DNA of 64,000 nt from an uncultured Winogradskyella sp. GTDB lineage: Bacteria; Bacteroidota; Bacteroidia; Flavobacteriales; Flavobacteriaceae. A program made the translations under genes and the position numbers. Where the stretch lies: positions 1 through 64,000 of the forward strand of contig NZ_CALGNH010000033.1 of assembly GCF_937958655.1 (NCBI RefSeq). The letters are read 5' to 3'. Shown here piece by piece: positions 1 through 64,000 of the stretch; the first letter of the stretch is position 1; each line of letters starts with the position of its first letter. The notes beneath the pieces are model-generated. The model was not told the DNA's origin. It did not search any database and worked only from the letters and a program-made list of their open reading frames with translations.

Positions 1-280
1 GTAATGGAATTATAAACACTGTGGGATATTTTACATAATATCATTATAGTTGACAAATGGTACACTTTGACTAAATAACCAATAATTGCATTTGTCCTAT
101 AATTTATATTATGTAAAATACTTTATTTTAATCCCTTTTTATATATCCCTCTTCCTATAAGAAACCAAAGCCAAAATATATTAGTCATAATACAAGTAGA
201 AACAAATAATTATAAGATAAGCTTCGTTCTTAACTTATTTCTAAACTTTTTTTAACTACTAATAGTAAATAAAAACGTTT
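1..280. other. AT-rich intergenic edge region
   Basis: No coding region is supported here. The stretch is very AT-rich and lies downstream of the DUF6090 gene, which reads leftwards into it. Its only clear structure is the 15-base inverted repeat listed separately. Confidence 0.5.
27..120. repeat. 15-bp perfect inverted repeat, arms 27-41 and 106-120
   Basis: The arm at 27-41 (tattttacataatat) is the exact reverse complement of the arm at 106-120, with 64 bases between them. The arms are pure AT apart from one C/G. The spacer shows no gene. It could be the ends of a small decayed mobile element, a long hairpin acting in termination of the leftward DUF6090 transcript, or chance in AT-rich DNA. 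Confidence 0.5.
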
Positions 281-1003
281 TTATAATAAGGCCTGTAATT
301 CTTTTAATCTAAGTTTTAGTAAATCTTCTATTTCTTCTATCATGCCATAGTATCCATTTGTATATAAAAACTTCATGTGCACAACTCTATTTTTATAGTC
401 TGTAGAACTAAAATATTTGTATTCATCTACGGTAAAATTAGAATTTGGAAGAATTAACTTTTCATACCAATCATACGTATTTTTAATATGATTTATATTG
501 CTTATAAATTCATCAGTTATAATAGCATCCATTTTTCTTAATCCAGCAATCGAAAAACTATAGACTTGTTCAATTTCAATCAACTTATCAGATAAAGCAG
601 TTTTATTTAAAGCAACCTTCTCTAAGTTAGCTGTGGCCACAGTATTTATGGGTAATAACTGAATCTGTAATGTCACCAAAAAGGGGGCTTCTAGACGTAC
701 TTCGAGACGTTCCTTTGTAGTTTTATTCTTTTTTAAGTAACGATCATATTTTTTTTCTTCACTTTCAATATAAGATAGTACTTCCTTAATAGTATCAAGA
801 TCAACTTTAAGCTTCTCTTCTATTTGTTTTGCTATTTTTAGCGTATCTTCATTAAGGGTCTTGGACGCATTATTATTATTAATAGCTACTGCAATTAAAA
901 TACCAACTACCACAAGTATTATCTCACCTAAGGCATACAATAGGTAATTCTTAAGACGCTTGCCTTCTATCATTTTAAATCGAGCTATGTTAAATAATTT
1001 CAT
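281..1003 (-). CDS. DUF6090 family membrane-anchored protein
   Basis: This 240-residue protein fits the DUF6090 family of Bacteroidota. A basic N-terminus (about residues 1-20) carries the conserved string GKRLKNYLLYALGEI, followed by one strong membrane helix at about 22-42 (EIILVVVGILIAVAINN). The rest is a soluble, mostly helical domain with coiled-coil character. No catalytic motif is visible and the function of the family is unknown. It starts 5 bases after the helicase gene stops, so the two are probably co-transcribed. Family assignment rests on the N-terminal pattern, which I recognise; the role is not known. Confidence 0.8.
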   Translation of the reverse strand: MKLFNIARFKMIEGKRLKNYLLYALGEIILVVVGILIAVAINNNNASKTLNEDTLKIAKQIEEKLKVDLDTIKEVLSYIESEEKKYDRYLKKNKTTKERLEVRLEAPFLVTLQIQLLPINTVATANLEKVALNKTALSDKLIEIEQVYSFSIAGLRKMDAIITDEFISNINHIKNTYDWYEKLILPNSNFTVDEYKYFSSTDYKNRVVHMKFLYTNGYYGMIEEIEDLLKLRLKELQALL

Positions 1004-1008
1004 ACGTT

Positions 1009-2562
1009 CTATTCTTTTGGTGGATAGCCGTGGATTTCTTCAAACTTAGTATCAAAATTAGCCCGTAGATAAGATATTAACTTCTTGTAATAATCATCTT
1101 TTAACCACTTTAAAAAATTATGCGTGCTCTTACTAATACATTTCGCATATATTTCTATACGCTGATTAATGTCGTCTTTTAATAATTTGGCTAAGCCTAA
1201 AGCATCATAAACATCTTCACTATTTTCTATACAAATTTTAGCATGTTGCTCTATGGAGCGCTCTAAAACTACTTTAGAGGATTCGCCTTTTGCTACAGCA
1301 TCTTTGTAGGTTTGTTGAATATCAAAATAAGTTGCTTCGGACTTTGAGAATTCATCTTTAATTTCGTCTGCCAAATCGTGCTTAAAATTAGACTCTATAA
1401 CATCGTCAGTCTTAATTCTATCTGCATACCAATTTGGTGATTTAAAAATCAGTTGCCAATCTAAATCGGCTCCCCAAGGTCCAAATCTATAGAGGTTATT
1501 CCCTAAATCTATAATGGTGAATTTAGATTTATTGTTTAAAATACGAGAACCACGACCTACCATTTGGTAATACAACGTTAAAGATTTTGTGGCTCTGTTT
1601 AAGATAATAGTGTCTATTGTGGGCTCATCAAAACCTGTGGTTAATATACTCACCGAGGTGAGTATGGCATTAGGAGTTTTGTGAAACCAGTTTAAAATTT
1701 GCTGACGCTGTTTTTTAGTGGCTGTATTATCTAAATGCATAATGGGTAAACCTGCTTGCTTAAAGGCGTAATAGACGCTAATAGAGGTATTAATCCCATT
1801 ATTAAATATAAGCGCCTTCTTCCCTAGGGAATGCTTTTTGTAAGCATCTACTGTTTTTTGTAACATGGCCGGACTGGTGTATAAATCTTCAGAAGATTTT
1901 ACTGTATAATCACCATTAGAGCCTATTTCTAAAGATGTTAAACCCATATCATAGGCATAAGTTTCGGCACGGGCCAAAAATTCGTTTTCAATTAAATTCT
2001 CTATAGTCTCACCTGTGATAAGTGCATCGTAATTGTCTTTCATTGGAAGTTCTTTATTAGAACTCAACGGTGTTGCTGTAACACCAAGTATAAAAGAGGT
2101 TTCAAAAAATTTAAACAGTTTTGTAAACGAATTGTAGTGGGCTTCATCAATGATTACTAATCCAACATCAGAAATATCTAAGACACCATCATTTAATCGA
2201 TTATTTAAAGTCTCAACCATGGCTACAAAACACGAATAATGCGCTTGGTCATCTAAATTAGCCTTACTGTTTACCACCTTATTAGTAACACCAAAACTAG
2301 TCAGCATTTTTGAGGTTTGATTACACAATTCAATCCGATGCGTCATAACCAAAACCTTCTTTTTGTGGGTTTTAAGATATTGCCTTACAATTTCAGAGAA
2401 TATAACGGTTTTACCACCACCTGTAGGTAATTGATATAATAAATGATAATCGTTTTGAGCAGATTCAAATTTTTCAAATATTTGACTAATTGCCCCTTTT
2501 TGGTATTCGTATAGTTCCTTATCTGTTTTCTTTTCCTGTAGCGCTTTGCTGATCTCTGACAT
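1009..2562 (-). CDS. SF2 DEAD/DEAH-box helicase, RadD-like
   Basis: A 517-residue superfamily 2 helicase. Visible motifs are Walker A LPTGGGKT at 45-52, motif Ia around VMTHR, DEAH at 139-142, motif III TAT at 162-164, LTTGFDEP near 308-313 and motif VI QMVGRGSR at 333-340. The order and the LTTGFD and GRGSR wording resemble COG1061 helicases such as E. coli RadD (YejH), which act in DNA repair. The last 150 residues are a family-specific tail without a motif I know. The gene lies between an Old Yellow Enzyme gene (148-base gap) and DUF6090 (5-base gap). The repair role is an inference from resemblance; a defence-associated helicase is an alternative, but no nuclease partner is nearby. Confidence 0.85.
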   Translation of the reverse strand: MSEISKALQEKKTDKELYEYQKGAISQIFEKFESAQNDYHLLYQLPTGGGKTVIFSEIVRQYLKTHKKKVLVMTHRIELCNQTSKMLTSFGVTNKVVNSKANLDDQAHYSCFVAMVETLNNRLNDGVLDISDVGLVIIDEAHYNSFTKLFKFFETSFILGVTATPLSSNKELPMKDNYDALITGETIENLIENEFLARAETYAYDMGLTSLEIGSNGDYTVKSSEDLYTSPAMLQKTVDAYKKHSLGKKALIFNNGINTSISVYYAFKQAGLPIMHLDNTATKKQRQQILNWFHKTPNAILTSVSILTTGFDEPTIDTIILNRATKSLTLYYQMVGRGSRILNNKSKFTIIDLGNNLYRFGPWGADLDWQLIFKSPNWYADRIKTDDVIESNFKHDLADEIKDEFSKSEATYFDIQQTYKDAVAKGESSKVVLERSIEQHAKICIENSEDVYDALGLAKLLKDDINQRIEIYAKCISKSTHNFLKWLKDDYYKKLISYLRANFDTKFEEIHGYPPKE

Positions 2563-2710
2563 GTTGTGATTTTATTGAGAAGCAAAATTACGCTATTTTA
2601 AAGGATTGCTAAAACGATTTAAAGCTAACGATATTTGTTTTCTGACATAATCGTATAAATGTTATATGCGCTAAAGACTGGCTTTTTAAACGGTTACTAT
2701 TATAAAAAAA

Positions 2711-3805
2711 CTAATAGTCTGTATAGCCTTCTTTGCCAGGTGTATAAAACAAATCTGCATTTGGTTCTTGTAACGGCTGACCCGTTTCTAATTTTTGAAC
2801 TAAATCTGGATTACTTATATAAGGTCTACCGACGTATACCAAATCATAATTCTGTCTCACCACATCTAAGGCGTCTTCTTTTGAGGTGACGTCACCTCCG
2901 GTGATTATGGTATCTTCAAAATTTAGTTTGATTGTGTTTTTTATATCACTACTAAAGTCTGGTGCTCCCATACTCCCGGAGTGGTCTGCTATATGAATAT
3001 ATGCGATACCTATTACTCGTAATTCTCTCGCCAAATAGGCATATAATTCTATTAAATCGTCATAATTATGAGACACATCATTCATAGCACCATAAGGTGA
3101 AAGTCTAATACCAACACGCTCCTCGCCTATAACCTTAACCACTTTCTTAACGGTTTCTAACACAAATCTTGCTCTATTTTTAAATGAGCCACCATATTGG
3201 TCTTCTCTAACGTTAGATCTTGGATTTAAAAATTGATCTAGTAAATAGCCATTTGCGGCATGCAACTCTATACCATCCATTTCTGCTTGTTCAATGAGCA
3301 TTTTAGCGCTTTCAGCAAATTCGTTTTGCGTTTGTTCCAATTCTATTGGAGTCATTGCTTTTGGTGTAACAAAAGGAACATTTCCTTTAGCATCAGTGTA
3401 CATTTCACCACTAGCCTTAACCGCACTTGGTGCCAGTACTACACCACCATTAGGTACATTCTCTTCTGCAGCAATACGTCCGCAATGCATTAGCTGAACA
3501 AACATTTTACTACCATTATTATGCACACTATTAGCAACGTGTTTCCAACCTTGTATTTGTGCTGGGCTGTAAGCTCCAGGTATTCTGGCATAACCAATAC
3601 CATTAGCAGAAGGAGATGTGCCTTCAGAAATAATTAAACCTGCACCTGAGCGTTGCCCATAATATTCTGCCATAAGCTCGTTAGGAATATTATTAATCGC
3701 TCTACAACGAGTTAATGGTGCCATTACTATTCTATTTTTTAACTGTAATTGTTTTAGTTGATAGGGTTCGAAAATCGAGATATCATTTTTAAAAATACTT
3801 TCCAT
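2711..3805 (-). CDS. Old Yellow Enzyme family alkene reductase
   Basis: A 364-residue FMN-dependent NAD(P)H oxidoreductase of the NemA/OYE type, expected to reduce activated C=C bonds or nitro compounds in the cytoplasm. The N-terminus carries the family motif MAPLTRCRA (28-36). The substrate-binding pair is present as H182 and N185 in the string LHAANGY, with the catalytic tyrosine at 187, followed by the FMN-binding stretch with RSNVREDQYGGS near 197-208. Length matches the family. It runs in the same direction as the downstream helicase gene. Family is certain; the physiological substrate is not. Confidence 0.92.
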   Translation of the reverse strand: MESIFKNDISIFEPYQLKQLQLKNRIVMAPLTRCRAINNIPNELMAEYYGQRSGAGLIISEGTSPSANGIGYARIPGAYSPAQIQGWKHVANSVHNNGSKMFVQLMHCGRIAAEENVPNGGVVLAPSAVKASGEMYTDAKGNVPFVTPKAMTPIELEQTQNEFAESAKMLIEQAEMDGIELHAANGYLLDQFLNPRSNVREDQYGGSFKNRARFVLETVKKVVKVIGEERVGIRLSPYGAMNDVSHNYDDLIELYAYLARELRVIGIAYIHIADHSGSMGAPDFSSDIKNTIKLNFEDTIITGGDVTSKEDALDVVRQNYDLVYVGRPYISNPDLVQKLETGQPLQEPNADLFYTPGKEGYTDY

Positions 3806-3997
3806 ATAATTTATATTCTGTTACTAATTCTTCAAAAATAAAGACACCTCTTAAATTAGATGTGCTGTATTACAATTAGACTTAATTCAAATACTTTAAT
3901 TATACATTATTTTTTTATGCAATTTTTTTTTGAAGAAAATGAACGTTGTTTAGTTTTAAATTAACTTAGATGCACTTTAACAATACTTAACTACTAA

Positions 3998-4930
3998 ATG
4001 CGAACCCTCTTTTTAATGTTTTCAGTTTTAATGATGTCGTTATCTGTTATTGCACAGAATGACTCACTTCCTAAAGCTATTAAACTAAAACTAACAGAAG
4101 TTACCGATAAAGCTTTGTTAATTAATGAAGCGGATATAAAAATTAAATCAAGCGCGATTACAGTGAAAAATACGCCTGTAGATATAAAAGCAGACTATTG
4201 GGACACTACGGCTTATAATCCTTATCGCAATACCACTTCAGAATTTCCGATACATATTAAATTTAATGATAGCACCTATTCCTCTCCTGTTCTGCATCAT
4301 AAGGTAATAACATCGCGCTATGGGTGGCGGAGAGGACGACCACATAAGGGTATTGATATAGACCTTGTTACTGGCGATTCTGTGGTCGCTATTTTAGATG
4401 GTATTGTGCGCTTTGCAAGGTATAGTCATGGACATGGTAAAACGGTTGTTGTACGGCACTACAACGGATTAGAAACAACTTATGCTCACCTCTCCGAGAT
4501 TGCTGTTACAGCTAATGACACCATATATAAAGGTGGATATTTGGGTAAAGGAGGCAATACGGGTCGGTCTAGTGGGAGTCATTTACATTTAACAACCAGT
4601 TATAAAGGGGAATATATACACCCAGAATACCTTTTAAATTTTGATGCTTCTAATACCATACGTGCTAAAGATATTTGGGTAACTAAGAAATGGACAAGAC
4701 CAAGCTATCATAGCTCTAGACGCGTCGCTCATCTTACACTTTTTAAGACTAAAGAGGCTGCATTTGCCAGTTTAGAAAAACAACGTAAGATCTACGTGGT
4801 CCGCAAAGGTGATACGCTTTCGCGCATTTCTAGACAAAACCGTACAACCATAACATCTATTTGTAGGGTTAATAAAATTAAGCGTAATTCTACATTACGC
4901 ATCGGACAGAAACTTGTCTTAGAATTTTAA
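3998..4930 (+). CDS. M23 family metallopeptidase with C-terminal LysM
   Basis: A 310-residue exported cell-wall hydrolase. A signal peptide spans about 1-19. The M23 (lysostaphin-type) zinc site is complete: H116 and D120 in HKGID, and the HLH pair H195/H197 in GSHLHL. A single LysM domain at 266-310 (YVVRKGDTLSRI to the C-terminus) should bind peptidoglycan. These enzymes cut peptide cross-links during growth and division. It ends two bases from the convergent DUF4251 gene, leaving no room for a separate terminator. Confidence 0.93.
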   Translation: MRTLFLMFSVLMMSLSVIAQNDSLPKAIKLKLTEVTDKALLINEADIKIKSSAITVKNTPVDIKADYWDTTAYNPYRNTTSEFPIHIKFNDSTYSSPVLHHKVITSRYGWRRGRPHKGIDIDLVTGDSVVAILDGIVRFARYSHGHGKTVVVRHYNGLETTYAHLSEIAVTANDTIYKGGYLGKGGNTGRSSGSHLHLTTSYKGEYIHPEYLLNFDASNTIRAKDIWVTKKWTRPSYHSSRRVAHLTLFKTKEAAFASLEKQRKIYVVRKGDTLSRISRQNRTTITSICRVNKIKRNSTLRIGQKLVLEF

Positions 4931-4931
4931 A

Positions 4932-5387
4932 TTATTCTTTTACTATTTTACCTACTTGAGAGGTGTAGTCTAGTCCGTTTTTTAAGGTTAAAAAGGCATT
5001 ACCATTTGGTTTTACATCAATGTAGAATTCATTGTCATTGATTTTAAAGGAAATGGCAATGGTTTGTTTTTCGTCATCTAAATCTACTTTATAATCCGTT
5101 ATGGTATCTTTTAATTTATGATTATCCTTAGACCTTAACTTATTGAGATTTACAGTAGCATTATCTTGTTTTATGTCTATAAAATTGGTATTGGGCTCTA
5201 ACGTTTCTCTATTTTTATTAGAATATACCACCTCACCTACAAACTTGTAGTCTTTGGAAAGCACTAAACGCTTTGCGGTATCATAGGTGGATTGAAATTT
5301 TTCCTTTTGTGTCATTTTTTGAGCACAGCTGTAAGTGCTTGCAGACACAAATACTAAAAATATTAATATTGCTATACGTTTCATCAT
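4932..5387 (-). CDS. DUF4251 domain lipoprotein-like protein
   Basis: A 151-residue exported protein of the DUF4251 family found in Bacteroidota. The N-terminal signal ends near a cysteine (STYSC, residue 21), consistent with a lipoprotein or secreted form. The mature part follows the family pattern: a helix beginning YDTAKRLVLSKDYKFVGE, then beta strands, ending with a segment LTLKNGLDYTSQVG. No enzyme motif is seen. It lies 2 bases downstream of the metalloprotease gene, so both are likely on one transcript. Function unknown. Confidence 0.85.
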   Translation of the reverse strand: MMKRIAILIFLVFVSASTYSCAQKMTQKEKFQSTYDTAKRLVLSKDYKFVGEVVYSNKNRETLEPNTNFIDIKQDNATVNLNKLRSKDNHKLKDTITDYKVDLDDEKQTIAISFKINDNEFYIDVKPNGNAFLTLKNGLDYTSQVGKIVKE

Positions 5388-5389
5388 AA

Positions 5390-7858
5390 TTATTTTGGGT
5401 CTAATATAGTGTTAATTCGTTCGATACAATCTCTATAATGATATCTACTATCAGTATTTATTTCTGCTCTAGTTGCTGAGTTTAAAACACGTTTTAGTTG
5501 ATTTAACTCACCTCTAACAAGGGCTCTAACATCGGATTGATTAACATTAAAATACTGCCTTGAGCGTCGTGGATCTAAATTTTCTGTCATTAAATAGGCC
5601 ATTCTATCGATATAGCTACGCTGTAAATTACGTCTAAAGACATTTACGTTTACACCTTTTTTTGCTTCGGACCATAGCCCTAGTCGAATGTCTCTTAGCA
5701 TATCTAACGCTGAATAGTTATTAGCATCCATAGCCTTATGATCAATAAGTCTGCCAAGACGTTCAAAATTCAATAAATTATTAAGGTGACGCCCTTGTAA
5801 GCTTCGTATTCTGTCCGTATAACCAGCAGGTTGAATGTTCTTTAGAATAGCTTGATTCATCAACCAATTTGGTGTTTCAAATGCATTTTTATGCAGCCAG
5901 TTTATTGCCGATTTTTGGTAAGACTTTACTACAGGATTATAAACAACACCAGCTTGCGATGGGTTTTTGGTGTCTTCCACTACTCCACCAATATGGGTAA
6001 CAACGTGGCCTACGTAGCGACTCCATACTCCTAATAATTCACTATAAAGTTCTGCCAAATCTTCATAATTATCTGTAGTATCACTAGTCCAAGACGGAAG
6101 GTTTTTTGCTACAATCTTTAAGTTTTTTAGCCCATAGGTACTGGCTTTTATACTATTGTTGCCAATATCTTCGGTCTGCGCAGTTGGATCAAATCGGCTA
6201 CTTTGCTTTCCAAATTTATACTTAGGATCACCGGCTTTTTCCATAATCCAGCGGTTTAGTGTTTGCTTTTCATCCTCCGCAGATTTCGCTTCAGGAATAA
6301 AACGGTACCCAAAATTAATAGCATAATCATCATAAGGTCCTAATTGCCTCACAAATCGTATATTTTTATCACCTGGCTGAGCGATATAGTTATAGCGTGC
6401 ATAATCCATTATTGTTGCCGCAATTCCATTTTTCCGTGTAAAGTCACCATCTCTGTAACTTTCTACATCATAGGCATAACTTGCACTCATATTATGCGGT
6501 AAGCCAAGGGTATGACCCACCTCATGTGCAATTACCATTTTCATCATTTCACCAATGTCTTCTTCTGGTGTATTTAAAGTTCTTGCAGAAGGGTTAGCAG
6601 CTCCTGTCTCTAATAAATAACGGTTTCTGTAGGAGCGTAAATGATTATGATACCATATTATGTCACTCTCTATGATCTCACCACTACGTGGATCTGAAAC
6701 ACTTGGCCCTGTTGCGTTACGTGTGGTACTTGCCACATAACGCACTACAGAATACCGAATATCTTCTGGGCTAAATTCTGGATCTTCTTCTTTTGTTGGA
6801 GGATCTTTGGCTATTATGGCATTTTTAAACCCAGCAACTTCAAAAGCCTTTTGCCATAACTCAATGCCTTCTTTCATATAAGATCTAAACTTTTTTGGCG
6901 TCGCAGGATCTAAATAATATACAATGGGTTTTACTGGCTCTACGAGTTCACCTCTTTTATAAGCTTCTATATCTTTTGGGATTAATTTCCAACGTCTTAA
7001 ATATGTTTTTTCCTCTGCCTTAAGCTCGTTACTCCCATAGTCATACTGACTTAGGGTAAACCAACCTACTCTATCATCAAAATAACGCGGCTGCATTGGC
7101 TCTTTTGGTAAAAGTATCATGGATTGATTTACTTGAATACTTATAGATTGTGCGCTGGCATTACTTGGTGGTGAAGACGCATTGTAGGTAAAATCTTGTA
7201 CAACCTCAATATTTTTAGGATAACTCTTCATAGAATTGATAAAACTCCTTGACTTATCTAAATTACGCACTTTGTATTGCGATCTAAAGTAAGATGGTAA
7301 GCCACTAATGGCTTTTACATCAGAGTTGTAAAACTGTGTTACATCTACAACAACGGCAGAAGAATCCTTAGCAAATGCTGCAATATCAAAAGCATATAAT
7401 GTTGGTTCGTAATTATTAGCGCGTACAGAGATATTAATTGGCAAACTATCCGCTGCTACTGCGCTCGATGATTTTTCTTTAATGAGAATTTTATCTCTGA
7501 AACGCTCCCAATTAATCATTCTGGTATTAATTTTTGTCCCTGCGTTTACATAACCACCTCCTAGATTTGAAGGCAATTTAGACAAACGACTCACTAAGAG
7601 CATATCCGTATTAAGGTAATCTAACGGAATTTCATAATAATACTTTTCTCCAACCACATGCACGGTAAACAAACCCTCGTCTGACTTCGCATTTTTAGTA
7701 ATTACTTTATCATACGGTTTTATTTTACCTGTATTTTTTTTGGGATTTTTCGGTTGTACTGCTGCAGTTTTAGGTGGTTTAGACTGTTCTATTTTTTTAG
7801 CAGTAGCACAGGACATAAGTACACTTAAACACAGAGATAGTAATAGGTATTTTTTCAT
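5390..7858 (-). CDS. Zinc-dependent metalloprotease (DUF5117/DUF5118/DUF4953 type)
   Basis: An 822-residue exported metalloprotease. I take the start at 7858 (MKKYLLLSLC), which begins a lipoprotein signal with the cysteine at LMSCAT; the frame is open 47 codons further upstream, but that part has no signal-like character. The catalytic site is the extended zinc motif HEVGHTLGLPH at about residue 445, followed by a met-turn-like stretch ATIMDYARY. The order (N-terminal beta-rich segment, central catalytic domain, helical C-terminus) fits the large Bacteroidota family with DUF5117 and DUF4953 domains. It probably acts at the outer membrane or periplasm on peptides. DUF4251 follows in the same operon. 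Confidence 0.9.
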   Translation of the reverse strand: MKKYLLLSLCLSVLMSCATAKKIEQSKPPKTAAVQPKNPKKNTGKIKPYDKVITKNAKSDEGLFTVHVVGEKYYYEIPLDYLNTDMLLVSRLSKLPSNLGGGYVNAGTKINTRMINWERFRDKILIKEKSSSAVAADSLPINISVRANNYEPTLYAFDIAAFAKDSSAVVVDVTQFYNSDVKAISGLPSYFRSQYKVRNLDKSRSFINSMKSYPKNIEVVQDFTYNASSPPSNASAQSISIQVNQSMILLPKEPMQPRYFDDRVGWFTLSQYDYGSNELKAEEKTYLRRWKLIPKDIEAYKRGELVEPVKPIVYYLDPATPKKFRSYMKEGIELWQKAFEVAGFKNAIIAKDPPTKEEDPEFSPEDIRYSVVRYVASTTRNATGPSVSDPRSGEIIESDIIWYHNHLRSYRNRYLLETGAANPSARTLNTPEEDIGEMMKMVIAHEVGHTLGLPHNMSASYAYDVESYRDGDFTRKNGIAATIMDYARYNYIAQPGDKNIRFVRQLGPYDDYAINFGYRFIPEAKSAEDEKQTLNRWIMEKAGDPKYKFGKQSSRFDPTAQTEDIGNNSIKASTYGLKNLKIVAKNLPSWTSDTTDNYEDLAELYSELLGVWSRYVGHVVTHIGGVVEDTKNPSQAGVVYNPVVKSYQKSAINWLHKNAFETPNWLMNQAILKNIQPAGYTDRIRSLQGRHLNNLLNFERLGRLIDHKAMDANNYSALDMLRDIRLGLWSEAKKGVNVNVFRRNLQRSYIDRMAYLMTENLDPRRSRQYFNVNQSDVRALVRGELNQLKRVLNSATRAEINTDSRYHYRDCIERINTILDPK

Positions 7859-7969
7859 GCTTAGAATTGAAATATTTGAATGAGTGCTTAAAGATAACCA
7901 ATACAAATAGAGTTTGTAAATATTTCTTAAAAGCTTTTTAAAAAGCGTGGTTTTTAAGCTTTTGTAAAG

Positions 7970-7977
7970 TATTTTTG
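7970..7977 (+). promoter_or_regulatory. Bacteroidota-type -7 promoter element
   Basis: TATTTTTG matches the TAnnTTTG -7 consensus of Bacteroidota sigma-A promoters and sits 15 bases before the DUF3817 start. No convincing TTTG is seen at -33. It lies in the divergent region between the metalloprotease and DUF3817 genes. Confidence 0.45.
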
Positions 7978-7992
7978 CACTAAAATCAGCGT

Positions 7993-8286
7993 ATGTCAAA
8001 GCTTTTAGCCACCTTTAGAATTGTAGCGCTTTTAGAGGGTGTTTCTTATATTCTTTTACTGTTCATTGCATCTCCAATAAAGTATTTTGCCAATGACCCA
8101 CAATATGTAAAAATGCTGGGTATGCCACATGGTGTTTTGTTTATAGCCTATGTGGTTATGGCAGTTTTTATAAGTAAAGATATGTCTTGGAACATTAAGA
8201 CCCTTGGCATTGTTTTAGTAGCGTCTATAATTCCTTTTGGCACTTTTTACATAGACAAACACTATTTAAAAACACCACATGAATGA
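7993..8286 (+). CDS. DUF3817 small membrane protein
   Basis: A 97-residue inner-membrane protein with three predicted membrane segments (about 5-27, 43-60 and 68-88). The string LEGVSYILLL near the N-terminus and the GMPHGVLF segment in the middle are typical of DUF3817, a family of unknown function. It overlaps the following channel gene by 8 bases, so translation is probably coupled, which suggests a membrane-related partner role. Confidence 0.85.
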   Translation: MSKLLATFRIVALLEGVSYILLLFIASPIKYFANDPQYVKMLGMPHGVLFIAYVVMAVFISKDMSWNIKTLGIVLVASIIPFGTFYIDKHYLKTPHE

Positions 8287-9526
8287 TCTAAAACACCTTG
8301 TTTACGATGTACTCATAGAACGCGGCTTATCCGAGACCACAGCCAAGTATGTAAACATGCTGATTTTACTAGCTGCATTAGTTAGTATTGCATTTGTAGT
8401 AGATTATATAACCAAACGTATACTTTGGAAGTTTTCGTCTGGTGTTGCAAAGCGAACTAAGAGTAATTTTGATGATATTTTAATAGCTAATAAGCTTCCT
8501 AGAAATGTAGCACATATTATTCCACTTATGTTTCTTATTGAATTTGTGCCACAGGTATTTTCAGATTTTGTATACACAGAGAATATTATTGAGAAAACTC
8601 TAAAAGTTATAGCAATACTGTTAACACTAAGGATTATAAAGTGCTTCTTTTATTCGCTAAGAGATTACTTAAAAACCTTACCTCGTTATAAGGATAAACC
8701 TATATATAGCTATATCCAAGTGGTGATGATTTTTTTATGGCTTCTTGCTATATTTTCAATTTTTGCCATAGTAACAGGTATCTCATTTCTTCAATTTTTT
8801 GCAGGTATAGGAACCGCATCTGCCATTATCATCTTAGTGTTTAAAGACACTATTTTAGGCTTTGTTGCCAGTATACAAGTTACAGTTAATGACATGGTAC
8901 GTATTGGTGATTGGATTACTTTTGAAAACTATGGTGCCGATGGCGATGTTACCGAAATTACCCTAGCTACTGTTAAAGTTCAAAATTGGGATAAGACCAT
9001 TACTACAATACCAACATATGCTCTAATATCGGACTCGTTTAAGAACTGGAGAGGTATGATTGCCTCTGGTGGACGTCGCATAAAGCGATCTGTAATTATA
9101 AAAACATCTACTATTAAGTTTTTAACAGATAATGACATTGAACGATTTAAAAAAATTGCTTTAATATCTCAGTATTTAGAAAACCGTTCTGACGAGATAA
9201 AAAAGCACAATACCGAGAATGATATTGATAAGTCTGTACTGATTAATGGCCGTAACCTCACTAATTTTGGGATTTTTAGAAAATACTTACAAACATACAT
9301 GGACAAGCATGCTGCTATCAATAAAGACATGACCTTAATGGTGCGTCAGTTAGAGCCCACTCCTCAGGGAATTCCTATGGAAATCTATGCTTTTAGTAAC
9401 GATATACGATGGCAAAACTACGAATATATTATGGGAGATATTTTTGACCACGTTTTAGCCTCGGTAAAGTATTTTGATTTGGAAATTTACGAATTGGGAC
9501 TTGCTTCACCCAAGTCGTTACAATAA
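8279..9526 (+). CDS. Mechanosensitive ion channel, MscS family (YbdG-like)
   Basis: A 415-residue MscS-superfamily channel. Several membrane helices fill the first 190 residues; the pore-lining helix is followed by the conserved beta domain with GFVASIQVTVNDMVRIGDWI. The long soluble C-terminal part (about 240-415) and the segment before TM3 resemble the E. coli YbdG subgroup, which protects against mild osmotic shock. It is coupled to DUF3817 by an 8-base overlap and ends directly against the convergent thioesterase gene. Confidence 0.9.
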   Translation: MNDLKHLVYDVLIERGLSETTAKYVNMLILLAALVSIAFVVDYITKRILWKFSSGVAKRTKSNFDDILIANKLPRNVAHIIPLMFLIEFVPQVFSDFVYTENIIEKTLKVIAILLTLRIIKCFFYSLRDYLKTLPRYKDKPIYSYIQVVMIFLWLLAIFSIFAIVTGISFLQFFAGIGTASAIIILVFKDTILGFVASIQVTVNDMVRIGDWITFENYGADGDVTEITLATVKVQNWDKTITTIPTYALISDSFKNWRGMIASGGRRIKRSVIIKTSTIKFLTDNDIERFKKIALISQYLENRSDEIKKHNTENDIDKSVLINGRNLTNFGIFRKYLQTYMDKHAAINKDMTLMVRQLEPTPQGIPMEIYAFSNDIRWQNYEYIMGDIFDHVLASVKYFDLEIYELGLASPKSLQ

Positions 9527-9913
9527 CTACTCTAATCTATCACTTACAAACTCTACTTCTGTTTTTCCGTGTGGTGCTGGCTTACCATCGAAACCCAAGT
9601 TTACCATAATCATATTCTCAACGGTTAAGATTGTTTCTCTAGTCATTTTATTTCTTGCTTCACATTTCATGGTTATTGACGTTCTTCCAAAGTGAGTGAC
9701 TTCTATACCGATCTCAACAATATCACCTTTTTTAGCTGATGCCATAAAGTTAATCTCAGACATGTATTTTGTTACAATTTTAGAATTTTCGAGCTGAATG
9801 ATGGTATAGAGCGCAGCTTCTTCATCGATCCACGCAAGTAGTTGACCGCCAAACAAGGTGCCATTTGGGTTTAAATCTTCGGGTTTTACCCATTTGCGAG
9901 TGTGGAATCTCAT
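9527..9913 (-). CDS. Acyl-CoA thioesterase, hotdog fold
   Basis: A 128-residue single-domain hotdog thioesterase of the YciA/BACH kind. The catalytic region NGTLFGGQLLAWIDEEAAL (about 17-35) holds the acidic residue expected to activate water. Single-domain size is normal. The stop codon abuts the stop of the convergent MscS gene with no gap. Likely role is cytoplasmic acyl-CoA hydrolysis; chain-length preference cannot be read. Confidence 0.88.
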   Translation of the reverse strand: MRFHTRKWVKPEDLNPNGTLFGGQLLAWIDEEAALYTIIQLENSKIVTKYMSEINFMASAKKGDIVEIGIEVTHFGRTSITMKCEARNKMTRETILTVENMIMVNLGFDGKPAPHGKTEVEFVSDRLE

Positions 9914-10100
9914 GTTACAGTTATTAGTTTTGGTAAATAAGTACTTTTTTAATTAATTAAGGTTTTTGTTTATTCAAAGATAAACTATGAAACTAAAAAT
10001 AACCCTTGTTAATAAGACGGTTAACAAGATATTTTAACTCTAATCTTATATGATAACTTAATAGTTAATTTTAGTAGTGTTAATCCTTAAAAACTTAACC

Positions 10101-10517
10101 ATGGCAACTAGATCTGAAAACCTACTAAACATACGGCCAGAAATACCATCTGCAAAAATTTATGACACCATGAGTTCTGATGAGTTATTTCAGAATAAAA
10201 CATTACGTCCTGTAATTAAAATGCAGCATGATTTATTTATCGTAGTTTTTAGTAATTATATTAAAAAGGGTAAGCATGTGTTTTATGACTTAACGCTAGA
10301 CAAGCAATTGGCTTATATAGACAATGCTATTCATAAAGATATGAAGTTTAGAAACGCACTAAAGGGTATGATTATTGGTCAGTTTACTGTAGAAGAATAT
10401 GCGCTTTACACCAAAAATTCATCGGCTTTAAATAAACGTATGATGGCTATTGTTAAAGAGCGTCTTATAAATAGTATTCAGTTATTTAAAAAACCAGAGA
10501 TTTTAAAGGCAGTTTAA
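10101..10517 (+). CDS. Conserved flavobacterial protein of unknown function
   Basis: A 138-residue cytoplasmic protein. I place the start at 10101 (MATRSENLL) because homologues that I recall from flavobacteria begin this way, although the frame is open with an ATG-like start 24 bases upstream. The sequence is helical, with no signal peptide, membrane segment or metal motif. It ends with a 4-base overlap against the convergent DUF2461 gene. Public annotation sometimes calls this family glyoxalase; I see nothing in the sequence that supports that. Confidence 0.75.
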   Translation: MATRSENLLNIRPEIPSAKIYDTMSSDELFQNKTLRPVIKMQHDLFIVVFSNYIKKGKHVFYDLTLDKQLAYIDNAIHKDMKFRNALKGMIIGQFTVEEYALYTKNSSALNKRMMAIVKERLINSIQLFKKPEILKAV

Positions 10518-11191
10518 AGCAGTGATTCGCCATTAAGGTTTGTGGTGAGTACGTCGCTCATGTAATCAAAATACGGTCTAATTACTTTAAAAGCATCGTT
10601 TACATTATAAAGAAAGTCTTCCGCTAAAACGTCCTTATCTGTATAATGCTTAGTGAAGATAAATTGCTTTCTACGGATAAGGTCTATAGCTGGGTGCTCT
10701 TTATCAAAACCTTTTGGTGCTGTTTTTAGCGTATCACCCACAAAACCTCCCCAAGTTTTATTAAAGGTCTTGTTACCCAATATAACTCGTATTTCGTTAT
10801 CATCCATTTCAAATTCTTTTCGAATTCTAAAGAGATCTTCTTTATTTGGTTCCCAAAATCCGGTGGCTATAAAAGATTCATTATTGGGTTGAATGTGCAT
10901 GTAATAACCACCTCTGAGTTCTGGCTTTTTTCGAGTAAAAGATCCACCAAAATGCGTTTTATAGGGTAGTTTATTTTTTGAAAAACGGACATCTCTATAG
11001 ATTCTAAATAGTTTTATTTTTTCAATCTGATCATGGACACTCATGGCTTCACCTAAATAATTATATGCCGATTTCACTTTGGCTTCAATGGCCTTAAACT
11101 CTAGCTTGTGTTCATTAAACCAGTCTCTATTGTTATTTTGAGATAGTTTTTTAAAAAAGGTAAACGCTTCTTTTGGTATGCTCGTACTCAT
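10514..11191 (-). CDS. DUF2461 domain-containing protein
   Basis: A 225-residue cytoplasmic protein of the DUF2461 family. Recognisable family strings are NRDWFNEHK near the N-terminus, FRIYRDVRFSKNKLPYKTHFG in two parts around residues 62-82, and GGYYMHIQP near 95-103. Length is typical. The biochemical function of the family is not known. It converges on the preceding plus-strand gene with a 4-base overlap, and the terminator of the acidic lipoprotein gene lies just upstream. Confidence 0.88.
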   Translation of the reverse strand: MSTSIPKEAFTFFKKLSQNNNRDWFNEHKLEFKAIEAKVKSAYNYLGEAMSVHDQIEKIKLFRIYRDVRFSKNKLPYKTHFGGSFTRKKPELRGGYYMHIQPNNESFIATGFWEPNKEDLFRIRKEFEMDDNEIRVILGNKTFNKTWGGFVGDTLKTAPKGFDKEHPAIDLIRRKQFIFTKHYTDKDVLAEDFLYNVNDAFKVIRPYFDYMSDVLTTNLNGESLL

Positions 11192-11220
11192 CCTTTTTTT
11201 TGATTTTTATAAAAATAAAA

Positions 11221-11244
11221 AAAGCCATCTAAAGTGATGGCTTT
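11221..11244 (-). terminator. Intrinsic terminator after the acidic lipoprotein gene
   Basis: A perfect 9-bp stem (AAAGCCATC / GATGGCTTT on the minus strand) with a 6-base loop, followed on the minus strand by a T-rich run at 11220-11211. It ends the transcript of the lipoprotein gene and perhaps of the DUF1328 gene upstream. Confidence 0.85.
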
Positions 11245-11266
11245 ACTTTAATCAAGTTTAAGTAAA

Positions 11267-11449
11267 TTACATGTCATCTACAGCATCTTCAACTTCATCT
11301 GCTGCATCTTCTACTGCATCACCAGCTTCGTCAGCAGCGTTTTCTACGGCATCTTCAACTTTTTCGCCAGTAGATTTCTCCTCTCTACAACTTGTTGTCA
11401 TTAAACCTAAACAGAATAGTGTTATAAATAAATAAGTGAATTTTTTCAT
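11267..11449 (-). CDS. Small acidic lipoprotein with 11-residue repeats
   Basis: A 60-residue precursor. A signal peptide ends at a cysteine (TTSC, residue 21), typical of Bacteroidota lipoproteins. The mature part is nearly all Asp, Glu, Ala and Val and can be laid out as an 11-residue repeat: VEDAVENAADE, AGDAVEDAADE, then VEDAVDDM. Such hendecads form long amphipathic helices, as in LEA-like stress proteins. It shares a neighbourhood with DUF1328, MscS and Dps genes, which suggests an envelope or osmotic stress role by inference. Confidence 0.8.
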   Translation of the reverse strand: MKKFTYLFITLFCLGLMTTSCREEKSTGEKVEDAVENAADEAGDAVEDAADEVEDAVDDM

Positions 11450-11502
11450 TGTTTTAAAATTTTATGGATACTAGTTTAAAGTGTTTTATTATAAATACTT
11501 TT

Positions 11503-11667
11503 TTAAATTTTCTTAGCTGTACCTCTAAAAAGAGAAATTACAAATAATATTAGAAATAAGAAGAAGCATACTTTAGCTATGGTAGCCGCTCCTCCTGCAA
11601 TTCCACCAAAGCCTAAAACTCCGGCAATAATCGCAATAATTATAAATGTGATTGTCCAACGTAACAT
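11503..11667 (-). CDS. DUF1328 small membrane peptide (YtjA-like)
   Basis: A 54-codon reading frame that starts at 11667 ([16 protein letters not shown]) and ends with TAA at 11503. It has the DUF1328 layout: an N-terminal LRWT, a first hydrophobic helix, a glycine-rich turn [10 protein letters not shown], then a second helix ending FRG. The family, which includes E. coli YtjA, is small membrane proteins of unknown function. The gene sits between MscS and the acidic lipoprotein gene and reads in the same direction, 53 bases upstream of the lipoprotein start. Confidence 0.88.
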
Positions 11668-11817
11668 AATTTAATTTTTTAGTGTTAATTAATTTTGACT
11701 TTCAAAATTGTACCTTACAAAGATCGCAATGACTTATCATGTAATTTTGCTGTAATACTATTTTTATTGTCGCAGTAGATTAAATCATTACTTAATAATA
11801 AATCATCTTTTTTCTAA

Positions 11818-12720
11818 TTAATTATTAGAGAACGACTCTTTAAGATCTTGAGATTTTACACTCAACTTATTATCAAATTGCAAGGTTCTTATTGGGAATG
11901 GAATATTTATACCTTCTTTATCGTAAGCTTTTTTAATCTCTATTATGGCTGTAGTCTTCGCTTTTAGTTTTTCGAGCATGCTTTCTGCGTCTATCCAAAA
12001 ACGACAGAGATAATTAATAGAGCTGTCTCCAAATTCGGTATAATAAAATTCTACATCGTCTTCAGACTTTACCTGCTCAAAAGCATTTGCAATAACACTT
12101 TTAGTTAATTGTTTCACTTGCTCTAAATCAGACTCATAGCCTACACCACATTCTAAAAAGACTCTCATACGTGTTGTAAGTGAATAATTTTTTAATGGAT
12201 TCTCTAATATGGTTTTATTAGGTATAATTACAATATTGTTATCAGCTTCTTTTAATGTAAAATCTTTTAAATTAATATCAATAACTTCACCAGAGTAGCC
12301 TGTAGTTTCTACCCAATTACCTATTTGTATTTTCTTTCTAAACGATAATATTAATCCTGCAAATGTGTTGGATAGCGTTCCCTGTAATGCCAAACCAATT
12401 GCTAAACCGACAACTCCAGCACCTGCCAACAGAGACGTCAGTGTTTTACCTAGGTCCATGACTCCTAAAGCAACAAACAGACCTAACGCCACAACGACCA
12501 CAGCCGTTACTCTTGCAATTGCACTAGAAATTGACTCTTGTTCTATTTTTTTTGACACTAACTTATTAACGAGCTTGCTTACATATTTAGCCGTATAATA
12601 TGACGCTATCATTACGATAACAGCCAGTATAAAATTTGGTATATATTCTATTGAGGTATTAAACCAACCTTGTAGCTTATCTATAAGGTTGCTTAATGCT
12701 GTATTAAATTGTTCTTTCAT
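11818..12720 (-). CDS. Small-conductance mechanosensitive channel, MscS type
   Basis: A 300-residue channel close in size to E. coli MscS. Three membrane helices lie at about 22-47, 68-92 and 95-125; the last is the pore helix, rich in Ala and Gly (AGAGVVGLAIGLALQGTL). The beta domain with IQIGNWVETTGYSGEVIDI follows, then the C-terminal alpha/beta vestibule. It should release solutes on hypo-osmotic shock. It is followed by DUF1328 and the acidic lipoprotein on the same strand and preceded by dps. Confidence 0.93.
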   Translation of the reverse strand: MKEQFNTALSNLIDKLQGWFNTSIEYIPNFILAVIVMIASYYTAKYVSKLVNKLVSKKIEQESISSAIARVTAVVVVALGLFVALGVMDLGKTLTSLLAGAGVVGLAIGLALQGTLSNTFAGLILSFRKKIQIGNWVETTGYSGEVIDINLKDFTLKEADNNIVIIPNKTILENPLKNYSLTTRMRVFLECGVGYESDLEQVKQLTKSVIANAFEQVKSEDDVEFYYTEFGDSSINYLCRFWIDAESMLEKLKAKTTAIIEIKKAYDKEGINIPFPIRTLQFDNKLSVKSQDLKESFSNN

Positions 12721-12766
12721 CGGTATTTATTTTATTATTAAACTTTAAATTAAATATAGACGTTGT

Positions 12767-13270
12767 CTAGGACTCTAATACCGCTTCGTTTAATTGTGCT
12801 TCTGTTTTTTTTGTAAAAGCATCTAACATCCAGCTGCTTTTTTCTAATTCTTTAATGTAAGCTCCAATTAAATCAATGGTACCTTCATCGTTCGCTTCTT
12901 CTGCTTTATTGACTACCTTAGTCATTTGCTTAAGTAAGATAGAATGATTACTCAAAATAATTTTTACCATTTCCGTATCGGTTAATTTAGACGAAGCTTC
13001 TTCTATTTTAGCCGTCTTTAAATAATCTTTTAGATTACTCATTGGGTGGTAGCGTAATGTTAATATTCGCTCAGCAATTTCGTCTATTTTGAGGCGTGCG
13101 TCGGAATACAGTTCTTCAAATTTTTCGTGTAGCTCAAAAAAGTTCTCACCTAAAATATTCCAGTGAAAGTTTCTTAGATTTTGGTAGTAGATATGATAAT
13201 CCGCTAATAACGTATTAAGTTCTACAACAGTTGGTAATAATTTTTCGTCTTTAATATTTAAATAATTCAT
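12767..13270 (-). CDS. dps: Dps family DNA-protecting ferritin-like protein
   Basis: A 167-residue Dps. The inter-subunit ferroxidase ligands have the classical spacing: H36 (in NFHWN), H48, D63 and E67 (in DEIAERI). It should assemble as a dodecamer that stores iron, consumes peroxide and may shield DNA in stationary phase or oxidative stress. A possible promoter is listed upstream. The gene heads a same-strand group with MscS, DUF1328 and the acidic lipoprotein. Confidence 0.94.
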   Translation of the reverse strand: MNYLNIKDEKLLPTVVELNTLLADYHIYYQNLRNFHWNILGENFFELHEKFEELYSDARLKIDEIAERILTLRYHPMSNLKDYLKTAKIEEASSKLTDTEMVKIILSNHSILLKQMTKVVNKAEEANDEGTIDLIGAYIKELEKSSWMLDAFTKKTEAQLNEAVLES

Positions 13271-13309
13271 AACTATTATTTTTAGTGGTTAATTTTTTTT
13301 GACTCCCTT

Positions 13310-13337
13310 AATATAAGCGTGTAAGCAATTTTGTCAA
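13310..13337 (-). promoter_or_regulatory. Possible dps promoter
   Basis: On the minus strand TTGACA is followed after 16 bases by TATATT (+ strand TGTCAA at 13332-13337 and AATATA at 13310-13315). Read as a Bacteroidota promoter, TTG and TA are about 19 bases apart. The start of dps is 40 bases downstream. No OxyR site was identified. Confidence 0.4.
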
Positions 13338-13517
13338 GTGACTTAACAAGGTTTAACGCTTAAGACAGCCTATTAGCATAAAAGTATGTTAATATAAAAC
13401 CAAAATGTTAAGGCATTTTAACGATTATCATCTTCATTTAATAGAGTTAAAAATATAGTTGTGAGTTGACAGAATTTTCCGTATCATGCAATACTTTTAA
13501 AACATACACTAACTTTT

Positions 13518-13739
13518 ATGGGTAGACCAGCAACAAGACCAACAAAATTAAAGGATGGTTACTATATTGAAATTCGAAACAAAGGTTCAAAATCAGGAGT
13601 AAAATTATATAGTGGCACCAAATTACAGATGCATCGTGCTATTAAAATGTACGAACGTTCTAAAGAGGTTATCATTTTAGGCGAATCTGTTAATGGAAAA
13701 TTTGTTGACAAAGAACCAAAATTACATGTAGTAGATTAA
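13518..13739 (+). CDS. Small basic conserved protein of unknown function
   Basis: A 73-residue protein with a basic N-terminus (MGRPATRPTKLKDGYYIEIR) and a following beta-like segment and helix (KLQMHRAIKMYERSKEVI). It carries no signal or membrane segment. The small basic fold recalls AP2-like DNA-binding modules at the N-termini of integrases, but it is free-standing here and the resemblance is loose. A strong intrinsic terminator follows 20 bases after the stop, so it forms a single-gene transcript. Confidence 0.7.
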   Translation: MGRPATRPTKLKDGYYIEIRNKGSKSGVKLYSGTKLQMHRAIKMYERSKEVIILGESVNGKFVDKEPKLHVVD

Positions 13740-13759
13740 CTATATATAAATGGTATTTT

Positions 13760-13797
13760 AAAGGGGTGAGAAATTTAATTTTCACCCCTTTTTTAAT
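13760..13797 (+). terminator. Intrinsic terminator
   Basis: A perfect 10-bp stem, AAAGGGGTGA (13760-13769) with TCACCCCTTT (13782-13791), closes a 12-base loop and runs into TTT. It terminates the 73-residue protein gene. Confidence 0.9.
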
Positions 13798-13904
13798 ACA
13801 TAAAACGCAAAGCCAATATTGTATTTATGATTTTTTTTATAAATTGTTAAACAATATGGTGGTTGTTTCTACCAAAAAAACTAACTAATTAAATCAACTT
13901 TATT

Positions 13905-14354
13905 ATGACAAATTCATTGAATAAACCACCGATTTGGTTTTGGATTGTAAGTGCTATTGCACTACTTTGGAATGCTATGGGGGTTATGGTTTACATAGGC
14001 GATGCTTACATTACAAAAGATATGATTGCTCAATTACCAGAACGACAACAAGCTTTCTATACGCTAGAAATGCCTGCTTGGTATACCGCATGTTATGCTT
14101 TAGCCGTTTTTTGCGGACTTTTAGGATGTATTTTCTTGTTACTTCGAAAAACTTGGGCTAAACCTATGTTTATAATATCCTTTATAGCGGTAATAGGACA
14201 AATTTTGCATAACTATGTACTTAACAATATTTATGATAAAATGAATTTATCTATAAATACTTTTGAATTGTCTATGGCCATAGCCATCCCTGTAGTTGCT
14301 ATGTTGTTAGTACTCTTCTCTAGAGATTCAGCAAGAAAAGGCTGGATTAAGTAA
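13905..14354 (+). CDS. Four-helix integral membrane protein, unknown function
   Basis: A 149-residue protein with four predicted membrane helices (about 8-30, 58-82, 88-108 and 122-140). The first helix carries WFWIVSAIALLWNAMGVM, a pattern I have seen in an unnamed family shared by Bacteroidota and Proteobacteria. No transport or enzyme motif can be pointed to, and any name such as sugar transporter would be unsupported. A terminator follows about 25 bases after the stop and also faces the convergent truA gene. Confidence 0.75.
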   Translation: MTNSLNKPPIWFWIVSAIALLWNAMGVMVYIGDAYITKDMIAQLPERQQAFYTLEMPAWYTACYALAVFCGLLGCIFLLLRKTWAKPMFIISFIAVIGQILHNYVLNNIYDKMNLSINTFELSMAIAIPVVAMLLVLFSRDSARKGWIK

Positions 14355-14377
14355 CTTTTAACCAACCAACCAACCTT

Positions 14378-14413
14378 AAAAAGGAATCTGCATCGTTTTA
14401 TTGATTCCTTTTT
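14378..14413. terminator. Intrinsic terminator between convergent genes
   Basis: An 11-bp stem, AAAAAGGAATC (14378-14388) with GATTCCTTTTT (14403-14413), closes a 14-base loop. The A and T flanks allow it to work for the plus-strand membrane protein gene and, less perfectly, for truA from the other side. Confidence 0.8.
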
Positions 14414-15199
14414 TTATTCAAAGTCAATAGAATGTAAAATTAAGCCAGAAGCTGGTGCAATATAATCCATAACCTCAGTACTTTCGTCTTTGAGTGTTTC
14501 ACTAATATAACCCAAAGTCACCTCTCCTCTACCTAGTTTTATTAAGCATCCCATCATTAACCTAATTTGGTTTCGCATAAAACCCTTGCCCCTTACTTTT
14601 AAAACATAAGATTCCTTTGGAAAGAAATTGGCCGTGTATATACTATTATTGGTAATCTCGCAATGCACAATGGTTCTGGTATATTCACCTTTATCGGTCG
14701 CTTTATAGCAATAGGTCTTAAAATTATGTGTGCCCTCAAATAATTTTGCGCCCGTTTTCATTAGTTTTACATCCAAAGGTTCTAGGATTGTGGTTAAAAT
14801 AGGAGCACAAAAAGGATGATTCTTCTGCCCTTCTGAAAAAACATAATGGTATTCTTTAATTTTTGAATCTTTTATAACATTAAAATCCTTTGTAACTTCC
14901 GAAATGGATAAAGCACGTATATCTTGCGGTAAATTATGATTAAACAGCTCTAAAAAGGCTTCAAAATCTAAAATAGGGTTGTTATATATAAATAATTCTA
15001 AAGCTGCTTCATTTGCAGAAACCATAGCATCAGTTCTGCCTGCACCCAAGGTTTTAAAACGAATATCTCCAAGAATATACTTTAAGGTTCTATCTATCAT
15101 TAAATGAATTGTTTTTACATCGGGCTGTTTTTGCCAGCCATGAAAACGATAGCCTAAATATTGAATTTTGATAAGGTAGTAAAAGCGCTTTTCGAACAT
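14414..15199 (-). CDS. truA: tRNA pseudouridine synthase A family protein
   Basis: A 261-residue pseudouridine synthase of the TruA family, which modifies positions 38-40 of tRNA anticodon stems. The catalytic aspartate is D57 in LGAGRTDAMVSANE. The usual family wording is GRTDAGVHA, so the residues just after the aspartate differ (MVSANE). The C-terminal string FMRNQIRLMMG matches the family. The variant loop is shared, as far as I recall, by a subgroup in Bacteroidota and could mean altered tRNA choice. It is divergent from the LytTR gene. Confidence 0.85.
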   Translation of the reverse strand: MFEKRFYYLIKIQYLGYRFHGWQKQPDVKTIHLMIDRTLKYILGDIRFKTLGAGRTDAMVSANEAALELFIYNNPILDFEAFLELFNHNLPQDIRALSISEVTKDFNVIKDSKIKEYHYVFSEGQKNHPFCAPILTTILEPLDVKLMKTGAKLFEGTHNFKTYCYKATDKGEYTRTIVHCEITNNSIYTANFFPKESYVLKVRGKGFMRNQIRLMMGCLIKLGRGEVTLGYISETLKDESTEVMDYIAPASGLILHSIDFE

Positions 15200-15271
15200 A
15201 AGGGCAATAACGTTATTTTATTGAAGATTCCAAAAGCAATGCTTATTTTTATATTCAAAATTTAATCTCTT

Positions 15272-16069
15272 TTGAAGCGCAACTATCCTTTTGACCCTTT
15301 ATTAAAAAATCATATTTTAATTGGCTTATTATTAGCGGTTTGGATATTTGTATTTTTATACTTTACAGAACCCTTAGATGTTAATGAATTTGACGAATCG
15401 GAAAAACTCATTTATTTACCCATTTACGGTGTCATAGGTGCTTTGTTATATCTATTAAACCTTCCTTTTCAATATTGGCTGTATAAAAAATATCAAAACA
15501 GCTGGACGTTAAGTTCTGAGCTTATATGGCTAACGGTATTTATCTTGGTGTCTATAATTATATTGCGATTATACTATTTACAGTTTATTGTAGAATGGGA
15601 TCCCTATGCTTACGGTCTTGTTTATCACCTTAAAGCAATATTGTTTCCGGCTATTTTAACTATACTTCCAATTATCATTATAGGCAGATTTGCACTTGGC
15701 AAATACCATGAAAAACGGTTGGAAGATAAAAAAGTGGAGATAAAAGGTGAAGGTAATTATGAAGGGCTTCGCCTTCTATTTAATGATATCGTAAGCATAC
15801 AATCTTCAGATAATTATATTGAAGTTTTTTATATATCTGGTAAGGAGTTGAAAAAGACGCTTATTAGAACTAAACTTTCTGCAATAGATGATGCCTTCTC
15901 GGAGTTACTTCGTACACATCGTTCGTACGTAGTGAACCCATTTCATTTTCAACAATGGAAAACCGAAAACGGTAAGCATTTTCTCATACTTAATTACAAT
16001 ATTGAAGTGCCGATTTCAAAAACCTACCTCAATGCGGTAAAGACTACAATTAATTCCACCACAAACTAA
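15272..16069 (+). CDS. LytTR DNA-binding regulator with membrane N-terminus
   Basis: A 265-residue protein. The first 150 residues hold four predicted membrane helices (about 14-32, 46-66, 82-103 and 121-143). A LytTR DNA-binding domain follows at about 168-262, with the family features IVSIQSSDNYIEVFY and LLRTHRSYVVNP. The frame begins at TTG (15272); an in-frame stop lies just upstream and there is no usable ATG downstream. The layout is a one-component membrane-anchored regulator with no receiver domain. No histidine kinase lies next to it; its signal is unknown. Confidence 0.85.
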   Translation: MKRNYPFDPLLKNHILIGLLLAVWIFVFLYFTEPLDVNEFDESEKLIYLPIYGVIGALLYLLNLPFQYWLYKKYQNSWTLSSELIWLTVFILVSIIILRLYYLQFIVEWDPYAYGLVYHLKAILFPAILTILPIIIIGRFALGKYHEKRLEDKKVEIKGEGNYEGLRLLFNDIVSIQSSDNYIEVFYISGKELKKTLIRTKLSAIDDAFSELLRTHRSYVVNPFHFQQWKTENGKHFLILNYNIEVPISKTYLNAVKTTINSTTN

Positions 16070-16123
16070 TATCATTTCACCCCAAACACCCATTATTATT
16101 GCTACAAGTGATTTTGTTTGAAA

Positions 16124-16131
16124 TACTTTTG
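16124..16131 (+). promoter_or_regulatory. Bacteroidota-type -7 promoter element
   Basis: TACTTTTG is an exact match to TAnnTTTG, 34 bases before the start of the S41-like gene. A TTG lies 22 bases further upstream, slightly too far for the usual spacing. Confidence 0.4.
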
Positions 16132-16165
16132 TTTCAGAAAGTTTAATCATATAAAACATTGAATC

Positions 16166-17395
16166 ATGAAAAAATTAGTTAATTATTTACTCGTAGTATT
16201 AGTTACAATAGCATCAGTAAATGCACAAATTGAAACCTGTGATTGCAAAACAGATTTAGATTTTGTAATAGAGAAGATGAAGAAAATGCCGTCTTACAAA
16301 AAGCAGACAAAAGGCGATAAAGCAAAAGAATTTGAAAATCTGTACACAAAATTAACTTCACAGATGGTAAAGCCAATTGGTGTTGAGGCTTGTTATAAAA
16401 TGCTTCTGCAACAAATGGCTCTGGTCAACGATGTGCATGCTTCCTTAAAAGTGAACACAGCGTTTTTACCAAAGTCTTATTTAGAAGATACCGAAAAGAT
16501 TAAATCCTTTAAAGCGTCAGCGCTTTATAAAAATCATCCTAAAACAAATAAGCATCTTTTAGACCTAGATATAGACCTTAAAAATAAACCTTTGGAACAT
16601 AAGGAAGGTATTTATAATTTAGGTGACAATGAAAAAATAGGTCTTTACGCAGCAGGTAATACACAAGATTTTATTGGTGTATTAATGGAAACAAATTTAG
16701 AACATTGGACACCAGGTGAAATCCGTTTTTATCTTAAGCATACCAATGCGAACAAGTATAACATGTATTTCTATGATGCTAATACAAGGACGCCTAGTTT
16801 GGTACAAAGTCTTTCTTTCGAAAATGGAAGAATTTGGCGCTATAAAAAAGAAGGAAACACCCTTAATAATGAATTACTGTCCGAAAAAATAGAAGTAGCC
16901 GCATTTAAGCAAATTAACGACAATACACAATACCTATACTTTGCAACTTTTGGAAATAGCAAGCGAAAAGAGCTTAAAGCGTTTTTTAATGATACAAAAA
17001 GTAAGTTGACAGCAGATCATATTATAGTGGACTTAAGAAGCAATGTTGGTGGTAATAAAAAATTCTCGAACCCATTTTTAAAACTGTTAAAGACTAAAAA
17101 CGTTTATGTACTTACCAATTGTTTTACAGGTAGTAATGGGGAACAGTTTACGTTAAAACTCTTAAAGAACAAAAAAGCAAAGCATTTAGGCCAGACGACA
17201 CGCGGTATCATAGCCTACGGGAAAAATTATGGGTATTCGTACGCTACACCTTCTGGTCATTTTCAAATCACACCAACCGATATGAATTTTCATAGCTATT
17301 TTGACTATGAGGGAAAAGGTGTTGTTCCGGAAATTAAACTAGACTTTGATAAGGATTGGATAGAACAAACGATAGATATAATTAATGCCAATTAA
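16166..17395 (+). CDS. S41 family peptidase-like exported protein
   Basis: A 409-residue protein with a signal peptide at 1-20 (cut near VNAQ). The C-terminal half has the S41 (C-terminal processing protease or tail-specific) core: IIVDLRSNVGGN near residue 290 and the nucleophile region CFTGSNGEQF near 325, followed by a glycine-rich strand TRGIIAYG. No PDZ domain is visible between the N-terminal region and the core. Two cysteines follow the signal (CDC). The active serine seems present, but the surrounding wording departs from the usual S-A-S-E, so activity is uncertain. Confidence 0.8.
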   Translation: MKKLVNYLLVVLVTIASVNAQIETCDCKTDLDFVIEKMKKMPSYKKQTKGDKAKEFENLYTKLTSQMVKPIGVEACYKMLLQQMALVNDVHASLKVNTAFLPKSYLEDTEKIKSFKASALYKNHPKTNKHLLDLDIDLKNKPLEHKEGIYNLGDNEKIGLYAAGNTQDFIGVLMETNLEHWTPGEIRFYLKHTNANKYNMYFYDANTRTPSLVQSLSFENGRIWRYKKEGNTLNNELLSEKIEVAAFKQINDNTQYLYFATFGNSKRKELKAFFNDTKSKLTADHIIVDLRSNVGGNKKFSNPFLKLLKTKNVYVLTNCFTGSNGEQFTLKLLKNKKAKHLGQTTRGIIAYGKNYGYSYATPSGHFQITPTDMNFHSYFDYEGKGVVPEIKLDFDKDWIEQTIDIINAN

Positions 17396-17446
17396 ACGCT
17401 CGTGATTCTTTATAATTTCAAAACTTTCTAAATGTATTATAAAGAA

Positions 17447-17485
17447 AAGCTGCTATAGTCTTAGATTATAGCAGCTTATTTTTTT
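17447..17485 (+). terminator. Intrinsic terminator between convergent genes
   Basis: An 11-bp stem, AAGCTGCTATA (17447-17457) with TATAGCAGCTT (17467-17477), closes a 9-base loop and runs into ATTTTTTT. It ends the S41-like gene and may also stop the his operon coming from the right. Confidence 0.9.
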
Positions 17486-17498
17486 ACTATTACTTTCT

Positions 17499-18098
17499 TT
17501 ATTTATGCCTTGCCTCAAGTACGGAAACCACATCTTTAAGTTTAAAACCTTTTGCTTGTAATAGCATTAAATAATGAAACAGTAAATCTGCGCTCTCATC
17601 TAAGAAGAGTTCATCATTATTGTCTTTTGCTTCAATAACGACTTCAACAGCTTCTTCGCCTACTTTTTGTGCAACTTTATTAATGCCCTTAGCAAATAAA
17701 GAGGCAACATAAGACTTTTGAGAATCCGCATGCTCAATTCTAGAGCTAATAACATTTTCTAATGTAGATATAAACCCAAAAGATGGGTCATTAGATTCAC
17801 TCCAACAAGTGTCGGTACCTGTATGGCATGTTGAACCTTTAGGATTTACCTGAATTAACAGAGTGTCATTATCGCAATCTAGTTTTAAATCTACAAGATT
17901 CAGCACATTGCCGCTTTCTTCACCTTTAGTCCAAAGTCTATTCTTGGTTCTGCTAAAGAATGTGACCAATCCTTTTTCCTTAGTTTTATTAAATGCTTCT
18001 TCATTCATGTAACCCAACATTAGAACCTTTTTGGTTGTTGCATCTTGTATAATGGCTGGTACAAGTCCATCCTTATTTTTATTGAAATCTATTTTCAT
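17499..18098 (-). CDS. hisIE: Bifunctional phosphoribosyl-AMP cyclohydrolase / phosphoribosyl-ATP pyrophosphatase
   Basis: A 199-residue HisIE catalysing steps 2 and 3 of histidine synthesis. The HisI half (about 1-105) includes the zinc and magnesium sites around DCDNDTLL and CHTGTDTCW; the HisE half (about 110-199) includes KVGEEAVEVVIEA and a DESADLLFHYL helix. I start it at 18098 (MKIDFNKNKDG). The frame stays open to an ATG at 18185, but those 29 extra codons are the translation of a hairpin repeat and have no place in the family. Last gene of the his operon. Confidence 0.95.
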   Translation of the reverse strand: MKIDFNKNKDGLVPAIIQDATTKKVLMLGYMNEEAFNKTKEKGLVTFFSRTKNRLWTKGEESGNVLNLVDLKLDCDNDTLLIQVNPKGSTCHTGTDTCWSESNDPSFGFISTLENVISSRIEHADSQKSYVASLFAKGINKVAQKVGEEAVEVVIEAKDNNDELFLDESADLLFHYLMLLQAKGFKLKDVVSVLEARHK

Positions 18099-18110
18099 TG
18101 CAAACTTGTT

Positions 18111-18184
18111 TGTCATTCCGCACTTGATGCGGAATCTATTCAATATCTTTATTATTTGATATTCCTGCTTTCGCAGGAATGACA
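18111..18184. repeat. Paired hairpin repeat (REPIN-like) between hisF and hisIE
   Basis: Bounded by TGTCA at 18111 and TGACA ending at 18184. The first hairpin is ATTCCGCA / TGCGGAAT (8 bp), followed by ATCT; the second is ATTCCTGC / GCAGGAAT (8 bp). About 20 AT-rich bases separate them. It fills nearly the whole 87-base gap and continues as open frame into hisIE. Confidence 0.85.
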
Positions 18185-18185
18185 A

Positions 18186-18941
18186 TTATAGCCTTACAGG
18201 TATGCCCTGTTTTTTTAATTCTTCTTTTAATTCCATAATTGGTATTTCACCAAAATGAAAAACACTTGCAGCCAATGCAGCATCTGCTTTACCCAGCTTA
18301 AAGGTATCCGCAAAATGTTGCTTAGTGCCAGCTCCACCAGATGCTATAATTGGTATATTAACTAAATCAGATAATTTAGCTAAGGCCTCATTTGCAAAAC
18401 CTGCTTTGGTGCCATCATGATTCATGGAGGTGAATAATAGTTCACCTGCTCCACGTTCTTCAACTTCTATGGCCCAATCAAACAATTTTATATCAGTTGC
18501 AATGGTACCACCTGCTAAATGAACAATCCACTCTTCGCCTACTTTTTTTGCATCAATAGCAACGACAACACATTGGCTGCCAAATTTATTGGATAGTTCG
18601 CTTATTAATTCTGGGCGTTTAACTGCTGATGAATTAATTGATACTTTATCTGCACCACAATGCAACAAATCATCCACATCCTCAACTGAAGAAATACCAC
18701 CACCAACAGTAAATGGAATATTAACTTGTTCGGCAACCTTTAATACCATGCTGCGCATAGTTTTTCGTTTTTCTTGAGTTGCAGAAATATCTAAAAACAC
18801 CAATTCATCAGCGCCAAGTTCAGCATATTGTTTAGCCAATACAACAGGGTCACCAGCATCTCTTAAGTCTACAAAATTGACCCCTTTTACCGTGCGACCA
18901 TCTTTAATATCTAAACAAGGAACAATTCGTTTTGTGAGCAT
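18186..18941 (-). CDS. hisF: Imidazole glycerol phosphate synthase cyclase subunit
   Basis: A 251-residue TIM-barrel HisF. It closes the imidazole ring using ammonia channelled from HisH. Family features are the N-terminal [16 protein letters not shown] with the catalytic aspartate at 11, a second phosphate-binding loop ASGGAGT in the C-terminal half, and the D in VVVAIDAKK. Length is standard. It starts 8 bases after the binding-protein gene stops and is separated from hisIE by a hairpin repeat. Confidence 0.96.
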
Positions 18942-18949
18942 CTGTATAA

Positions 18950-19858
18950 TTAGTTAAAAAAGTTATTGGTGTATAAATCGGTTGGGTTAATATCCTTTGT
19001 CTCTAAATTATTCGCTTTTATCCAAGCCACAAAATCAGCGATTACTTTCTCATCAATAAAATCCAAATTTTCTTTCGACCCAAAATATGGCAAGCTCAAA
19101 TTTAATGCTTTTCTTAAGTTTATAGTTTTATCCTCTTCACTTAAATATTTAGATAGTATCGCTACCGCATTATCTGGATGGTCTTTGCAATATAAAAACC
19201 CCTCTCTGGTTGCTTTCAGAAAACTACTTATTTGGTCGGGCTTTTTAGAAGCATTTGTTAAACCGCAAGCAATTACTGGCGAATATGAATATGGGACACC
19301 ATAATCTTTCATTTTAAAATAGTTGAATGGGATTGCTGATTGTTCTGCTTCAACCCCTTCCCAATTCATAAAAATCCAAGTAGAATGAGCAACATCCTCT
19401 AAGAGTGTATTCCAAATCCCTAATTTTTCGGGATAAATGATTTTAATGTCCCCTTTACCTCCATCATTTTTAATCATTTCCTTAATTATAGCATCCTCAT
19501 ACCTTGCTTTGTAAGAACTATAAGACTTACCATCTAATCCGCGCGGTCTTTTAATAGTACTACTACTTTTAACTACGATTGCACTAACATCTTCCTGAAA
19601 AATTGCTCCTATCGCAATAAGGTTAAAAGGCTTTTCTTTGGTTTGATAGCTGATTATACTTTCAGTTGGGCAGAGCGCAAAATCTGCTTTGCCCAATTCT
19701 ACTTTTTTTGCTGGTGTTAGCGCGTAATTATCATGCGCTGGATTAATAATGTCTAATTCAATACCCAAGGATTTATAAAACCCTTTTTCTTTTGCTACAA
19801 AAAAACCAATGTGGTTAATATTTGGTGTCCAGTCTAAAGCGAGTTTGAGCGGATTCAT
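18950..19858 (-). CDS. NMT1/THI5-like substrate-binding protein without signal peptide, inside the his operon
   Basis: A 302-residue protein of the NMT1/THI5 or SsuA-type periplasmic-binding fold, beginning [20 protein letters not shown]. The binding-fold features are [12 protein letters not shown] (about 57-68) and a [14 protein letters not shown] loop near 108-121. There is no signal peptide or lipobox, so it is predicted to be cytoplasmic. It lies 2 bases after hisA and 8 before hisF, so it is firmly in the operon. No ABC permease or ATPase gene is in the window. Yeast Thi5 makes a thiamin precursor from histidine, but by my alignment its active lysine and histidine are replaced here by Cys and Ser. 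The real ligand is unknown. Confidence 0.8.
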
Positions 19859-19860
19859 AA

Positions 19861-20670
19861 TTAATTATTTAAAATAAAATGTTCTATTTCTTTTAATGAA
19901 ATTCTGTTCTCGTAAATCGCCTTACCAACAATGACGCCTTCGCAGCCCATTTCAGCTAATTTTGGTAATTCTTCATATTTTGAAATTCCGCCAGAAGCTA
20001 TGAGTTTTATTCCACTTGTCATCATAAGCGCAGTCGAAAGGTCTTTTTCTTTAGTTTGAGATTTCTCGACATCGCTCGAAATGACAGAACACTCATTTAG
20101 AATACGTTTATACAATTTAAATGATGGGCCTTGAAGCATTCCATCTTTAGAAATGTCGGTGCAAATCACATAATTGATTCCCTTAGATTGATAAGCCTTA
20201 ATAAAAGGAATAACCTCTAAATCGCTTTCTTCTTGCCATCCTGAAATGGCAATTTTTCCTCCCGAAGCGTCGGGATTACAATCGGCTCCCAAAATTATTT
20301 TATCGGCTCCAAATTTAGAAATCCAATTTTTGAAAACAGAGGGGTTTTTTACGGCAATACTACCTCCTGTTATCTGATTTGCGCCAGACTCAAAGGCTAT
20401 TTTTAAATCCTCGTCTGACTTTAAACCTCCACCAAAATCTATTTTAAGATTGGTCTTTGTTGCTATAGCTTCTAAAACCTTATAATTTACAATATGGCTT
20501 GCTTTTGCGCCATCTAAATCCACAACATGCAGGTATTGTATGCCTTTATCTTCAAAGGCTTTGGCGACTTCAACCGGATTCTCATTATACACTTTCTTGG
20601 TATCATAATCACCCTTGGTTAAGCGTACACATTGTCCATTAATGATATCTATTGCTGGTATTATTCTCAT
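19861..20670 (-). CDS. hisA: Phosphoribosylformimino-5-aminoimidazole carboxamide ribotide isomerase, with an in-frame repeat insertion
   Basis: A 269-residue HisA, the TIM-barrel isomerase of step 4. The catalytic aspartates are present: D8 in [13 protein letters not shown] and D172 in CTDISKDGM; phosphate loops FGGGL and ASGGI are intact. HisA in related flavobacteria is about 240-245 residues. The surplus is residues about 194-218, between helix 6 and strand 7 (IKLIASGG), and this is exactly a translated hairpin repeat bounded by TGTCA/TGACA. That loop is on the barrel face away from the active site, so the enzyme may well work. A further short stretch, NPDASGG at 132-138, also looks longer than usual and is encoded by a hairpin. 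Confidence 0.95.
20017..20086. repeat. Hairpin repeat inserted inside hisA
   Basis: 70 bases bounded by TGTCA (20017-20021) and TGACA (20082-20086). On the coding strand it begins TGTCATTTCGAGCGATGTCG and continues GAGAAATCT, the same design as the repeats between the his genes. It encodes about 24 residues in frame without a stop. Confidence 0.85.
20260..20275. repeat. Short perfect hairpin within hisA
   Basis: TCCCGA / TCGGGA arms of 6 bp around a 4-base loop, GC-rich against its surroundings. It encodes the NPDASGG loop of HisA, which appears a few residues longer than in relatives I recall. It may be a second, smaller insertion. Confidence 0.45.
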
Positions 20671-20674
20671 ATTT

Positions 20675-20751
20675 ATTTCCCGTGAAAACGGAAATCTTTT
20701 TAAATTAATTATTTAATTCTATTGAGATGCTTCAACAGGCTCAGCATGACA
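20675..20751. repeat. Paired hairpin repeat between hisH and hisA
   Basis: On the minus strand it starts TGTCATGCTGAGCCTGTTGA at 20751, forming a GCTGA/TCAGC-like hairpin followed by ATCTCA. The second half is a TTTCCGT / ACGGGAAA hairpin at 20675-20695. The terminal TGACA of the second half is not preserved. It fills the 92-base gap upstream of hisA. Confidence 0.75.
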
Positions 20752-20762
20752 TGTTCATTCAA

Positions 20763-21344
20763 TTATAATTCAAGGAAATTCTTCAACAATTGTTCACCAG
20801 TTTTTCCGCTTTTCTCAGGGTGAAATTGTACGCCAAAGAAATTATCGTTCTCTAAAGCTGAAGCATATTCTATTTCATAATCTGAATTTGCTATAGTTTC
20901 ATTACAATTTTTGGCATAATAGCTATGTACCAGATACATGTAATCATCTTCATCAATATTTTTGAATAAATCAGATTTTAAATTCTTAATCGTATTCCAG
21001 CCCATTTGAGGGACTTTTACTTGATTAGAAAAACGTTTTACATCAGTGTTAAAAATACCCAAGCCTTTAGTATCTCCTTCTTCTGTATGCTTACACATTA
21101 GTTGCATTCCTAAACAAATACCTAAAACTGGTTGTTTTAATTCTGGAATCAATGCATCTAACCCACTTTCTTCAAGCTTTTTCATGGCTGAACTTGCTTC
21201 ACCAACACCTGGAAAAATAACTTTATCAGCTTTTAGAATGTCATTGGCATCTGATGTTAAAACGGCATTATAACCCAATCGCTGAAAGGCAAACTGAATA
21301 CTCTTTATATTGCCAGCACCGTAATTTACTATTTTTAGATTCAT
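20763..21344 (-). CDS. hisH: Imidazole glycerol phosphate synthase glutamine amidotransferase subunit
   Basis: A 193-residue class I glutamine amidotransferase that feeds ammonia to HisF. The nucleophile cysteine lies in LGICLGMQLM, and the His-Glu pair in VQFHPEKSG near the C-terminus. I start at 21344 (MNLKIVNYGAGNIKS); an ATG 18 bases upstream lies in the edge of the neighbouring repeat and adds MTKRKI, which is not family sequence. It sits between hisB and hisA. Confidence 0.95.
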   Translation of the reverse strand: MNLKIVNYGAGNIKSIQFAFQRLGYNAVLTSDANDILKADKVIFPGVGEASSAMKKLEESGLDALIPELKQPVLGICLGMQLMCKHTEEGDTKGLGIFNTDVKRFSNQVKVPQMGWNTIKNLKSDLFKNIDEDDYMYLVHSYYAKNCNETIANSDYEIEYASALENDNFFGVQFHPEKSGKTGEQLLKNFLEL

Positions 21345-21356
21345 AATTTTTCGTTT

Positions 21357-21438
21357 TGTCATTTCGAACTAATGTGAGAAATCTCATTATGAGGTTACTC
21401 TTCGTCCCAATAAATATTGAGCCGCTGTCGGAATAACA
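21357..21438. repeat. Paired hairpin repeat between hisB and hisH
   Basis: Begins TGTCATTTCGAACTAATGTG on the plus strand, followed by GAGAAATCT; the second half, ending GGAATAACA, carries a different arm (TTATTCCG on the minus strand). It ends two bases from the hisB stop, so it fills the gap between the two genes. Confidence 0.75.
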
Positions 21439-21439
21439 A

Positions 21440-22573
21440 CTATAACATTCCCTTTGTAGATGGTAAAATCATCTTGTTTACATCTCGTTTTACTGCCATT
21501 TTAATAGCTTTGGCAAAGGCTTTGAAAATAGCTTCAATCTTGTGGTGCTCATTTACACCCTCTACTTTTATATTGAGATTACATTTTGCACCATCGGTAA
21601 ACGACTTAAAGAAATGATAAAACATTTCTGTTGGCATTTTACCAATCATTTCGCGATTAAACTCTGCATCCCAAACCAGCCAATTTCTGCCACCAAAATC
21701 TATGGCTACCTGTGCCAAGCAATCATCCATTGGTAAACAGAACCCATAGCGTTCTATACCTAGTTTATTGCCAAGTGTTTCTGTGAATACTTCGCCAAGT
21801 GCTATGGCAGTATCCTCAATGGTATGATGCTCATCGACTTCTAAATCGCCATCAACCTTAATATCTAAATCTATTTGACCATGTCTGGCAATTTGGTCTA
21901 ACATGTGGTCAAAAAATGCGATGCCTGTATCGATTTGGCTTTTTCCTGTACCATCGAGATTAAGGTCTATTTTTATCTTGGTTTCATTGGTATTACGTTC
22001 TATATTTCCAACGCGTTCGGTGGTTTTTAGAAAATTATATATAATTTCCCAATCATTGGATTCTAAGGCAATATAGTCTTGTAATGCTGCATTGCTCACA
22101 GTGACTTCATCTGTACCAAGATTGGTGTTATCATTAATAAATATGCCTTTCGCACCTAGATTCTTAGCTAATTCTACATCTGTTAATCGGTCACCAATGA
22201 CGAATGAGTTTGCTAAATCATAATCATCGGAAAAGTATTTAGTCAGTAAACCTGTATTGGGCTTACGCGTTGGCGCATTATCTTTTGCGAATGTCCTGTC
22301 GATAAATTGTTCTTTAAAAACTACACCCTCACTTTCAAAAGTTTTAAGTACAAAATTATGAACAGGCCAAAATGTATCTTCAGGATACGCTTCGGTTCCT
22401 AAACCGTCTTGATTGGTAATCATAACGATTTCAAAATTTAATTCTTTTGCTATTTTACTGAGGTACTGAAACACTTTAGGGTAAAATTCTAATTTCTCAA
22501 ACGCATCTATTTGCTCGTCTGCTGGCTCTTTTATTAGTGTTCCATCTCTATCTATAAATAGTACAGGCTTCAT
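21440..22573 (-). CDS. hisB: Bifunctional histidinol-phosphatase / imidazoleglycerol-phosphate dehydratase
   Basis: A 377-residue fusion. The N-terminal HAD phosphatase (about 1-165) starts with FIDRDGTLI, where the two aspartates are catalytic, and includes the conserved [13 protein letters not shown]. The C-terminal dehydratase (about 180-377) has the metal-binding [12 protein letters not shown] and [13 protein letters not shown]. It performs steps 6 and 8. The start overlaps the hisC stop by 4 bases, so translation is likely coupled. Confidence 0.96.
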
Positions 22574-23616
22574 GATAGTTGGTTTAAAGTCTTAATTAAT
22601 TTTTTGTTTTCATCAGATGTTCCCACGGTAAAACGAAGGCAGTTTTCGCAAAGCGGTTGTGTTGTTCTATTTCTTACCACAATACCTTTTTCAATAAGCT
22701 GATTATATCTCAAATTGGCATCATCAACCTTTGCTAAAATAAAATTAGCATCCGAGGGGTAAACCTTATTAACAAACGAAATAGTGTTTAATGCTTTAAT
22801 TAGAATTTTACGTTGTGTCAATATATGGTCAACCTCGTTTCTTACTTCGTTTATAGCATTTAGTCTTTCTAATGCTTTAATCTGCGTTAACTGATTAACA
22901 TTATAAGGGGGTTTTATCTTATTCAAAATCGATATGATGAATTCTGAAGCATAACAAATACCTAATCTAACACCAGCTAAACCATAGGCTTTAGAGAGGG
23001 TTTGAGTAACAATAAGATTAGGAAACTCATTGAGTCTGCTTAGCCAACTCTCTTGACTCGAAAAATCAATATACGCTTCATCGATAACGACAAGTCCATT
23101 AAAGTTTTTGATTAAATTTTCAATCTTAACTACCTCAAAACTATTAGCTGTAGGATTATTTGGCGAGCATATAAACAATAGTTTAGAATTACTGTTTTGA
23201 ACGTTTAATATCTCTGAAACTTTAGGCTGAAAATCACTATCTAATTCTACCGAAATAACATCTACTGCATTTAAATCTGCTAACACTTGATACATACCGT
23301 ATGTTGGTGGTAACGTAATAATGTTATCTCTATTTGGCTCGCAAAATGCTCTAAAAATTAAATCTAACACTTCATCGCTACCATTACCTAATAAAATTTG
23401 AGATGCTTCTGTTCCTTTAATTTGAGATAAACGTTGCTTTACAGCTGTTTGTTTAGGATCTGGATAACGATTAACGTTAGATTGAAAAGGATTCTCATTA
23501 GCATCAATAAACACCATATCTGCTGTAGCATCTTTGTATTCGTCTCGTGCTGAGGAATAGGCTTCGATGCTTTTAATGTTCTCTCTTAGTAAGTTATTTA
23601 TCTCTTGTTCTTTCAT
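22570..23616 (-). CDS. hisC: Histidinol-phosphate aminotransferase
   Basis: A 348-residue fold-type I PLP enzyme performing step 7. The Schiff-base lysine is K209 in [14 protein letters not shown]; the PLP-contacting residues are in SPNNPT and [10 protein letters not shown]. The C-terminal R in CLRFTVGT binds the phosphate or carboxylate. Overlaps hisB by 4 bases; a hairpin repeat fills the 57-base gap to hisD. Confidence 0.96.
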
Positions 23617-23618
23617 TT

Positions 23619-23680
23619 TGTTATTCTGAGTTTAGTTCAGAATCTATTATTTTTTTTAGGTCCTGAAACGATTTCAAGAC
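23619..23680. repeat. Hairpin repeat between hisD and hisC
   Basis: Starts TGTTA at 23619, a variant of TGTCA, then a perfect 7-bp hairpin ATTCTGA / TCAGAAT followed by ATCT. The second half (CCTGAAACGATTTCAAGAC region) is degenerate. It occupies the gap between the genes. Confidence 0.65.
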
Positions 23681-24966
23681 GGTTTCGATACGTCTTTTAG
23701 TCGTATCGAAATCGCATTTTTATGTGCTTGTAAGCCTTCTGCTTCTGCCATTAATTCTATAGCTGGTCCGATAGCTGCAATACCCTTTTGTGATATTTTT
23801 TGAAAGGTTATACTTTTTTGAAAACTATCTAAATTAACACCAGAGTACGCCTTTGAAAATCCATTGGTTGGCAAGGTATGATTGGTGCCAGAGGCATAAT
23901 CACCTGCGCTTTCTGGCGTATAATTACCAATAAAAACAGAACCTGCATTACCAATGCTCTCAACAAAAAAATCGTTATCTGTTGTTGAAACTATGAAATG
24001 TTCTGGCCCATATTCATCTATTAAATCTAAGGCCGTTTTAAAATCTTTTACTACAATTGACTTTGAGTTGGCTATAGCATCTGTAGCCATATCTTTTCTA
24101 GGTAAATCCGCTAATTGAGACTCTACTTCTGCATTAACCTTTTCAGCAAACGCATTAGATGTTGTTACTAAAATCACCTGGCTATCAGAACCATGTTCTG
24201 CCTGACTCAATAAGTCTGAAGCTACATATGCTGGGTTAGCCGATTCATCTGCCATAACCAACAACTCGCTTGGACCAGCAGGCATATCTATAGCCACACC
24301 ATGCTTAGTTGCCAATTGCTTAGCTACAGTAACGTATTGATTACCTGGGCCAAATATTTTATAGACTTGCGGTATAGATTCCGTACCAAAAGTAAGACCA
24401 GCAATAGCTTGTATACCACCAACTTTAACAATTTTAGTTACACCGCAACGTTTAGCTGTGTACAATATTTCATCCGCAATTTTGCCTTCGCTATTAGGTG
24501 GTGAACACAATACAATCTCTTTACAACCTGCTATTTTAGCTGGTATGGATAGCATTAAAACTGTTGAGAACAAAGGTGCCGTTCCTCCAGGTATATACAA
24601 ACCAACTTTTTGAATTGGTCGTTTTTCTTGCCAGCATTTTACGCCTTTCATGGTCTTTAATGAGACTTTCTTTGTTTTCTGTGCTTTATGAAAGCGCTTA
24701 ATATTCTTCCTAGCGAGTTCTATTGCTTTTTTTAAGTCTTTAGATATCCGTTTTTCAGCCTCGTCTATTTCATCTTTAGTAACTTCAATAACTTCAAGTT
24801 CAACTTTATCAAACTTTGATGTATAAGCTTTAATAGCTTTATCACCTTTATTCTTAACCTCGTTAAAAACAGTATTAACCGTGGCTTCTATAGCATCAAC
24901 AGTTTTTGTCGGACGCTGTAAAAGCGCTGACCACTCTGATTTTTTTGGGTTTATGTATGTTTTCAT
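23674..24966 (-). CDS. hisD: Histidinol dehydrogenase
   Basis: A 430-residue zinc enzyme that oxidises histidinol to histidine in two NAD steps. Family signatures include the glycine-rich PAGPSELLVMAD, the zinc-binding EHGSDSQ and the histidines in GPEHFIV and SGTNHTLPT. The final residues (KDVSKPS) are encoded by a 10-bp inverted repeat that overlaps the stop region. It lies second in the operon after hisG. Confidence 0.96.
   Translation of the reverse strand: MKTYINPKKSEWSALLQRPTKTVDAIEATVNTVFNEVKNKGDKAIKAYTSKFDKVELEVIEVTKDEIDEAEKRISKDLKKAIELARKNIKRFHKAQKTKKVSLKTMKGVKCWQEKRPIQKVGLYIPGGTAPLFSTVLMLSIPAKIAGCKEIVLCSPPNSEGKIADEILYTAKRCGVTKIVKVGGIQAIAGLTFGTESIPQVYKIFGPGNQYVTVAKQLATKHGVAIDMPAGPSELLVMADESANPAYVASDLLSQAEHGSDSQVILVTTSNAFAEKVNAEVESQLADLPRKDMATDAIANSKSIVVKDFKTALDLIDEYGPEHFIVSTTDNDFFVESIGNAGSVFIGNYTPESAGDYASGTNHTLPTNGFSKAYSGVNLDSFQKSITFQKISQKGIAAIGPAIELMAEAEGLQAHKNAISIRLKDVSKPS
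23683..23711. repeat. 10-bp perfect inverted repeat in the 3' end of hisD
   Basis: TTTCGATACG (23683-23692) and CGTATCGAAA (23702-23711) close a 9-base loop just inside the hisD stop. There is no T-run, so it is not an intrinsic terminator. It may be a further repeat copy or a transcript-stabilising hairpin. Confidence 0.7.
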
Positions 24967-24977
24967 TTTTGTTTTCT

Positions 24978-25035
24978 TGTTATGAGATGCTGAAACAACA
25001 CTTTGACAAGCTCAGTGTAACAATTCGGCATAACA
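24978..25035. repeat. Hairpin repeat between hisG and hisD
   Basis: Bounded by TGTTA (24978) and TAACA (to 25035). Within it a GATGCTGAAAC part and an ACACT/AGTGT hairpin follow the same plan as the repeat downstream of porX. It fills the 71-base gap. Confidence 0.7.
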
Positions 25036-25037
25036 GG

Positions 25038-25895
25038 TTAAAGTACCATGTTCTCTATAGGGCAAACTAAAATCCCTTCCGCACCATTAGCCTTTAGTTC
25101 ATCAATAATTTCCCAGAATTCGCCTTTATTAATTACCGTATGCACACTACTCCATCCTTCTGTTGCTAAAGGCAAAACTGTTGGGCTTTTCATACCTGGT
25201 AATACATTAATGATATCATTAAGTTTATTATTTGGGGCATTAAGTAATACATACTTATTCTTGCGACCTCTAAGTACAGATTTAAGACGGAATTGTATTT
25301 TATCTATAATAGCCTGATTTGCTTCTGATATTTTTGGAGATGTAGCTAACACAGCCTCAGACTTTAAAAGCACTTCAATTTCTTTTAATCCGTTTTTAAA
25401 TAAGGTGCTACCACTAGAAACAATATCACAAATACCTTCTGCAAGACCTATGTTTGGCGCAATCTCAACTGAGCCATTAATAATATGAAGATTTGCATTT
25501 ACACCATGTTTTTTAAGAAATAGATTAACCGTATTAGGGTATGATGTTGCTATACGCTTTCCTTCTAAATCCTTTAAAGATGTAGCATCAGAAGATTTAG
25601 GAACCGCCATAGATACACGGCATTTAGAAAACCCTAATTTTTCTACAATGGTGATATCATTTCCTTTTTCAATAAGCACATTTTCACCAATAATTGCAGC
25701 ATCTACAACACCGTCTTTAAGGTATTGTGGGATGTCACCATTTCTTAAATAAAATACTTCTAGAGGGAAATTACTTGCTGAAGCCTTTAATTGATCCTTT
25801 CCGTTGTCTATTGAAATACCAATTTCTTTAAGGATTTTAAGAGAATCTTCATTTAATCTACCTGACTTCTGTACTGCAATTTTTAGTTTTTCCAT
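25038..25895 (-). CDS. hisG: ATP phosphoribosyltransferase, long form
   Basis: A 285-residue HisG, first enzyme of the pathway. Its length and the C-terminal domain (about 210-285, with PNNKLNDIINVLPGMKSPTV) mark it as the long form with its own histidine-feedback domain, so no HisZ is needed. The catalytic part carries GDIPQYLKDGVVDAAIIG and GICDIVSSGSTL. It is the first structural gene after the leader, so the pathway is controlled both by attenuation and by feedback. Confidence 0.96.
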   Translation of the reverse strand: MEKLKIAVQKSGRLNEDSLKILKEIGISIDNGKDQLKASASNFPLEVFYLRNGDIPQYLKDGVVDAAIIGENVLIEKGNDITIVEKLGFSKCRVSMAVPKSSDATSLKDLEGKRIATSYPNTVNLFLKKHGVNANLHIINGSVEIAPNIGLAEGICDIVSSGSTLFKNGLKEIEVLLKSEAVLATSPKISEANQAIIDKIQFRLKSVLRGRKNKYVLLNAPNNKLNDIINVLPGMKSPTVLPLATEGWSSVHTVINKGEFWEIIDELKANGAEGILVCPIENMVL

Positions 25896-25898
25896 ATC

Positions 25899-25922
25899 AT
25901 TTTCCGAGTAAGCGGAAATCTT
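25899..25922. repeat. Single hairpin repeat unit upstream of hisG
   Basis: TTTCCG / CGGAAA 6-bp hairpin followed by ATCTTTT, directly upstream of hisG. It matches the second half of the repeat upstream of hisA, with the same ATCTTTT tail. Confidence 0.65.
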
Positions 25923-25960
25923 TTGTTTTGATTAGTTTGAAAACACCATCAGTTTTAAAT

Positions 25961-25991
25961 AAAAAACCCATTTGATGCTCTCAAACGGGTT
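25961..25991 (-). terminator. his attenuator terminator
   Basis: On the minus strand AACCCGTTTGA pairs with TCAAATGGGTT (11 bp, one G-U) around the loop GAGCA, followed by TTTT. It lies between the leader peptide and hisG, so it acts as a conditional terminator. Confidence 0.9.
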
Positions 25992-26036
25992 ATACTATAT
26001 GTTGAAATTAATCATTACATCTTCACCTCGCTTGAG
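25980..26036 (-). promoter_or_regulatory. his antiterminator pairing
   Basis: CTCAAGCG (26036-26029, minus strand), near the end of the leader reading frame, can pair with CGTTTGAG (25987-25980), which covers most of the left arm of the terminator (8 bp, one G-U). The two structures exclude each other. A ribosome stalled on the His codons leaves the first strand free; one that reaches the stop covers it. A competing hairpin TTACATC / GATGTAA over the His codons could act as the pause structure. Confidence 0.8.
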
Positions 26037-26076
26037 CGATTAATAGGAGATGGTGATGTAAGTGATTACTATTCAT
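26023..26076 (-). CDS. hisL: his operon leader peptide
   Basis: A 17-codon frame starting at 26076, MNSNHLHHHLLLIAQAR, ending in TGA at 26025-26023. Four of its first nine residues are His (codons 5, 7, 8 and 9). Position, composition and the downstream antiterminator and terminator match his leader peptides of Proteobacteria. It is expected to sense charged histidyl-tRNA. A weak -7-like AAACTTTG lies 12-19 bases upstream, but I cannot fix the promoter. Confidence 0.9.
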   Translation of the reverse strand: MNSNHLHHHLLLIAQAR

Positions 26077-26139
26077 ATCTTTTTTGATACACAAAGTTTT
26101 CTAAAAAAAAATTAGAATTCCAAGTGATTAACAAATATT

Positions 26140-26955
26140 TTATTGATTCCCTAAAATTATTGGCATGCCGCTTTCACCAGAACCAATTATAACCACCTTG
26201 CTGTTTGGTGATTCCGCTAATTTATTAGTAGCTTCTATACCCTTATCCTGTAAAATTTTATCTGTTAACGACGCGCTCAAAATACGGTTAGCATCAGCCT
26301 TACCTTGTGCTTCAATACGTTGTTTGTCTGCTTCTTTAGCTGCAGTAACTAATCTAAACTCGTACTCTAAGGATTCTTGCTCTTGTTTTAATTTTCGCTC
26401 AATAGCATCTTTAATTGTAGGTGGTAACGTAACGTCTCTCACTAACACTTCATTTAATTGTACGTATTGCTTATCAAGTATTTTCTTGGTTTCTTCATAG
26501 ATTTCAACCTGAATAGCATCACGCTTTGTTGAATATAAATCATCTGGTGTGTAGCGTCCAATTACACTTCGTGCCGCACTACGAATTGCTGGCTGAATTA
26601 CACGTTGCAAATAACTTTCTCCTAAAGTTTGGTGTAAATTACCAAGCTTGTTTTGAACCGGCTGATACCATGCTGAAGCATCAATTTGAATCTCAAGACC
26701 GTTAGATGATAGTACTTTCATTTTTTCAAAAAGTTCTTGCTGCCTAACCTCATATACATAAACTTTATTCCATGGCGCAACAATATGAAAACCCTCTCCC
26801 AAAGGGGGCTCATCTGTTACAACTCCACCTCCAAATGTTTTATATAGCACACCAGCTTCACCAGATCCTATGGTTATAGCAGATTTAGCAATTATTACGA
26901 TGGTAAGTATGATTCCTAATAAAATTGGTAAACCAACTTTTGGTAATTTCTCCAT
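26140..26955 (-). CDS. SPFH/prohibitin family membrane protein
   Basis: A 271-residue prohibitin-like protein. One membrane helix at about 9-28, then the SPFH domain with GEAGVLYKTFGGG and IDASAWYQP, then a long charged helix (about 195-245, EQESLEYEFRLVTAAKEADK) that drives oligomer assembly. Prohibitins form large rings that organise membrane domains and modulate proteases. It lies 10 bases after the VWA-like gene in the same direction. Confidence 0.9.
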   Translation of the reverse strand: MEKLPKVGLPILLGIILTIVIIAKSAITIGSGEAGVLYKTFGGGVVTDEPPLGEGFHIVAPWNKVYVYEVRQQELFEKMKVLSSNGLEIQIDASAWYQPVQNKLGNLHQTLGESYLQRVIQPAIRSAARSVIGRYTPDDLYSTKRDAIQVEIYEETKKILDKQYVQLNEVLVRDVTLPPTIKDAIERKLKQEQESLEYEFRLVTAAKEADKQRIEAQGKADANRILSASLTDKILQDKGIEATNKLAESPNSKVVIIGSGESGMPIILGNQ

Positions 26956-26965
26956 GTTTTTGTTT

Positions 26966-28999
26966 TTAAATTAAACCGTTATATTTTCTGATAAACCACT
27001 CCGCAAAAAGGCTTAATACAATTATACCAAGTAGATATTTCCAGTCTATCAAAGGTACAATATTTTTGGTGGTTTTTTGAATGGTTGCGTAGCGATTATC
27101 GTTAAGTAAATCCTTAATCAATACATTTGTCTCTGTACTAAAGTAATTTTTCCCAGAACTCTGATTAGCCAACATTTTTAGTTTATTGATATCTGCATTT
27201 AAAAACTGTTGCTCTACATTATATTCTAAAACCTCAAAACTACCTGAGGCAGAAACTGACTCTGAATTGTGTTTTATTGTAAAGTCATATAAACCCGAAG
27301 GTATTCCGCTTAAATCTACGCGGTAATTTCCATTACTAAGTAACAATGGCACTTGCCTAACGCTATCATCAGCGTTGTGTTTTAACACTATAGTTAACGC
27401 TGCTGAATTATCAAACTCAAAACTCTTATTAAAATACTGAGCGGAAATAACAACATCATCATTACCATTGTAAAATGACTTATAATCAATATTAATACGA
27501 TTTCGTTTTTTATTAGAACTTAGATACTGAACGAGTTTTCCTATGAAATTATCAAAATCATTAAAGCTTTCGGTTTCTAAATAGGTTTGTGCACGCCACC
27601 TCCAAATGCCTTCACCGTTTAATAATGCGTGTTTTGCAGCGCTATCCTCAAATGTAGTAAGTAATGGCTGGCCTGTATCTATACCATTAACCGTTTTAGT
27701 AAGTATATCGTCATTAGGTACTAAAAACTGAATATTTCCAAACTCTGATTGTAAAGGTGGATAATCTTCAAAATTGAGATTATCTATAATAAAAGTGTTG
27801 TAATTTCTATTTAAAGTGGGCTGAAAATCTTCGGATTGATTGGTTATAGTTTGCTTAAAATACGATTGCGAATTGTTGAGTAAATTCCAGTTGGTTGTAT
27901 TGCCTGTTATAGTAAAAGAATTAAGATTTTGTGAAGCAATTGATTTTAAAATAGTACTAAAGTTATTATTAGGCTGATATAAAATAACTAATTGAAAATC
28001 ATTTATTTTAGCTAAATATTCTTTTGGATTTAATATAGAAACACTTCGCTGTTCGTTACTTTCAATAGCCTTTTTCAAAGCTCCTAAATCTGGATGTAAA
28101 CGTTCTGAAACTAAAGCTATATTTGTCTTTTGATCTATAACTTCTACACCAAAATTCTGAACGTTATTGACTTCGTTTTTTTCGTTATTCAGCGCTGTTA
28201 ACTCAACACGGTAGGTTTTTACGCCTACGTTATTTGCTGTTAAAGTTGTTGAAATAATTTCTGATGTTTTATCAGCACTAAATTGAAGTGGTTTTCTAAA
28301 GACTACTGTCTTACCAGACCATATTTTAAGTTCGGTTTTAACAGATGCTTTACCACTGTAATTGGCAATAATTTCTACAGGAAATCTGTTTTTTAAAAAC
28401 ACATAGCGATTAACGTTAAGTTGCTTAATGCTTAAGTCTGAATATACTGTAGAATCACCAAGAATAATTGGGTAAATAGATTGCTTTACTGATTTTGAGA
28501 TATAACCATAATCTGCACCATAGGTTTGGTTACCGTCACTTAAAAGTAGTATTGGCGCTGTTTGATTTGTATATCCTTCTCCAAATTGCTTTAACGCTTT
28601 TGAAATATTAGATTGCCGCTCAGAAAAATCAAGGCTATCTATAGCATTTACGGACTTCCCAAAACTATAAGCTTCAACATTAAAGCGTTTGTTAAGCGCT
28701 GCATTGGTTTTAATTCTTTTTAATACATCTTTAGCATTTTCTTCTTGATTAAGATATTTTATGGATTCTGAGTTGTCTAAAGCAACAACTAATGTTGGCT
28801 TTTCATCGTAATAGGTTTTAGACTCAAACTTAGGATTGACAAGTAATAGCAGTATACCAAAAACAGAAATAAATCTAAGTGCCGAGAGCGTATATCTAAG
28901 GCGAGATGAAACTTTCGATTTATACAAATACTGAAACAGCGCTAATAAAAGCGCTGCAATGCCAGCAATAATAATATATAAAATCGTTTCGTTTTGCAT
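26966..28999 (-). CDS. VWA-like membrane protein
   Basis: A 677-residue membrane protein. Two N-terminal helices (about 5-25 and 38-55) are followed by a von Willebrand A-like domain with a MIDAS start DNSES (D75, S77, S79) and APILLLSDGNQT, then Ig-like or beta domains and a C-terminal helix at about 655-672. The arrangement resembles BatA/aerotolerance-type or YfbK-type proteins of Bacteroidota with unknown ligand. It is followed closely by the SPFH gene, so the two may act together in envelope organisation. Confidence 0.8.
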   Translation of the reverse strand: MQNETILYIIIAGIAALLLALFQYLYKSKVSSRLRYTLSALRFISVFGILLLLVNPKFESKTYYDEKPTLVVALDNSESIKYLNQEENAKDVLKRIKTNAALNKRFNVEAYSFGKSVNAIDSLDFSERQSNISKALKQFGEGYTNQTAPILLLSDGNQTYGADYGYISKSVKQSIYPIILGDSTVYSDLSIKQLNVNRYVFLKNRFPVEIIANYSGKASVKTELKIWSGKTVVFRKPLQFSADKTSEIISTTLTANNVGVKTYRVELTALNNEKNEVNNVQNFGVEVIDQKTNIALVSERLHPDLGALKKAIESNEQRSVSILNPKEYLAKINDFQLVILYQPNNNFSTILKSIASQNLNSFTITGNTTNWNLLNNSQSYFKQTITNQSEDFQPTLNRNYNTFIIDNLNFEDYPPLQSEFGNIQFLVPNDDILTKTVNGIDTGQPLLTTFEDSAAKHALLNGEGIWRWRAQTYLETESFNDFDNFIGKLVQYLSSNKKRNRINIDYKSFYNGNDDVVISAQYFNKSFEFDNSAALTIVLKHNADDSVRQVPLLLSNGNYRVDLSGIPSGLYDFTIKHNSESVSASGSFEVLEYNVEQQFLNADINKLKMLANQSSGKNYFSTETNVLIKDLLNDNRYATIQKTTKNIVPLIDWKYLLGIIVLSLFAEWFIRKYNGLI

Positions 29000-29033
29000 T
29001 AATTACTCTTTGCTTTGTGTAAGCAATAGCAAA

Positions 29034-29780
29034 TTAGGTTAACATCCCTCCATCTACATTCAATGTTTGCCCTGTTACGTAAGCACTTAAGTCACTCGCT
29101 AAAAAGACACATGCATTAGCCACATCTCCTGGCGACCCACCTCTTTTTAAAGGAATTCCTGCTCTCCAGCTTTTTACAGTTACTTCATCTAGCTTAGCTG
29201 TCATCTCTGTTTCTATAAAACCAGGCGCAATAACATTACTCCTTATGTTTCGAGAGCCTAATTCTAAAGCTACGGATTTAGAAAACCCAATAATACCTGC
29301 TTTAGATGCTGCATAATTAGTTTGACCTGCATTTCCTTTTACACCCACAACAGAACTCATATTAATGATAGAGCCTTTGCGTTGTTTAAGCATAGTACGC
29401 TGAACTGCTTTGGTCATATTAAACACGGATTTTAAGTTGACTTCAATAACTTTATCAAAGTCGTCTTCACCCATTCTCATCAGCAAGTTATCCTTTGTAA
29501 TCCCTGCATTATTAATAAGAATATCTATGGAGCCAAAGGCAGCTAATACATCTTCTGCCAATTTTTGAGCTTCATCAAAACTAGCAGCATTACTTTGGTA
29601 ACCAATGGCCTTAATGCCTTTAGCATTTAAGTCGTTTTCTAAAGCTTTTGCTGCATCTACAGAGGAACTGTACGTAAATGCAACGTTAGCACCATGGTCT
29701 GCAAAAACTTCTGCAATTCCTTTTCCAATTCCACGACTAGCACCAGTAATTATGGCTGTTTTTCCTTCTAATAATTTCAT
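29034..29780 (-). CDS. fabG: 3-oxoacyl-ACP reductase
   Basis: A 248-residue short-chain dehydrogenase. The NADP-binding motif TGASRGIGKG is at 12-21, with NNAG near 89-92 and the catalytic triad Ser (NMSSVVG), Tyr and Lys (NYAASKAG). Length and sequence are canonical for FabG, which reduces 3-oxoacyl-ACP in fatty acid elongation. Upstream is the terminator of sucD and downstream, after 34 bases, the VWA-like gene. Confidence 0.94.
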   Translation of the reverse strand: MKLLEGKTAIITGASRGIGKGIAEVFADHGANVAFTYSSSVDAAKALENDLNAKGIKAIGYQSNAASFDEAQKLAEDVLAAFGSIDILINNAGITKDNLLMRMGEDDFDKVIEVNLKSVFNMTKAVQRTMLKQRKGSIINMSSVVGVKGNAGQTNYAASKAGIIGFSKSVALELGSRNIRSNVIAPGFIETEMTAKLDEVTVKSWRAGIPLKRGGSPGDVANACVFLASDLSAYVTGQTLNVDGGMLT

Positions 29781-29844
29781 GATTTATAATAGTTAGTTAG
29801 AATAGTTATTGATATCAAATATACAACGACAAGTTACGACGACA

Positions 29845-29877
29845 TAAAAAAACCTCACAAGATTTTGTAAGGTTTTT
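29845..29877 (-). terminator. Intrinsic terminator after sucD
   Basis: On the minus strand AAAAACCT/AGGTTTTT-type arms (29848-29877, one internal mismatch) close a 4-base loop and continue into a T-run. It lies between sucD and fabG. Confidence 0.8.
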
Positions 29878-29928
29878 AACAGTTTTTACCCAACCTAATT
29901 GGGTATCTTATACTTTTATAATTAAGTA

Positions 29929-29958
29929 TGAGACACTTCGACTGCACTCAGTGTGACA
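29929..29958. repeat. Single hairpin repeat unit downstream of sucD
   Basis: GAGACACTTCGACTGCACTC followed by AGTGTGACA, with a CACT/AGTG hairpin and a terminal TGACA. It is one half of the repeat family seen in the his operon. Confidence 0.65.
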
Positions 29959-29978
29959 CATTACCTATCTATAATAAA

Positions 29979-30851
29979 TTAGCCAAGTACTTCAGCGACT
30001 TTCTTTCCTATTTCAGCAGGTGAATTTACAACATGAATACCACATGAGCTCATAATTTTCTTTTTTGCTTGTGCAGTATCGTCACTACCTCCAACAATTG
30101 CACCAGCATGTCCCATCGTACGACCTGCAGGCGCAGTTTCGCCAGCAATAAAACCTACTATTGGTTTTTTACTTCCACTTGCTTTGTACCAATTAGCAGC
30201 ATCAGCCTCTAATTGCCCACCTATTTCGCCAATCATTACAACAGCTTCTGTTTCTGGGTCATTTATTAAAAGTTCTACAGCTTCTTTAGTCGTTGTACCG
30301 ATAATAGGATCTCCACCAATACCTATAGCTGTTGTAATACCTAAACCTTGTTTTACAACTTGGTCTGCAGCCTCATAAGTTAATGTACCGGATTTTGAAA
30401 CAATACCTACTTTACCAGATTTAAATACAAATCCTGGCATAATACCAACCTTAGCTTCACCTGGCGTAATAACACCTGGGCAGTTAGGACCAACGAGGCG
30501 GCAATCTCTATTTTTTATGTAATCAGCAGCTTTAATCATATCTGCTACAGGAATGCCTTCTGTAATGGTAATAATCACGTTTATACCTGCATCAGCAGCT
30601 TCCATTATAGCATCTGCAGCAAATGCTGGTGGCACAAAAATTATTGTGGTATCAGCACCAACCTTTTCAACAGCTTCAGAAACTGTATTAAAAACTGGTT
30701 TATCTAAATGGGTCTGACCTCCTTTACCTGGCGTAACACCTCCAACAACATTGGTACCATATTCAATCATTTGACTTGCGTGAAAGGTACCCTCACTACC
30801 AGTAAAACCTTGTACTATAATTTTAGAATCTTTATTAACTAAAACGCTCAT
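29979..30851 (-). CDS. sucD: Succinyl-CoA synthetase alpha subunit
   Basis: A 290-residue alpha subunit (ADP- or GDP-forming) of the TCA cycle. The CoA-binding N-terminal half has [10 protein letters not shown] and GGVTPGKGG; the phosphorylated histidine is H248 in [11 protein letters not shown]. The beta subunit gene is not adjacent, which is common in Bacteroidota. A good -7 element lies 43-50 bases upstream and a terminator follows. Confidence 0.96.
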
Positions 30852-30893
30852 TATATATTTGTGTTTTTAAGTTTGTTGCAATTTTTTGTTGTG

Positions 30894-30901
30894 CAAAAAT
30901 A
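30894..30901 (-). promoter_or_regulatory. Bacteroidota-type -7 promoter element for sucD
   Basis: TATTTTTG on the minus strand matches TAnnTTTG, followed by CAC as often seen in flavobacterial promoters. The sucD start is 43 bases downstream. The -33 region is not clear. Confidence 0.5.
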
Positions 30902-31025
30902 ATAGTTTTGAAACGGATTTACGTGTTCTTTTTAGAATTTTATTTTTGTGCAATAGCATCTATACGTCTTTTATGATCATCTGCTAGTTGACCTATTTTA
31001 AAGCCTGTGATGTACGCTCTAAAAC

Positions 31026-31961
31026 CTAAAAATTCTTAAGTTTCTTAAGGATTTCTGGTATTTTTTTAACGTAAGCTCTATCCTTAAAAAAAGCTCTCGC
31101 TTCTTGTGCTGGTGAACCAAAGTAAGTTTTTCCTTCTTCCGTAGTATGACCTAGACCAGATTGTGCAAATAATACAGTACCTTTTTTAATGGTAATACCG
31201 CTTTTTACTCCAACCTGTCCCCAAATTGTAACATTTTCTTCTACTACAACACAGCCAGCAATTGCAGTGTGTGATGCAATTAAGCATTTTTCACCTAATA
31301 CCGTATCGTGCCCTATTTGTATGTGGTTATCTAATTTAGAACCTTTACCTATTGTAGTATCTCCCGTAACTCCTCTATCTATTGCGCATAATGCACCTAT
31401 ATCAACATCATCTTCAATAATGACTCGACCACCAGAGAGTAATTGATCATAACCTTCTGGTCTATTCTTATAATAAAATGCGCTAGCTCCTAATATGCTT
31501 CCGGCATGTATTGCAACATTATCACCTATAATTGTATCGTCATATATGCTAACATTAGAATGAACTATACAATTTTTTCCAATGGTAACATTATTACCAA
31601 TAAAACAATTGGGTTGAATTACCGTACCTTCACCAATCTTTGCATTAGAAGCAATAGATACATTTGAAGATTTAAAAGGTTTAAAATGACGTGTTAGTTT
31701 ATTAAAATCTCTAAAAGGATCATCAGAAATTAATAGAGCCTTTCCTTCTGGGCAGTCTACCTCTTTATTTATAAGTACAATGGTGGCTGCAGATGCTAAA
31801 GCTTTATCGTAATACTTTGGATGATCCACAAACACAACATCTCCAGGTTCTACAACATGAATTTCATTGATACCTAAAACAGGGAAGTTATCGGCACCTA
31901 TATATTTGCAATCTATTAGATTTGCAATTTCTTGTAAAGCGTATTGACGTGTAAATTTCAT
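31026..31961 (-). CDS. LpxD-like UDP-3-O-acylglucosamine N-acyltransferase paralogue
   Basis: A 311-residue left-handed beta-helix acyltransferase. The N-terminal uridine-binding domain (about 1-95) and hexapeptide repeats from about 100 to 265 follow the LpxD plan; the histidine of IQIGHDTVLG is the expected catalytic base. It is the second LpxD-type gene here, shorter than the one at 34831-35859 and distinct in sequence. It follows efp on the same strand. It might use a different acyl chain or a different nucleotide sugar. Confidence 0.85.
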   Translation of the reverse strand: MKFTRQYALQEIANLIDCKYIGADNFPVLGINEIHVVEPGDVVFVDHPKYYDKALASAATIVLINKEVDCPEGKALLISDDPFRDFNKLTRHFKPFKSSNVSIASNAKIGEGTVIQPNCFIGNNVTIGKNCIVHSNVSIYDDTIIGDNVAIHAGSILGASAFYYKNRPEGYDQLLSGGRVIIEDDVDIGALCAIDRGVTGDTTIGKGSKLDNHIQIGHDTVLGEKCLIASHTAIAGCVVVEENVTIWGQVGVKSGITIKKGTVLFAQSGLGHTTEEGKTYFGSPAQEARAFFKDRAYVKKIPEILKKLKNF

Positions 31962-31962
31962 T

Positions 31963-32025
31963 ATTCAGTTATCAGTTTTTAGCTTCAGTTTACATTCTGC
32001 TTACTGAAAATTGCAACTGAGGATT
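31963..32025. repeat. CAGT-rich intergenic repeat
   Basis: A run of TTCAGTT, ATCAGTT, CTTCAGTTT and CTTACTGAAAATT-like pieces, with ACTGA/TCAGT complementarity, fills the gap between efp and the LpxD paralogue. The design resembles another short flavobacterial intergenic repeat (CAGTTTTCAGT type). Confidence 0.5.
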
Positions 32026-32027
32026 AT

Positions 32028-32594
32028 TTATTCTTTAATACGTTCTTTGTATGTCCCTTTATCTGTTTCAATTTTAATTTTATCACCTTCATTAATAAAT
32101 AAAGGGACGTTTACCGTTGCACCAGTCTCTACAGTAGCAGGTTTTGTGGCGTTTGTAGCCGTATTGCCTTTTACTCCAGGCTCAGTGTGAGTTACTTCTA
32201 AAATAACACTTGCTGGCATATCTACAGATAAAGGCGAATCATCTTCTGTGTTAATTAATACCGTTACAACTTCTCCCTCTTTCATTAAATCTGGCGCATC
32301 TAAAACAGATTTTTGTAATTGAATTTGAGAATAATCTGAAGTGTTCATAAAATGATAGGTGTCACCATCATTATATAGATATTGAAACTTATGGGTTTCT
32401 ACACGTACCTCTTCAATTTTATGACCTGCAGAAAATGTGTTATCTATGACTTTACCTGTTGTAACACTCTTTAGTTTGGTTCTTACAAATGCAGGACCTT
32501 TACCTGGTTTTACGTGTAAAAATTCGATAATTTTAAATATATCATGATTATATCTTATGCATAATCCGTTTCTAATATCTGATGTACTTGCCAT
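32028..32594 (-). CDS. efp: Elongation factor P
   Basis: A 188-residue EF-P that rescues ribosomes at polyproline. The domain I tip is KPGKGPAFVRTKLK; the lysine between the two glycines is the site modified in other groups. The three-domain order and length are normal. It sits inside a lipid A cluster, 54 bases after lpxA, an arrangement conserved in flavobacteria. Confidence 0.95.
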   Translation of the reverse strand: MASTSDIRNGLCIRYNHDIFKIIEFLHVKPGKGPAFVRTKLKSVTTGKVIDNTFSAGHKIEEVRVETHKFQYLYNDGDTYHFMNTSDYSQIQLQKSVLDAPDLMKEGEVVTVLINTEDDSPLSVDMPASVILEVTHTEPGVKGNTATNATKPATVETGATVNVPLFINEGDKIKIETDKGTYKERIKE

Positions 32595-32648
32595 AGTGTT
32601 GTTTGTTCTTGTATTTAGTTACTTCTTAAGATTCCTCGTAAGTAAAGA

Positions 32649-33434
32649 TTAATTTGATTTAAAATACCCTTTCATGATTCCACGATGCGAATTCTTAATA
32701 AATTGAAGAATTTCATCGCGCTCTGGTGTTGCTTCCATTTCTGCTTCTATGATTTCAGCAGCTTGGGTATTATTATAATTTTTTTGATATAATATGCGGT
32801 AGATGTTTTGTATCTCTCTTATTTTTTCGGTAGTGTAACCTCTACGCCTTAAGCCTACGGAATTTATACCAACATAAGATAAAGGCTCTCTTGCCGCTTT
32901 TACATAAGGCGGAACGTCTTTTCTTACTAATGAGCCACCAGTAACAAAAGCATGATTACCTACAGATGCAAACTGATGCACGGCAACCATACCAGCCAAT
33001 ACCACATTATCGCCTATCGTAACATGGCCTGCTAAGGTTGTATTATTAGAGAAAATGCAATAATCTCCAACAAGACAATCGTGAGCAATATGACTGTATG
33101 CCATTATTAAGCAATGTTCACCTATAACGGTCTTCATCTTATCTGTGGTACCTCTATTAATGGTAACACATTCTCTAATGGTTACATTGTTTCCTATTTC
33201 TACTGTAGTATCTTCATCGTTATACTTTAAATCTTGAGGAATAGCAGAAATAACAGCGCCAGGAAAAATATTACAGTTCTTACCGATGCGAGCACCTTCC
33301 ATAATGGTAACGTTACTTCCTATCCATGTACCTTCTCCAATCTTTACATTATTATGTATTGTTGTAAAAGGCTCTATAACAACATTCTTTGCAATCTTTG
33401 CACCTGGGTGTACGTAAGCTAAGGGTTGGTTCAT
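32649..33434 (-). CDS. lpxA: UDP-N-acetylglucosamine acyltransferase
   Basis: A 261-residue LpxA, first step of lipid A synthesis. Beta-helix hexapeptides fill the first 180 residues; the catalytic histidine lies in SHIAHDCLVG, and the C-terminal helical domain begins around VGLRRRGYT. It starts 3 bases after lpxC/fabZ stops, so it is co-transcribed. Confidence 0.95.
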   Translation of the reverse strand: MNQPLAYVHPGAKIAKNVVIEPFTTIHNNVKIGEGTWIGSNVTIMEGARIGKNCNIFPGAVISAIPQDLKYNDEDTTVEIGNNVTIRECVTINRGTTDKMKTVIGEHCLIMAYSHIAHDCLVGDYCIFSNNTTLAGHVTIGDNVVLAGMVAVHQFASVGNHAFVTGGSLVRKDVPPYVKAAREPLSYVGINSVGLRRRGYTTEKIREIQNIYRILYQKNYNNTQAAEIIEAEMEATPERDEILQFIKNSHRGIMKGYFKSN

Positions 33435-33437
33435 ACT

Positions 33438-34844
33438 TTATTTAACTTTTGAAATTTGCGCCATAAGTTCGGCTTCTGCACATAATTTTCCATTTGCATA
33501 AGCATAACCTTGCATATGACAAATACCACGTCTTATTGGCGTTATTAATGAACACTTAAATATTAAGGTATCGCCAGGCATTACTTTTTGTTTAAATTTT
33601 ACGTTATCCATTTTCATGAAGAATGTGAGGTAATTTTCGGGATCTGGCACTGTGCTTAGCACAAGGATTCCGCCTGTTTGCGCCATAGCCTCAACTATTA
33701 AAACACCAGGCATTACTGGTTGCCCTGGGAAATGTCCTTTAAAGAATTCTTCGTTCATGGTAACGTTTTTCATACCTATGACATGACTGTCTGAAAGCTC
33801 ATAAACTTTATCTAATAACAAAAATGGCTGTCTGTGTGGCAGCATATTCATGATTTGATTAACATCCATTAGCGGTGTAGCGTTCAAATCTATTTGTGGT
33901 ACATTATTACGTCTTTCGTTCTTAATAATCTTAGACATTTTTTTTGCAAACTGCGTATTTACAAAATGCCCTGGTTTATTAGCAATAACTTTACCTCTAA
34001 TACGTGTGCCTATTAATGCCAAATCACCCACTACATCTAATAGTTTATGACGTGCAGCTTCATTGGGATGATGCAAGGTTAAGTTATCTAATATGCCATT
34101 AGGTTTTACAGCGATACTCTCTTTATTAAAAGCTACTCTTAGCTTTTCCATAGTTTCTGAAGACAATTCTTTATCTACATAGACTATGGCATTGTTAAGG
34201 TCTCCACCTTTTATTAAACCATTTTCAAGAAGCATCTCAATTTCATGCAAAAAACTAAATGTTCTGGCATCTGCAATTTCGGATTTAAATTCTGAAACTG
34301 AATTCATAGTTGCATTTTGTGTACCAAGTACTTTGGTTCCAAAATCGACCATTGTAGTCACCTTATAACTGTTAGACGGCATCAAAATGATTTCGCTTCC
34401 TGTTGATTCATCTGTATAAGACACTACATCTTTTACCACATACTCTTCCCTAACAGCATCTTGCTCTACAATACCTGCTTTTTCTATAGCTTCTACAAAA
34501 AACTTTGAAGATCCATCCATAATTGGTGGTTCTGAAGCGTTTAGTTCTATTATAGCATTGTCAATATCTAGACCAATTAATGCCGCCAAAACATGTTCGC
34601 AAGTTTGAATGGTAACACCATTTCTCTCCAAGCATGTACCGCGTTGCGTATTGGTAACATAATTGGCATCTGCTTCGATTTTTGGACTTCCTTCTAAATC
34701 GATACGTTCAAATAAAAAGCCGGAATTTTCAGCACCAGGTTTAAATACTAATGCAACATCAGCACCAGTATGTAGACCAACACCTTTTAATGTTACCTCT
34801 TTTTCAATGGTCTTTTGTTTTATTTCTGTCTTAACTATTGCCAT
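33438..34844 (-). CDS. lpxC/fabZ: Fused UDP-3-O-acyl-GlcNAc deacetylase / 3-hydroxyacyl-ACP dehydratase
   Basis: A 468-residue fusion typical of Bacteroidota. LpxC occupies about 1-300: zinc ligands are in TCEHVLAAL and in [14 protein letters not shown]. FabZ occupies about 320-468 with [14 protein letters not shown] and the active site [11 protein letters not shown]. The fusion joins lipid A commitment with fatty acid dehydration, two steps that compete for 3-hydroxyacyl-ACP. Its start overlaps the lpxD stop by 14 bases. Confidence 0.96.
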
Positions 34845-35859
34845 TTACTTTCTTTTCTATTTCATTTATATTTTTAACAATCTTCGGCAGATTTTTAAAG
34901 TACACATAAGACTTATTGTAATCTCCGTAAGTTAAGGCTGGTGAGCCTTGTAATACTTCATTATCCTTAACGTGTCTGCCAATACCAGATTGTGCTTGTA
35001 CTTTAACGTTATTCCCAATTGTTAAGTGACCAGCTACACCAACTTGTCCACCAATTTGGCAATTTTCACCAATCTTAGTTGATCCAGCAATACCTGTTTG
35101 TGCTGCTATTACTGTGTTTTTCCCAATTTCCACATTGTGTGCAATCTGTATTTGGTTATCGAGCTTTACACCTCTTCTTATGATTGTAGATCCTAGCGTT
35201 GCTCTATCTATGGTAGTACCAGCACCAATGTCTACAAAATCTTCTAAAATTACATTTCCGATTTGAGGTACCTTAGCATATTCACCTTTTTCATTGGGTG
35301 CAAACCCAAATCCATCAGCACCGATTATTGCTCCAGAGTTTATAACACAATTATGCCCAATAATACAGTCTGAATATACTTTACCTCCTGAAAACACAAT
35401 ACTATTATCACCAATGCTTACATTATCTCCAATATATGAGTTTGGAAAAATCTTTACATTATCTCCTATTGTTACATTATCACCTATATATGCAAATGCA
35501 CCTATATATATATTATTGCCAAGTTTAGCAGAATCTGATATAAAATGAGGTTGCTCTACACCGGTTTTATTAAGCTTTATTTGATTATAATATTCTAATA
35601 GTTTCGTAAAGGCACTATAAGCATTATTAACCTTAATTAAGGTAGTAGTTAAATCTTCCTCTGGTTCAAAATCAGAATTAACTATGGTGATTGATGCTTT
35701 TGTAGTATAGATATAAGCCTTGTATTTAGGGTTGGCTAAAAAAGTTAGTGAACCTTTAGTGCCTTCTTCTATTTTAGCCAGTTTAGATACTTCTGTATTT
35801 GGATCACCAACAATACTACCTTCTAAAATACCTGCAATCTGTTGTGCTGTAAATTTCAT
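34831..35859 (-). CDS. lpxD: UDP-3-O-(3-hydroxymyristoyl)glucosamine N-acyltransferase
   Basis: A 342-residue LpxD of standard length. The N-terminal domain includes [18 protein letters not shown]; hexapeptide repeats run from about 110 to 300, with the catalytic histidine in [10 protein letters not shown], and the C-terminal helix follows. It leads the block lpxD-lpxC/fabZ-lpxA-efp-lpxD paralogue. A -7 element lies 140 bases upstream. Confidence 0.94.
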
Positions 35860-35998
35860 GAGTTTTACTTATTGGTTTTAATTATACATTGACCAAAAGT
35901 TATGCAGACACTGAATGTTCTTAACAATAGACTTTTACAGATTATATATTTTATGTGAGACTGCTTCAATTATGTCGTTTTAAAGTTGGTGGTTTCCG

Positions 35999-36006
35999 CA
36001 AAAATA
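35999..36006 (-). promoter_or_regulatory. Bacteroidota-type -7 element for the lpxD operon
   Basis: TATTTTTG on the minus strand matches TAnnTTTG and would give a 5' leader of about 130 bases before lpxD. It lies next to the HD gene's stop. The -33 part is not recognised. Confidence 0.4.
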
Positions 36007-36016
36007 GAAAAAATAA

Positions 36017-37258
36017 TCACATTTTCTTTTTAGGATAACACATATAATATTTAGTAACAGGTTTACTTAAGGCTTTTAGATTTAACTGATCCGAAACTTT
36101 AACGATATCCTTAATTTTACCAGATTTTAATAGAATCTTTATCCGATGTATTTTATTTTGATAAGCAATATTGGTAATTTCATCTGTAAATACAAAATAA
36201 TCCGCTTCAGCTTTAGAAATATTATAAGCATCCATTAGTGCGTTAGAATGCATAATAAGCTCAGACGTTTTAATTGGTTTATTTTTAATTTTAATCTTTA
36301 GAAGATCTCTATTAATAATCATTGTACAGAGATTTTTTAATACAAAATCATCATGAAATTGCCATTCCTTCATTGCAGCAACGATGTCATAATCATCTAG
36401 TTTGGCAAATACTTCTAGCGTTTCAGATATAAAATTAGCACTATTAATTTCAGAATTTAAAAAATAAGCTAAAGGTGGGGTACAGCTGAGCTTAACGCCT
36501 TTTTCAGTAAGTACTTTTGCTCTTTTTAAAATTCGTGTTAATAGCTGCTCTGCTACTAACCCTGTTTTATGCAAATAAACTTGCCAATACATAAAGCGTC
36601 TGGCCACCAAAAATTTTTCGACACTATAAATACCTTTTTCTTCAACAACTAACTCATCGTTAACTACGTTAAGCATGGTTATTAAACGTTCACTATTAAT
36701 ATTACCCTCAGCAACTCCTGTGTAAAAACTATCGCGCTTTAAATAATCTGCTCGGTCCATATCTAATTGACTAGATATGAGCTGGCACATAAATTTTCGA
36801 GAATATTCTCCCTTAAATATAGCTATAGCTAACGTTAAACTTCCGTTAAACTCGGCATTAAGATTCTCCATAAAACGCAATGAAATATCTTCGTGAGAAA
36901 TATCATTTACTATGCTATGCTCCATGGCATGAGAAAAAGGACCATGACCTATATCGTGTAAAAGAATAGAAATAAGCAATCCGTTTTCTTCGTCATTAGA
37001 AATCGTAACACCTTTAAAACGAAGTACATTGATCGCTTTTTGCATTAAATGCATGCTTCCTAAAGCATGATGAAAGCGTGTATGATGCGCACCAGGATAT
37101 ACTAAATACGATAAGCCCATTTGACTTATACGTCGTAAACGCTGAAAGTATTTGTGCTGAATGAGATCAAAAATTAACGAATTAGGAATCGTAATAAATC
37201 CGTAAATTGGATCGTTAAATATTTTGAGTTTATTGTTAGACTTCAAACTAAAATTCAT
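36017..37258 (-). CDS. HD domain phosphohydrolase
   Basis: A 413-residue metal-dependent phosphohydrolase of the HD family (dGTPase or YwfO-like). The metal ligands are in HHTRFHHALG near residues 57-66 and the HD pair in LLHDIGHGPFSHAMEH near 107-122. The C-terminal half is helical, as in dNTP hydrolases. It may control nucleotide pools; the exact substrate cannot be read. It is divergent from porX with a 20-base gap. Confidence 0.9.
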   Translation of the reverse strand: MNFSLKSNNKLKIFNDPIYGFITIPNSLIFDLIQHKYFQRLRRISQMGLSYLVYPGAHHTRFHHALGSMHLMQKAINVLRFKGVTISNDEENGLLISILLHDIGHGPFSHAMEHSIVNDISHEDISLRFMENLNAEFNGSLTLAIAIFKGEYSRKFMCQLISSQLDMDRADYLKRDSFYTGVAEGNINSERLITMLNVVNDELVVEEKGIYSVEKFLVARRFMYWQVYLHKTGLVAEQLLTRILKRAKVLTEKGVKLSCTPPLAYFLNSEINSANFISETLEVFAKLDDYDIVAAMKEWQFHDDFVLKNLCTMIINRDLLKIKIKNKPIKTSELIMHSNALMDAYNISKAEADYFVFTDEITNIAYQNKIHRIKILLKSGKIKDIVKVSDQLNLKALSKPVTKYYMCYPKKKM

Positions 37259-37269
37259 TAATTAGAAAA

Positions 37270-37277
37270 CAAATATA
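37270..37277 (-). promoter_or_regulatory. Bacteroidota-type -7 element for the HD gene
   Basis: TATATTTG on the minus strand is an exact TAnnTTTG match, 11 bases before the HD gene start. It lies in the 20-base gap, so its upstream part overlaps the beginning of porX. Confidence 0.45.
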
Positions 37278-37278
37278 C

Positions 37279-38832
37279 ATGAACACCATTAATATTCTCT
37301 GGGTTGACGATGAAATTGATTTATTAAAGCCTCATATTCTTTTTTTAGAAAAAAAACAATATACAATAACAACATGCCAAAGCGGCACCGAAGCTCTTGA
37401 GATTATTGATGATACTAATTTTGATATCGTTTTTTTAGACGAAAACATGCCTGGTCTTACTGGTCTAGAAACTTTAAACGAAATAAAGGAACGGCGCGCC
37501 AACCTTCCTGTAGTTATGATTACCAAAAGTGAAGAAGAATACATCATGGAAGAAGCTATTGGTAGTAAGATTGCAGATTATTTAATTAAGCCTGTAAACC
37601 CAAATCAAATCTTACTGAGTTTAAAGAAAAACTTGGACCACTCGCGCTTAGTTTCTGAAAAAACAACATCTAATTACCAGCAAGAATTTAGGAAGATTGC
37701 TATGGATTTATCTATGGTTAACTCTTATGAAGAATGGGCAGATTTGTATCAAAAGCTTATATATTGGGAATTACAACTAGAAGACATTGAAGATGTTGGC
37801 ATGACCGATATTTTAGAATCTCAAAAAACAGAAGCTAATCTTCAGTTTGGAAAATTTATAGAAAAAAATTATGAAAATTGGTTTCAACCAAATGTAGATG
37901 CTCCAATAATGTCGCATACACTTTTTAAGGACAAAATTGTACCAGAATTAAGTGATAAACAACCTACACTTTTGATTGTTATAGACAATTTACGCTACGA
38001 CCAATGGAGAGCCTTTGAACCTATCGTTAATAATTATTATAAGAAAGCATCAGAACTATCGTTTTACAGTATTTTACCTACAGCCACTCAATACGCTCGT
38101 AATGCAATTTTTTCTGGGTTAATGCCTGCTGATATGGAAAAATTATATCCAAAATATTGGAAGAATGACACCGATGAAGGCGGAAAAAATTTGCATGAAG
38201 ATGATTTTTTGCGAGAACAATTAAAGCGTCTTGGCTTAAACCATATTAAACATGAGTATCATAAAATCACTAATCTTAAATCTGGAAAAAAGCTGGTAGA
38301 AAATTTTAAAAGCTTAAAAAACAATGACTTAAATGTTGTTGTGTATAATTTTGTGGACATGCTGTCCCACTCCAAAACAGAAATGGAAGTTGTAAAAGAG
38401 CTAGCCTCTAATGATAAGGCATATAGATCTCTAACACAAAGTTGGTTTAAGAATTCGCCATTATTAGAAATGATTCAACTATCTCAGCAACTTGGATTTA
38501 AACTGATATTAACCACAGACCATGGTACCATTAATGTAAAAGCACCCTCTAAGGTTATTGGAGACAGAGACACAAGTTTAAATTTGAGATATAAAACTGG
38601 GCGTAGCCTAACGTACCAGGACAAAGATGTACTTGCTGTTAAAAATCCTAAATCTGTGCATTTACCTGCGCTAAGTATGAGCAGCTCTTTTATTTTTGCT
38701 AAAGGCGATCTATTTTTAGCCTACCCTAACAACTTTAATCATTATGTAAGCTATTATCGTAACACCTACCAGCACGGAGGTGTGTCTTTAGAAGAAATGA
38801 TTATTCCATTTATAGTTTTAGATCCGAAGTGA
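37279..38832 (+). CDS. porX: PorX, type IX secretion response regulator with PglZ domain
   Basis: A 517-residue two-domain regulator. The receiver domain (about 1-120) has the acidic pair D10/D11, phosphoacceptor D54, T82 and K104. A linker helix is followed by a PglZ-type phosphodiesterase domain (about 200-517) with metal-binding VIDNLRYDQW and TTDHGTINV. PorX works with PorY and SigP to control type IX secretion genes in Bacteroidota. The stop codon lies in the arm of a perfect hairpin. A T9SS substrate gene lies 11 kb downstream. Confidence 0.95.
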   Translation: MNTINILWVDDEIDLLKPHILFLEKKQYTITTCQSGTEALEIIDDTNFDIVFLDENMPGLTGLETLNEIKERRANLPVVMITKSEEEYIMEEAIGSKIADYLIKPVNPNQILLSLKKNLDHSRLVSEKTTSNYQQEFRKIAMDLSMVNSYEEWADLYQKLIYWELQLEDIEDVGMTDILESQKTEANLQFGKFIEKNYENWFQPNVDAPIMSHTLFKDKIVPELSDKQPTLLIVIDNLRYDQWRAFEPIVNNYYKKASELSFYSILPTATQYARNAIFSGLMPADMEKLYPKYWKNDTDEGGKNLHEDDFLREQLKRLGLNHIKHEYHKITNLKSGKKLVENFKSLKNNDLNVVVYNFVDMLSHSKTEMEVVKELASNDKAYRSLTQSWFKNSPLLEMIQLSQQLGFKLILTTDHGTINVKAPSKVIGDRDTSLNLRYKTGRSLTYQDKDVLAVKNPKSVHLPALSMSSSFIFAKGDLFLAYPNNFNHYVSYYRNTYQHGGVSLEEMIIPFIVLDPK

Positions 38833-38850
38833 CAGCAAAATTTGCTGTCA
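38830..38850 (+). terminator. Perfect 10-bp hairpin overlapping the porX stop
   Basis: TGACAGCAAA and TTTGCTGTCA form a perfect palindrome with one central A; the first TGA is the porX stop codon. There is no T-run after it, so it may be a weak terminator or part of the repeat that follows. Confidence 0.55.
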
Positions 38851-38941
38851 TGCTGAACTTGTTTCAGCATCTTATTATAATTTCAAAATCAGTAGAATTC
38901 ATAAAATCCTGAAACAACACTTCGACAAGCTAAGTGTGACA
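38846..38941. repeat. Paired inverted hairpin repeat downstream of porX
   Basis: 96 bases bounded by TGTCA (38846-38850) and TGACA (38937-38941). The first half has TGCTGAA / TTCAGCA followed by ATCTTA; the second is the same kind of unit in the opposite direction, with ACACTT and AAGTGT-like arms. It is the clearest complete two-unit element in the window. Confidence 0.85.
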
Positions 38942-39076
38942 ATTCTATATAGAAGATGTTTAGATTTTTGAGCATTAATCATCTGTTAAAAGCATAAAAA
39001 TCCGATGAAATGCATTTTTAACTAGGATTATTGAAAATTTATGCCTAATATTGTCTTCAATTTTTAAGAGTAACAA

Positions 39077-39541
39077 TTGAGTACATTAGAGCTTACATAT
39101 ACACTAGATGAGATAGATACTGTCGCCAAAACTATTTTAGATCATTTATATTCTAAAATTGTGAGGTTTAATGGTGCAATGGGAGTTGGTAAAACAGCCC
39201 TGATTAAAGCTCTACTTAAAGTACTAAAAACAGAGGATAGAGTTACAAGCCCAACGTTTTCAATTGTGAATGAATACTCCATACCAAATGACAAAGCATA
39301 CCACTTTGATTTTTATAGAATTAACAGCATAGAGGAAGCTTATAATTTTGGAATAGAAGATTATTTTAACAGTGAGTGTTGGATTTTTATGGAATGGGCT
39401 GAGCGTGTTGAAGCCCTATTACCAGAAGAGTACCAGACCATTGATATCGCTGTTGTTGATGATAAAACAAGAACCCTCAAATTAAACATAAATAAACAAT
39501 ATTTAACCAATTATAATGCTATGGCAGAACCGAAATTTTAG
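39077..39541 (+). CDS. tsaE: tRNA threonylcarbamoyladenosine biosynthesis ATPase
   Basis: A 154-residue TsaE (YjeE), the P-loop ATPase that assists TsaB-TsaD in making t6A on tRNA. Walker A is GAMGVGKTALI near 34-44; VTSPTFSIVNEY and WAERVEALLP are family signatures. The first codon is TTG (39077), with no ATG upstream that fits. The region between it and porX contains only repeats. Confidence 0.93.
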   Translation: MSTLELTYTLDEIDTVAKTILDHLYSKIVRFNGAMGVGKTALIKALLKVLKTEDRVTSPTFSIVNEYSIPNDKAYHFDFYRINSIEEAYNFGIEDYFNSECWIFMEWAERVEALLPEEYQTIDIAVVDDKTRTLKLNINKQYLTNYNAMAEPKF

Positions 39542-39580
39542 ACAAAAATTTCAAACACATAAAACCAAAGAGAAGTGCAA

Positions 39581-39597
39581 TTACGGGAAAACCGTAA
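39581..39597 (+). promoter_or_regulatory. Short hairpin TTACGG-GAAAA-CCGTAA
   Basis: A perfect 6-bp hairpin with a GAAAA loop in the 157-base gap between tsaE and the small secreted protein gene, followed by an AT-rich stretch with TTTATTTTTC. It may be the tsaE terminator or a regulatory element in the leader of the next transcript. I have seen similar TACGGGAAAACCGTA pieces upstream of flavobacterial genes, but cannot name a factor. Confidence 0.4.
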
Positions 39598-39698
39598 ATT
39601 TATTTTTCTGTTTTCCTAAATTTTAACATTTAAGGAGTGTGAGTCGAATGACATTACGTGTTAACTTTGACTTATTAATTAATTAAATCCCTTAAATT

Positions 39699-39848
39699 AT
39701 GAAAGCTAAAAAATTAGTGATGGCTATTGCTATCTTCGGTGGAATGTTGTTTACTGCTCAGGCTACTAACATTATTGACTTAGATGGACAGACTACAACA
39801 GAAATCGACAAAAATAAAGTCAAAAGACCAAGACAAATCAAAAATTGA
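39699..39848 (+). CDS. Small exported protein of unknown function
   Basis: A 49-codon frame starting MKAKKLVMAIAIFGGMLFTA, a clear signal peptide cut near AQA, followed by 27 mostly polar residues ending KNKVKRPRQIKN. It ends at a TGA at 39846-39848. It overlaps the next gene by 65 bases in another frame. Similar tiny exported proteins with a KRP-like tail occur at this place in flavobacteria. Role unknown. Confidence 0.7.
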   Translation: MKAKKLVMAIAIFGGMLFTAQATNIIDLDGQTTTEIDKNKVKRPRQIKN

Positions 39849-40326
39849 ATTTGTAATTGGTAGCGCAGTAGCACTTTTGATAGCTATTACGCCTTTCCTT
39901 TTTGATATTTATAAATATGTCCCAGAGGTTAAAATCTGGGACACTTTTGTATTTACATACGACAGTAAGTATTATGGTGACGCTAGTACCGTCGTATGGA
40001 CTTTATTGAATAAACTAGTCCCACTTTTTTTAATGTTTATTTGGTTCTTTACCAATCGACATTGGTGGTATCATGCGCTTTTAGTCCCTATTAGCATGTA
40101 TATTTATCAAATTATGCTTACCTTAAATAGTGATTTATATTTTATGGATGAAAATCAAGTTTTATATCTTCTTCCTGTTATGGCTATAATAATACCATCT
40201 ATATATTTGATTAGAACCAAGGCTTTCAACAAAATTAATGATGCAGATAAAACCCTAGAAGAGCTAGAAAAAGAATTTATGATTAAGCCTAAGACTATTT
40301 GGGGAAAGGTGAAGCAGTATTTTTAG
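39784..40326 (+). CDS. Four-helix inner-membrane protein, unknown function
   Basis: A 180-residue protein with a charged N-terminus and about four membrane helices (25-45, 75-95, 101-120, 130-150), ending in a soluble tail NKINDADKTLEELEKEFMIK. The motif WWYHALLVPISMYIYQI is characteristic of a small flavobacterial family. It overlaps the preceding exported peptide gene by 65 bases and lies 111 bases before ald. The first 20 codons could be untranslated if a start further in is used, but no ATG is there. Confidence 0.75.
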   Translation: MDRLQQKSTKIKSKDQDKSKIEFVIGSAVALLIAITPFLFDIYKYVPEVKIWDTFVFTYDSKYYGDASTVVWTLLNKLVPLFLMFIWFFTNRHWWYHALLVPISMYIYQIMLTLNSDLYFMDENQVLYLLPVMAIIIPSIYLIRTKAFNKINDADKTLEELEKEFMIKPKTIWGKVKQYF

Positions 40327-40437
40327 CTCTATAATTTATTAATTTACACAGTTTAGGCAATTAAGGTTAGTTACAGTTTAGTATAATTCTAAAAGTGTTT
40401 TACTATCTTGCAATAACTATTTCAATTAACTGACTAA

Positions 40438-41637
40438 ATGAGTAAATCCTTATCACCATTTACCAAAGCCCAACTCTTACCTCAGGAAGAAACGCTAGAA
40501 ATTTTTAAACAAAAAGGCGACCTTTTTATAGGGATACCAAAGGAGACCCATTTTCAAGAAAAAAGGGTTTGTTTAACTCCAGATGCCGTTTCTGCTTTAG
40601 CTGCCAATGGCCATAGAATATTGCTAGAATCTGGTGCAGGTGAAGGCGCTAATTTTAAAGACAAGGATTATAGTGATGCTGGCGCAGAAGTAACAAAAGA
40701 TACCGCTAAGGTCTACTCCTGCCCTATGATTTTAAAAGTTGAACCTCCATCTTTAGAGGAAATTGAACATATTAATCCGCAAACCATACTTATATCTGCA
40801 CTACAAATAAAAACGCAGAGTAAAGCCTATTTTGAAGCCTTAGCAAAAAAGCGCATCACTGCCTTAGCTTTTGAATATATAAAAGATGAAGATGGCGCAT
40901 ACCCTGCAGTACGCTCTTTAAGTGAAATTGCAGGTACGGCCTCTATACTTATAGCATCCGAGTTATTATCTAATGTTAATGGCGGTAACGGCTTAATGAT
41001 GGGAAACATTAATGGTGTGCCACCTACAGAAGTATTAATTCTGGGTGCAGGTACGGTTGGCGAATTTGCGGCACGTTCCGCTATGGGCTTAGGTGCTAAT
41101 GTAAAAGTATTCGATAGCTCTATTACAAAGCTGCGCTGTATTCAAAATAATCTAGGGAGAACTATTTACACATCCACCATGCAGCCAAAAAACCTATTAA
41201 AGGCACTAAAACGCTGCGATGTTGCCATTGGTGCAGTACGAGGTAATAACCGTGCACCTGTTGTGGTTTCTGAAACTATGGTAGAACACATGAAGCCTGG
41301 TTCAGTTATTATAGATGTCAGTATAGATATGGGAGGCTGCTTTGAAACCAGCGAAGTCACCACACACGATCATCCTACTTTTGAGCATAATGGTGTTACG
41401 CATTATTGCGTCCCTAATATACCTGCAAGATATTCGAGATCCGCATCCGTATCTATTAGTAATATATTTACACCCTACCTTTTAGAAATTGGTGAGCATG
41501 GCGGAATAGAAAATGCACTTCGCTTTGATAAAGGTTTAAAAAATGGATTATATTTTTACCACGGAATTTTAACAAATAGATCTGTTGCAGAATGGTTTGG
41601 TTTAGATTATAACGATGCCAATTTGCTTATATTTTAG
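40438..41637 (+). CDS. ald: Alanine dehydrogenase
   Basis: A 399-residue NAD-dependent alanine dehydrogenase/PNT-family enzyme that interconverts alanine and pyruvate plus ammonia. The N-terminus has GIPKETHFQEKRVCLTPD, the NAD-binding Rossmann motif is LILGAGTVGEFAA near 201-213, and VIIDVSIDMGGCFETS follows. A TATCTTGC box lies about 30 bases upstream and resembles a -7 element. Confidence 0.93.
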   Translation: MSKSLSPFTKAQLLPQEETLEIFKQKGDLFIGIPKETHFQEKRVCLTPDAVSALAANGHRILLESGAGEGANFKDKDYSDAGAEVTKDTAKVYSCPMILKVEPPSLEEIEHINPQTILISALQIKTQSKAYFEALAKKRITALAFEYIKDEDGAYPAVRSLSEIAGTASILIASELLSNVNGGNGLMMGNINGVPPTEVLILGAGTVGEFAARSAMGLGANVKVFDSSITKLRCIQNNLGRTIYTSTMQPKNLLKALKRCDVAIGAVRGNNRAPVVVSETMVEHMKPGSVIIDVSIDMGGCFETSEVTTHDHPTFEHNGVTHYCVPNIPARYSRSASVSISNIFTPYLLEIGEHGGIENALRFDKGLKNGLYFYHGILTNRSVAEWFGLDYNDANLLIF

Positions 41638-41733
41638 GTGAACGTCTAAATAGAAATACTTGTTAAAAGGTTCAAATATTTTTCAATTTAAACAACGTTA
41701 ATTTAAAAGTTTCTCTTTTAAACGAGAATTATC

Positions 41734-42108
41734 ATGAAGTTTACCCAACGATTAGCATATTATTTAAGCGGATTTGCCATAGGACTTATTATTTTAATGT
41801 TCTTTTTAAATGGTAAAGACGCCTCATGTGATTATGGCCCAAATGCCAGAACCACAAAAAACATTACCAGTAAAAAAATACAATTAACACTTGTTTCAGA
41901 AAAATCTGCGAAGCGTATTGGTTTAGATTCCGCAACTATAAAAAATATTATACGCTACGGAACTGTTGATTTTAAAAAGAGTAATACCAAATTAGACTCT
42001 TGCAACGTATACCATATAGACAACACTTACAAAGACAAAGCCATAGAGGTAGTTGTAAAAAATTGCGATTCTATTGCTATCCTTCAAAGTATTAAGTCTT
42101 CTAACTGA
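41734..42108 (+). CDS. DUF4258-like membrane-anchored protein
   Basis: A 124-residue protein with one N-terminal membrane helix (about 7-25) and a small exported domain with four cysteines (C32, and C85, C110-type positions in DSCNVY and KNCDSI). The pattern resembles flavobacterial DUF4258 proteins, whose role is unknown. It precedes the polysaccharide locus but shows no functional link to it. Confidence 0.65.
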   Translation: MKFTQRLAYYLSGFAIGLIILMFFLNGKDASCDYGPNARTTKNITSKKIQLTLVSEKSAKRIGLDSATIKNIIRYGTVDFKKSNTKLDSCNVYHIDNTYKDKAIEVVVKNCDSIAILQSIKSSN

Positions 42109-42196
42109 TACGTCTCGCTAAATTACTTGCCTAAATTTTAGTTATTTTCGATCTAAATTTTCATCTTTGGATTCTTAACAAAAATGAAAGCTTACT

Positions 42197-43219
42197 ATGA
42201 AAGTATTAGTTACCGGAGCTGCTGGGTTTATAGGATTTTTCACAGCAAAAGTATTATTACAAAACGGCCATGAAGTAATAGGATTAGACAACATAAATGA
42301 CTATTATGATGTCAATTTAAAATTTGACAGACTTGCAGAACTTGGTGTTAATCGCGAGGATGCAGAGACCTTTAATTCAAAATGTAAAGGATCTAGTGAA
42401 AATTTCACTTTTGTAAGAATGAACTTAGAAGATCGCGAAGCGCTACCAAAACTTTTTAAAGATGAAAAGTTTGATGTAGTTTGTAACTTGGCGGCTCAGG
42501 CTGGTGTTAGGTATAGCCTTGAAAATCCTGAAACTTATGTTGACTCTAATTTAGTAGGTTTTCTCAACATTTTAGAATGTTGTAGGCACAACGCTATTAA
42601 GCACCTTGTGTATGCAAGTAGCTCTAGTGTTTATGGATTAAACAAAAAGATTCCATTTGGCACAGATGATAATGTAGACCACCCTATAAGCTTATATGCA
42701 GCTACAAAAAAGAGCAACGAATTAATGGCACATACATATAGTCATTTATTTAATATCCCAACAACAGGACTACGATTCTTCACAGTCTATGGACCGTGGG
42801 GAAGACCAGATATGGCCATGTTTTTGTTTACTGACGCTATAGTTAATGATAGACCAATTAAAGTTTTTAATCATGGTAAAATGGAGCGCGACTTTACCTA
42901 TGTAGATGATATTGTTGAAGGAGTTGTTAGGATTATAGAAAAATCTGCACAATCAAGAATTGATAATAAAGAATTATACAAAGTATATAATATAGGTAAT
43001 AATAATTCGGTTAAATTATTAGATTTCATCAAAGAAATTGAGCATAATTTAGATAAAGTTGCCGAAAAAAATATGATGCCAATACAACCTGGTGATGTAG
43101 AAAAAACATGGGCAGACGTCGATGCACTAATTAAAGATTACGATTATAAACCTAACACACCAATTTCTGAAGGAGTAAAATCTTTTATTAATTGGTTTAA
43201 AGGCTATTACACCAAATAA
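42197..43219 (+). CDS. UDP-glucuronate 4-epimerase
   Basis: A 340-residue extended SDR epimerase. The NAD motif is GAAGFIGFF at 7-15; the catalytic residues are in ASSSSVYG and YAATKKS. The insertion NINDYYDVNLKFDRLAELG is typical of UDP-glucuronate 4-epimerases (LpsL or CapI type), which make UDP-galacturonate. The following UDP-glucose dehydrogenase supplies the substrate, so the two genes form a UDP-uronic acid pathway. Confidence 0.92.
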   Translation: MKVLVTGAAGFIGFFTAKVLLQNGHEVIGLDNINDYYDVNLKFDRLAELGVNREDAETFNSKCKGSSENFTFVRMNLEDREALPKLFKDEKFDVVCNLAAQAGVRYSLENPETYVDSNLVGFLNILECCRHNAIKHLVYASSSSVYGLNKKIPFGTDDNVDHPISLYAATKKSNELMAHTYSHLFNIPTTGLRFFTVYGPWGRPDMAMFLFTDAIVNDRPIKVFNHGKMERDFTYVDDIVEGVVRIIEKSAQSRIDNKELYKVYNIGNNNSVKLLDFIKEIEHNLDKVAEKNMMPIQPGDVEKTWADVDALIKDYDYKPNTPISEGVKSFINWFKGYYTK

Positions 43220-43323
43220 AAACATGATGTTTAACGATAGATTTTGTTAGTTATACCATCTAAATGAATTTTATCGACAAAACATGTATTTAATATAAAA
43301 ATTTCTAAGAACTAAATTATTTC

Positions 43324-43337
43324 CCACAAATTTGTGG
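43324..43337. repeat. 14-bp perfect palindrome upstream of ugd
   Basis: CCACAAATTTGTGG, a perfect palindrome 42 bases before the ugd start, in an otherwise featureless 159-base gap. It has the look of an operator for a dimeric regulator; no regulator is known. Confidence 0.4.
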
Positions 43338-43378
43338 CGTTTAAAATTATTAACCCAAGTCATAATAAACTTAAAACT

Positions 43379-44758
43379 ATGAAAATCAATAAAATTTGTT
43401 GTATTGGTGCAGGATATGTAGGCGGTCCTACTATGGCTGTTATTGCTAAAATGAATCCTGATATCCAAGTTACCATTGTCGATATCAATGCAGAAAGAAT
43501 AGCTGCTTGGAACGATAAAGACGTATCTAAACTACCAATTTATGAACCTGGACTTGCTGAAATCGTAGAAGAAACAAGAGGACGAAATCTTTTCTTTTCT
43601 ACTGAAATTGACAAGGCTATTAATGAATCTGAAATGATTTTCATTTCCGTTAATACTCCAACCAAAACTTATGGAAAAGGTAAAGGCATGGCTGCCGATT
43701 TAAAGTACGTAGAATTATGTGCCAGAAATATTGCAGAAGTTGCCAAAACAGATAAAATAGTGGTTGAAAAGTCTACACTACCAGTAAGAACTGCTCAGGC
43801 TATTAAAAGTATTCTTCATAATACTGGTAATGGCGTAAACTTTAGTATATTATCAAATCCAGAATTTTTAGCAGAAGGTACTGCAATTCAAGATTTATTA
43901 AATCCAGATCGTGTATTAATTGGTGGTGAATCTGAAGATGCCATTGAAAGTTTAGCGAATATATATGGTAGTTGGGTACCACAAGAACAGATATTAAGAA
44001 CTAATGTTTGGTCTTCAGAGTTATCAAAATTAACTGCTAATGCATTCTTAGCACAAAGAATATCATCTATAAATGCGATCTCTGAGTTATGTGAAAAAAC
44101 GGAAGCTAATGTTGGAGAAGTAGCCAGAGCTATTGGTATGGACTCTAGGATTGGGTCTAAATTTTTAAATGCCTCCATTGGTTTTGGTGGGTCGTGTTTC
44201 CAAAAAGATATATTAAATTTAGTATATATAGCAAGAAGCTACGGACTTACTGCTGTTGCTGATTATTGGGAACAAGTTATTATTTTAAATGACCACCAAA
44301 AAAGAAGATTCTCTGATAATTTAATAAGTACATTATATAATACCGTATCTGGTAAGAAGATAGCAATGTTAGGTTGGGCATTTAAAAAAGACACCAATGA
44401 CACACGCGAATCTGCTGCAATATATGTTGCTGACCATTTACTAAGTGAACAAGCAAATATAGCTGTCTACGACCCTAAAGTTTCTGAACAAAGAGTGCAG
44501 GCAGATTTAAATTATTTACAAACACGCTCTGAAGAAGAGAATGCGAAATTAGTATCCTGCTTTGAAGATCCTTATGAAGCTGTTAAGGACGCACATGCCA
44601 TTGCTATTATGACTGAATGGGACGAGTTTAAAACCTACGATTGGAAGAAAATACATGCCGTAATGAAAAAACCTGCATTTATTTTTGATGGTAGAAACAT
44701 CTTAGATGAAGATACAATGACTAAAATTGGTTTTGAATATTCATCAATAGGTAAGTAA
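43379..44758 (+). CDS. ugd: UDP-glucose 6-dehydrogenase
   Basis: A 459-residue Ugd that oxidises UDP-glucose to UDP-glucuronate. I start at 43379 ([16 protein letters not shown]); the frame is open upstream only from a GTG without family sequence. The NAD motif [12 protein letters not shown] is at the N-terminus, and the catalytic cysteine is in [10 protein letters not shown] near residue 272. Longer than the usual 400-440 residues, as in eukaryote-like Ugd forms of Bacteroidota. It follows the epimerase on the same strand. Confidence 0.94.
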
Positions 44759-44793
44759 GACCCTATTCTTTTCACTATAATATACTTAAGTAA

Positions 44794-44828
44794 TATAGCG
44801 TGATACTATAATCATGCTATATGCTTTT
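44794..44828 (+). terminator. Hairpin after ugd, possible terminator
   Basis: An 11-bp stem, TATAGCGTGAT (44794-44804) with ATCATGCTATA (44811-44821), one G-U, closes a 6-base loop and is followed by TGCTTTTGT. The T-run is interrupted, so termination is only likely. Confidence 0.55.
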
Positions 44829-44885
44829 GTTAATAGTTAAAAAATAAATTCCCTCAAAATTTAATTGTAGTAAATTCGTAATTCA

Positions 44886-45992
44886 GTGAAAGACACTAAG
44901 AAAAAAATTGCTTTTGTTATTGGTGCCATGAGTCCTGGTGGCGCAGAGCGGGTTATAACGAATCTTAGCAATCAACTTATAAATGATTTTGAGGTAACCA
45001 TTATAACGTTTACTGAGGAAGAGCCTTTTTATCCATTAAATGAAAGCGTTAATATAGTACCATGTTTTAAAACGCTAGAAGCTCCTAAATCGGCTATTGG
45101 GTCTTTAAAACTAAACTATAAATTACTTAAAAGAGTTTCTAAAATAACCAAAGAACATAACATTGATCTTTTGATTGGTTTTATTACGTCAGCAAATGTA
45201 ATTGCAACCCTAGCCGCAAAATTAAACAAGATTCCTTGTCTAATTAGTGAGCGAAATGACCCTCTTAAAGGCGATATACCTAAATTTTGGTTGATTTTAA
45301 GAAAGTTAGTTTATCCAAAAGCAGATTGTTTAATTGTACAAACCGAAAAGGTAAAGCAAGTATATGCTAACACAATTAAAACCAAAGAAATGGTTGTTTT
45401 GCCTAATCCCATATCTACAGACCTTTCTAAACTTAGAAAAGATTATAGTACGGATAGAGAAAATATTATATTATCTGTTGGCACATTCAATAACGATAAA
45501 AGACAAGAAAGGATCATTTCTGCCTTTGAAGATCTTCAATTAGACGATTGGCAATTACTATTGCTTGGTGATGGCCCAAATGAATCTAAACTAAAAACTA
45601 TTGTGAAAGACAGAAACCTTTCTCACAAAGTAACATTGATCCCTAAAGTAAAGAATGTTGAGGATTATTATAACAAAGCGAAAATTTTTGCTTTTGCATC
45701 CAAAGCAGAAGGGTTTCCTAATGTCTTATTAGAAGCCATGCACTTTGGGTTACCATCATTATCTACAGATTGTAATTATGGCCCTTCAGAATTAATTGAA
45801 GACGGCCAAAATGGTTTTTTAGTACCAGTAAATGATCAAGACCTATTTGTAGAAAAATTAGGTGAATTAGTATTTAAGAAAGAATTACATGTGGCTTTTT
45901 CAAAAAAATCTAGGGATACTACAGAAAAGTTTATAGATACACATGTTACATCTAGTTGGAAAAAATTAATTTTAAGACACTTAGAGGCATGA
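44886..45992 (+). CDS. Glycosyltransferase family 4
   Basis: A 368-residue retaining GT-B transferase. The N-terminal acceptor half starts IAFVIGAMSPGGAERV (GT4 signature with glycine-rich loop), and the C-terminal half has the donor-binding AKAEGFPNVLLEAMHFGLP with the E-x7-E pattern. It starts at GTG (44886). Its stop overlaps the start of the next gene as ATGA, so translation is coupled. It probably adds a sugar to a lipid-linked repeat unit in the cytoplasm. Confidence 0.9.
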   Translation: MKDTKKKIAFVIGAMSPGGAERVITNLSNQLINDFEVTIITFTEEEPFYPLNESVNIVPCFKTLEAPKSAIGSLKLNYKLLKRVSKITKEHNIDLLIGFITSANVIATLAAKLNKIPCLISERNDPLKGDIPKFWLILRKLVYPKADCLIVQTEKVKQVYANTIKTKEMVVLPNPISTDLSKLRKDYSTDRENIILSVGTFNNDKRQERIISAFEDLQLDDWQLLLLGDGPNESKLKTIVKDRNLSHKVTLIPKVKNVEDYYNKAKIFAFASKAEGFPNVLLEAMHFGLPSLSTDCNYGPSELIEDGQNGFLVPVNDQDLFVEKLGELVFKKELHVAFSKKSRDTTEKFIDTHVTSSWKKLILRHLEA

Positions 45993-46969
45993 TAAAGTTC
46001 TTAAAACATATCGCTTTCGGTTTTGGCATTTTTGTACTTATAAATTTAGCGATTGCTTTTAAATACGAATATCCCGCCTACCAAGCCGTTAAAAACAAGA
46101 CGCATAAAAATTATTTAAAATGGAATAGTATTCATACCAATAAAAACGCTTATGATCTCATTGTTCTTGGATCTAGTAGGTCTTACACCGGTTTTAATCC
46201 AAAAATACTAGACCGAGAATTAAACTTAAAATCCTTTAATATGGGAACTTCAGCTCAAGATATAGCTGAATCTTATTATTCTTTAGTTGAAATTTTAGAA
46301 TACCAAAACCCTGAATATATTGTATTAGAAACCTACTTAGATTTGTCGGATAACAATCATGATTTTTATCAAATATTTTCTAATGCATCTTTCTTTAATT
46401 CCTCAAAGAACAAGTTCAATTTAATTACAAAAGGATACGGTAGTTCTGGGATTAGCAATTATCTCGTACCCTTAATGAAATTTAAAAATTACATTAAACA
46501 AGATGTAAGAGCATTGTTTTCTGGTAAAAAACCAAAGCCACCTCAAAAAACATGGTACAAGGGCTTTTATAAAGATACTGTTGTAGTCACAGATATAGAA
46601 ATTAAAGCCTATAAACCAATATCTAATTTTAACAATAATCCTTTTAACGAGGAACGTTTTAACCTCTATTTCAACAAAATATATCAGCTGACTAAGGCAA
46701 AAGGCATGACTCTAATTACTATTAGAACACCATATCCGCCTACGCGTCTTAAACTTAATGCTAATAGAGATGAAGAACAATTTTATAAAAACTACTATAA
46801 AAATTTTGAAGACGTTTATTACCACGATTTAAATAATTATAAAATAGAAAAATTTCAATACAGTGATTATGATTTTTCAGATCATCATCACGTAAATTAT
46901 AAAGGAGCTAAAAAAATAAGTTTACAACTTGTAGATATTATTAAAACTCTTAATAACACTAACAATTGA
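45989..46969 (+). CDS. SGNH-like membrane-anchored protein, partner of MBOAT
   Basis: A 326-residue protein with one N-terminal membrane helix (about 3-21) and an extracytoplasmic domain. I start at 45989, where ATG overlaps the previous stop as ATGA. The domain begins with LGSSRSYTGFNP (a block I motif with the serine in GSSR) and ends with SDHHHVNYKGAKK (Asp-His pair), consistent with an SGNH hydrolase or DltD/AlgJ-type fold. The adjacent MBOAT gene implies that the two form an O-acylation system. Confidence 0.8.
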   Translation: MIKFLKHIAFGFGIFVLINLAIAFKYEYPAYQAVKNKTHKNYLKWNSIHTNKNAYDLIVLGSSRSYTGFNPKILDRELNLKSFNMGTSAQDIAESYYSLVEILEYQNPEYIVLETYLDLSDNNHDFYQIFSNASFFNSSKNKFNLITKGYGSSGISNYLVPLMKFKNYIKQDVRALFSGKKPKPPQKTWYKGFYKDTVVVTDIEIKAYKPISNFNNNPFNEERFNLYFNKIYQLTKAKGMTLITIRTPYPPTRLKLNANRDEEQFYKNYYKNFEDVYYHDLNNYKIEKFQYSDYDFSDHHHVNYKGAKKISLQLVDIIKTLNNTNN

Positions 46970-46975
46970 TCAGTT

Positions 46976-48409
46976 ATGCTATTTAATTCTTTTGAATTTT
47001 TTGTCTTCTTACCAATTGTTTTTGCGATCTATTGGATTATTGGCAGCAAGCGTATTAAAGCACAAAACTTGCTTATCGCTGTTTCTAGTTACGTGTTTTA
47101 TGGTTGGTGGGATTGGCGCTTTTTATTCTTAATATTATTTAGCTCTTTAGTAGATTATACCATTGGGTTAAAACTCAGCCAAGAGCACAAACAAAGTAAC
47201 CGTAAATTTTTATTGTGGATTAGCATCTGTATTAATCTAGGGTTTTTAGGGTTTTTTAAATACTACAACTTCTTTGTAGATAGCCTTGTGGATTCTTTTA
47301 CATTCTTTGGTAGCCAGCTTAGTATTAATACACTTAACATTATTCTACCTGTCGGTATTAGCTTTTATACGTTTCAAACCCTAAGCTATACTATAGATGT
47401 GTACAATAAGAAATTGGAGCCAACCAAAGATTTTATGGCATTTATGGCATTTGTTAGTTTTTTTCCACAACTTGTTGCTGGACCTATTGAACGGGCTACT
47501 AATCTTCTTCCGCAATTTCATAAAACAAGAGCTTTTGTATATAGCAATGCTGTTGATGGGTTACGACAAGTACTTTGGGGATTATTTAAAAAAGTAGTTA
47601 TTGCAGATAATTGTGCTAAATATGCAAATCTTATTTTTAATAATTCTGAAGATTACTCTGGTAGTACATTATTACTTGGTGCCTTCTTTTTTGCTTTTCA
47701 AATCTATGGTGATTTTTCAGGATACTCAGATATTGCCATTGGTATTTCTAGGCTGTTTGGTTTTAATCTTAAACGTAATTTCGCATTCCCTTATTTCTCA
47801 AGAGACATAGCCGAATTCTGGAGACGCTGGCACATATCACTATCTACATGGTTTAGAGACTACCTTTATATCCCATTAGGCGGCAGCAGAGGCGGTATTA
47901 AAATGAAAATAAGAAATACGTTCATCATATTTATCGTTAGTGGATTTTGGCATGGTGCCAATTGGACTTTTGTGGTCTGGGGAGCATTAAATGCTATTTA
48001 TTTTCTACCGCTTCTTTTACTTAAAAAAAATAGAGTTAACACAGATTTAGTCGCAGAAGGCAAATTACTTCCTTCTCTTAAAGAACTATTTCAAATGGCA
48101 ATAACATTTTTCATTACCCTTTTAGCTTGGATATTTTTTAGAGCAGATAATGTTAGCCATGCAATCCATTATATTAAAGACATATTTAACTCTAATTTGT
48201 TTTCTGTCCCAGAGTTATACTCATCTTCTATTCTTGGCTTAGTGTTCTTCTTCATCTTAATTGAATGGTTAGGACGATCTGGAGAACATGCCATACAGAA
48301 AATTGACTTTATGAAAAAACCAATAAGGTGGTGCTTTTACCTTATAATTGTAATACTCATCTTTAGCTTTACAGGAGAACAACAAGAATTTATTTATTTT
48401 CAATTTTAA
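46976..48409 (+). CDS. MBOAT family O-acyltransferase
   Basis: A 477-residue polytopic membrane-bound O-acyltransferase of the AlgI/DltB kind with about ten helices. The conserved region AEFWRRWHISLSTWFRDYLY and the catalytic histidine in FWHGANWTF are both present. It moves acyl groups across the membrane to be put on a polysaccharide by a partner, here the SGNH-like protein, 6 bases upstream. Confidence 0.93.
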   Translation: MLFNSFEFFVFLPIVFAIYWIIGSKRIKAQNLLIAVSSYVFYGWWDWRFLFLILFSSLVDYTIGLKLSQEHKQSNRKFLLWISICINLGFLGFFKYYNFFVDSLVDSFTFFGSQLSINTLNIILPVGISFYTFQTLSYTIDVYNKKLEPTKDFMAFMAFVSFFPQLVAGPIERATNLLPQFHKTRAFVYSNAVDGLRQVLWGLFKKVVIADNCAKYANLIFNNSEDYSGSTLLLGAFFFAFQIYGDFSGYSDIAIGISRLFGFNLKRNFAFPYFSRDIAEFWRRWHISLSTWFRDYLYIPLGGSRGGIKMKIRNTFIIFIVSGFWHGANWTFVVWGALNAIYFLPLLLLKKNRVNTDLVAEGKLLPSLKELFQMAITFFITLLAWIFFRADNVSHAIHYIKDIFNSNLFSVPELYSSSILGLVFFFILIEWLGRSGEHAIQKIDFMKKPIRWCFYLIIVILIFSFTGEQQEFIYFQF

Positions 48410-48448
48410 ATTTGATATTTTTAACAAAATAACTTAGAAGCATTCTTA

Positions 48449-49585
48449 ATGCAAATTATAAAATACATCACTTTTGCTTTAATTATACTCAACTTACCTT
48501 CTGTAGCCTTAGTTGCTTTTGGTGGTGGCTTGGGAAGTTTATTAAGTTACACCACTATTTTAATGTTGGTTCTTTATTATTTTTTTGGAGAAAAAACACG
48601 CCCAAACTGGTTTCTCTTCGTTATATCGCTGTTATTCTTTATGATTGGTGGTTTGCAGTACGTAGGTTATACTCCTATGTTTGTTTTTGATACCATTAAA
48701 TATTTTATTTATCTCATCTGTGCCTACGAACTCGCAAAAAAAATATCTGTTGCTGAGTATAATGTATTTTTATTAATTGGTGCGCTTTCTGTGGCTTTAG
48801 AAGCACTTCTACTAACAAGTGATTTTGGCCGTTACAGCGGATTTTATATAAAGCCAAATGAAGCTGGCTTTATGTGTATTACTGGTTATGCTACTACCTA
48901 CGGATTAAAAAAAGCACCTGCTAAACTATTAGGGCAATTTATTTTTACACTTTCCGGTTTATTAACCTTCTCTAGAACATTTATAGTGATTTGGTTATTA
49001 ATTAATGTTATTTCCTTAAAAATTAGCATAAAGAATATTAGAATATTTGGCCTAGGATTTTTAATTGTAGCCTCATTATTTTTTATTGATGAAGTGGTAG
49101 GTCTTAATAATCCCAGATTTGAACAATTAAAAGGTTTAATTGATAATGATGGTAGCGTTTCCTCGGAAGAATTAAATGAAGACTCTAGATCAGACACATG
49201 GGCGCAATTTTATGATAGAATTTTTGAATCACCTTTAATAGGAAGTGGCTATGGTTCTTTTACAGGGAAAGAGGGCCATGGAAAGGGTGTACATAATAGT
49301 TATCTTGCCGTTATTGGAGAAGCCGGTATATTACCCTTTATTTTATTTGTTATTTATATTGGCTACTTATTAGTTATGAGTTTGGTCTATTTTAATAAAA
49401 AACCCAATCTTATTATGCAAATGATTGCATTAGCCTTGTTTTTATTGGCTAATCATAACTTCTTTACATTTTATTATGTATCCTTTGCTGCAATGTGGAT
49501 ACAATACCAAATAGAATTGGCTAAAAAAGAAGATGAAATTGGTAATACCAACACCTTAGAAGTTGTTGCAACAGAAAGCAACTAA
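48449..49585 (+). CDS. O-antigen ligase/polymerase-like membrane protein (Wzy-type)
   Basis: A 378-residue protein with about ten membrane helices and a large periplasmic loop containing SGYGSFTGKEGHGKGVHNSY, typical of O-antigen ligase/polymerase (Wzy_C) families. It is the only polymerase-like gene of the locus. Whether it polymerises repeat units or ligates them cannot be told from sequence. The next plus-strand gene is the flippase, beyond the opposite-strand secreted protein gene. Confidence 0.8.
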   Translation: MQIIKYITFALIILNLPSVALVAFGGGLGSLLSYTTILMLVLYYFFGEKTRPNWFLFVISLLFFMIGGLQYVGYTPMFVFDTIKYFIYLICAYELAKKISVAEYNVFLLIGALSVALEALLLTSDFGRYSGFYIKPNEAGFMCITGYATTYGLKKAPAKLLGQFIFTLSGLLTFSRTFIVIWLLINVISLKISIKNIRIFGLGFLIVASLFFIDEVVGLNNPRFEQLKGLIDNDGSVSSEELNEDSRSDTWAQFYDRIFESPLIGSGYGSFTGKEGHGKGVHNSYLAVIGEAGILPFILFVIYIGYLLVMSLVYFNKKPNLIMQMIALALFLLANHNFFTFYYVSFAAMWIQYQIELAKKEDEIGNTNTLEVVATESN

Positions 49586-49595
49586 AATTAAAGTA

Positions 49596-52500
49596 TTATT
49601 TAATTAATAGTTTTTTATTCAAATCCCTATTTACGTCTGTCATTTTTACATAATACATTCCTGGTCGTAATGCACTCACGTCTAAACGCGTTATAGTAGA
49701 TGAATTAAGGCTCTCATTAGTAACCCTTTTAGACATAATTAATTTACCTGTAATATCATACAAATACAATCTTGTAAGTTGTGCAGTACCCACTAGTTTT
49801 ATATCCACATGGTCATTGGCAGGGTTAGGAAAGATATCAAAACTAAAGTCTGCCTGGTCGTCTGGTATGGTTGGCTGTTCTTCGTTAGTACAATTGGCAT
49901 CTACTTCAACGATTACTGAGTCTTCATCAAAGTCTAACGCGTTAAATACTGTAACTGTATAAACAGATGTTTCTTCTGGTGAAACGTCAATAGATGCCGT
50001 AGTTTCCCCTGTACTCCACTCATACTCATCACCTCCCGTTGCTGTTAAGGTAATGGTTTCCCCAAAGCAAATAGACACATCCTCACCAGCATTAGCTTCT
50101 ACTTCTGGTATCACATTTACAACAACTTGACTCTGATCTAGACATTCACCAATAGATCCTGTCACCTCATAGGTCGTAGTTTGCGAAGGGTTAACTGCAA
50201 TATTAGGTTGCACCGCACCATTGCTCCATAGATACGAGTTAGCTCCAGTAGCGGTAAGAGTTACAAAATCACCATTCATTATATCAACACTATCACCATT
50301 AACAATAGTAACATTTGGATTTGGGTTAACAAATACTGTAACACTGTCTTCGCTTGAACAATTATTTGAAAAAACTTCTACAGAATAAGTTAAGTTACTA
50401 TTTGGATTCACATTAATACTCTGTGTTGTTTCACCATTACTCCATAAAAAAGTGTCACCACCAGTAGCTGTTAAAGTTATGGAGTCTCCTTGGCAAATGG
50501 TTTGATCTTCACCTGCATTAGCAATGGGAAACTGGTTAACAAAAACCGTAACACTATCTTCATCAGAATTGCCTTCATCATCAGAAACTGTAACCGTATA
50601 CGTTGTCGTCTCAGTGGGACTCACCTCTATGGTTGGTGTAGTCTCACCTGTATTCCACAAATAATTAGTAGCAGCGCCACCAGTTGCAGTTAAAAGCGTC
50701 GATGTACCTTCACAAATATCCTGATCCTGTCCTGCATTAGCAATGGGAGCATCATCGAAAAAAAAAGTTAGTAAAAACGTATCTACAGCCACAACATTAC
50801 CAGACGCATCATCTTCACTGTAATAAGTTATTGTAAAATTATAAGTACCCTCTTCTACGATATACGAGCTTAAATCACTCCCGCTATTACCCGCAGGTAA
50901 GCATGCATAAATGGGATTACTCTCGGTCCACGTGCCACTACTTGGCCCTGACCATTGTATATCTACACTTTCAACCTCGGGATTTTGATCGCCACCTTGA
51001 GGAATAGCTCTAAAATTAATTTCATTACCTTCATTTTGTAGATTTATGGAAGTATCCCCTACTAAATCTTGAATAATTACATCCGTAGCGGCATTATAGA
51101 GTTGATAAGATCCATAAAATGTATCTACGACAGACACTGTAATACTATCGCTAAGACCAGACACGCTTGCCGTATAGGTTATTGTTGCTTCTCCTTCACT
51201 CACTGCCATAATAATACCATTGTTATTAACAAAAACTATTGAGTCGTCGCTACTATTCCATTCTCCTAAAATATCAGTGGTATCTGTGGGTAATAATTCC
51301 TTTGTTAATTGAAACGTTTCTCCAGCCTCGAGCGATAAAGAGTTTGGAGATACATCAATTGATAATAATGGCACTACAATATTAGTAACAGTTATAATGG
51401 AAGTATCTGTAAAATCACCGTCATTTGAAGTAAAAGTAATTGTAGTTTCTCCTTCTGTTAAGGAACTAACAACACCTGTATTACTAACTGTAGCCACAAG
51501 ATTATTACTCGAGGTCCAAGTACCAGTTTGATCACTCGTATTAGAGGGTGTGAATATGGGATTTAAAGAAATAGACTCTGGGACATTTAAAGTGATAGCT
51601 TGTGGAGTAAGTTCTACAGCTTCAGCAGCGACAGGAGGACCATCGATTTGATTTAAATACTCTTCTAACCATGTATAACCATTTGGAGATATATCATTAT
51701 GATCTTGTCCATTGGGAACATTAACACTAAACCAAATCTCAGGTATATGTGGGTTATTAACATACCAATCGCTTGGTCTACTATTTGATGGGTTTGTTGA
51801 AATTAAACTTAGTGCCAATTCCCTGTAGTCATTAGAATTAATCATTGAACTATTATCTCGAGTGGCTACGTTGTCAACAAGTGTTACATCTAAATCAGTT
51901 CTATAAAAACCTACATTCCCATTATCTGTAATATATTCACATGCGCCAATTTTTGGTAATAATTCATCCTTTAAACTTAATGAATTTAGTATAGGTAATG
52001 GTCTTCCTTCAATAGGTAATCTAGAATCTACAAACCACTGAGGATTTATTGGATTAGTGCTTGAGTTGAATGGCGTCCAAATAGATTCTGGTTGATCAGG
52101 ATAATTAAGAATATAATTGGATAAACCAGGTTGAAGTGTAATATCAATATAATTATCTTCATCCCATATTAAGGGATTCATTGCAGCATTTGTCCATGTC
52201 GTTAAAATAGGATCTGGGGTAGAATCATCGTCAGTCTCGTTTCCGGCCTGAAAATAATTTCCAATTAGATTAAGTTTATAGCTGTAAGCATCTCCCCTTA
52301 TAGCTTTTCTATCCCAATTGTGATAAAGATTGTTAATGACGTCTAATTCAATTTCACCACCAAATTTTGGTAGTCTAAATCTAATACCAGAAGTTACATT
52401 TCTCAAGAATGACGCATTACCGAATGCTGCTCCATCAGAATTACCTAGTAAGGCGCCTTGTTGATTTTCACCTAGTAGATTGTTTTGTATGGTAACATTT

Positions 52501-53105
52501 CCCCCTAAGTCATTTCCATAACCTGTTCCATTTGCACTTACCCCTTTATCCTTTGCATAACTAAAAGAGCATCTATCCACAATTAAACCAAAGACATTTC
52601 TATGGGTTAAACAATTTTCGTTGGTCCCAAAAACAGGGTCGTCATCCTCATAACCATTTCTAAATCGAATTCCTCGCCAAATAATATTATTTGCATTAGC
52701 TATACGAATTGAGGCACCAATTATAGTTATTCCTCCTAAAGGTGCAGAAAACCCATTAACTGTAAAATTACCATAATCGCCATTTAAATTTATTTGTGTT
52801 TCGAGATTAATTACACCACTTACATCAAAAACAATGTATCTGGTATTATTCCTATTTGAAGGATCTGCAAGCGCCCACCGTAGTGAGCCAGGACCGTTAT
52901 TATTTAAATTAGTAACGTGCAAGACATCACCCCCTCGTCCACCAGTTGTATAAGCACCTGCACCATAAGCAGACGGAAATGCAAGCTGTTGTGCTTGTAA
53001 ATTTGTAAAGGTTAGGGCTACAAAAAATGTAATATATATAATATCGTATGTATTACTTTGAAGTAGGTTTTTCAAAAAGTTCATTTTCATTCTGCTATTA
53101 ATCAA
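49596..53105 (-). CDS. Large secreted beta-helix protein with Ig-like and PKD-like repeats and T9SS sorting domain
   Basis: A 1169-residue secreted protein. A signal peptide ends near LQAQ (residue 39). Residues about 40-480 form a pectate-lyase-like right-handed beta-helix (GGRGGDVLHVTNL, NNIIWRGIRFRNG, FGLIVDRCSFSY). Two Big_2 Ig-like domains follow (about 495-665), then an unassigned domain (about 670-790), then four tandem PKD-like repeats, three beginning ANAGQDQ or ANAGED. The last 80 residues are a type A T9SS sorting domain (FDIFPNPAND ... NKKLLIK). The secretion system under PorX control would export it. It stands on the opposite strand in the middle of the polysaccharide locus. Start could also be M6 or M8. 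Confidence 0.85.
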   Translation of the reverse strand: MINSRMKMNFLKNLLQSNTYDIIYITFFVALTFTNLQAQQLAFPSAYGAGAYTTGGRGGDVLHVTNLNNNGPGSLRWALADPSNRNNTRYIVFDVSGVINLETQINLNGDYGNFTVNGFSAPLGGITIIGASIRIANANNIIWRGIRFRNGYEDDDPVFGTNENCLTHRNVFGLIVDRCSFSYAKDKGVSANGTGYGNDLGGNVTIQNNLLGENQQGALLGNSDGAAFGNASFLRNVTSGIRFRLPKFGGEIELDVINNLYHNWDRKAIRGDAYSYKLNLIGNYFQAGNETDDDSTPDPILTTWTNAAMNPLIWDEDNYIDITLQPGLSNYILNYPDQPESIWTPFNSSTNPINPQWFVDSRLPIEGRPLPILNSLSLKDELLPKIGACEYITDNGNVGFYRTDLDVTLVDNVATRDNSSMINSNDYRELALSLISTNPSNSRPSDWYVNNPHIPEIWFSVNVPNGQDHNDISPNGYTWLEEYLNQIDGPPVAAEAVELTPQAITLNVPESISLNPIFTPSNTSDQTGTWTSSNNLVATVSNTGVVSSLTEGETTITFTSNDGDFTDTSIITVTNIVVPLLSIDVSPNSLSLEAGETFQLTKELLPTDTTDILGEWNSSDDSIVFVNNNGIIMAVSEGEATITYTASVSGLSDSITVSVVDTFYGSYQLYNAATDVIIQDLVGDTSINLQNEGNEINFRAIPQGGDQNPEVESVDIQWSGPSSGTWTESNPIYACLPAGNSGSDLSSYIVEEGTYNFTITYYSEDDASGNVVAVDTFLLTFFFDDAPIANAGQDQDICEGTSTLLTATGGAATNYLWNTGETTPTIEVSPTETTTYTVTVSDDEGNSDEDSVTVFVNQFPIANAGEDQTICQGDSITLTATGGDTFLWSNGETTQSINVNPNSNLTYSVEVFSNNCSSEDSVTVFVNPNPNVTIVNGDSVDIMNGDFVTLTATGANSYLWSNGAVQPNIAVNPSQTTTYEVTGSIGECLDQSQVVVNVIPEVEANAGEDVSICFGETITLTATGGDEYEWSTGETTASIDVSPEETSVYTVTVFNALDFDEDSVIVEVDANCTNEEQPTIPDDQADFSFDIFPNPANDHVDIKLVGTAQLTRLYLYDITGKLIMSKRVTNESLNSSTITRLDVSALRPGMYYVKMTDVNRDLNKKLLIK

Positions 53106-53698
53106 ATTTGGTTGGGCTTATGCAATATATATATTAATATTACGCCAATATGTCAAAAAGCTAAAATATTCGTTAAAATGCAATTTATTTGTAAGAATAT
53201 ATTTATTAATATATATTTACACCCATAAAAACACAATAAATACGACGAACAACACTTTTTAGATTTCGCAGGATAAAACTTTAAAAATAGTTCGCTTTTT
53301 CTTACGTCTAACTCTTAAAATATAACTGACGTCCGAAATTACTATATAAAAAAAATATGTCTAAATAATTTGAGATGAGTTTATTAGAAGTTATAATCAA
53401 AGTTATTAACAATAAACAGATGTTTATAAGCCATCCAAAATGCAGGGTTTTACCTTGTTTATTAATACTCAAATAGCTTTTAGACGTTTTTTAATGTAAA
53501 TCATCATGAAAATTAATACTGCTAGTATAGACTTTTTTAATATTGTCCAATTGTATAAGATTAATATCTTATATACTTGTTTTTTAAATGCTCCCATTTT
53601 AATAACCTACATTGCTACATTAAATAAGAGTAATAAAAATAAGCTTAAAATAAACAGTCAGGTTAAATATGAAATAACCTGCGCGAACAGAAGCATAA
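53106..53698. other. 593-base AT-rich region between divergent genes
   Basis: This gap separates the leftward T9SS protein gene and the rightward flippase gene, so it should hold two promoters. On the minus strand TTG at 53148-53146 and TATATTG at 53129-53123 are a weak promoter-like pair. A 66-codon open frame at 53506-53706 runs into the flippase start, has no family features and is probably not a gene. No tRNA or repeat is seen. Confidence 0.5.
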
Positions 53699-55249
53699 AT
53701 GTCTAGAGTCTCCAAATCTTTAAAAAATGCGAAAGTTGGTGTGTTTTTCTTTACCATATCTATCTTTCTGCAGTTCTTTTCCCGAAAAATCTTTCTGGAT
53801 GGTCTTGGTGATGAATTTCTAGGATTAGAATCTACACTTAGAAGTATTTTAGGTTTTTTAAATTTAGCAGAGCTAGGTATTGGTACTGCAATAGGATTTA
53901 CACTTTACAAACCTTTATACGATAGTAACCAAAAAGAGATTAATAAAGTTATTGCGCTTCTTGGAGTGCTTTACAAAAAAATTGGGCTCGCTATCTTAGC
54001 TGTTGGAGTTATTATATCCTTATTTTTCCCTATGATTTTTGAGGGTGAAGGATTTTCGCTCATGCTAATCTATTTTGTGTTCTACACACTTTTGGTATCT
54101 ACCCTCCTAGCCTATTTTGTTAACTATCATTCTAGTCTATTTGGAGCGGATCAAAAGGGGTATATCATTCAAAAATATTTTCAAAGTTTCACAATCCTAA
54201 GGGTATTGCTTCAAGTAGTAGTTGTCATCTATTACAAAAATTTTTACCTCTACATTATATTAGAACTTATTTTTAGTATAGGTTACAGCATCGTACTTAG
54301 ACAAAAAATTAAGAGCGTTTACCCTTGGCTCATCATTACTTATAAAGAAAAAACGTCCTTAATTAAAGAATATCCCGAGATTATTATAAAAGTAAAACAA
54401 GTCTTTTTTCATAAGATTAGTCAGTTTATAAAGAGTGGCACAGACAATCTGCTAATTTACGGCCTCATCAATCTTCAAAGTGTAACGCTGTTTGGCAACT
54501 ACTTTTTAGTATTTTCTAAACTGAATAGCTTAATTATGATGGCATTTGCTGGGACAGGTTCTGCGGTTGGTAATTTAATTGCAGAGGATAATAAAGAGAA
54601 TATAAAAAAGGTGTTTTGGGAGTTGGTAACCATCCAGTTTTTTATAGCAGGATTTTTTAGTTTAACAATTTACTACACCTTGGATTATCTTATTATGCTT
54701 TGGTTGGGAGAAGAATATATCCTTACACAATTAATCCTAATACTCTTTATAGCCAACTTTTTCTTGACGCAAATTGTAGCTACAATTAATCGTTTTAAAA
54801 ATGCCTACGGCCTGTACGCCGATGTTTGGGCAGCAATGACTGAAGCAATTATTAACCTCATTGTATCTTTTATTTTTGGTAAAATATACGGTATTGCTGG
54901 TATTGTGATAGGTACGGTATCTAGCATGTTTGTTATTGGTGTTATTTGGAAACCCTATTATCTTTTTAAACATGGGTTTAAGAAAAGTGTAATGGCATAC
55001 TGGGTTGGGTTACTCCCTATTCTACTCATTTTTACAGCCTCTACATTGATTATCAACTATAGCATTACAAACTTTATTGAAGTTGATGGTAAAATAAGTA
55101 TATTAGAATGGGTATTATATGCCACTAAAGTTAGTTTAGTGGTGGTATTAATTTATGGTACGTTACTTTATTGTTTTATACCAAGTTTTCGTGTGTTTAG
55201 TTTTAGGGTAAAACAATTAGTACTAAAAATGATTAACCTTAATAAGTAA
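53699..55249 (+). CDS. Polysaccharide flippase, Wzx/MOP family
   Basis: A 516-residue membrane protein with about 12-14 helices, of the MOP flippase superfamily (PF01943/Wzx-like). The start MSRVSKSLKNAKVGVFFFT leads into the first helix; repeating GLG and INRFKNAYGLYADVW segments fit lipid-linked sugar flippases. It should move undecaprenyl-linked repeat units to the periplasm. Confidence 0.85.
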   Translation: MSRVSKSLKNAKVGVFFFTISIFLQFFSRKIFLDGLGDEFLGLESTLRSILGFLNLAELGIGTAIGFTLYKPLYDSNQKEINKVIALLGVLYKKIGLAILAVGVIISLFFPMIFEGEGFSLMLIYFVFYTLLVSTLLAYFVNYHSSLFGADQKGYIIQKYFQSFTILRVLLQVVVVIYYKNFYLYIILELIFSIGYSIVLRQKIKSVYPWLIITYKEKTSLIKEYPEIIIKVKQVFFHKISQFIKSGTDNLLIYGLINLQSVTLFGNYFLVFSKLNSLIMMAFAGTGSAVGNLIAEDNKENIKKVFWELVTIQFFIAGFFSLTIYYTLDYLIMLWLGEEYILTQLILILFIANFFLTQIVATINRFKNAYGLYADVWAAMTEAIINLIVSFIFGKIYGIAGIVIGTVSSMFVIGVIWKPYYLFKHGFKKSVMAYWVGLLPILLIFTASTLIINYSITNFIEVDGKISILEWVLYATKVSLVVVLIYGTLLYCFIPSFRVFSFRVKQLVLKMINLNK

Positions 55250-55254
55250 GTCTG

Positions 55255-55836
55255 ATGATAAAGAGCAGAGAAGATTATAGATACTATTTAGAAAGGGATC
55301 TTATAGCTTTAGATATTTACAATGGTTCAATAACCAGTAAAATCAAAAATTATTTGTTCCGAGATCCTGTTTGGGCTTTCCAAAGGAGAATGCGTAAACT
55401 AGAATATTATACAAATTGCAAAAACAAAGGACTATATAAGTTATACATTATATACTTAAAGTTTATGTATCGAAGAATTTCTGTGAAATTAAACTTTTCA
55501 ATACCAATAAATGTATTTGGCCCTGGTTTATCGATTGTACATTATGGTACAATTGTAATAAATTACACGACAAAAATCGGTGCTAATTGCAGAATGCATG
55601 CGTGTGTTAATATTGGTGCGTCTGGTGGAGAAGTTCAAGGACCTAAACTTGGTGACAATGTATACATAGGACCTGGCGCAAAAATATTTGGTAAAATTAA
55701 AATTCCTAATAACACAGCTATTGGAGCAAATGCAGTGGTTAACAAATCTTTTGAAGAAGAAAATACAAGTATTGCTGGTATTCCCGCAAAAAAAATTGGC
55801 TCAATTGATATTACCCAAATAATAAAGCACATTTAA
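55255..55836 (+). CDS. Serine acetyltransferase-like hexapeptide acetyltransferase
   Basis: A 193-residue left-handed beta-helix acetyltransferase. The N-terminal helical part is followed by hexapeptide repeats from about 95, including the catalytic HYGTIVINYTTKIG and GPGLSIVH, and a C-terminal GIPAKKIG. It resembles SAT family members in capsule loci that O-acetylate sugars. It sits 5 bases after the flippase and 1 base before the ATP-grasp gene. Confidence 0.82.
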   Translation: MIKSREDYRYYLERDLIALDIYNGSITSKIKNYLFRDPVWAFQRRMRKLEYYTNCKNKGLYKLYIIYLKFMYRRISVKLNFSIPINVFGPGLSIVHYGTIVINYTTKIGANCRMHACVNIGASGGEVQGPKLGDNVYIGPGAKIFGKIKIPNNTAIGANAVVNKSFEEENTSIAGIPAKKIGSIDITQIIKHI

Positions 55837-55837
55837 A

Positions 55838-56800
55838 ATGTATCAGAAGCAAAATCAATCCGTTTATACAAAAATCCGTGAGTCAATTTCCAATTTATAC
55901 AGAAATTCGGATTTTGGTTATCTATTTATACGTCCTTTTTTTAAAGTTTATGAATTTATTTTAAGATTAGTACCTGATAAAATTATAGTTAAAAAAAGTT
56001 TCAAAAAACATATGGGTTATAGCTTAGATTTAAAAAACCCTAAAACATTAAATGAAAAAATTAATTGGTTAAAACTTTATAACAGAAGAGATATTCACAC
56101 TTTAGTAGCAGACAAATACAGAGTTAGAGATTATGTTATAGAAAAGATTGGTGAAAAATATCTTATTCCGCTATTATTACACACTAATAATCCCAAGAGT
56201 TTGTCCCCAGAAAACTTACCAAATTCTAGTTTTATCATTAAAACTAATCATGATAGTTCTGGTGGTTTAATAGTGAAAGACCCTAAGGTTATAGACTGGA
56301 AAGATGTACAAAAGCGTTTTAGTAGATTATTAAAGGAAAATCACTATTATAGTACACTAGAATGGCAATACAAACACATAAAACCACATATTGTGGTTGA
56401 AAAACTTTTGACCACAGAGGACGGAAGCATCCCTGAGGATTATAAATTTCATTGCTTTAATGGTAAATTAGAATTTATTATGGTTGATTTTGATCGCCAT
56501 GGAGAATTAAGAACTAGAAACTTGTATGATAGAAATTGGGAGCTACTACCCTGTAAATGGGGCAGACCTAATGGAAAAACACTCGAAAAACCTAGTAAGT
56601 TAAAGGAAATGATATCTGTCGTAGAAAAATTAGCAAAAGATTTTTTATATGTACGTGTAGATTTATACTTTGTGAAAAATCAAATTTATTTCGGTGAAAT
56701 AACCTTTCATCATGCATCTGGTTTTCAAGCTTTTTATGAAAAAGAATGCGATTTAAAATTTGGAGAGAAATTAAACTTAAATTTAATAAATGAAAACTAA
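55838..56800 (+). CDS. TupA-like ATP-grasp protein
   Basis: A 320-residue ATP-grasp amidoligase of the TupA type. Family features are NEKINWLKLYNRRD (near 67-80), the ATP-binding FIIKTNHDSSGG, VVEKLL, DYKFHCFNGK and VRVDLYFVKNQIYFGEITFHH, with the Mg-binding Asp and Glu. TupA makes the polyglutamate or glucuronate part of teichuronopeptide; here the partner is an uronic acid polymer, so an amide-linked amino acid substituent is the inferred product. Confidence 0.82.
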   Translation: MYQKQNQSVYTKIRESISNLYRNSDFGYLFIRPFFKVYEFILRLVPDKIIVKKSFKKHMGYSLDLKNPKTLNEKINWLKLYNRRDIHTLVADKYRVRDYVIEKIGEKYLIPLLLHTNNPKSLSPENLPNSSFIIKTNHDSSGGLIVKDPKVIDWKDVQKRFSRLLKENHYYSTLEWQYKHIKPHIVVEKLLTTEDGSIPEDYKFHCFNGKLEFIMVDFDRHGELRTRNLYDRNWELLPCKWGRPNGKTLEKPSKLKEMISVVEKLAKDFLYVRVDLYFVKNQIYFGEITFHHASGFQAFYEKECDLKFGEKLNLNLINEN

Positions 56801-57863
56801 AATATTCTTTGTACTACCTACTCTCTTTGCTGGCGGTGCAGAACGAGTGATTTCATTTGTTTGTCAAAATTTAGATAAAGAAAAATATGACGCAAAATTA
56901 ATTGTAATAGGGTTTGAGAAAGATTCAAAATTCAAGGTTAATAATGTGCCTGTGATTTATTTGAATAAACCTAGAGTGTCAAATTCTATATTACCTCTAT
57001 TTAAGTTGTTCCTAAGGGAAAAGCCAGAAATTGTTTTAAGTTCAATATCCCATTTAAATTCTTTAATGGGTTTAATTTCGTTTTTCTTTAAAAACATAAA
57101 GTTTATTGGTAGACAAGCAACCATAAATAAAGTCGCTGATAACTATAGAGCAAAAAGAAAAAAGTCATTCTTATTTTCTCTAATTAATTTATCAGATATT
57201 GGTATTAAAAATCTAGATCATGTAATTTGTCAATCATCTGATATGAAAATAGATTTTTTAGAATGTTATAACTTTAATGCAAAAAATATAACAATAATAC
57301 ATAACCCACTTACTCAAATAAATATTATTAAACACAAAGAAGAAAAAAGCGAGTTTAAAAAATTTATTACCATTGGGAGGTTGAGTAAAATAAAAGGCCA
57401 ATTGAGATTATTAGAGGTTTTATCTAAAGTTAATTTTCCTTTTAAATTTACCATTATAGGCAACGGTGCCTTGAAAGATGAAATTTATCATAAAATAAAA
57501 GCGTTGAAATTAGAACAAAATGTAGAACATATTGAATATACAGATAAAGTTTTTGATTACCTTATAAAAAACGACATGTTTCTTCAAGGTTCATATTCAG
57601 AAGGGTTTCCTAATGCTTTATTAGAAAGTTGCTCTGTTGGAGTCCCTGTAATAGCATTTAATGCACCAGGCGGAACCAAAGAAATTATTAAAAATGGCGT
57701 CAATGGTTTTATTGTTGAGAATGAAGAGGAGTTTTTAGCTAAGTTAAATGAAGATGTAGAGTGGAATCCAAAAACCGTTAGAGACTACGTTTATGATAAG
57801 TTTAATAGTAACAAAATATTAACTAATTACGAAGATCTCTTTATGAGAGTGCTTAAAGATTAA
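56790..57863 (+). CDS. Glycosyltransferase family 4
   Basis: A 357-residue GT-B transferase with FFVLPTLFAGGAERVISFV at the N-terminus and the donor-site string YSEGFPNALLESCSVGVP. The start overlaps the TupA-like gene by 11 bases. It is the second of four GT4 enzymes in the locus. Confidence 0.9.
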   Translation: MKTKIFFVLPTLFAGGAERVISFVCQNLDKEKYDAKLIVIGFEKDSKFKVNNVPVIYLNKPRVSNSILPLFKLFLREKPEIVLSSISHLNSLMGLISFFFKNIKFIGRQATINKVADNYRAKRKKSFLFSLINLSDIGIKNLDHVICQSSDMKIDFLECYNFNAKNITIIHNPLTQINIIKHKEEKSEFKKFITIGRLSKIKGQLRLLEVLSKVNFPFKFTIIGNGALKDEIYHKIKALKLEQNVEHIEYTDKVFDYLIKNDMFLQGSYSEGFPNALLESCSVGVPVIAFNAPGGTKEIIKNGVNGFIVENEEEFLAKLNEDVEWNPKTVRDYVYDKFNSNKILTNYEDLFMRVLKD

Positions 57864-57977
57864 TACATTTATCCATTAAACAACAAAAAACTACAATTAT
57901 CGAGTAAATAAGATTAGTAGACCATTTGTTATTATGTTTGACACCAATATGCATAATATCAATAAGATATTAAATAT

Positions 57978-59129
57978 ATGACCCCAAATCAAAAGAAAAA
58001 TATCTCTATTCTAAGTATTTCCTTAGGAAGCGGAGGTGCAGAAAAAGTAATAAGCCTGCTACTTAAGGCACTTGTAAAAGACTATAATGTAACTTTAGTT
58101 TTGTTTTACAAAGTATTGCATTTTCCGGTACCCAAAGACGTTAATATCGTAGTGCTATCCGATAATGGTCCCGACAGACCCACCCTTTTAAAATTTATGG
58201 ATTTTTTTAAATTTATTTTTAAGTATCATAAATTTATAAAGAAAAACAACATTGATATTTCAGTTTCTTTTTTAGCGTTTCCTAATCTTATAAATGGTAT
58301 TGTAGCCACTTTTAACAAAAAGGTTAAAACTATAATTAGTGAACGCGGATTCCCTTCTGATAACGTAACTAGTAGACTTTCACTCTATATTTCAAAGATT
58401 TTCTATCCTGTTTTTTATAATAAATGTGATAAATTATTTTCTAATTCAGTATATATTAACAATGACTTAAAAGCTAACTTTGGTGTTAAAATCCCAATGG
58501 AGGTTATTTATAATCCTATAGAATTACCTGCCAAAATTATTGATTCTCAAACTTTAAATAAACCCACTAGCACTTTAAAAGTTATAACCGCTGGGACACT
58601 TAATAAACGAAAAAATCAGATAATGATTGTTAGAGCCGTTGCTGCCTCTCCATTAAAGTTTGACGTTTCAATTTTAGGTGGTGGTGAGTTACAAGAGTAT
58701 TTAACGGACGAAATAAAAAAAGTAAATTTAGACCAACAAATCAATTTAAAAGGTAAAGTAAAAAACGTCAATGACTATTTACTAAACAATCAGTGTTTTG
58801 TATTATCATCATTTACAGAAGGCTTCCCTAATGCCTTAATAGAAGCTATGGCCATTGGTTTACCATGTATTTCTACAAATTGCTTGTCTGGTCCATTAGA
58901 ACTCTTAAACGAAAATGAGCCAATTTCTATAAGTGATGGTGAAGTCTTTATAGGAAAATATGGCCTATTAGTTAATAATGATGACCATGCTGCTTTATCT
59001 AAGGCCTTAGATTACTACCATAACAACCCTAGCGAAAGAGAAAAATTTAGCAGATTAAGCTTAGAAAGAGCTAATGCATATAAATTAGATACAATTTATT
59101 ATAAGTTTAATAAATTTATAACCACTTAA
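57978..59129 (+). CDS. Glycosyltransferase family 4
   Basis: A 383-residue GT-B transferase with the GT4 pattern SISLGSGGAEKVISLLL and the donor site FTEGFPNALIEAMAIGLPC. A 114-base gap separates it from the previous gene, so it may have its own promoter. It is followed by asnB with 12 bases between. Confidence 0.9.
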   Translation: MTPNQKKNISILSISLGSGGAEKVISLLLKALVKDYNVTLVLFYKVLHFPVPKDVNIVVLSDNGPDRPTLLKFMDFFKFIFKYHKFIKKNNIDISVSFLAFPNLINGIVATFNKKVKTIISERGFPSDNVTSRLSLYISKIFYPVFYNKCDKLFSNSVYINNDLKANFGVKIPMEVIYNPIELPAKIIDSQTLNKPTSTLKVITAGTLNKRKNQIMIVRAVAASPLKFDVSILGGGELQEYLTDEIKKVNLDQQINLKGKVKNVNDYLLNNQCFVLSSFTEGFPNALIEAMAIGLPCISTNCLSGPLELLNENEPISISDGEVFIGKYGLLVNNDDHAALSKALDYYHNNPSEREKFSRLSLERANAYKLDTIYYKFNKFITT

Positions 59130-59141
59130 CACTAATAAAAG

Positions 59142-61046
59142 ATGTGTGGAATTAATGGTTTTATAGCCAAAACAAGCCGCGAAGCGCCTAAAGTAAAAGA
59201 TATACTAAACACTATGAATGACCTTATCATTCATAGAGGACCTGATGAAGATGGTGTTTTTGCAGAGCAAAGTATCGACTATACCGTTGGTATGGCCATG
59301 CGACGTCTTTCTATAATTGATTTATCTTCAGGGAAACAACCAATTTTTTCTGACGACAACCAAATTGTAATCGTTTTTAATGGAGAAATATATAATTATA
59401 AAATTCTTAAATCTAGATTAGAAGCAGAAGGCGTTAACTTTAAAACCTCTAGTGATACTGAAGTCATCCTAAAAGCCTACGAAAAACACGGCGTAGAATC
59501 TTTTCAGTGGTTAGACGGTATGTATGGCTTTAGTATCTATGATAAAAGAATAAATAAGCTCTTTATAGCTCGAGATTTTTTTGGAGAAAAACCTTTATAC
59601 TATACGCATACAGATAATGCGTTTATTTGGGCATCAGAGTTAAAATCCATTATTAAAACTTTAGATGTTACACCTAATATCTCTAAGAAAGGACTCAACC
59701 TCTATTTTAGGCTAACCTACATACCTGCACCGCATACGATATATGAAAACATTTATAAGCTAGAAGCCAATCATTACATTGCATATGATCTTAATACTCA
59801 CCAAACAGAAATTCATAAAATAAATAACGAGTCTCAACCAAAAACTATCGATATTTCTTTTGATGATGCAAAAGCAAAAACTAAAGAACTTGTTTATAAT
59901 AGTGTAGAAAGCAGATCTATTGCCGATGTGGGATTAGGAACATTTTTATCTGGTGGTGTAGACTCATCAATTGTATCACTGTGTTTGTCGCAAGCCACAG
60001 ATAAAAAAATAAATACGTTTTCTATAGGATTTAAAAAAGCATCATACGATGAAACTGATAAATCTAGAGTGGTTGCAGATATGATTGGTAGTAATCATCA
60101 TGAGTTTATTATCGATGAAAATGACCTAAAGAATAACATCCACGAAATTTTGGTGAATTTTGATGAGCCATTTTCAGACACTGCAGCTTTACCCACGCAC
60201 CTACTCTCAGAAAAGACCAGAGAACACGTTACAGTAGCATTAACAGGAGATGGTGGCGACGAAGTTTTTGGTGGTTACAACAAATATTACATTGGTAAAA
60301 TGAACAAAAAATATACCAGTGTTGTACCGAAAGCTTTACATAAAACAATAAATAAGTTAAGTAATAAATACCTTATTAATAAAGACGACACCAGAGGTAA
60401 AAAATTTCAGATTAATAAACTTTTAAATGCCATTAACTATAATGGTGATTTTTATTGGGATATTATTTCTTTAGCCAACACTAACAATCAGCTAAAAGAA
60501 ATAATGACCGAAAATTATTACCAGAACGATTTATTTCAAGAATATAAAGACACCATTGGTAAACAGAAGATTGAAACTTTAACTGATTTTAGATTGGTTG
60601 ACAAAATATTAAGTTTAGAAGGCGGAATGCTCGCTAAAGTTGATAGAACTAGTATGATGACCTCTTTAGAATGTAGAGCACCATTTCTAAACAGAGAAAT
60701 TTGGGAATTTACCAATACGCTTTCTGAAAGCTATTTAATGAAAGGCTGGAATAAAAAATACATTCTAAAAGAAGCTTTTAGAGATCAATTTCCGGATGAA
60801 TTTTTAGAAAAAGGTAAAAGTGGTTTTGGTAGTCCAACTGGCGACTGGCTAAGGCAAAGTCTTAAAAAAGAACTCGAAAGTTATATTGAACCAGAAATGC
60901 TTAAAGATCAAGGTATTTTTAATGTTGACGTCATTACAAAACTGGTAAAAGACCATTTAGATAGTAAAAAGGATAGCACTTTTAGAGTGTGGTCGTTTTA
61001 TTGTTTCCAGAAATGGTACAAGTTTAATTTCCTGAATCAAAAATAA
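59142..61046 (+). CDS. asnB: Asparagine synthetase (glutamine-hydrolysing) family amidotransferase
   Basis: A 634-residue AsnB-type enzyme. The N-terminal class II amidotransferase begins MCGINGFIAK, where C2 is the nucleophile; the synthetase half has the PP-loop LSGGVDSS near 267-274 and LTGDGGDEVFGGYNKY. In surface polysaccharide loci such proteins often convert a uronic acid to its amide rather than aspartate to asparagine. Here uronic acid supply genes lie upstream, so that role is the more likely; true asparagine synthesis is possible. Confidence 0.9.
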   Translation: MCGINGFIAKTSREAPKVKDILNTMNDLIIHRGPDEDGVFAEQSIDYTVGMAMRRLSIIDLSSGKQPIFSDDNQIVIVFNGEIYNYKILKSRLEAEGVNFKTSSDTEVILKAYEKHGVESFQWLDGMYGFSIYDKRINKLFIARDFFGEKPLYYTHTDNAFIWASELKSIIKTLDVTPNISKKGLNLYFRLTYIPAPHTIYENIYKLEANHYIAYDLNTHQTEIHKINNESQPKTIDISFDDAKAKTKELVYNSVESRSIADVGLGTFLSGGVDSSIVSLCLSQATDKKINTFSIGFKKASYDETDKSRVVADMIGSNHHEFIIDENDLKNNIHEILVNFDEPFSDTAALPTHLLSEKTREHVTVALTGDGGDEVFGGYNKYYIGKMNKKYTSVVPKALHKTINKLSNKYLINKDDTRGKKFQINKLLNAINYNGDFYWDIISLANTNNQLKEIMTENYYQNDLFQEYKDTIGKQKIETLTDFRLVDKILSLEGGMLAKVDRTSMMTSLECRAPFLNREIWEFTNTLSESYLMKGWNKKYILKEAFRDQFPDEFLEKGKSGFGSPTGDWLRQSLKKELESYIEPEMLKDQGIFNVDVITKLVKDHLDSKKDSTFRVWSFYCFQKWYKFNFLNQK

Positions 61047-61050
61047 CGAG

Positions 61051-62184
61051 ATGGATAAAAAAAGAATATTACTTATTGCATCTTACGATGGTTCGCTCAT
61101 TAGATTTAGAGGAGACTTTATAAAAAGCATGGTCGATAATGGCTTTGAAGTGTTTGCTGCTGCCCCAAGCTTTACAGAAAAATACAGTCAACTCATTAAA
61201 GACTTAGGCGCTACACCTATAGAATTTAATTTACAGCGTACAGGCCTTAATCCATTAAAGGATTTTAAATCTATTCATGAAATAAAATCCATTATCAAAG
61301 AAAATAAGATCGACTTGGTATTTCCATATACAGTTAAGCCAGTAATTTATGGCTCAATGGCTGCAAATATGTGCAAAGTGCCAGTTATATCATTAATTAC
61401 AGGTTTAGGCTATGCCTTTACTGGTCTTAGTGCTAAGGCTAGAACGCTTCAACGTTTTAATGAAACCTTATACAAATTATCTATTAGAAAGAATAAGGTT
61501 ATCGTGTTTCAAAATAACGACGATTACCAATTATTTTTAGATAGAAAAGTGATTACTAAAAAGCAAGAAGTCGCCTTTGTAAGTGGTTCTGGTGTTAATC
61601 TAGACCAATTTACTTTTAAAGAAAAAAACGCTTCAGATAAAGTAAGTTTTCTCTTGGTAGCAAGGTTGATTAAAGAAAAAGGAATCGCACTTTATATGGA
61701 AGCTGCCAAAATATTGAAAGCAAAATATCCAAAAGCAGAATTCCATTTAATTGGTGCTCCTGAAACATCACCATCAGCTATTAGTGAAGTTGAAATTAAT
61801 CAGTTACACAAAGAAGGTGTTATCATTTTTCATGGAAAACAATCTAATATCAATGAGCATTTAAACCAAAGAGATGTGTTTGTGCTACCAAGTTATTACA
61901 GAGAAGGTTTACCAAGAACAACGCTAGAAGCTTGTGCCTGTGGAAACCCTATAATCACAACAGATTCTGTTGGTTGTAGAGAAGCAGTTAAAGAAGGTGA
62001 AAATGGATTTTTAATAGAACCTCAAAACCTCGATGCTTTAGTAAAACCTATGGAATATTTTATTACTAACCCAGATAAGATTAAGGAAATGGGCATTAAT
62101 AGTAGGAAATATGCAGAAGCACGCTTTGATGTAAACCTAATAAACAAGGACTTAATCGATTTAATAAACAAAGTATTAATTTAA
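61051..62184 (+). CDS. Glycosyltransferase family 4 (PglA-like)
   Basis: A 377-residue GT-B transferase of the PglA/WbpH kind, which adds a second sugar to undecaprenyl-diphosphate-linked acetamido sugars. Signatures are SLITGLGYAFTGLS at about 114-127, VSGSGVNLDQF, and the donor site YREGLPRTTLEACACGNP. It lies 4 bases after asnB and 45 before the initiating transferase, so it probably catalyses the second step after that enzyme. Confidence 0.88.
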   Translation: MDKKRILLIASYDGSLIRFRGDFIKSMVDNGFEVFAAAPSFTEKYSQLIKDLGATPIEFNLQRTGLNPLKDFKSIHEIKSIIKENKIDLVFPYTVKPVIYGSMAANMCKVPVISLITGLGYAFTGLSAKARTLQRFNETLYKLSIRKNKVIVFQNNDDYQLFLDRKVITKKQEVAFVSGSGVNLDQFTFKEKNASDKVSFLLVARLIKEKGIALYMEAAKILKAKYPKAEFHLIGAPETSPSAISEVEINQLHKEGVIIFHGKQSNINEHLNQRDVFVLPSYYREGLPRTTLEACACGNPIITTDSVGCREAVKEGENGFLIEPQNLDALVKPMEYFITNPDKIKEMGINSRKYAEARFDVNLINKDLIDLINKVLI

Positions 62185-62229
62185 TTGCTTTATTTGATTT
62201 GATTTCTTGAAAACCTACAATTTCGTATT

Positions 62230-62841
62230 ATGAAAATTTACCCAAATTTAATAAAACGCCTAGCCGATTTTTTTGCCGCATTAATAGGTATATTAATAGT
62301 TTCTCTATTATTGATAACACTCATTATTATTCTTGCTATATATAATAACGGTAAACCATTTTTCTACCAAACAAGGACTGGTAAAAATGGTAAATTGTTT
62401 ACCATTATTAAATTAAAAACCATGAACGACAAAAAAGATAGTGAAGGTAATCTTTTGCCAGTTGTGCATCGTATTACTAAAGTTGGCAATTTTTGTAGGA
62501 AATACTCTTTGGATGAAATTCCGCAATTGTTCAATATCCTTAAAGGAGATATGAGTTTAGTTGGTCCTCGCCCATTGTTGCCTAAATATTTACCGTTATA
62601 TAACGAAAGGCAAAATAGAAGGCACGAAGTAACTCCTGGTATTACAGGTTGGGCACAAGTTAACGGTAGAAATGCCATAAGCTGGGAAGAAAAATTTGAA
62701 TATGATGTGCATTACGTTGACAACCAATCTTTTTTCTTAGACTTAAGAATAATTTTTATGACTATCGATAAGGTCATAAATAAAAAAGACATCAATAATT
62801 CTGAAAATGAAGATATGCCTGTATTCACAGGCACAAAATAG
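62230..62841 (+). CDS. Initiating phosphoglycosyl transferase (bacterial sugar transferase)
   Basis: A 203-residue monotopic phosphoglycosyl transferase of the PglC/short WbaP type. A re-entrant helix is at about 13-37; the catalytic dyad Asp-Glu is in SLDEIPQL, and VGPRPLLPKYLPLY and GITGWAQVNGRN are conserved. It transfers a sugar phosphate from a UDP-sugar to undecaprenyl phosphate, which begins the repeat unit. Confidence 0.93.
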   Translation: MKIYPNLIKRLADFFAALIGILIVSLLLITLIIILAIYNNGKPFFYQTRTGKNGKLFTIIKLKTMNDKKDSEGNLLPVVHRITKVGNFCRKYSLDEIPQLFNILKGDMSLVGPRPLLPKYLPLYNERQNRRHEVTPGITGWAQVNGRNAISWEEKFEYDVHYVDNQSFFLDLRIIFMTIDKVINKKDINNSENEDMPVFTGTK

Positions 62842-62844
62842 TAT

Positions 62845-63501
62845 TTAAATAATATTTACTTCTTTATAAGATTGAATAAAAGCCTTTGGCTGATATTCTT
62901 TGTCCATATATTTGTAAGACTGATAATGAATATTCTTTCCATTATCTAAAAGACAAACTGACTTCCAACTTAAAGCATTTGGTGCTACAAAATCTTTCTT
63001 TAAATTATCTGCAATATACCAATAAGTACTATTTGGAAAGTGAGTTTCAATAGCTTTAAAGTTGTTTGGATTAGGTTTTTCCGTGCCCAAATCTTCTGAG
63101 ATTACAATTTTGCCAATTAAATCTTCAATACCAAGAGATTTAATTTTTGCCATTTGAGTTTTAGAACGACCATCTGTAATGATTCCTATTTTTCCTTCCT
63201 TGACTTTTGTTGCCTCAATAATTTCTAATGCACCTTCAAACAAGTTAATGTTTGGCACATGATTACGATACATTTCTATAAGTAATTGTTTTTCAATATT
63301 GTGTTTTGAGCTAAGAATCTCAAAAACATTTTCCTTGTTACGATACAAAGAGAACATTGAAGCGTATAATGGTTCCCAGTATTTGGGCTGGAGTTGTTTA
63401 GCAATAAATTGATACGCAGATTTTAAAAAATCTAACTCATTGTAAAGAGTGTCGTCTAGGTCAAAGACAATGACGGTATTTTTATTAACCTTTATATCCA
63501 C
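62845..63501 (-). CDS. HAD family phosphatase
   Basis: A 218-residue HAD-superfamily hydrolase. Motif I is VFDLDDTLYNE at about 11-21 (nucleophile D14), motif II is ITDGRSKTQ with the Thr, and motif III/IV are KIVISEDLGTEKPNP and WYIADNLKKDF. It converges on the PGT gene and overlaps the ATP-grasp gene by 17 bases. It may dephosphorylate a sugar phosphate; the substrate is not evident. Confidence 0.9.
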   Translation of the reverse strand: MDIKVNKNTVIVFDLDDTLYNELDFLKSAYQFIAKQLQPKYWEPLYASMFSLYRNKENVFEILSSKHNIEKQLLIEMYRNHVPNINLFEGALEIIEATKVKEGKIGIITDGRSKTQMAKIKSLGIEDLIGKIVISEDLGTEKPNPNNFKAIETHFPNSTYWYIADNLKKDFVAPNALSWKSVCLLDNGKNIHYQSYKYMDKEYQPKAFIQSYKEVNII

Positions 63502-64000
63502 GTACTAAAATTTCGTCATCATATCTAATCATTAGCAAATCGCTTTCCCAAGAATCAAATTTATCATCAATCACAATGTTGAGAAAATATTCTTCAATAA
63601 TCCATTTTGGGTAGTTTGCTCCTGCTAGATAAGACAATGGATATCCACCACCAAATCTCGGATTTATTTCAATAGCATAGATTTGATAATCGTCATCATT
63701 GTGCATAAAAAACTGAGCTGTAACACAACCTCTAACACCTCCTATAGTTTTGAGATGTTCCTTAATATATTCTACCAAGGCGTTATTTTCTGTAAGAGCT
63801 TTATAGACTTCTCCATCTCTTACCTCAAGCCTTTTTCTTGGCACTGCACATTTAAGTTGGCTATCTTTAGAATAATATAAATCACAGGTAAACTCAGTAA
63901 AGTCATCATGATTTAGGTATTCTAAAAACATTAATTTATCGTTTTCAAAATGGTAATCAGTTAAGTCGCTTTTAGTGTTAATCACGTGCGTATCAACACT
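63485..64000 (-). CDS. ATP-grasp domain protein (3' part, cut by window edge)
   Basis: The last 171 codons of an ATP-grasp protein, continuing past the right edge without a stop. The reading frame is open to base 64000 (SVDTH follows the GTG-like codon at 63985). Conserved parts are TCDLYYSKDSQLKCAVPRKR and YAIEINPRFGGGYPLSYLAG, where the Glu and Asn bind magnesium-ATP. It resembles carbamoyl-phosphate-synthase-like ATP-grasp proteins of capsule loci. It overlaps the HAD gene by 17 bases. Confidence 0.88.
   Translation of the reverse strand, partial: SVDTHVINTKSDLTDYHFENDKLMFLEYLNHDDFTEFTCDLYYSKDSQLKCAVPRKRLEVRDGEVYKALTENNALVEYIKEHLKTIGGVRGCVTAQFFMHNDDDYQIYAIEINPRFGGGYPLSYLAGANYPKWIIEEYFLNIVIDDKFDSWESDLLMIRYDDEILVRGYKG

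What the first reader, a model, noticed from the sequence alone, without database searches (positions are those of the whole stretch)
20017..20086. Repeat element inserted in frame inside hisA
HisA is about 25 residues longer than relatives. The surplus (residues about 194-218) is encoded by a 70-base hairpin repeat with TGTCA/TGACA ends, the same element as in neighbouring gaps. It lies in the loop before strand 7, on the barrel face away from the catalytic aspartates, so the enzyme may tolerate it. This is an example of a mobile repeat contributing protein sequence.
Basis: partly seen in the sequence, partly recalled or inferred. Interest (0 to 1): 0.75.

Follow-up and report, generated by a model that had tools for sequence, protein, structure and literature searches.

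The report
Mobile palindrome inside a histidine enzyme
A marine bacterium's histidine-making enzyme HisA carries 24 extra amino acids encoded by a small palindromic DNA repeat, relatives carry different palindromes in the same loop, and these palindromes look like stripped-down versions of tiny, probably mobile, genes for a DNA-cutting enzyme.

Summary
Confirmed and extended. HisA (window 19861-20670, minus) is 269 aa. 24 of its extra codons are a 70-nt palindromic element (20017-20086) in the loop between helix 6 and strand 7. Fifteen genus members have a 20-codon, empty loop (44 codons here). One arm of the element has 28 copies in this Winogradskyella genome (control pattern 0); five are read in frame in long ORFs (HisA, LeuRS, GlnRS, a PabB-like protein, a membrane protein).
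New: the same HisA loop holds recognisable palindromes of several families in 12 of 62 genus loci and in other genera. Coding parts of neighbouring genes in those loci held none in the same scan. Tree tests reject a single carrier clade, so there were repeated gains, losses or replacements.
Probable source: small free-standing GIY-YIG nuclease ORFs in these genomes lie between inverted copies of the same palindromes (35 of 69 against 0 of 27 control ORFs). Protein subfamily predicts palindrome family (52 of 62). Genomes in which a cognate nuclease was seen hold more arms (median 10 against 2). I read the HisA insert as the ORF-less form of such an element. No movement was shown, and the nuclease may instead be a guest of the palindromes.

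The parts
19861..20670 (-). hisA, 269 aa, host gene
   Evidence: TIGR00007; PF00977
20017..20086 (-). 70-nt palindromic element read in frame in hisA
   Evidence: sequence read; 24 codons more than the 20-codon loop of 15 genus members
20059..20086 (-). left arm, family A (TGTCATTTCGAGCGATGTCGAGAAATCT), peptide VISSDVEKS
   Evidence: 28 copies in the genome, control 0
20017..20039 (-). right arm (TTTCGACTGCGCTTATGATGACA), resembles the complement of an E-family arm
   Evidence: 3 mismatches to the pattern; 89-90% matches to this end elsewhere in the genome (two read)
20726..20750 (-). related arm, family F, in the hisA-hisH gap
   Evidence: outside ORFs of 100 aa or more
21357..21384 (+). related arm, family A, at the hisH-hisB gap
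24997..25021 (-). related arm, family F, outside ORFs of 100 aa or more
29936..29958 (+). related right-arm-like repeat, outside ORFs of 100 aa or more
38847..38940 (.). two related arms, families F2 (38847-38872 +) and F (38916-38940 -), outside ORFs of 100 aa or more

Best explanation
The 70-nt stretch is an ORF-less copy of a palindromic mobile element that inserted in frame into the alpha6-beta7 loop of HisA, on the barrel face opposite the active site, where the enzyme tolerates it as a disordered loop. SHOWN by comparison: presence against absence in relatives, recurrence of the arms in the genome, different palindromes in the same loop in other species and genera, purifying selection on hisA before the loop. 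SHOWN as association: many small GIY-YIG nuclease ORFs of the genus sit between inverted arms of the same palindrome families, and nuclease subfamily matches palindrome family. INFERRED: the hisA hairpin (arm, short spacer, inverted arm) is the internally deleted, non-autonomous form of arm-[GIY-YIG ORF]-arm elements. The nuclease would cut at its own palindrome, or at a target, and repair would copy the element into the break. In coding DNA only loop insertions without stop codons survive. INFERRED: the enzyme stays active.
For: Insertion. Loop of 44 codons against 20 in 15 genus members. Close pairs differ by the insert: G066 against G069 (dS 0.25, dN 0.009; 60 nt present/absent) and G031 against G003 (dS 0.50, dN 0.002; 36 nt). 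Recurrence. Scan of 62 genus loci: 13 hits in hisA (12 loci) over 43.4 kb; 2 in 143.9 kb of other ORFs of 120 aa or more, both in the leader before the likely start of hisIE; 30 in 24.9 kb of the rest; 0 in shuffled loci. Of 20 HisA genes picked by hand for length from the listed rows (165 of 199 family genomes had hisA), 7 carry arms in this loop. Carriers of family A', of family B and of any insert are each rejected as one clade (AU p 0.00016, 0.009, 0.0002); at least 10 state changes. G075 and G081 differ at 61% of synonymous sites, yet their 27-nt B inserts are identical. GIY-YIG link. Flank inverted repeat score of 14 or more in 35 of 69 GIY-YIG ORFs against 0 of 27 controls, p 6e-7. Nearest GIY-YIG protein at a different locus has the same palindrome family in 52 of 62 (shuffles at most 19); motif-free Mantel rho 0.276 (permuted maximum 0.087). 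Arm TCGAGCGNAGTCGAGA: 419 copies in 68 genomes, control 0 (summed); 15 genomes in which a cognate GIY-YIG ORF was seen have median 10, 53 others 2, p 5e-5. In G031, G018, G033, G019 and G066, all with a repeat in hisA, such a GIY-YIG element fills the hisH-hisA gap; G003, G069, G073, G074 and G000 lack it. Structure. Mean pLDDT 90.1; residues 200-217 under 50; best matches S. enterica HisA, query TM 0.82-0.85.
Against: No target duplication or exact empty site was defined. No element was seen moving. GIY-YIG nucleases are not known (to my recall) to move DNA as transposases do. About half of the GIY-YIG ORFs tested (34 of 69) do not reach the inverted-repeat threshold, and the ORFs were taken from the best-scoring listed hits, not all. 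The motif labels were made after seeing the flanks; only the Mantel test is free of them. The list of cognate-nuclease carriers is incomplete, three of the 15 show an arm on one side only, and related genomes are not independent. G000's own closest GIY-YIG elements have A-like arms with a different centre (CTTGCC, C2) or E arms (C64), not the exact hisA hairpin. In one element (G068, L290) the two exact arms point the same way. A loop of the same length as the B-filled one (e.g. CSNSSGAQSI) is widespread without repeat character, so part of the pattern may be one ancient insertion plus decay. hisA was chosen because of the window copy.
Confidence: 0.66

Rival explanations
1. The palindromes are REPs moved by a RAYT (Y1 tyrosine) transposase; the GIY-YIG link is incidental.
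For: The genome has one Y1_Tnp hit, and 31 of 68 genus genomes have one. In-frame REPs are reported elsewhere (PMC3733652, section 15).
Against: Around 30 Y1 loci of the genus (about 1.5 kb each side) the A, B, C, E and F arm patterns were not found, save one arm in L128. The 14 loci with long Y1 frames (492-532 aa) instead carry another palindrome, GACCTGCAAGG. The C-type arm core is frequent in genomes without a Y1 hit at E 0.001, for example G036 (9) and G009 (34).
Confidence: 0.12
2. The association is real but reversed: palindromes spread by another route, and GIY-YIG homing nucleases invade the spacer between existing arms as guests.
For: Arm-spacer-arm and arm-ORF-arm have the same anatomy, so the order of events cannot be read from it. 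GIY-YIG homing endonucleases are known parasites of specific sites (recalled).
Against: Each subfamily tends to keep its own palindrome family at different loci (52 of 62), and arm copy number is higher where a cognate ORF was seen. A guest could show both, but an engine predicts both.
Confidence: 0.25
3. One ancient insertion made a longer loop; later differences are decay, deletion, or gene conversion between dispersed repeats, with no new insertions.
For: B-type inserts share position, frame and length in eight genus genomes, two of them by eye only, and the non-repeat loop CSNSSGAQSI has the same length. G018 and G031 share a near-identical insert although their hisA dS is 0.9.
Against: A single carrier clade is rejected for A', B and all inserts. 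C-type inserts lie at different distances from the helix in G066, G178, G111 and Polaribacter. Gene conversion from dispersed copies would itself be repeat-driven turnover.
Confidence: 0.25
4. An ordinary native loop that resembles the repeat by chance.
For: Six family genomes share a 33-34-codon loop (counted after GPS) without recognised repeat.
Against: 28 copies against 0 for the control pattern; 0 hits in shuffled loci.
Confidence: 0.01

Closest known systems
Rickettsia palindromic elements (RPE; Ogata, Claverie and co-workers)
   Same: Short palindromic repeats between genes and in frame inside unrelated protein genes (passages of PMC10969869; PMC3733652; the original papers were not read).
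   Different: Other phylum; here one loop of one enzyme is hit again and again by different families, and there is a candidate mobility gene. None is named for RPE in the passages read.
REP sequences and RAYT transposases (REPtrons)
   Same: Short hairpins in many copies, in pairs, mostly extragenic, some intragenic, with an enzyme gene flanked by its own palindromes (PMC3733652, passages and section 15).
   Different: The associated enzyme is a GIY-YIG nuclease instead of a Y1 transposase; ends are TGTCA/TGACA rather than GTAG. PMC3733652 states that the CGTC group of REPs apparently lacks a dedicated transposase (abstract).
MITEs
   Same: Non-autonomous, terminal inverted arms, relation to a longer coding element.
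   Different: No target duplication shown; the partner is not a recognised transposase. Some intergenic A hairpins lie inside a larger MITE-like palindrome.
Free-standing GIY-YIG homing endonucleases
   Same: PF01541 domain, about 100 aa, a single small gene.
   Different: Flanked by inverted copies of a palindrome family that also exists without the ORF in many copies.
Same-site intragenic REPs in Xanthomonas recB (PMC3733652, section 15)
   Same: Different REPs at about the same site of one gene in two species.
   Different: Here several families, more species and several genera.

Membership tests
HisA (TIGR00007) | Score above the curated cut-off; (beta/alpha)8 barrel | tested here: met
   244.3 against 228.95 bits; best fold match S. 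enterica HisA
RPE-like in-frame palindromic insertion (by behaviour) | Repeat in many genomic copies, some in frame inside protein genes that lack it in relatives | tested here: met
   absence in relatives was tested for hisA only
Rickettsia palindromic elements (as a sequence family) | Sequence homology to RPE families | not tested
   no RPE sequence was compared; Rfam gathering search of the window gave 0 matches
REP/RAYT | GTAG tag at one end | tested here: not met
   ends are TGTCA and TGACA; in arm copies GTAG is seen only inside the arm
REP/RAYT | RAYT gene flanked by the same repeat | tested here: not met
   30 Y1_Tnp loci scanned; those with long frames carry a different palindrome
MITE | Terminal inverted repeats | tested here: met
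   two inverted arms in the hisA copy and in GIY-YIG-bearing relatives
MITE | Target site duplication | tested here: inconclusive
   no relative close enough for a clean empty site
GIY-YIG nuclease (PF01541) | Score above the cut-off for the proposed partner ORFs | tested here: met
   60.1 and 65.6 bits against 22.6
GIY-YIG homing endonuclease | Cleaves an empty allele and is copied into it | not testable with these tools
   needs biochemistry or crosses

The most novel reading that the evidence does not exclude
Flavobacteria hold a class of mobile element that I did not find in the papers searched: a roughly 100-aa GIY-YIG nuclease between inverted copies of a palindrome it recognises, with each nuclease subfamily paired to its own palindrome. 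ORF-less copies spread as REP-like hairpins and keep writing new peptides into the loops of essential enzymes, the HisA alpha6-beta7 loop being a recurrent acceptor. It would be an answer, other than RAYT, to what moves REP-like repeats.
Probability: 0.5. Interest if true: 0.9.

Novelty: new variant of a known kind. Interest (0 to 1): 0.76.

Why it matters
In-frame palindromes are described for Rickettsia and some REP-rich genomes, and the 2013 REP survey read here names no dedicated transposase for one of its two large REP groups (PMC3733652, abstract). Here a marine genus gives a natural series: one enzyme loop that is empty, filled by several repeat families, or decayed, among species close enough to compare. 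It also gives a candidate enzyme whose subfamilies match the palindromes. That makes two questions directly testable: how such repeats move, and how often selfish DNA supplies new protein sequence.

Tried and rejected
RAYT as mobiliser: long-frame Y1_Tnp genes of the genus carry a different palindrome. RNA families: no Rfam match in the window. A second in-frame palindrome in HisA (TCCCGACGCTTCGGGA, 20260-20275; 9 exact sites in the genome, control 0) looked like another insertion. The same +4 form of the loop (mostly PDxxGGK) occurs in 5 of 53 named loci that the pattern caught and in L226 and L236, none of the seven with the exact palindrome, four of them within 3 mismatches of it, so I left it open. 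Single ancient insertion: one carrier clade is rejected, gene conversion is not.

Limits. The repeat scan missed carriers: L134 (Polaribacter; its hisA frame has no ATG before the motif) and the decayed L040, L043 and L045 were seen by reading, so its hisA counts are low. Three rows (L011, L021, L063) were not in the tree because the start pattern failed; they were read (loops of 35, 26 and 22 codons). In one search three of 80 named loci could not be parsed. The 20 family genes were picked by hand from a cut list, not ranked by script. The LeuRS inserts were compared with solved LeuRS only, not with relatives.

Papers. PMC3733652: section 15 in full and passages. PMC10969869: passages. Others: search listings and abstract starts only. 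One search found no paper holding both 'GIY-YIG' and 'extragenic palindromic'. The library holds open-access papers only, so absence from print is not shown.

Full report
The observation. hisA lies at window 19861-20670 on the minus strand, between an ORF that reads as hisH and an ORF preceding hisF (names of neighbours from reading). It scores as HisA. Bases 20086 to 20017 on the coding strand read TGTCATTTCGAGCGATGTCGAGAAATCTC...GACCTTTCGACTGCGCTTATGATGACA, 70 nt. The left arm has 28 matches with up to 3 mismatches in the 3.03-Mb genome and none for the reversed control pattern. The other end of the element matches two other places at 89-90%. In the window, nine arms of the superfamily were found against 0.2 per shuffled window; the two in hisA are the only ones inside an ORF of 100 aa or more. 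As a single DNA strand the hisA copy does not fold unusually well (z -1.07).

Five of the 28 arm copies are read through by frames of more than 90 codons, all in the same frame and orientation. They give peptides of the form [VA]-[IT]-[SL]-S-x-[VA]-E-K-S. The proteins are hisA; LeuRS (L085), which carries further repeat-like peptides; GlnRS (L098); a PabB-like protein (L088); a membrane protein (L086). LeuRS and GlnRS are named, the last two from reading. The best solved LeuRS has a gap at the first insert. The GlnRS copy lies beyond the part that matches solved GlnRS. The other 23 copies are in no frame of more than 90 codons. Many of these sit inside a larger palindrome with ends GAGGCTGTCTAAAAAGT / ACTTTTTAGACAGCCTC.

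Empty and filled loops. Of 68 genus genomes, 62 have hisA at E 1e-40. I read 60 rows (59 of the genus plus outgroup G038) and the three that failed there. From GPS to ASGG the loop is 44 codons in the window genome, 40 in G066, 35 in G036 and G017, and 32 in G031, G018 and G073. It is 25-26 codons in 33 rows, 22 in G061, 20 in 15 genus rows and the outgroup, and 19 in six. Filled loops hold different DNA: family A (G000), A' (G036, G017, G031, G018, decayed in G073), B (G033, G019, G008, G075, G081, G086, decayed in G070 and G076) and the C hairpin (G066). Before the loop HisA is under strong constraint: against seven clade members dN is 0.06-0.10, with synonymous sites near saturation. G066 and its sister G069 differ by 0.9% at nonsynonymous sites, yet one has the 60-nt hairpin and the other an empty loop; G031 and G003 likewise. 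G075 and G081 carry an identical 27-nt B insert although 61% of their synonymous sites differ.

Is the loop special? A scan of the 62 genus loci with eight arm patterns gave 13 hits in hisA (12 loci) over 43.4 kb and 2 in 143.9 kb of other ORFs of 120 aa or more. It gave 30 in 24.9 kb of the rest and none in shuffled loci. The two 'other ORF' hits lie upstream of the likely start of hisIE. Single arms in hisA have TGTCA first on the coding strand. For two-armed hairpins orientation says nothing, and out-of-frame insertions could not have appeared as hisA in this scan. Ascertainment matters: hisA was chosen because of the window copy; without that locus hisA still has 12 hits. In 80 named Bacteroidota loci the scan found 3 in hisA (one is G036 again) and 0 in 206.8 kb of other ORFs. 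The other two are Lacinutrix jangbogonensis (L135, B) and Mesonia profundi (L139, A). Reading of the 77 parsed loci adds a full C hairpin in a Polaribacter MAG (L134) and an unrelated palindrome in Candidatus Symbiothrix (L182). Of 199 family genomes, 165 had hisA. I picked 20 by hand for long matches or long frames from the listed rows; 7 of 20 carry arms that the scan recognises, in this loop. One (G175) has nearly the same full hairpin as the window genome, with a loop of the same length. Six others have a 33-34-codon loop (counted after GPS) in which I recognise no repeat.

History. On a tree of 60 HisA proteins without the loop, at least 10 changes among five states are needed, or 9 for insert against none. 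Holding A' carriers (4), B carriers (8) or all carriers (14) together is rejected (AU p 0.00016, 0.009, 0.0002). Some carriers (L040, L043, L045) were assigned by eye. The test does not separate new insertion from gene conversion or recombination limited to the loop. G018 and G031 share a near-identical insert in more diverged genes, which recombination would explain.

Structure. An AlphaFold2 model from 29 sequences has mean pLDDT 90.1. Residues 200-217 are under 50, between alpha6 (184-194) and beta7 (222-226). The closest solved folds are S. enterica HisA. That the loop before beta7 is on the N-terminal face, away from the catalytic residues, is established knowledge of (beta/alpha)8 barrels, not a measurement here.

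What moves it? The one Y1 (RAYT-like) gene found in the genome, and 13 other long-frame ones in the genus, carry a different palindrome (GACCTGCAAGG). Around all 30 Y1 loci scanned the A-F arm patterns were absent except one arm in L128. Reading a genomic copy showed instead a 102-aa GIY-YIG ORF directly between two inverted A-type arms, identical over 26 nt (G000:C2:22339-22729). Of seven places with a small GIY-YIG hit in this genome, I see repeats on both sides in six by eye; L252 has none. By score, L243, L244 and L245 reach 14 and L246 and L247 do not.

Genus test. From listed hits I took 99 loci. In 69 non-redundant small GIY-YIG ORFs (of 87) the 150-bp flanks form an inverted repeat of score 14 or more in 35, against 0 of 27 control ORFs of similar length in the same loci (p 6e-7). 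Mis-paired flanks reach 16 in 3.8%, against 22 of 69 for true pairs. A first pass with 31 ORFs, duplicates included, gave 10 against 0 of 87 at 16. The nearest GIY-YIG protein has the same palindrome family in 54 of the 62 that had a label, out of 68. When pairs that share outer flanks (same locus) are excluded it is 52 of 62, with a shuffled mean of 7.6 and maximum of 19. A motif-free Mantel test agrees (rho 0.276, permuted maximum 0.087). The motif list was made after seeing the flanks, which weakens the first two figures.

Two forms of one element. The arm TCGAGCGNAGTCGAGA occurs 419 times in the 68 genus genomes and never as the reversed control pattern. In the listed, incomplete part I counted by hand 18 close pairs (starts under 60 bp apart); 17 are arm, spacer, inverted arm. 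That is the same order as in GIY-YIG elements such as G018:C11:185302/185667 and G032:C42:70194/70541. In G068 the two exact arms around the ORF of L290 point the same way. The 15 genomes in which a cognate GIY-YIG ORF was seen hold a median of 10 arms, the other 53 a median of 2 (p 5e-5). Each carrier's own element adds up to two, three carriers show an arm on one side only, the list of carriers is incomplete, and genomes are related. In G031, G018, G033, G019 and G066 the hisH-hisA gap is a GIY-YIG element with CTGAACTTGTTTCAG-type arms; in G018 and G019 the ORF is broken by a stop. G003, G069, G073, G074 and G000 have none there. GIY-YIG ORFs were found in 5 of 63 hisA loci, all five carrying a repeat inside hisA. 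They are clustered on the tree, so this is suggestive only.

Verdict. The evidence goes further: a loop that receives palindromes again and again, and a nuclease family that co-varies with the palindromes. What is missing is a demonstration of movement, a clean empty site, and enzyme activity. As a phenomenon it works like Rickettsia palindromic elements; membership in that sequence family was not tested. It fails the RAYT/REP test on its ends and on its partner gene. I file the hisA insert as a new variant of in-frame palindromic insertion and keep the GIY-YIG palindrome element as the boldest reading not excluded.

Noticed in passing
L101:56-1576 (G000:C8, contig start): A Y1/RAYT-like domain (residues 8-120; 20.8 bits, 23.2, cut-off 23) is in one 506-aa frame with HemF (PF01218, residues 205-505), with GACCTGCAAGG-type palindromes upstream and between the two parts. 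Y1 hits in frames of 492-532 aa recur in 20 of 68 genus genomes; HemF was checked only here.
   Followed up: partly
L085:506-3028 (G000:C19): LeuRS carries several repeat-like peptides (MLRQAQHDKRN, SVTSSTVEKSH, MLKQVQHDKK, VTLSAVEGSH) at two places; the first is a gap in the best solved LeuRS.
   Followed up: partly
window 20260-20275: Perfect palindrome TCCCGACGCTTCGGGA inside hisA where this genome alone of the 60 rows read has 4 extra residues; 9 such sites in the genome, control 0. Similar extra residues exist without the exact palindrome in other genera.
   Followed up: partly
L072, L076, L079, L080, L083, L092, L099 and others: Many intergenic A hairpins are nested in a larger palindrome with ends like GAGGCTGTCTAAAAAGT / ACTTTTTAGACAGCCTC, like a MITE.
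   Followed up: no
L182 (Candidatus Symbiothrix): The same HisA loop holds GGAGCGTTGCATGCAACGCCCC, an unrelated palindrome, in a Bacteroidales symbiont.
   Followed up: no
L225, L229, L230, L232, L233, L234: Six family genomes have a 33-34-codon HisA loop (counted after GPS; ETxxGxSGVxD..PxIKL in most) with no recognised repeat; possibly an old, decayed insertion.
   Followed up: no
L246 (G000:C25:156939-157142): A small GIY-YIG ORF next to what reads like tRNA gene sequence, with CCTGTCGGCAGACAGG-like palindromes at both sides.
   Followed up: no
G088:C33:258553-259212; G002:C8:102654-103355; G022:C3:383156-384110: Neighbouring GIY-YIG hits with equal or near scores a few hundred bases apart, as if whole elements had been duplicated.
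   Followed up: no
window 18950-19858: A 302-aa ORF between hisA and hisF that reads like a THI5/NMT1-type substrate-binding protein (recalled, not searched).
   Followed up: no
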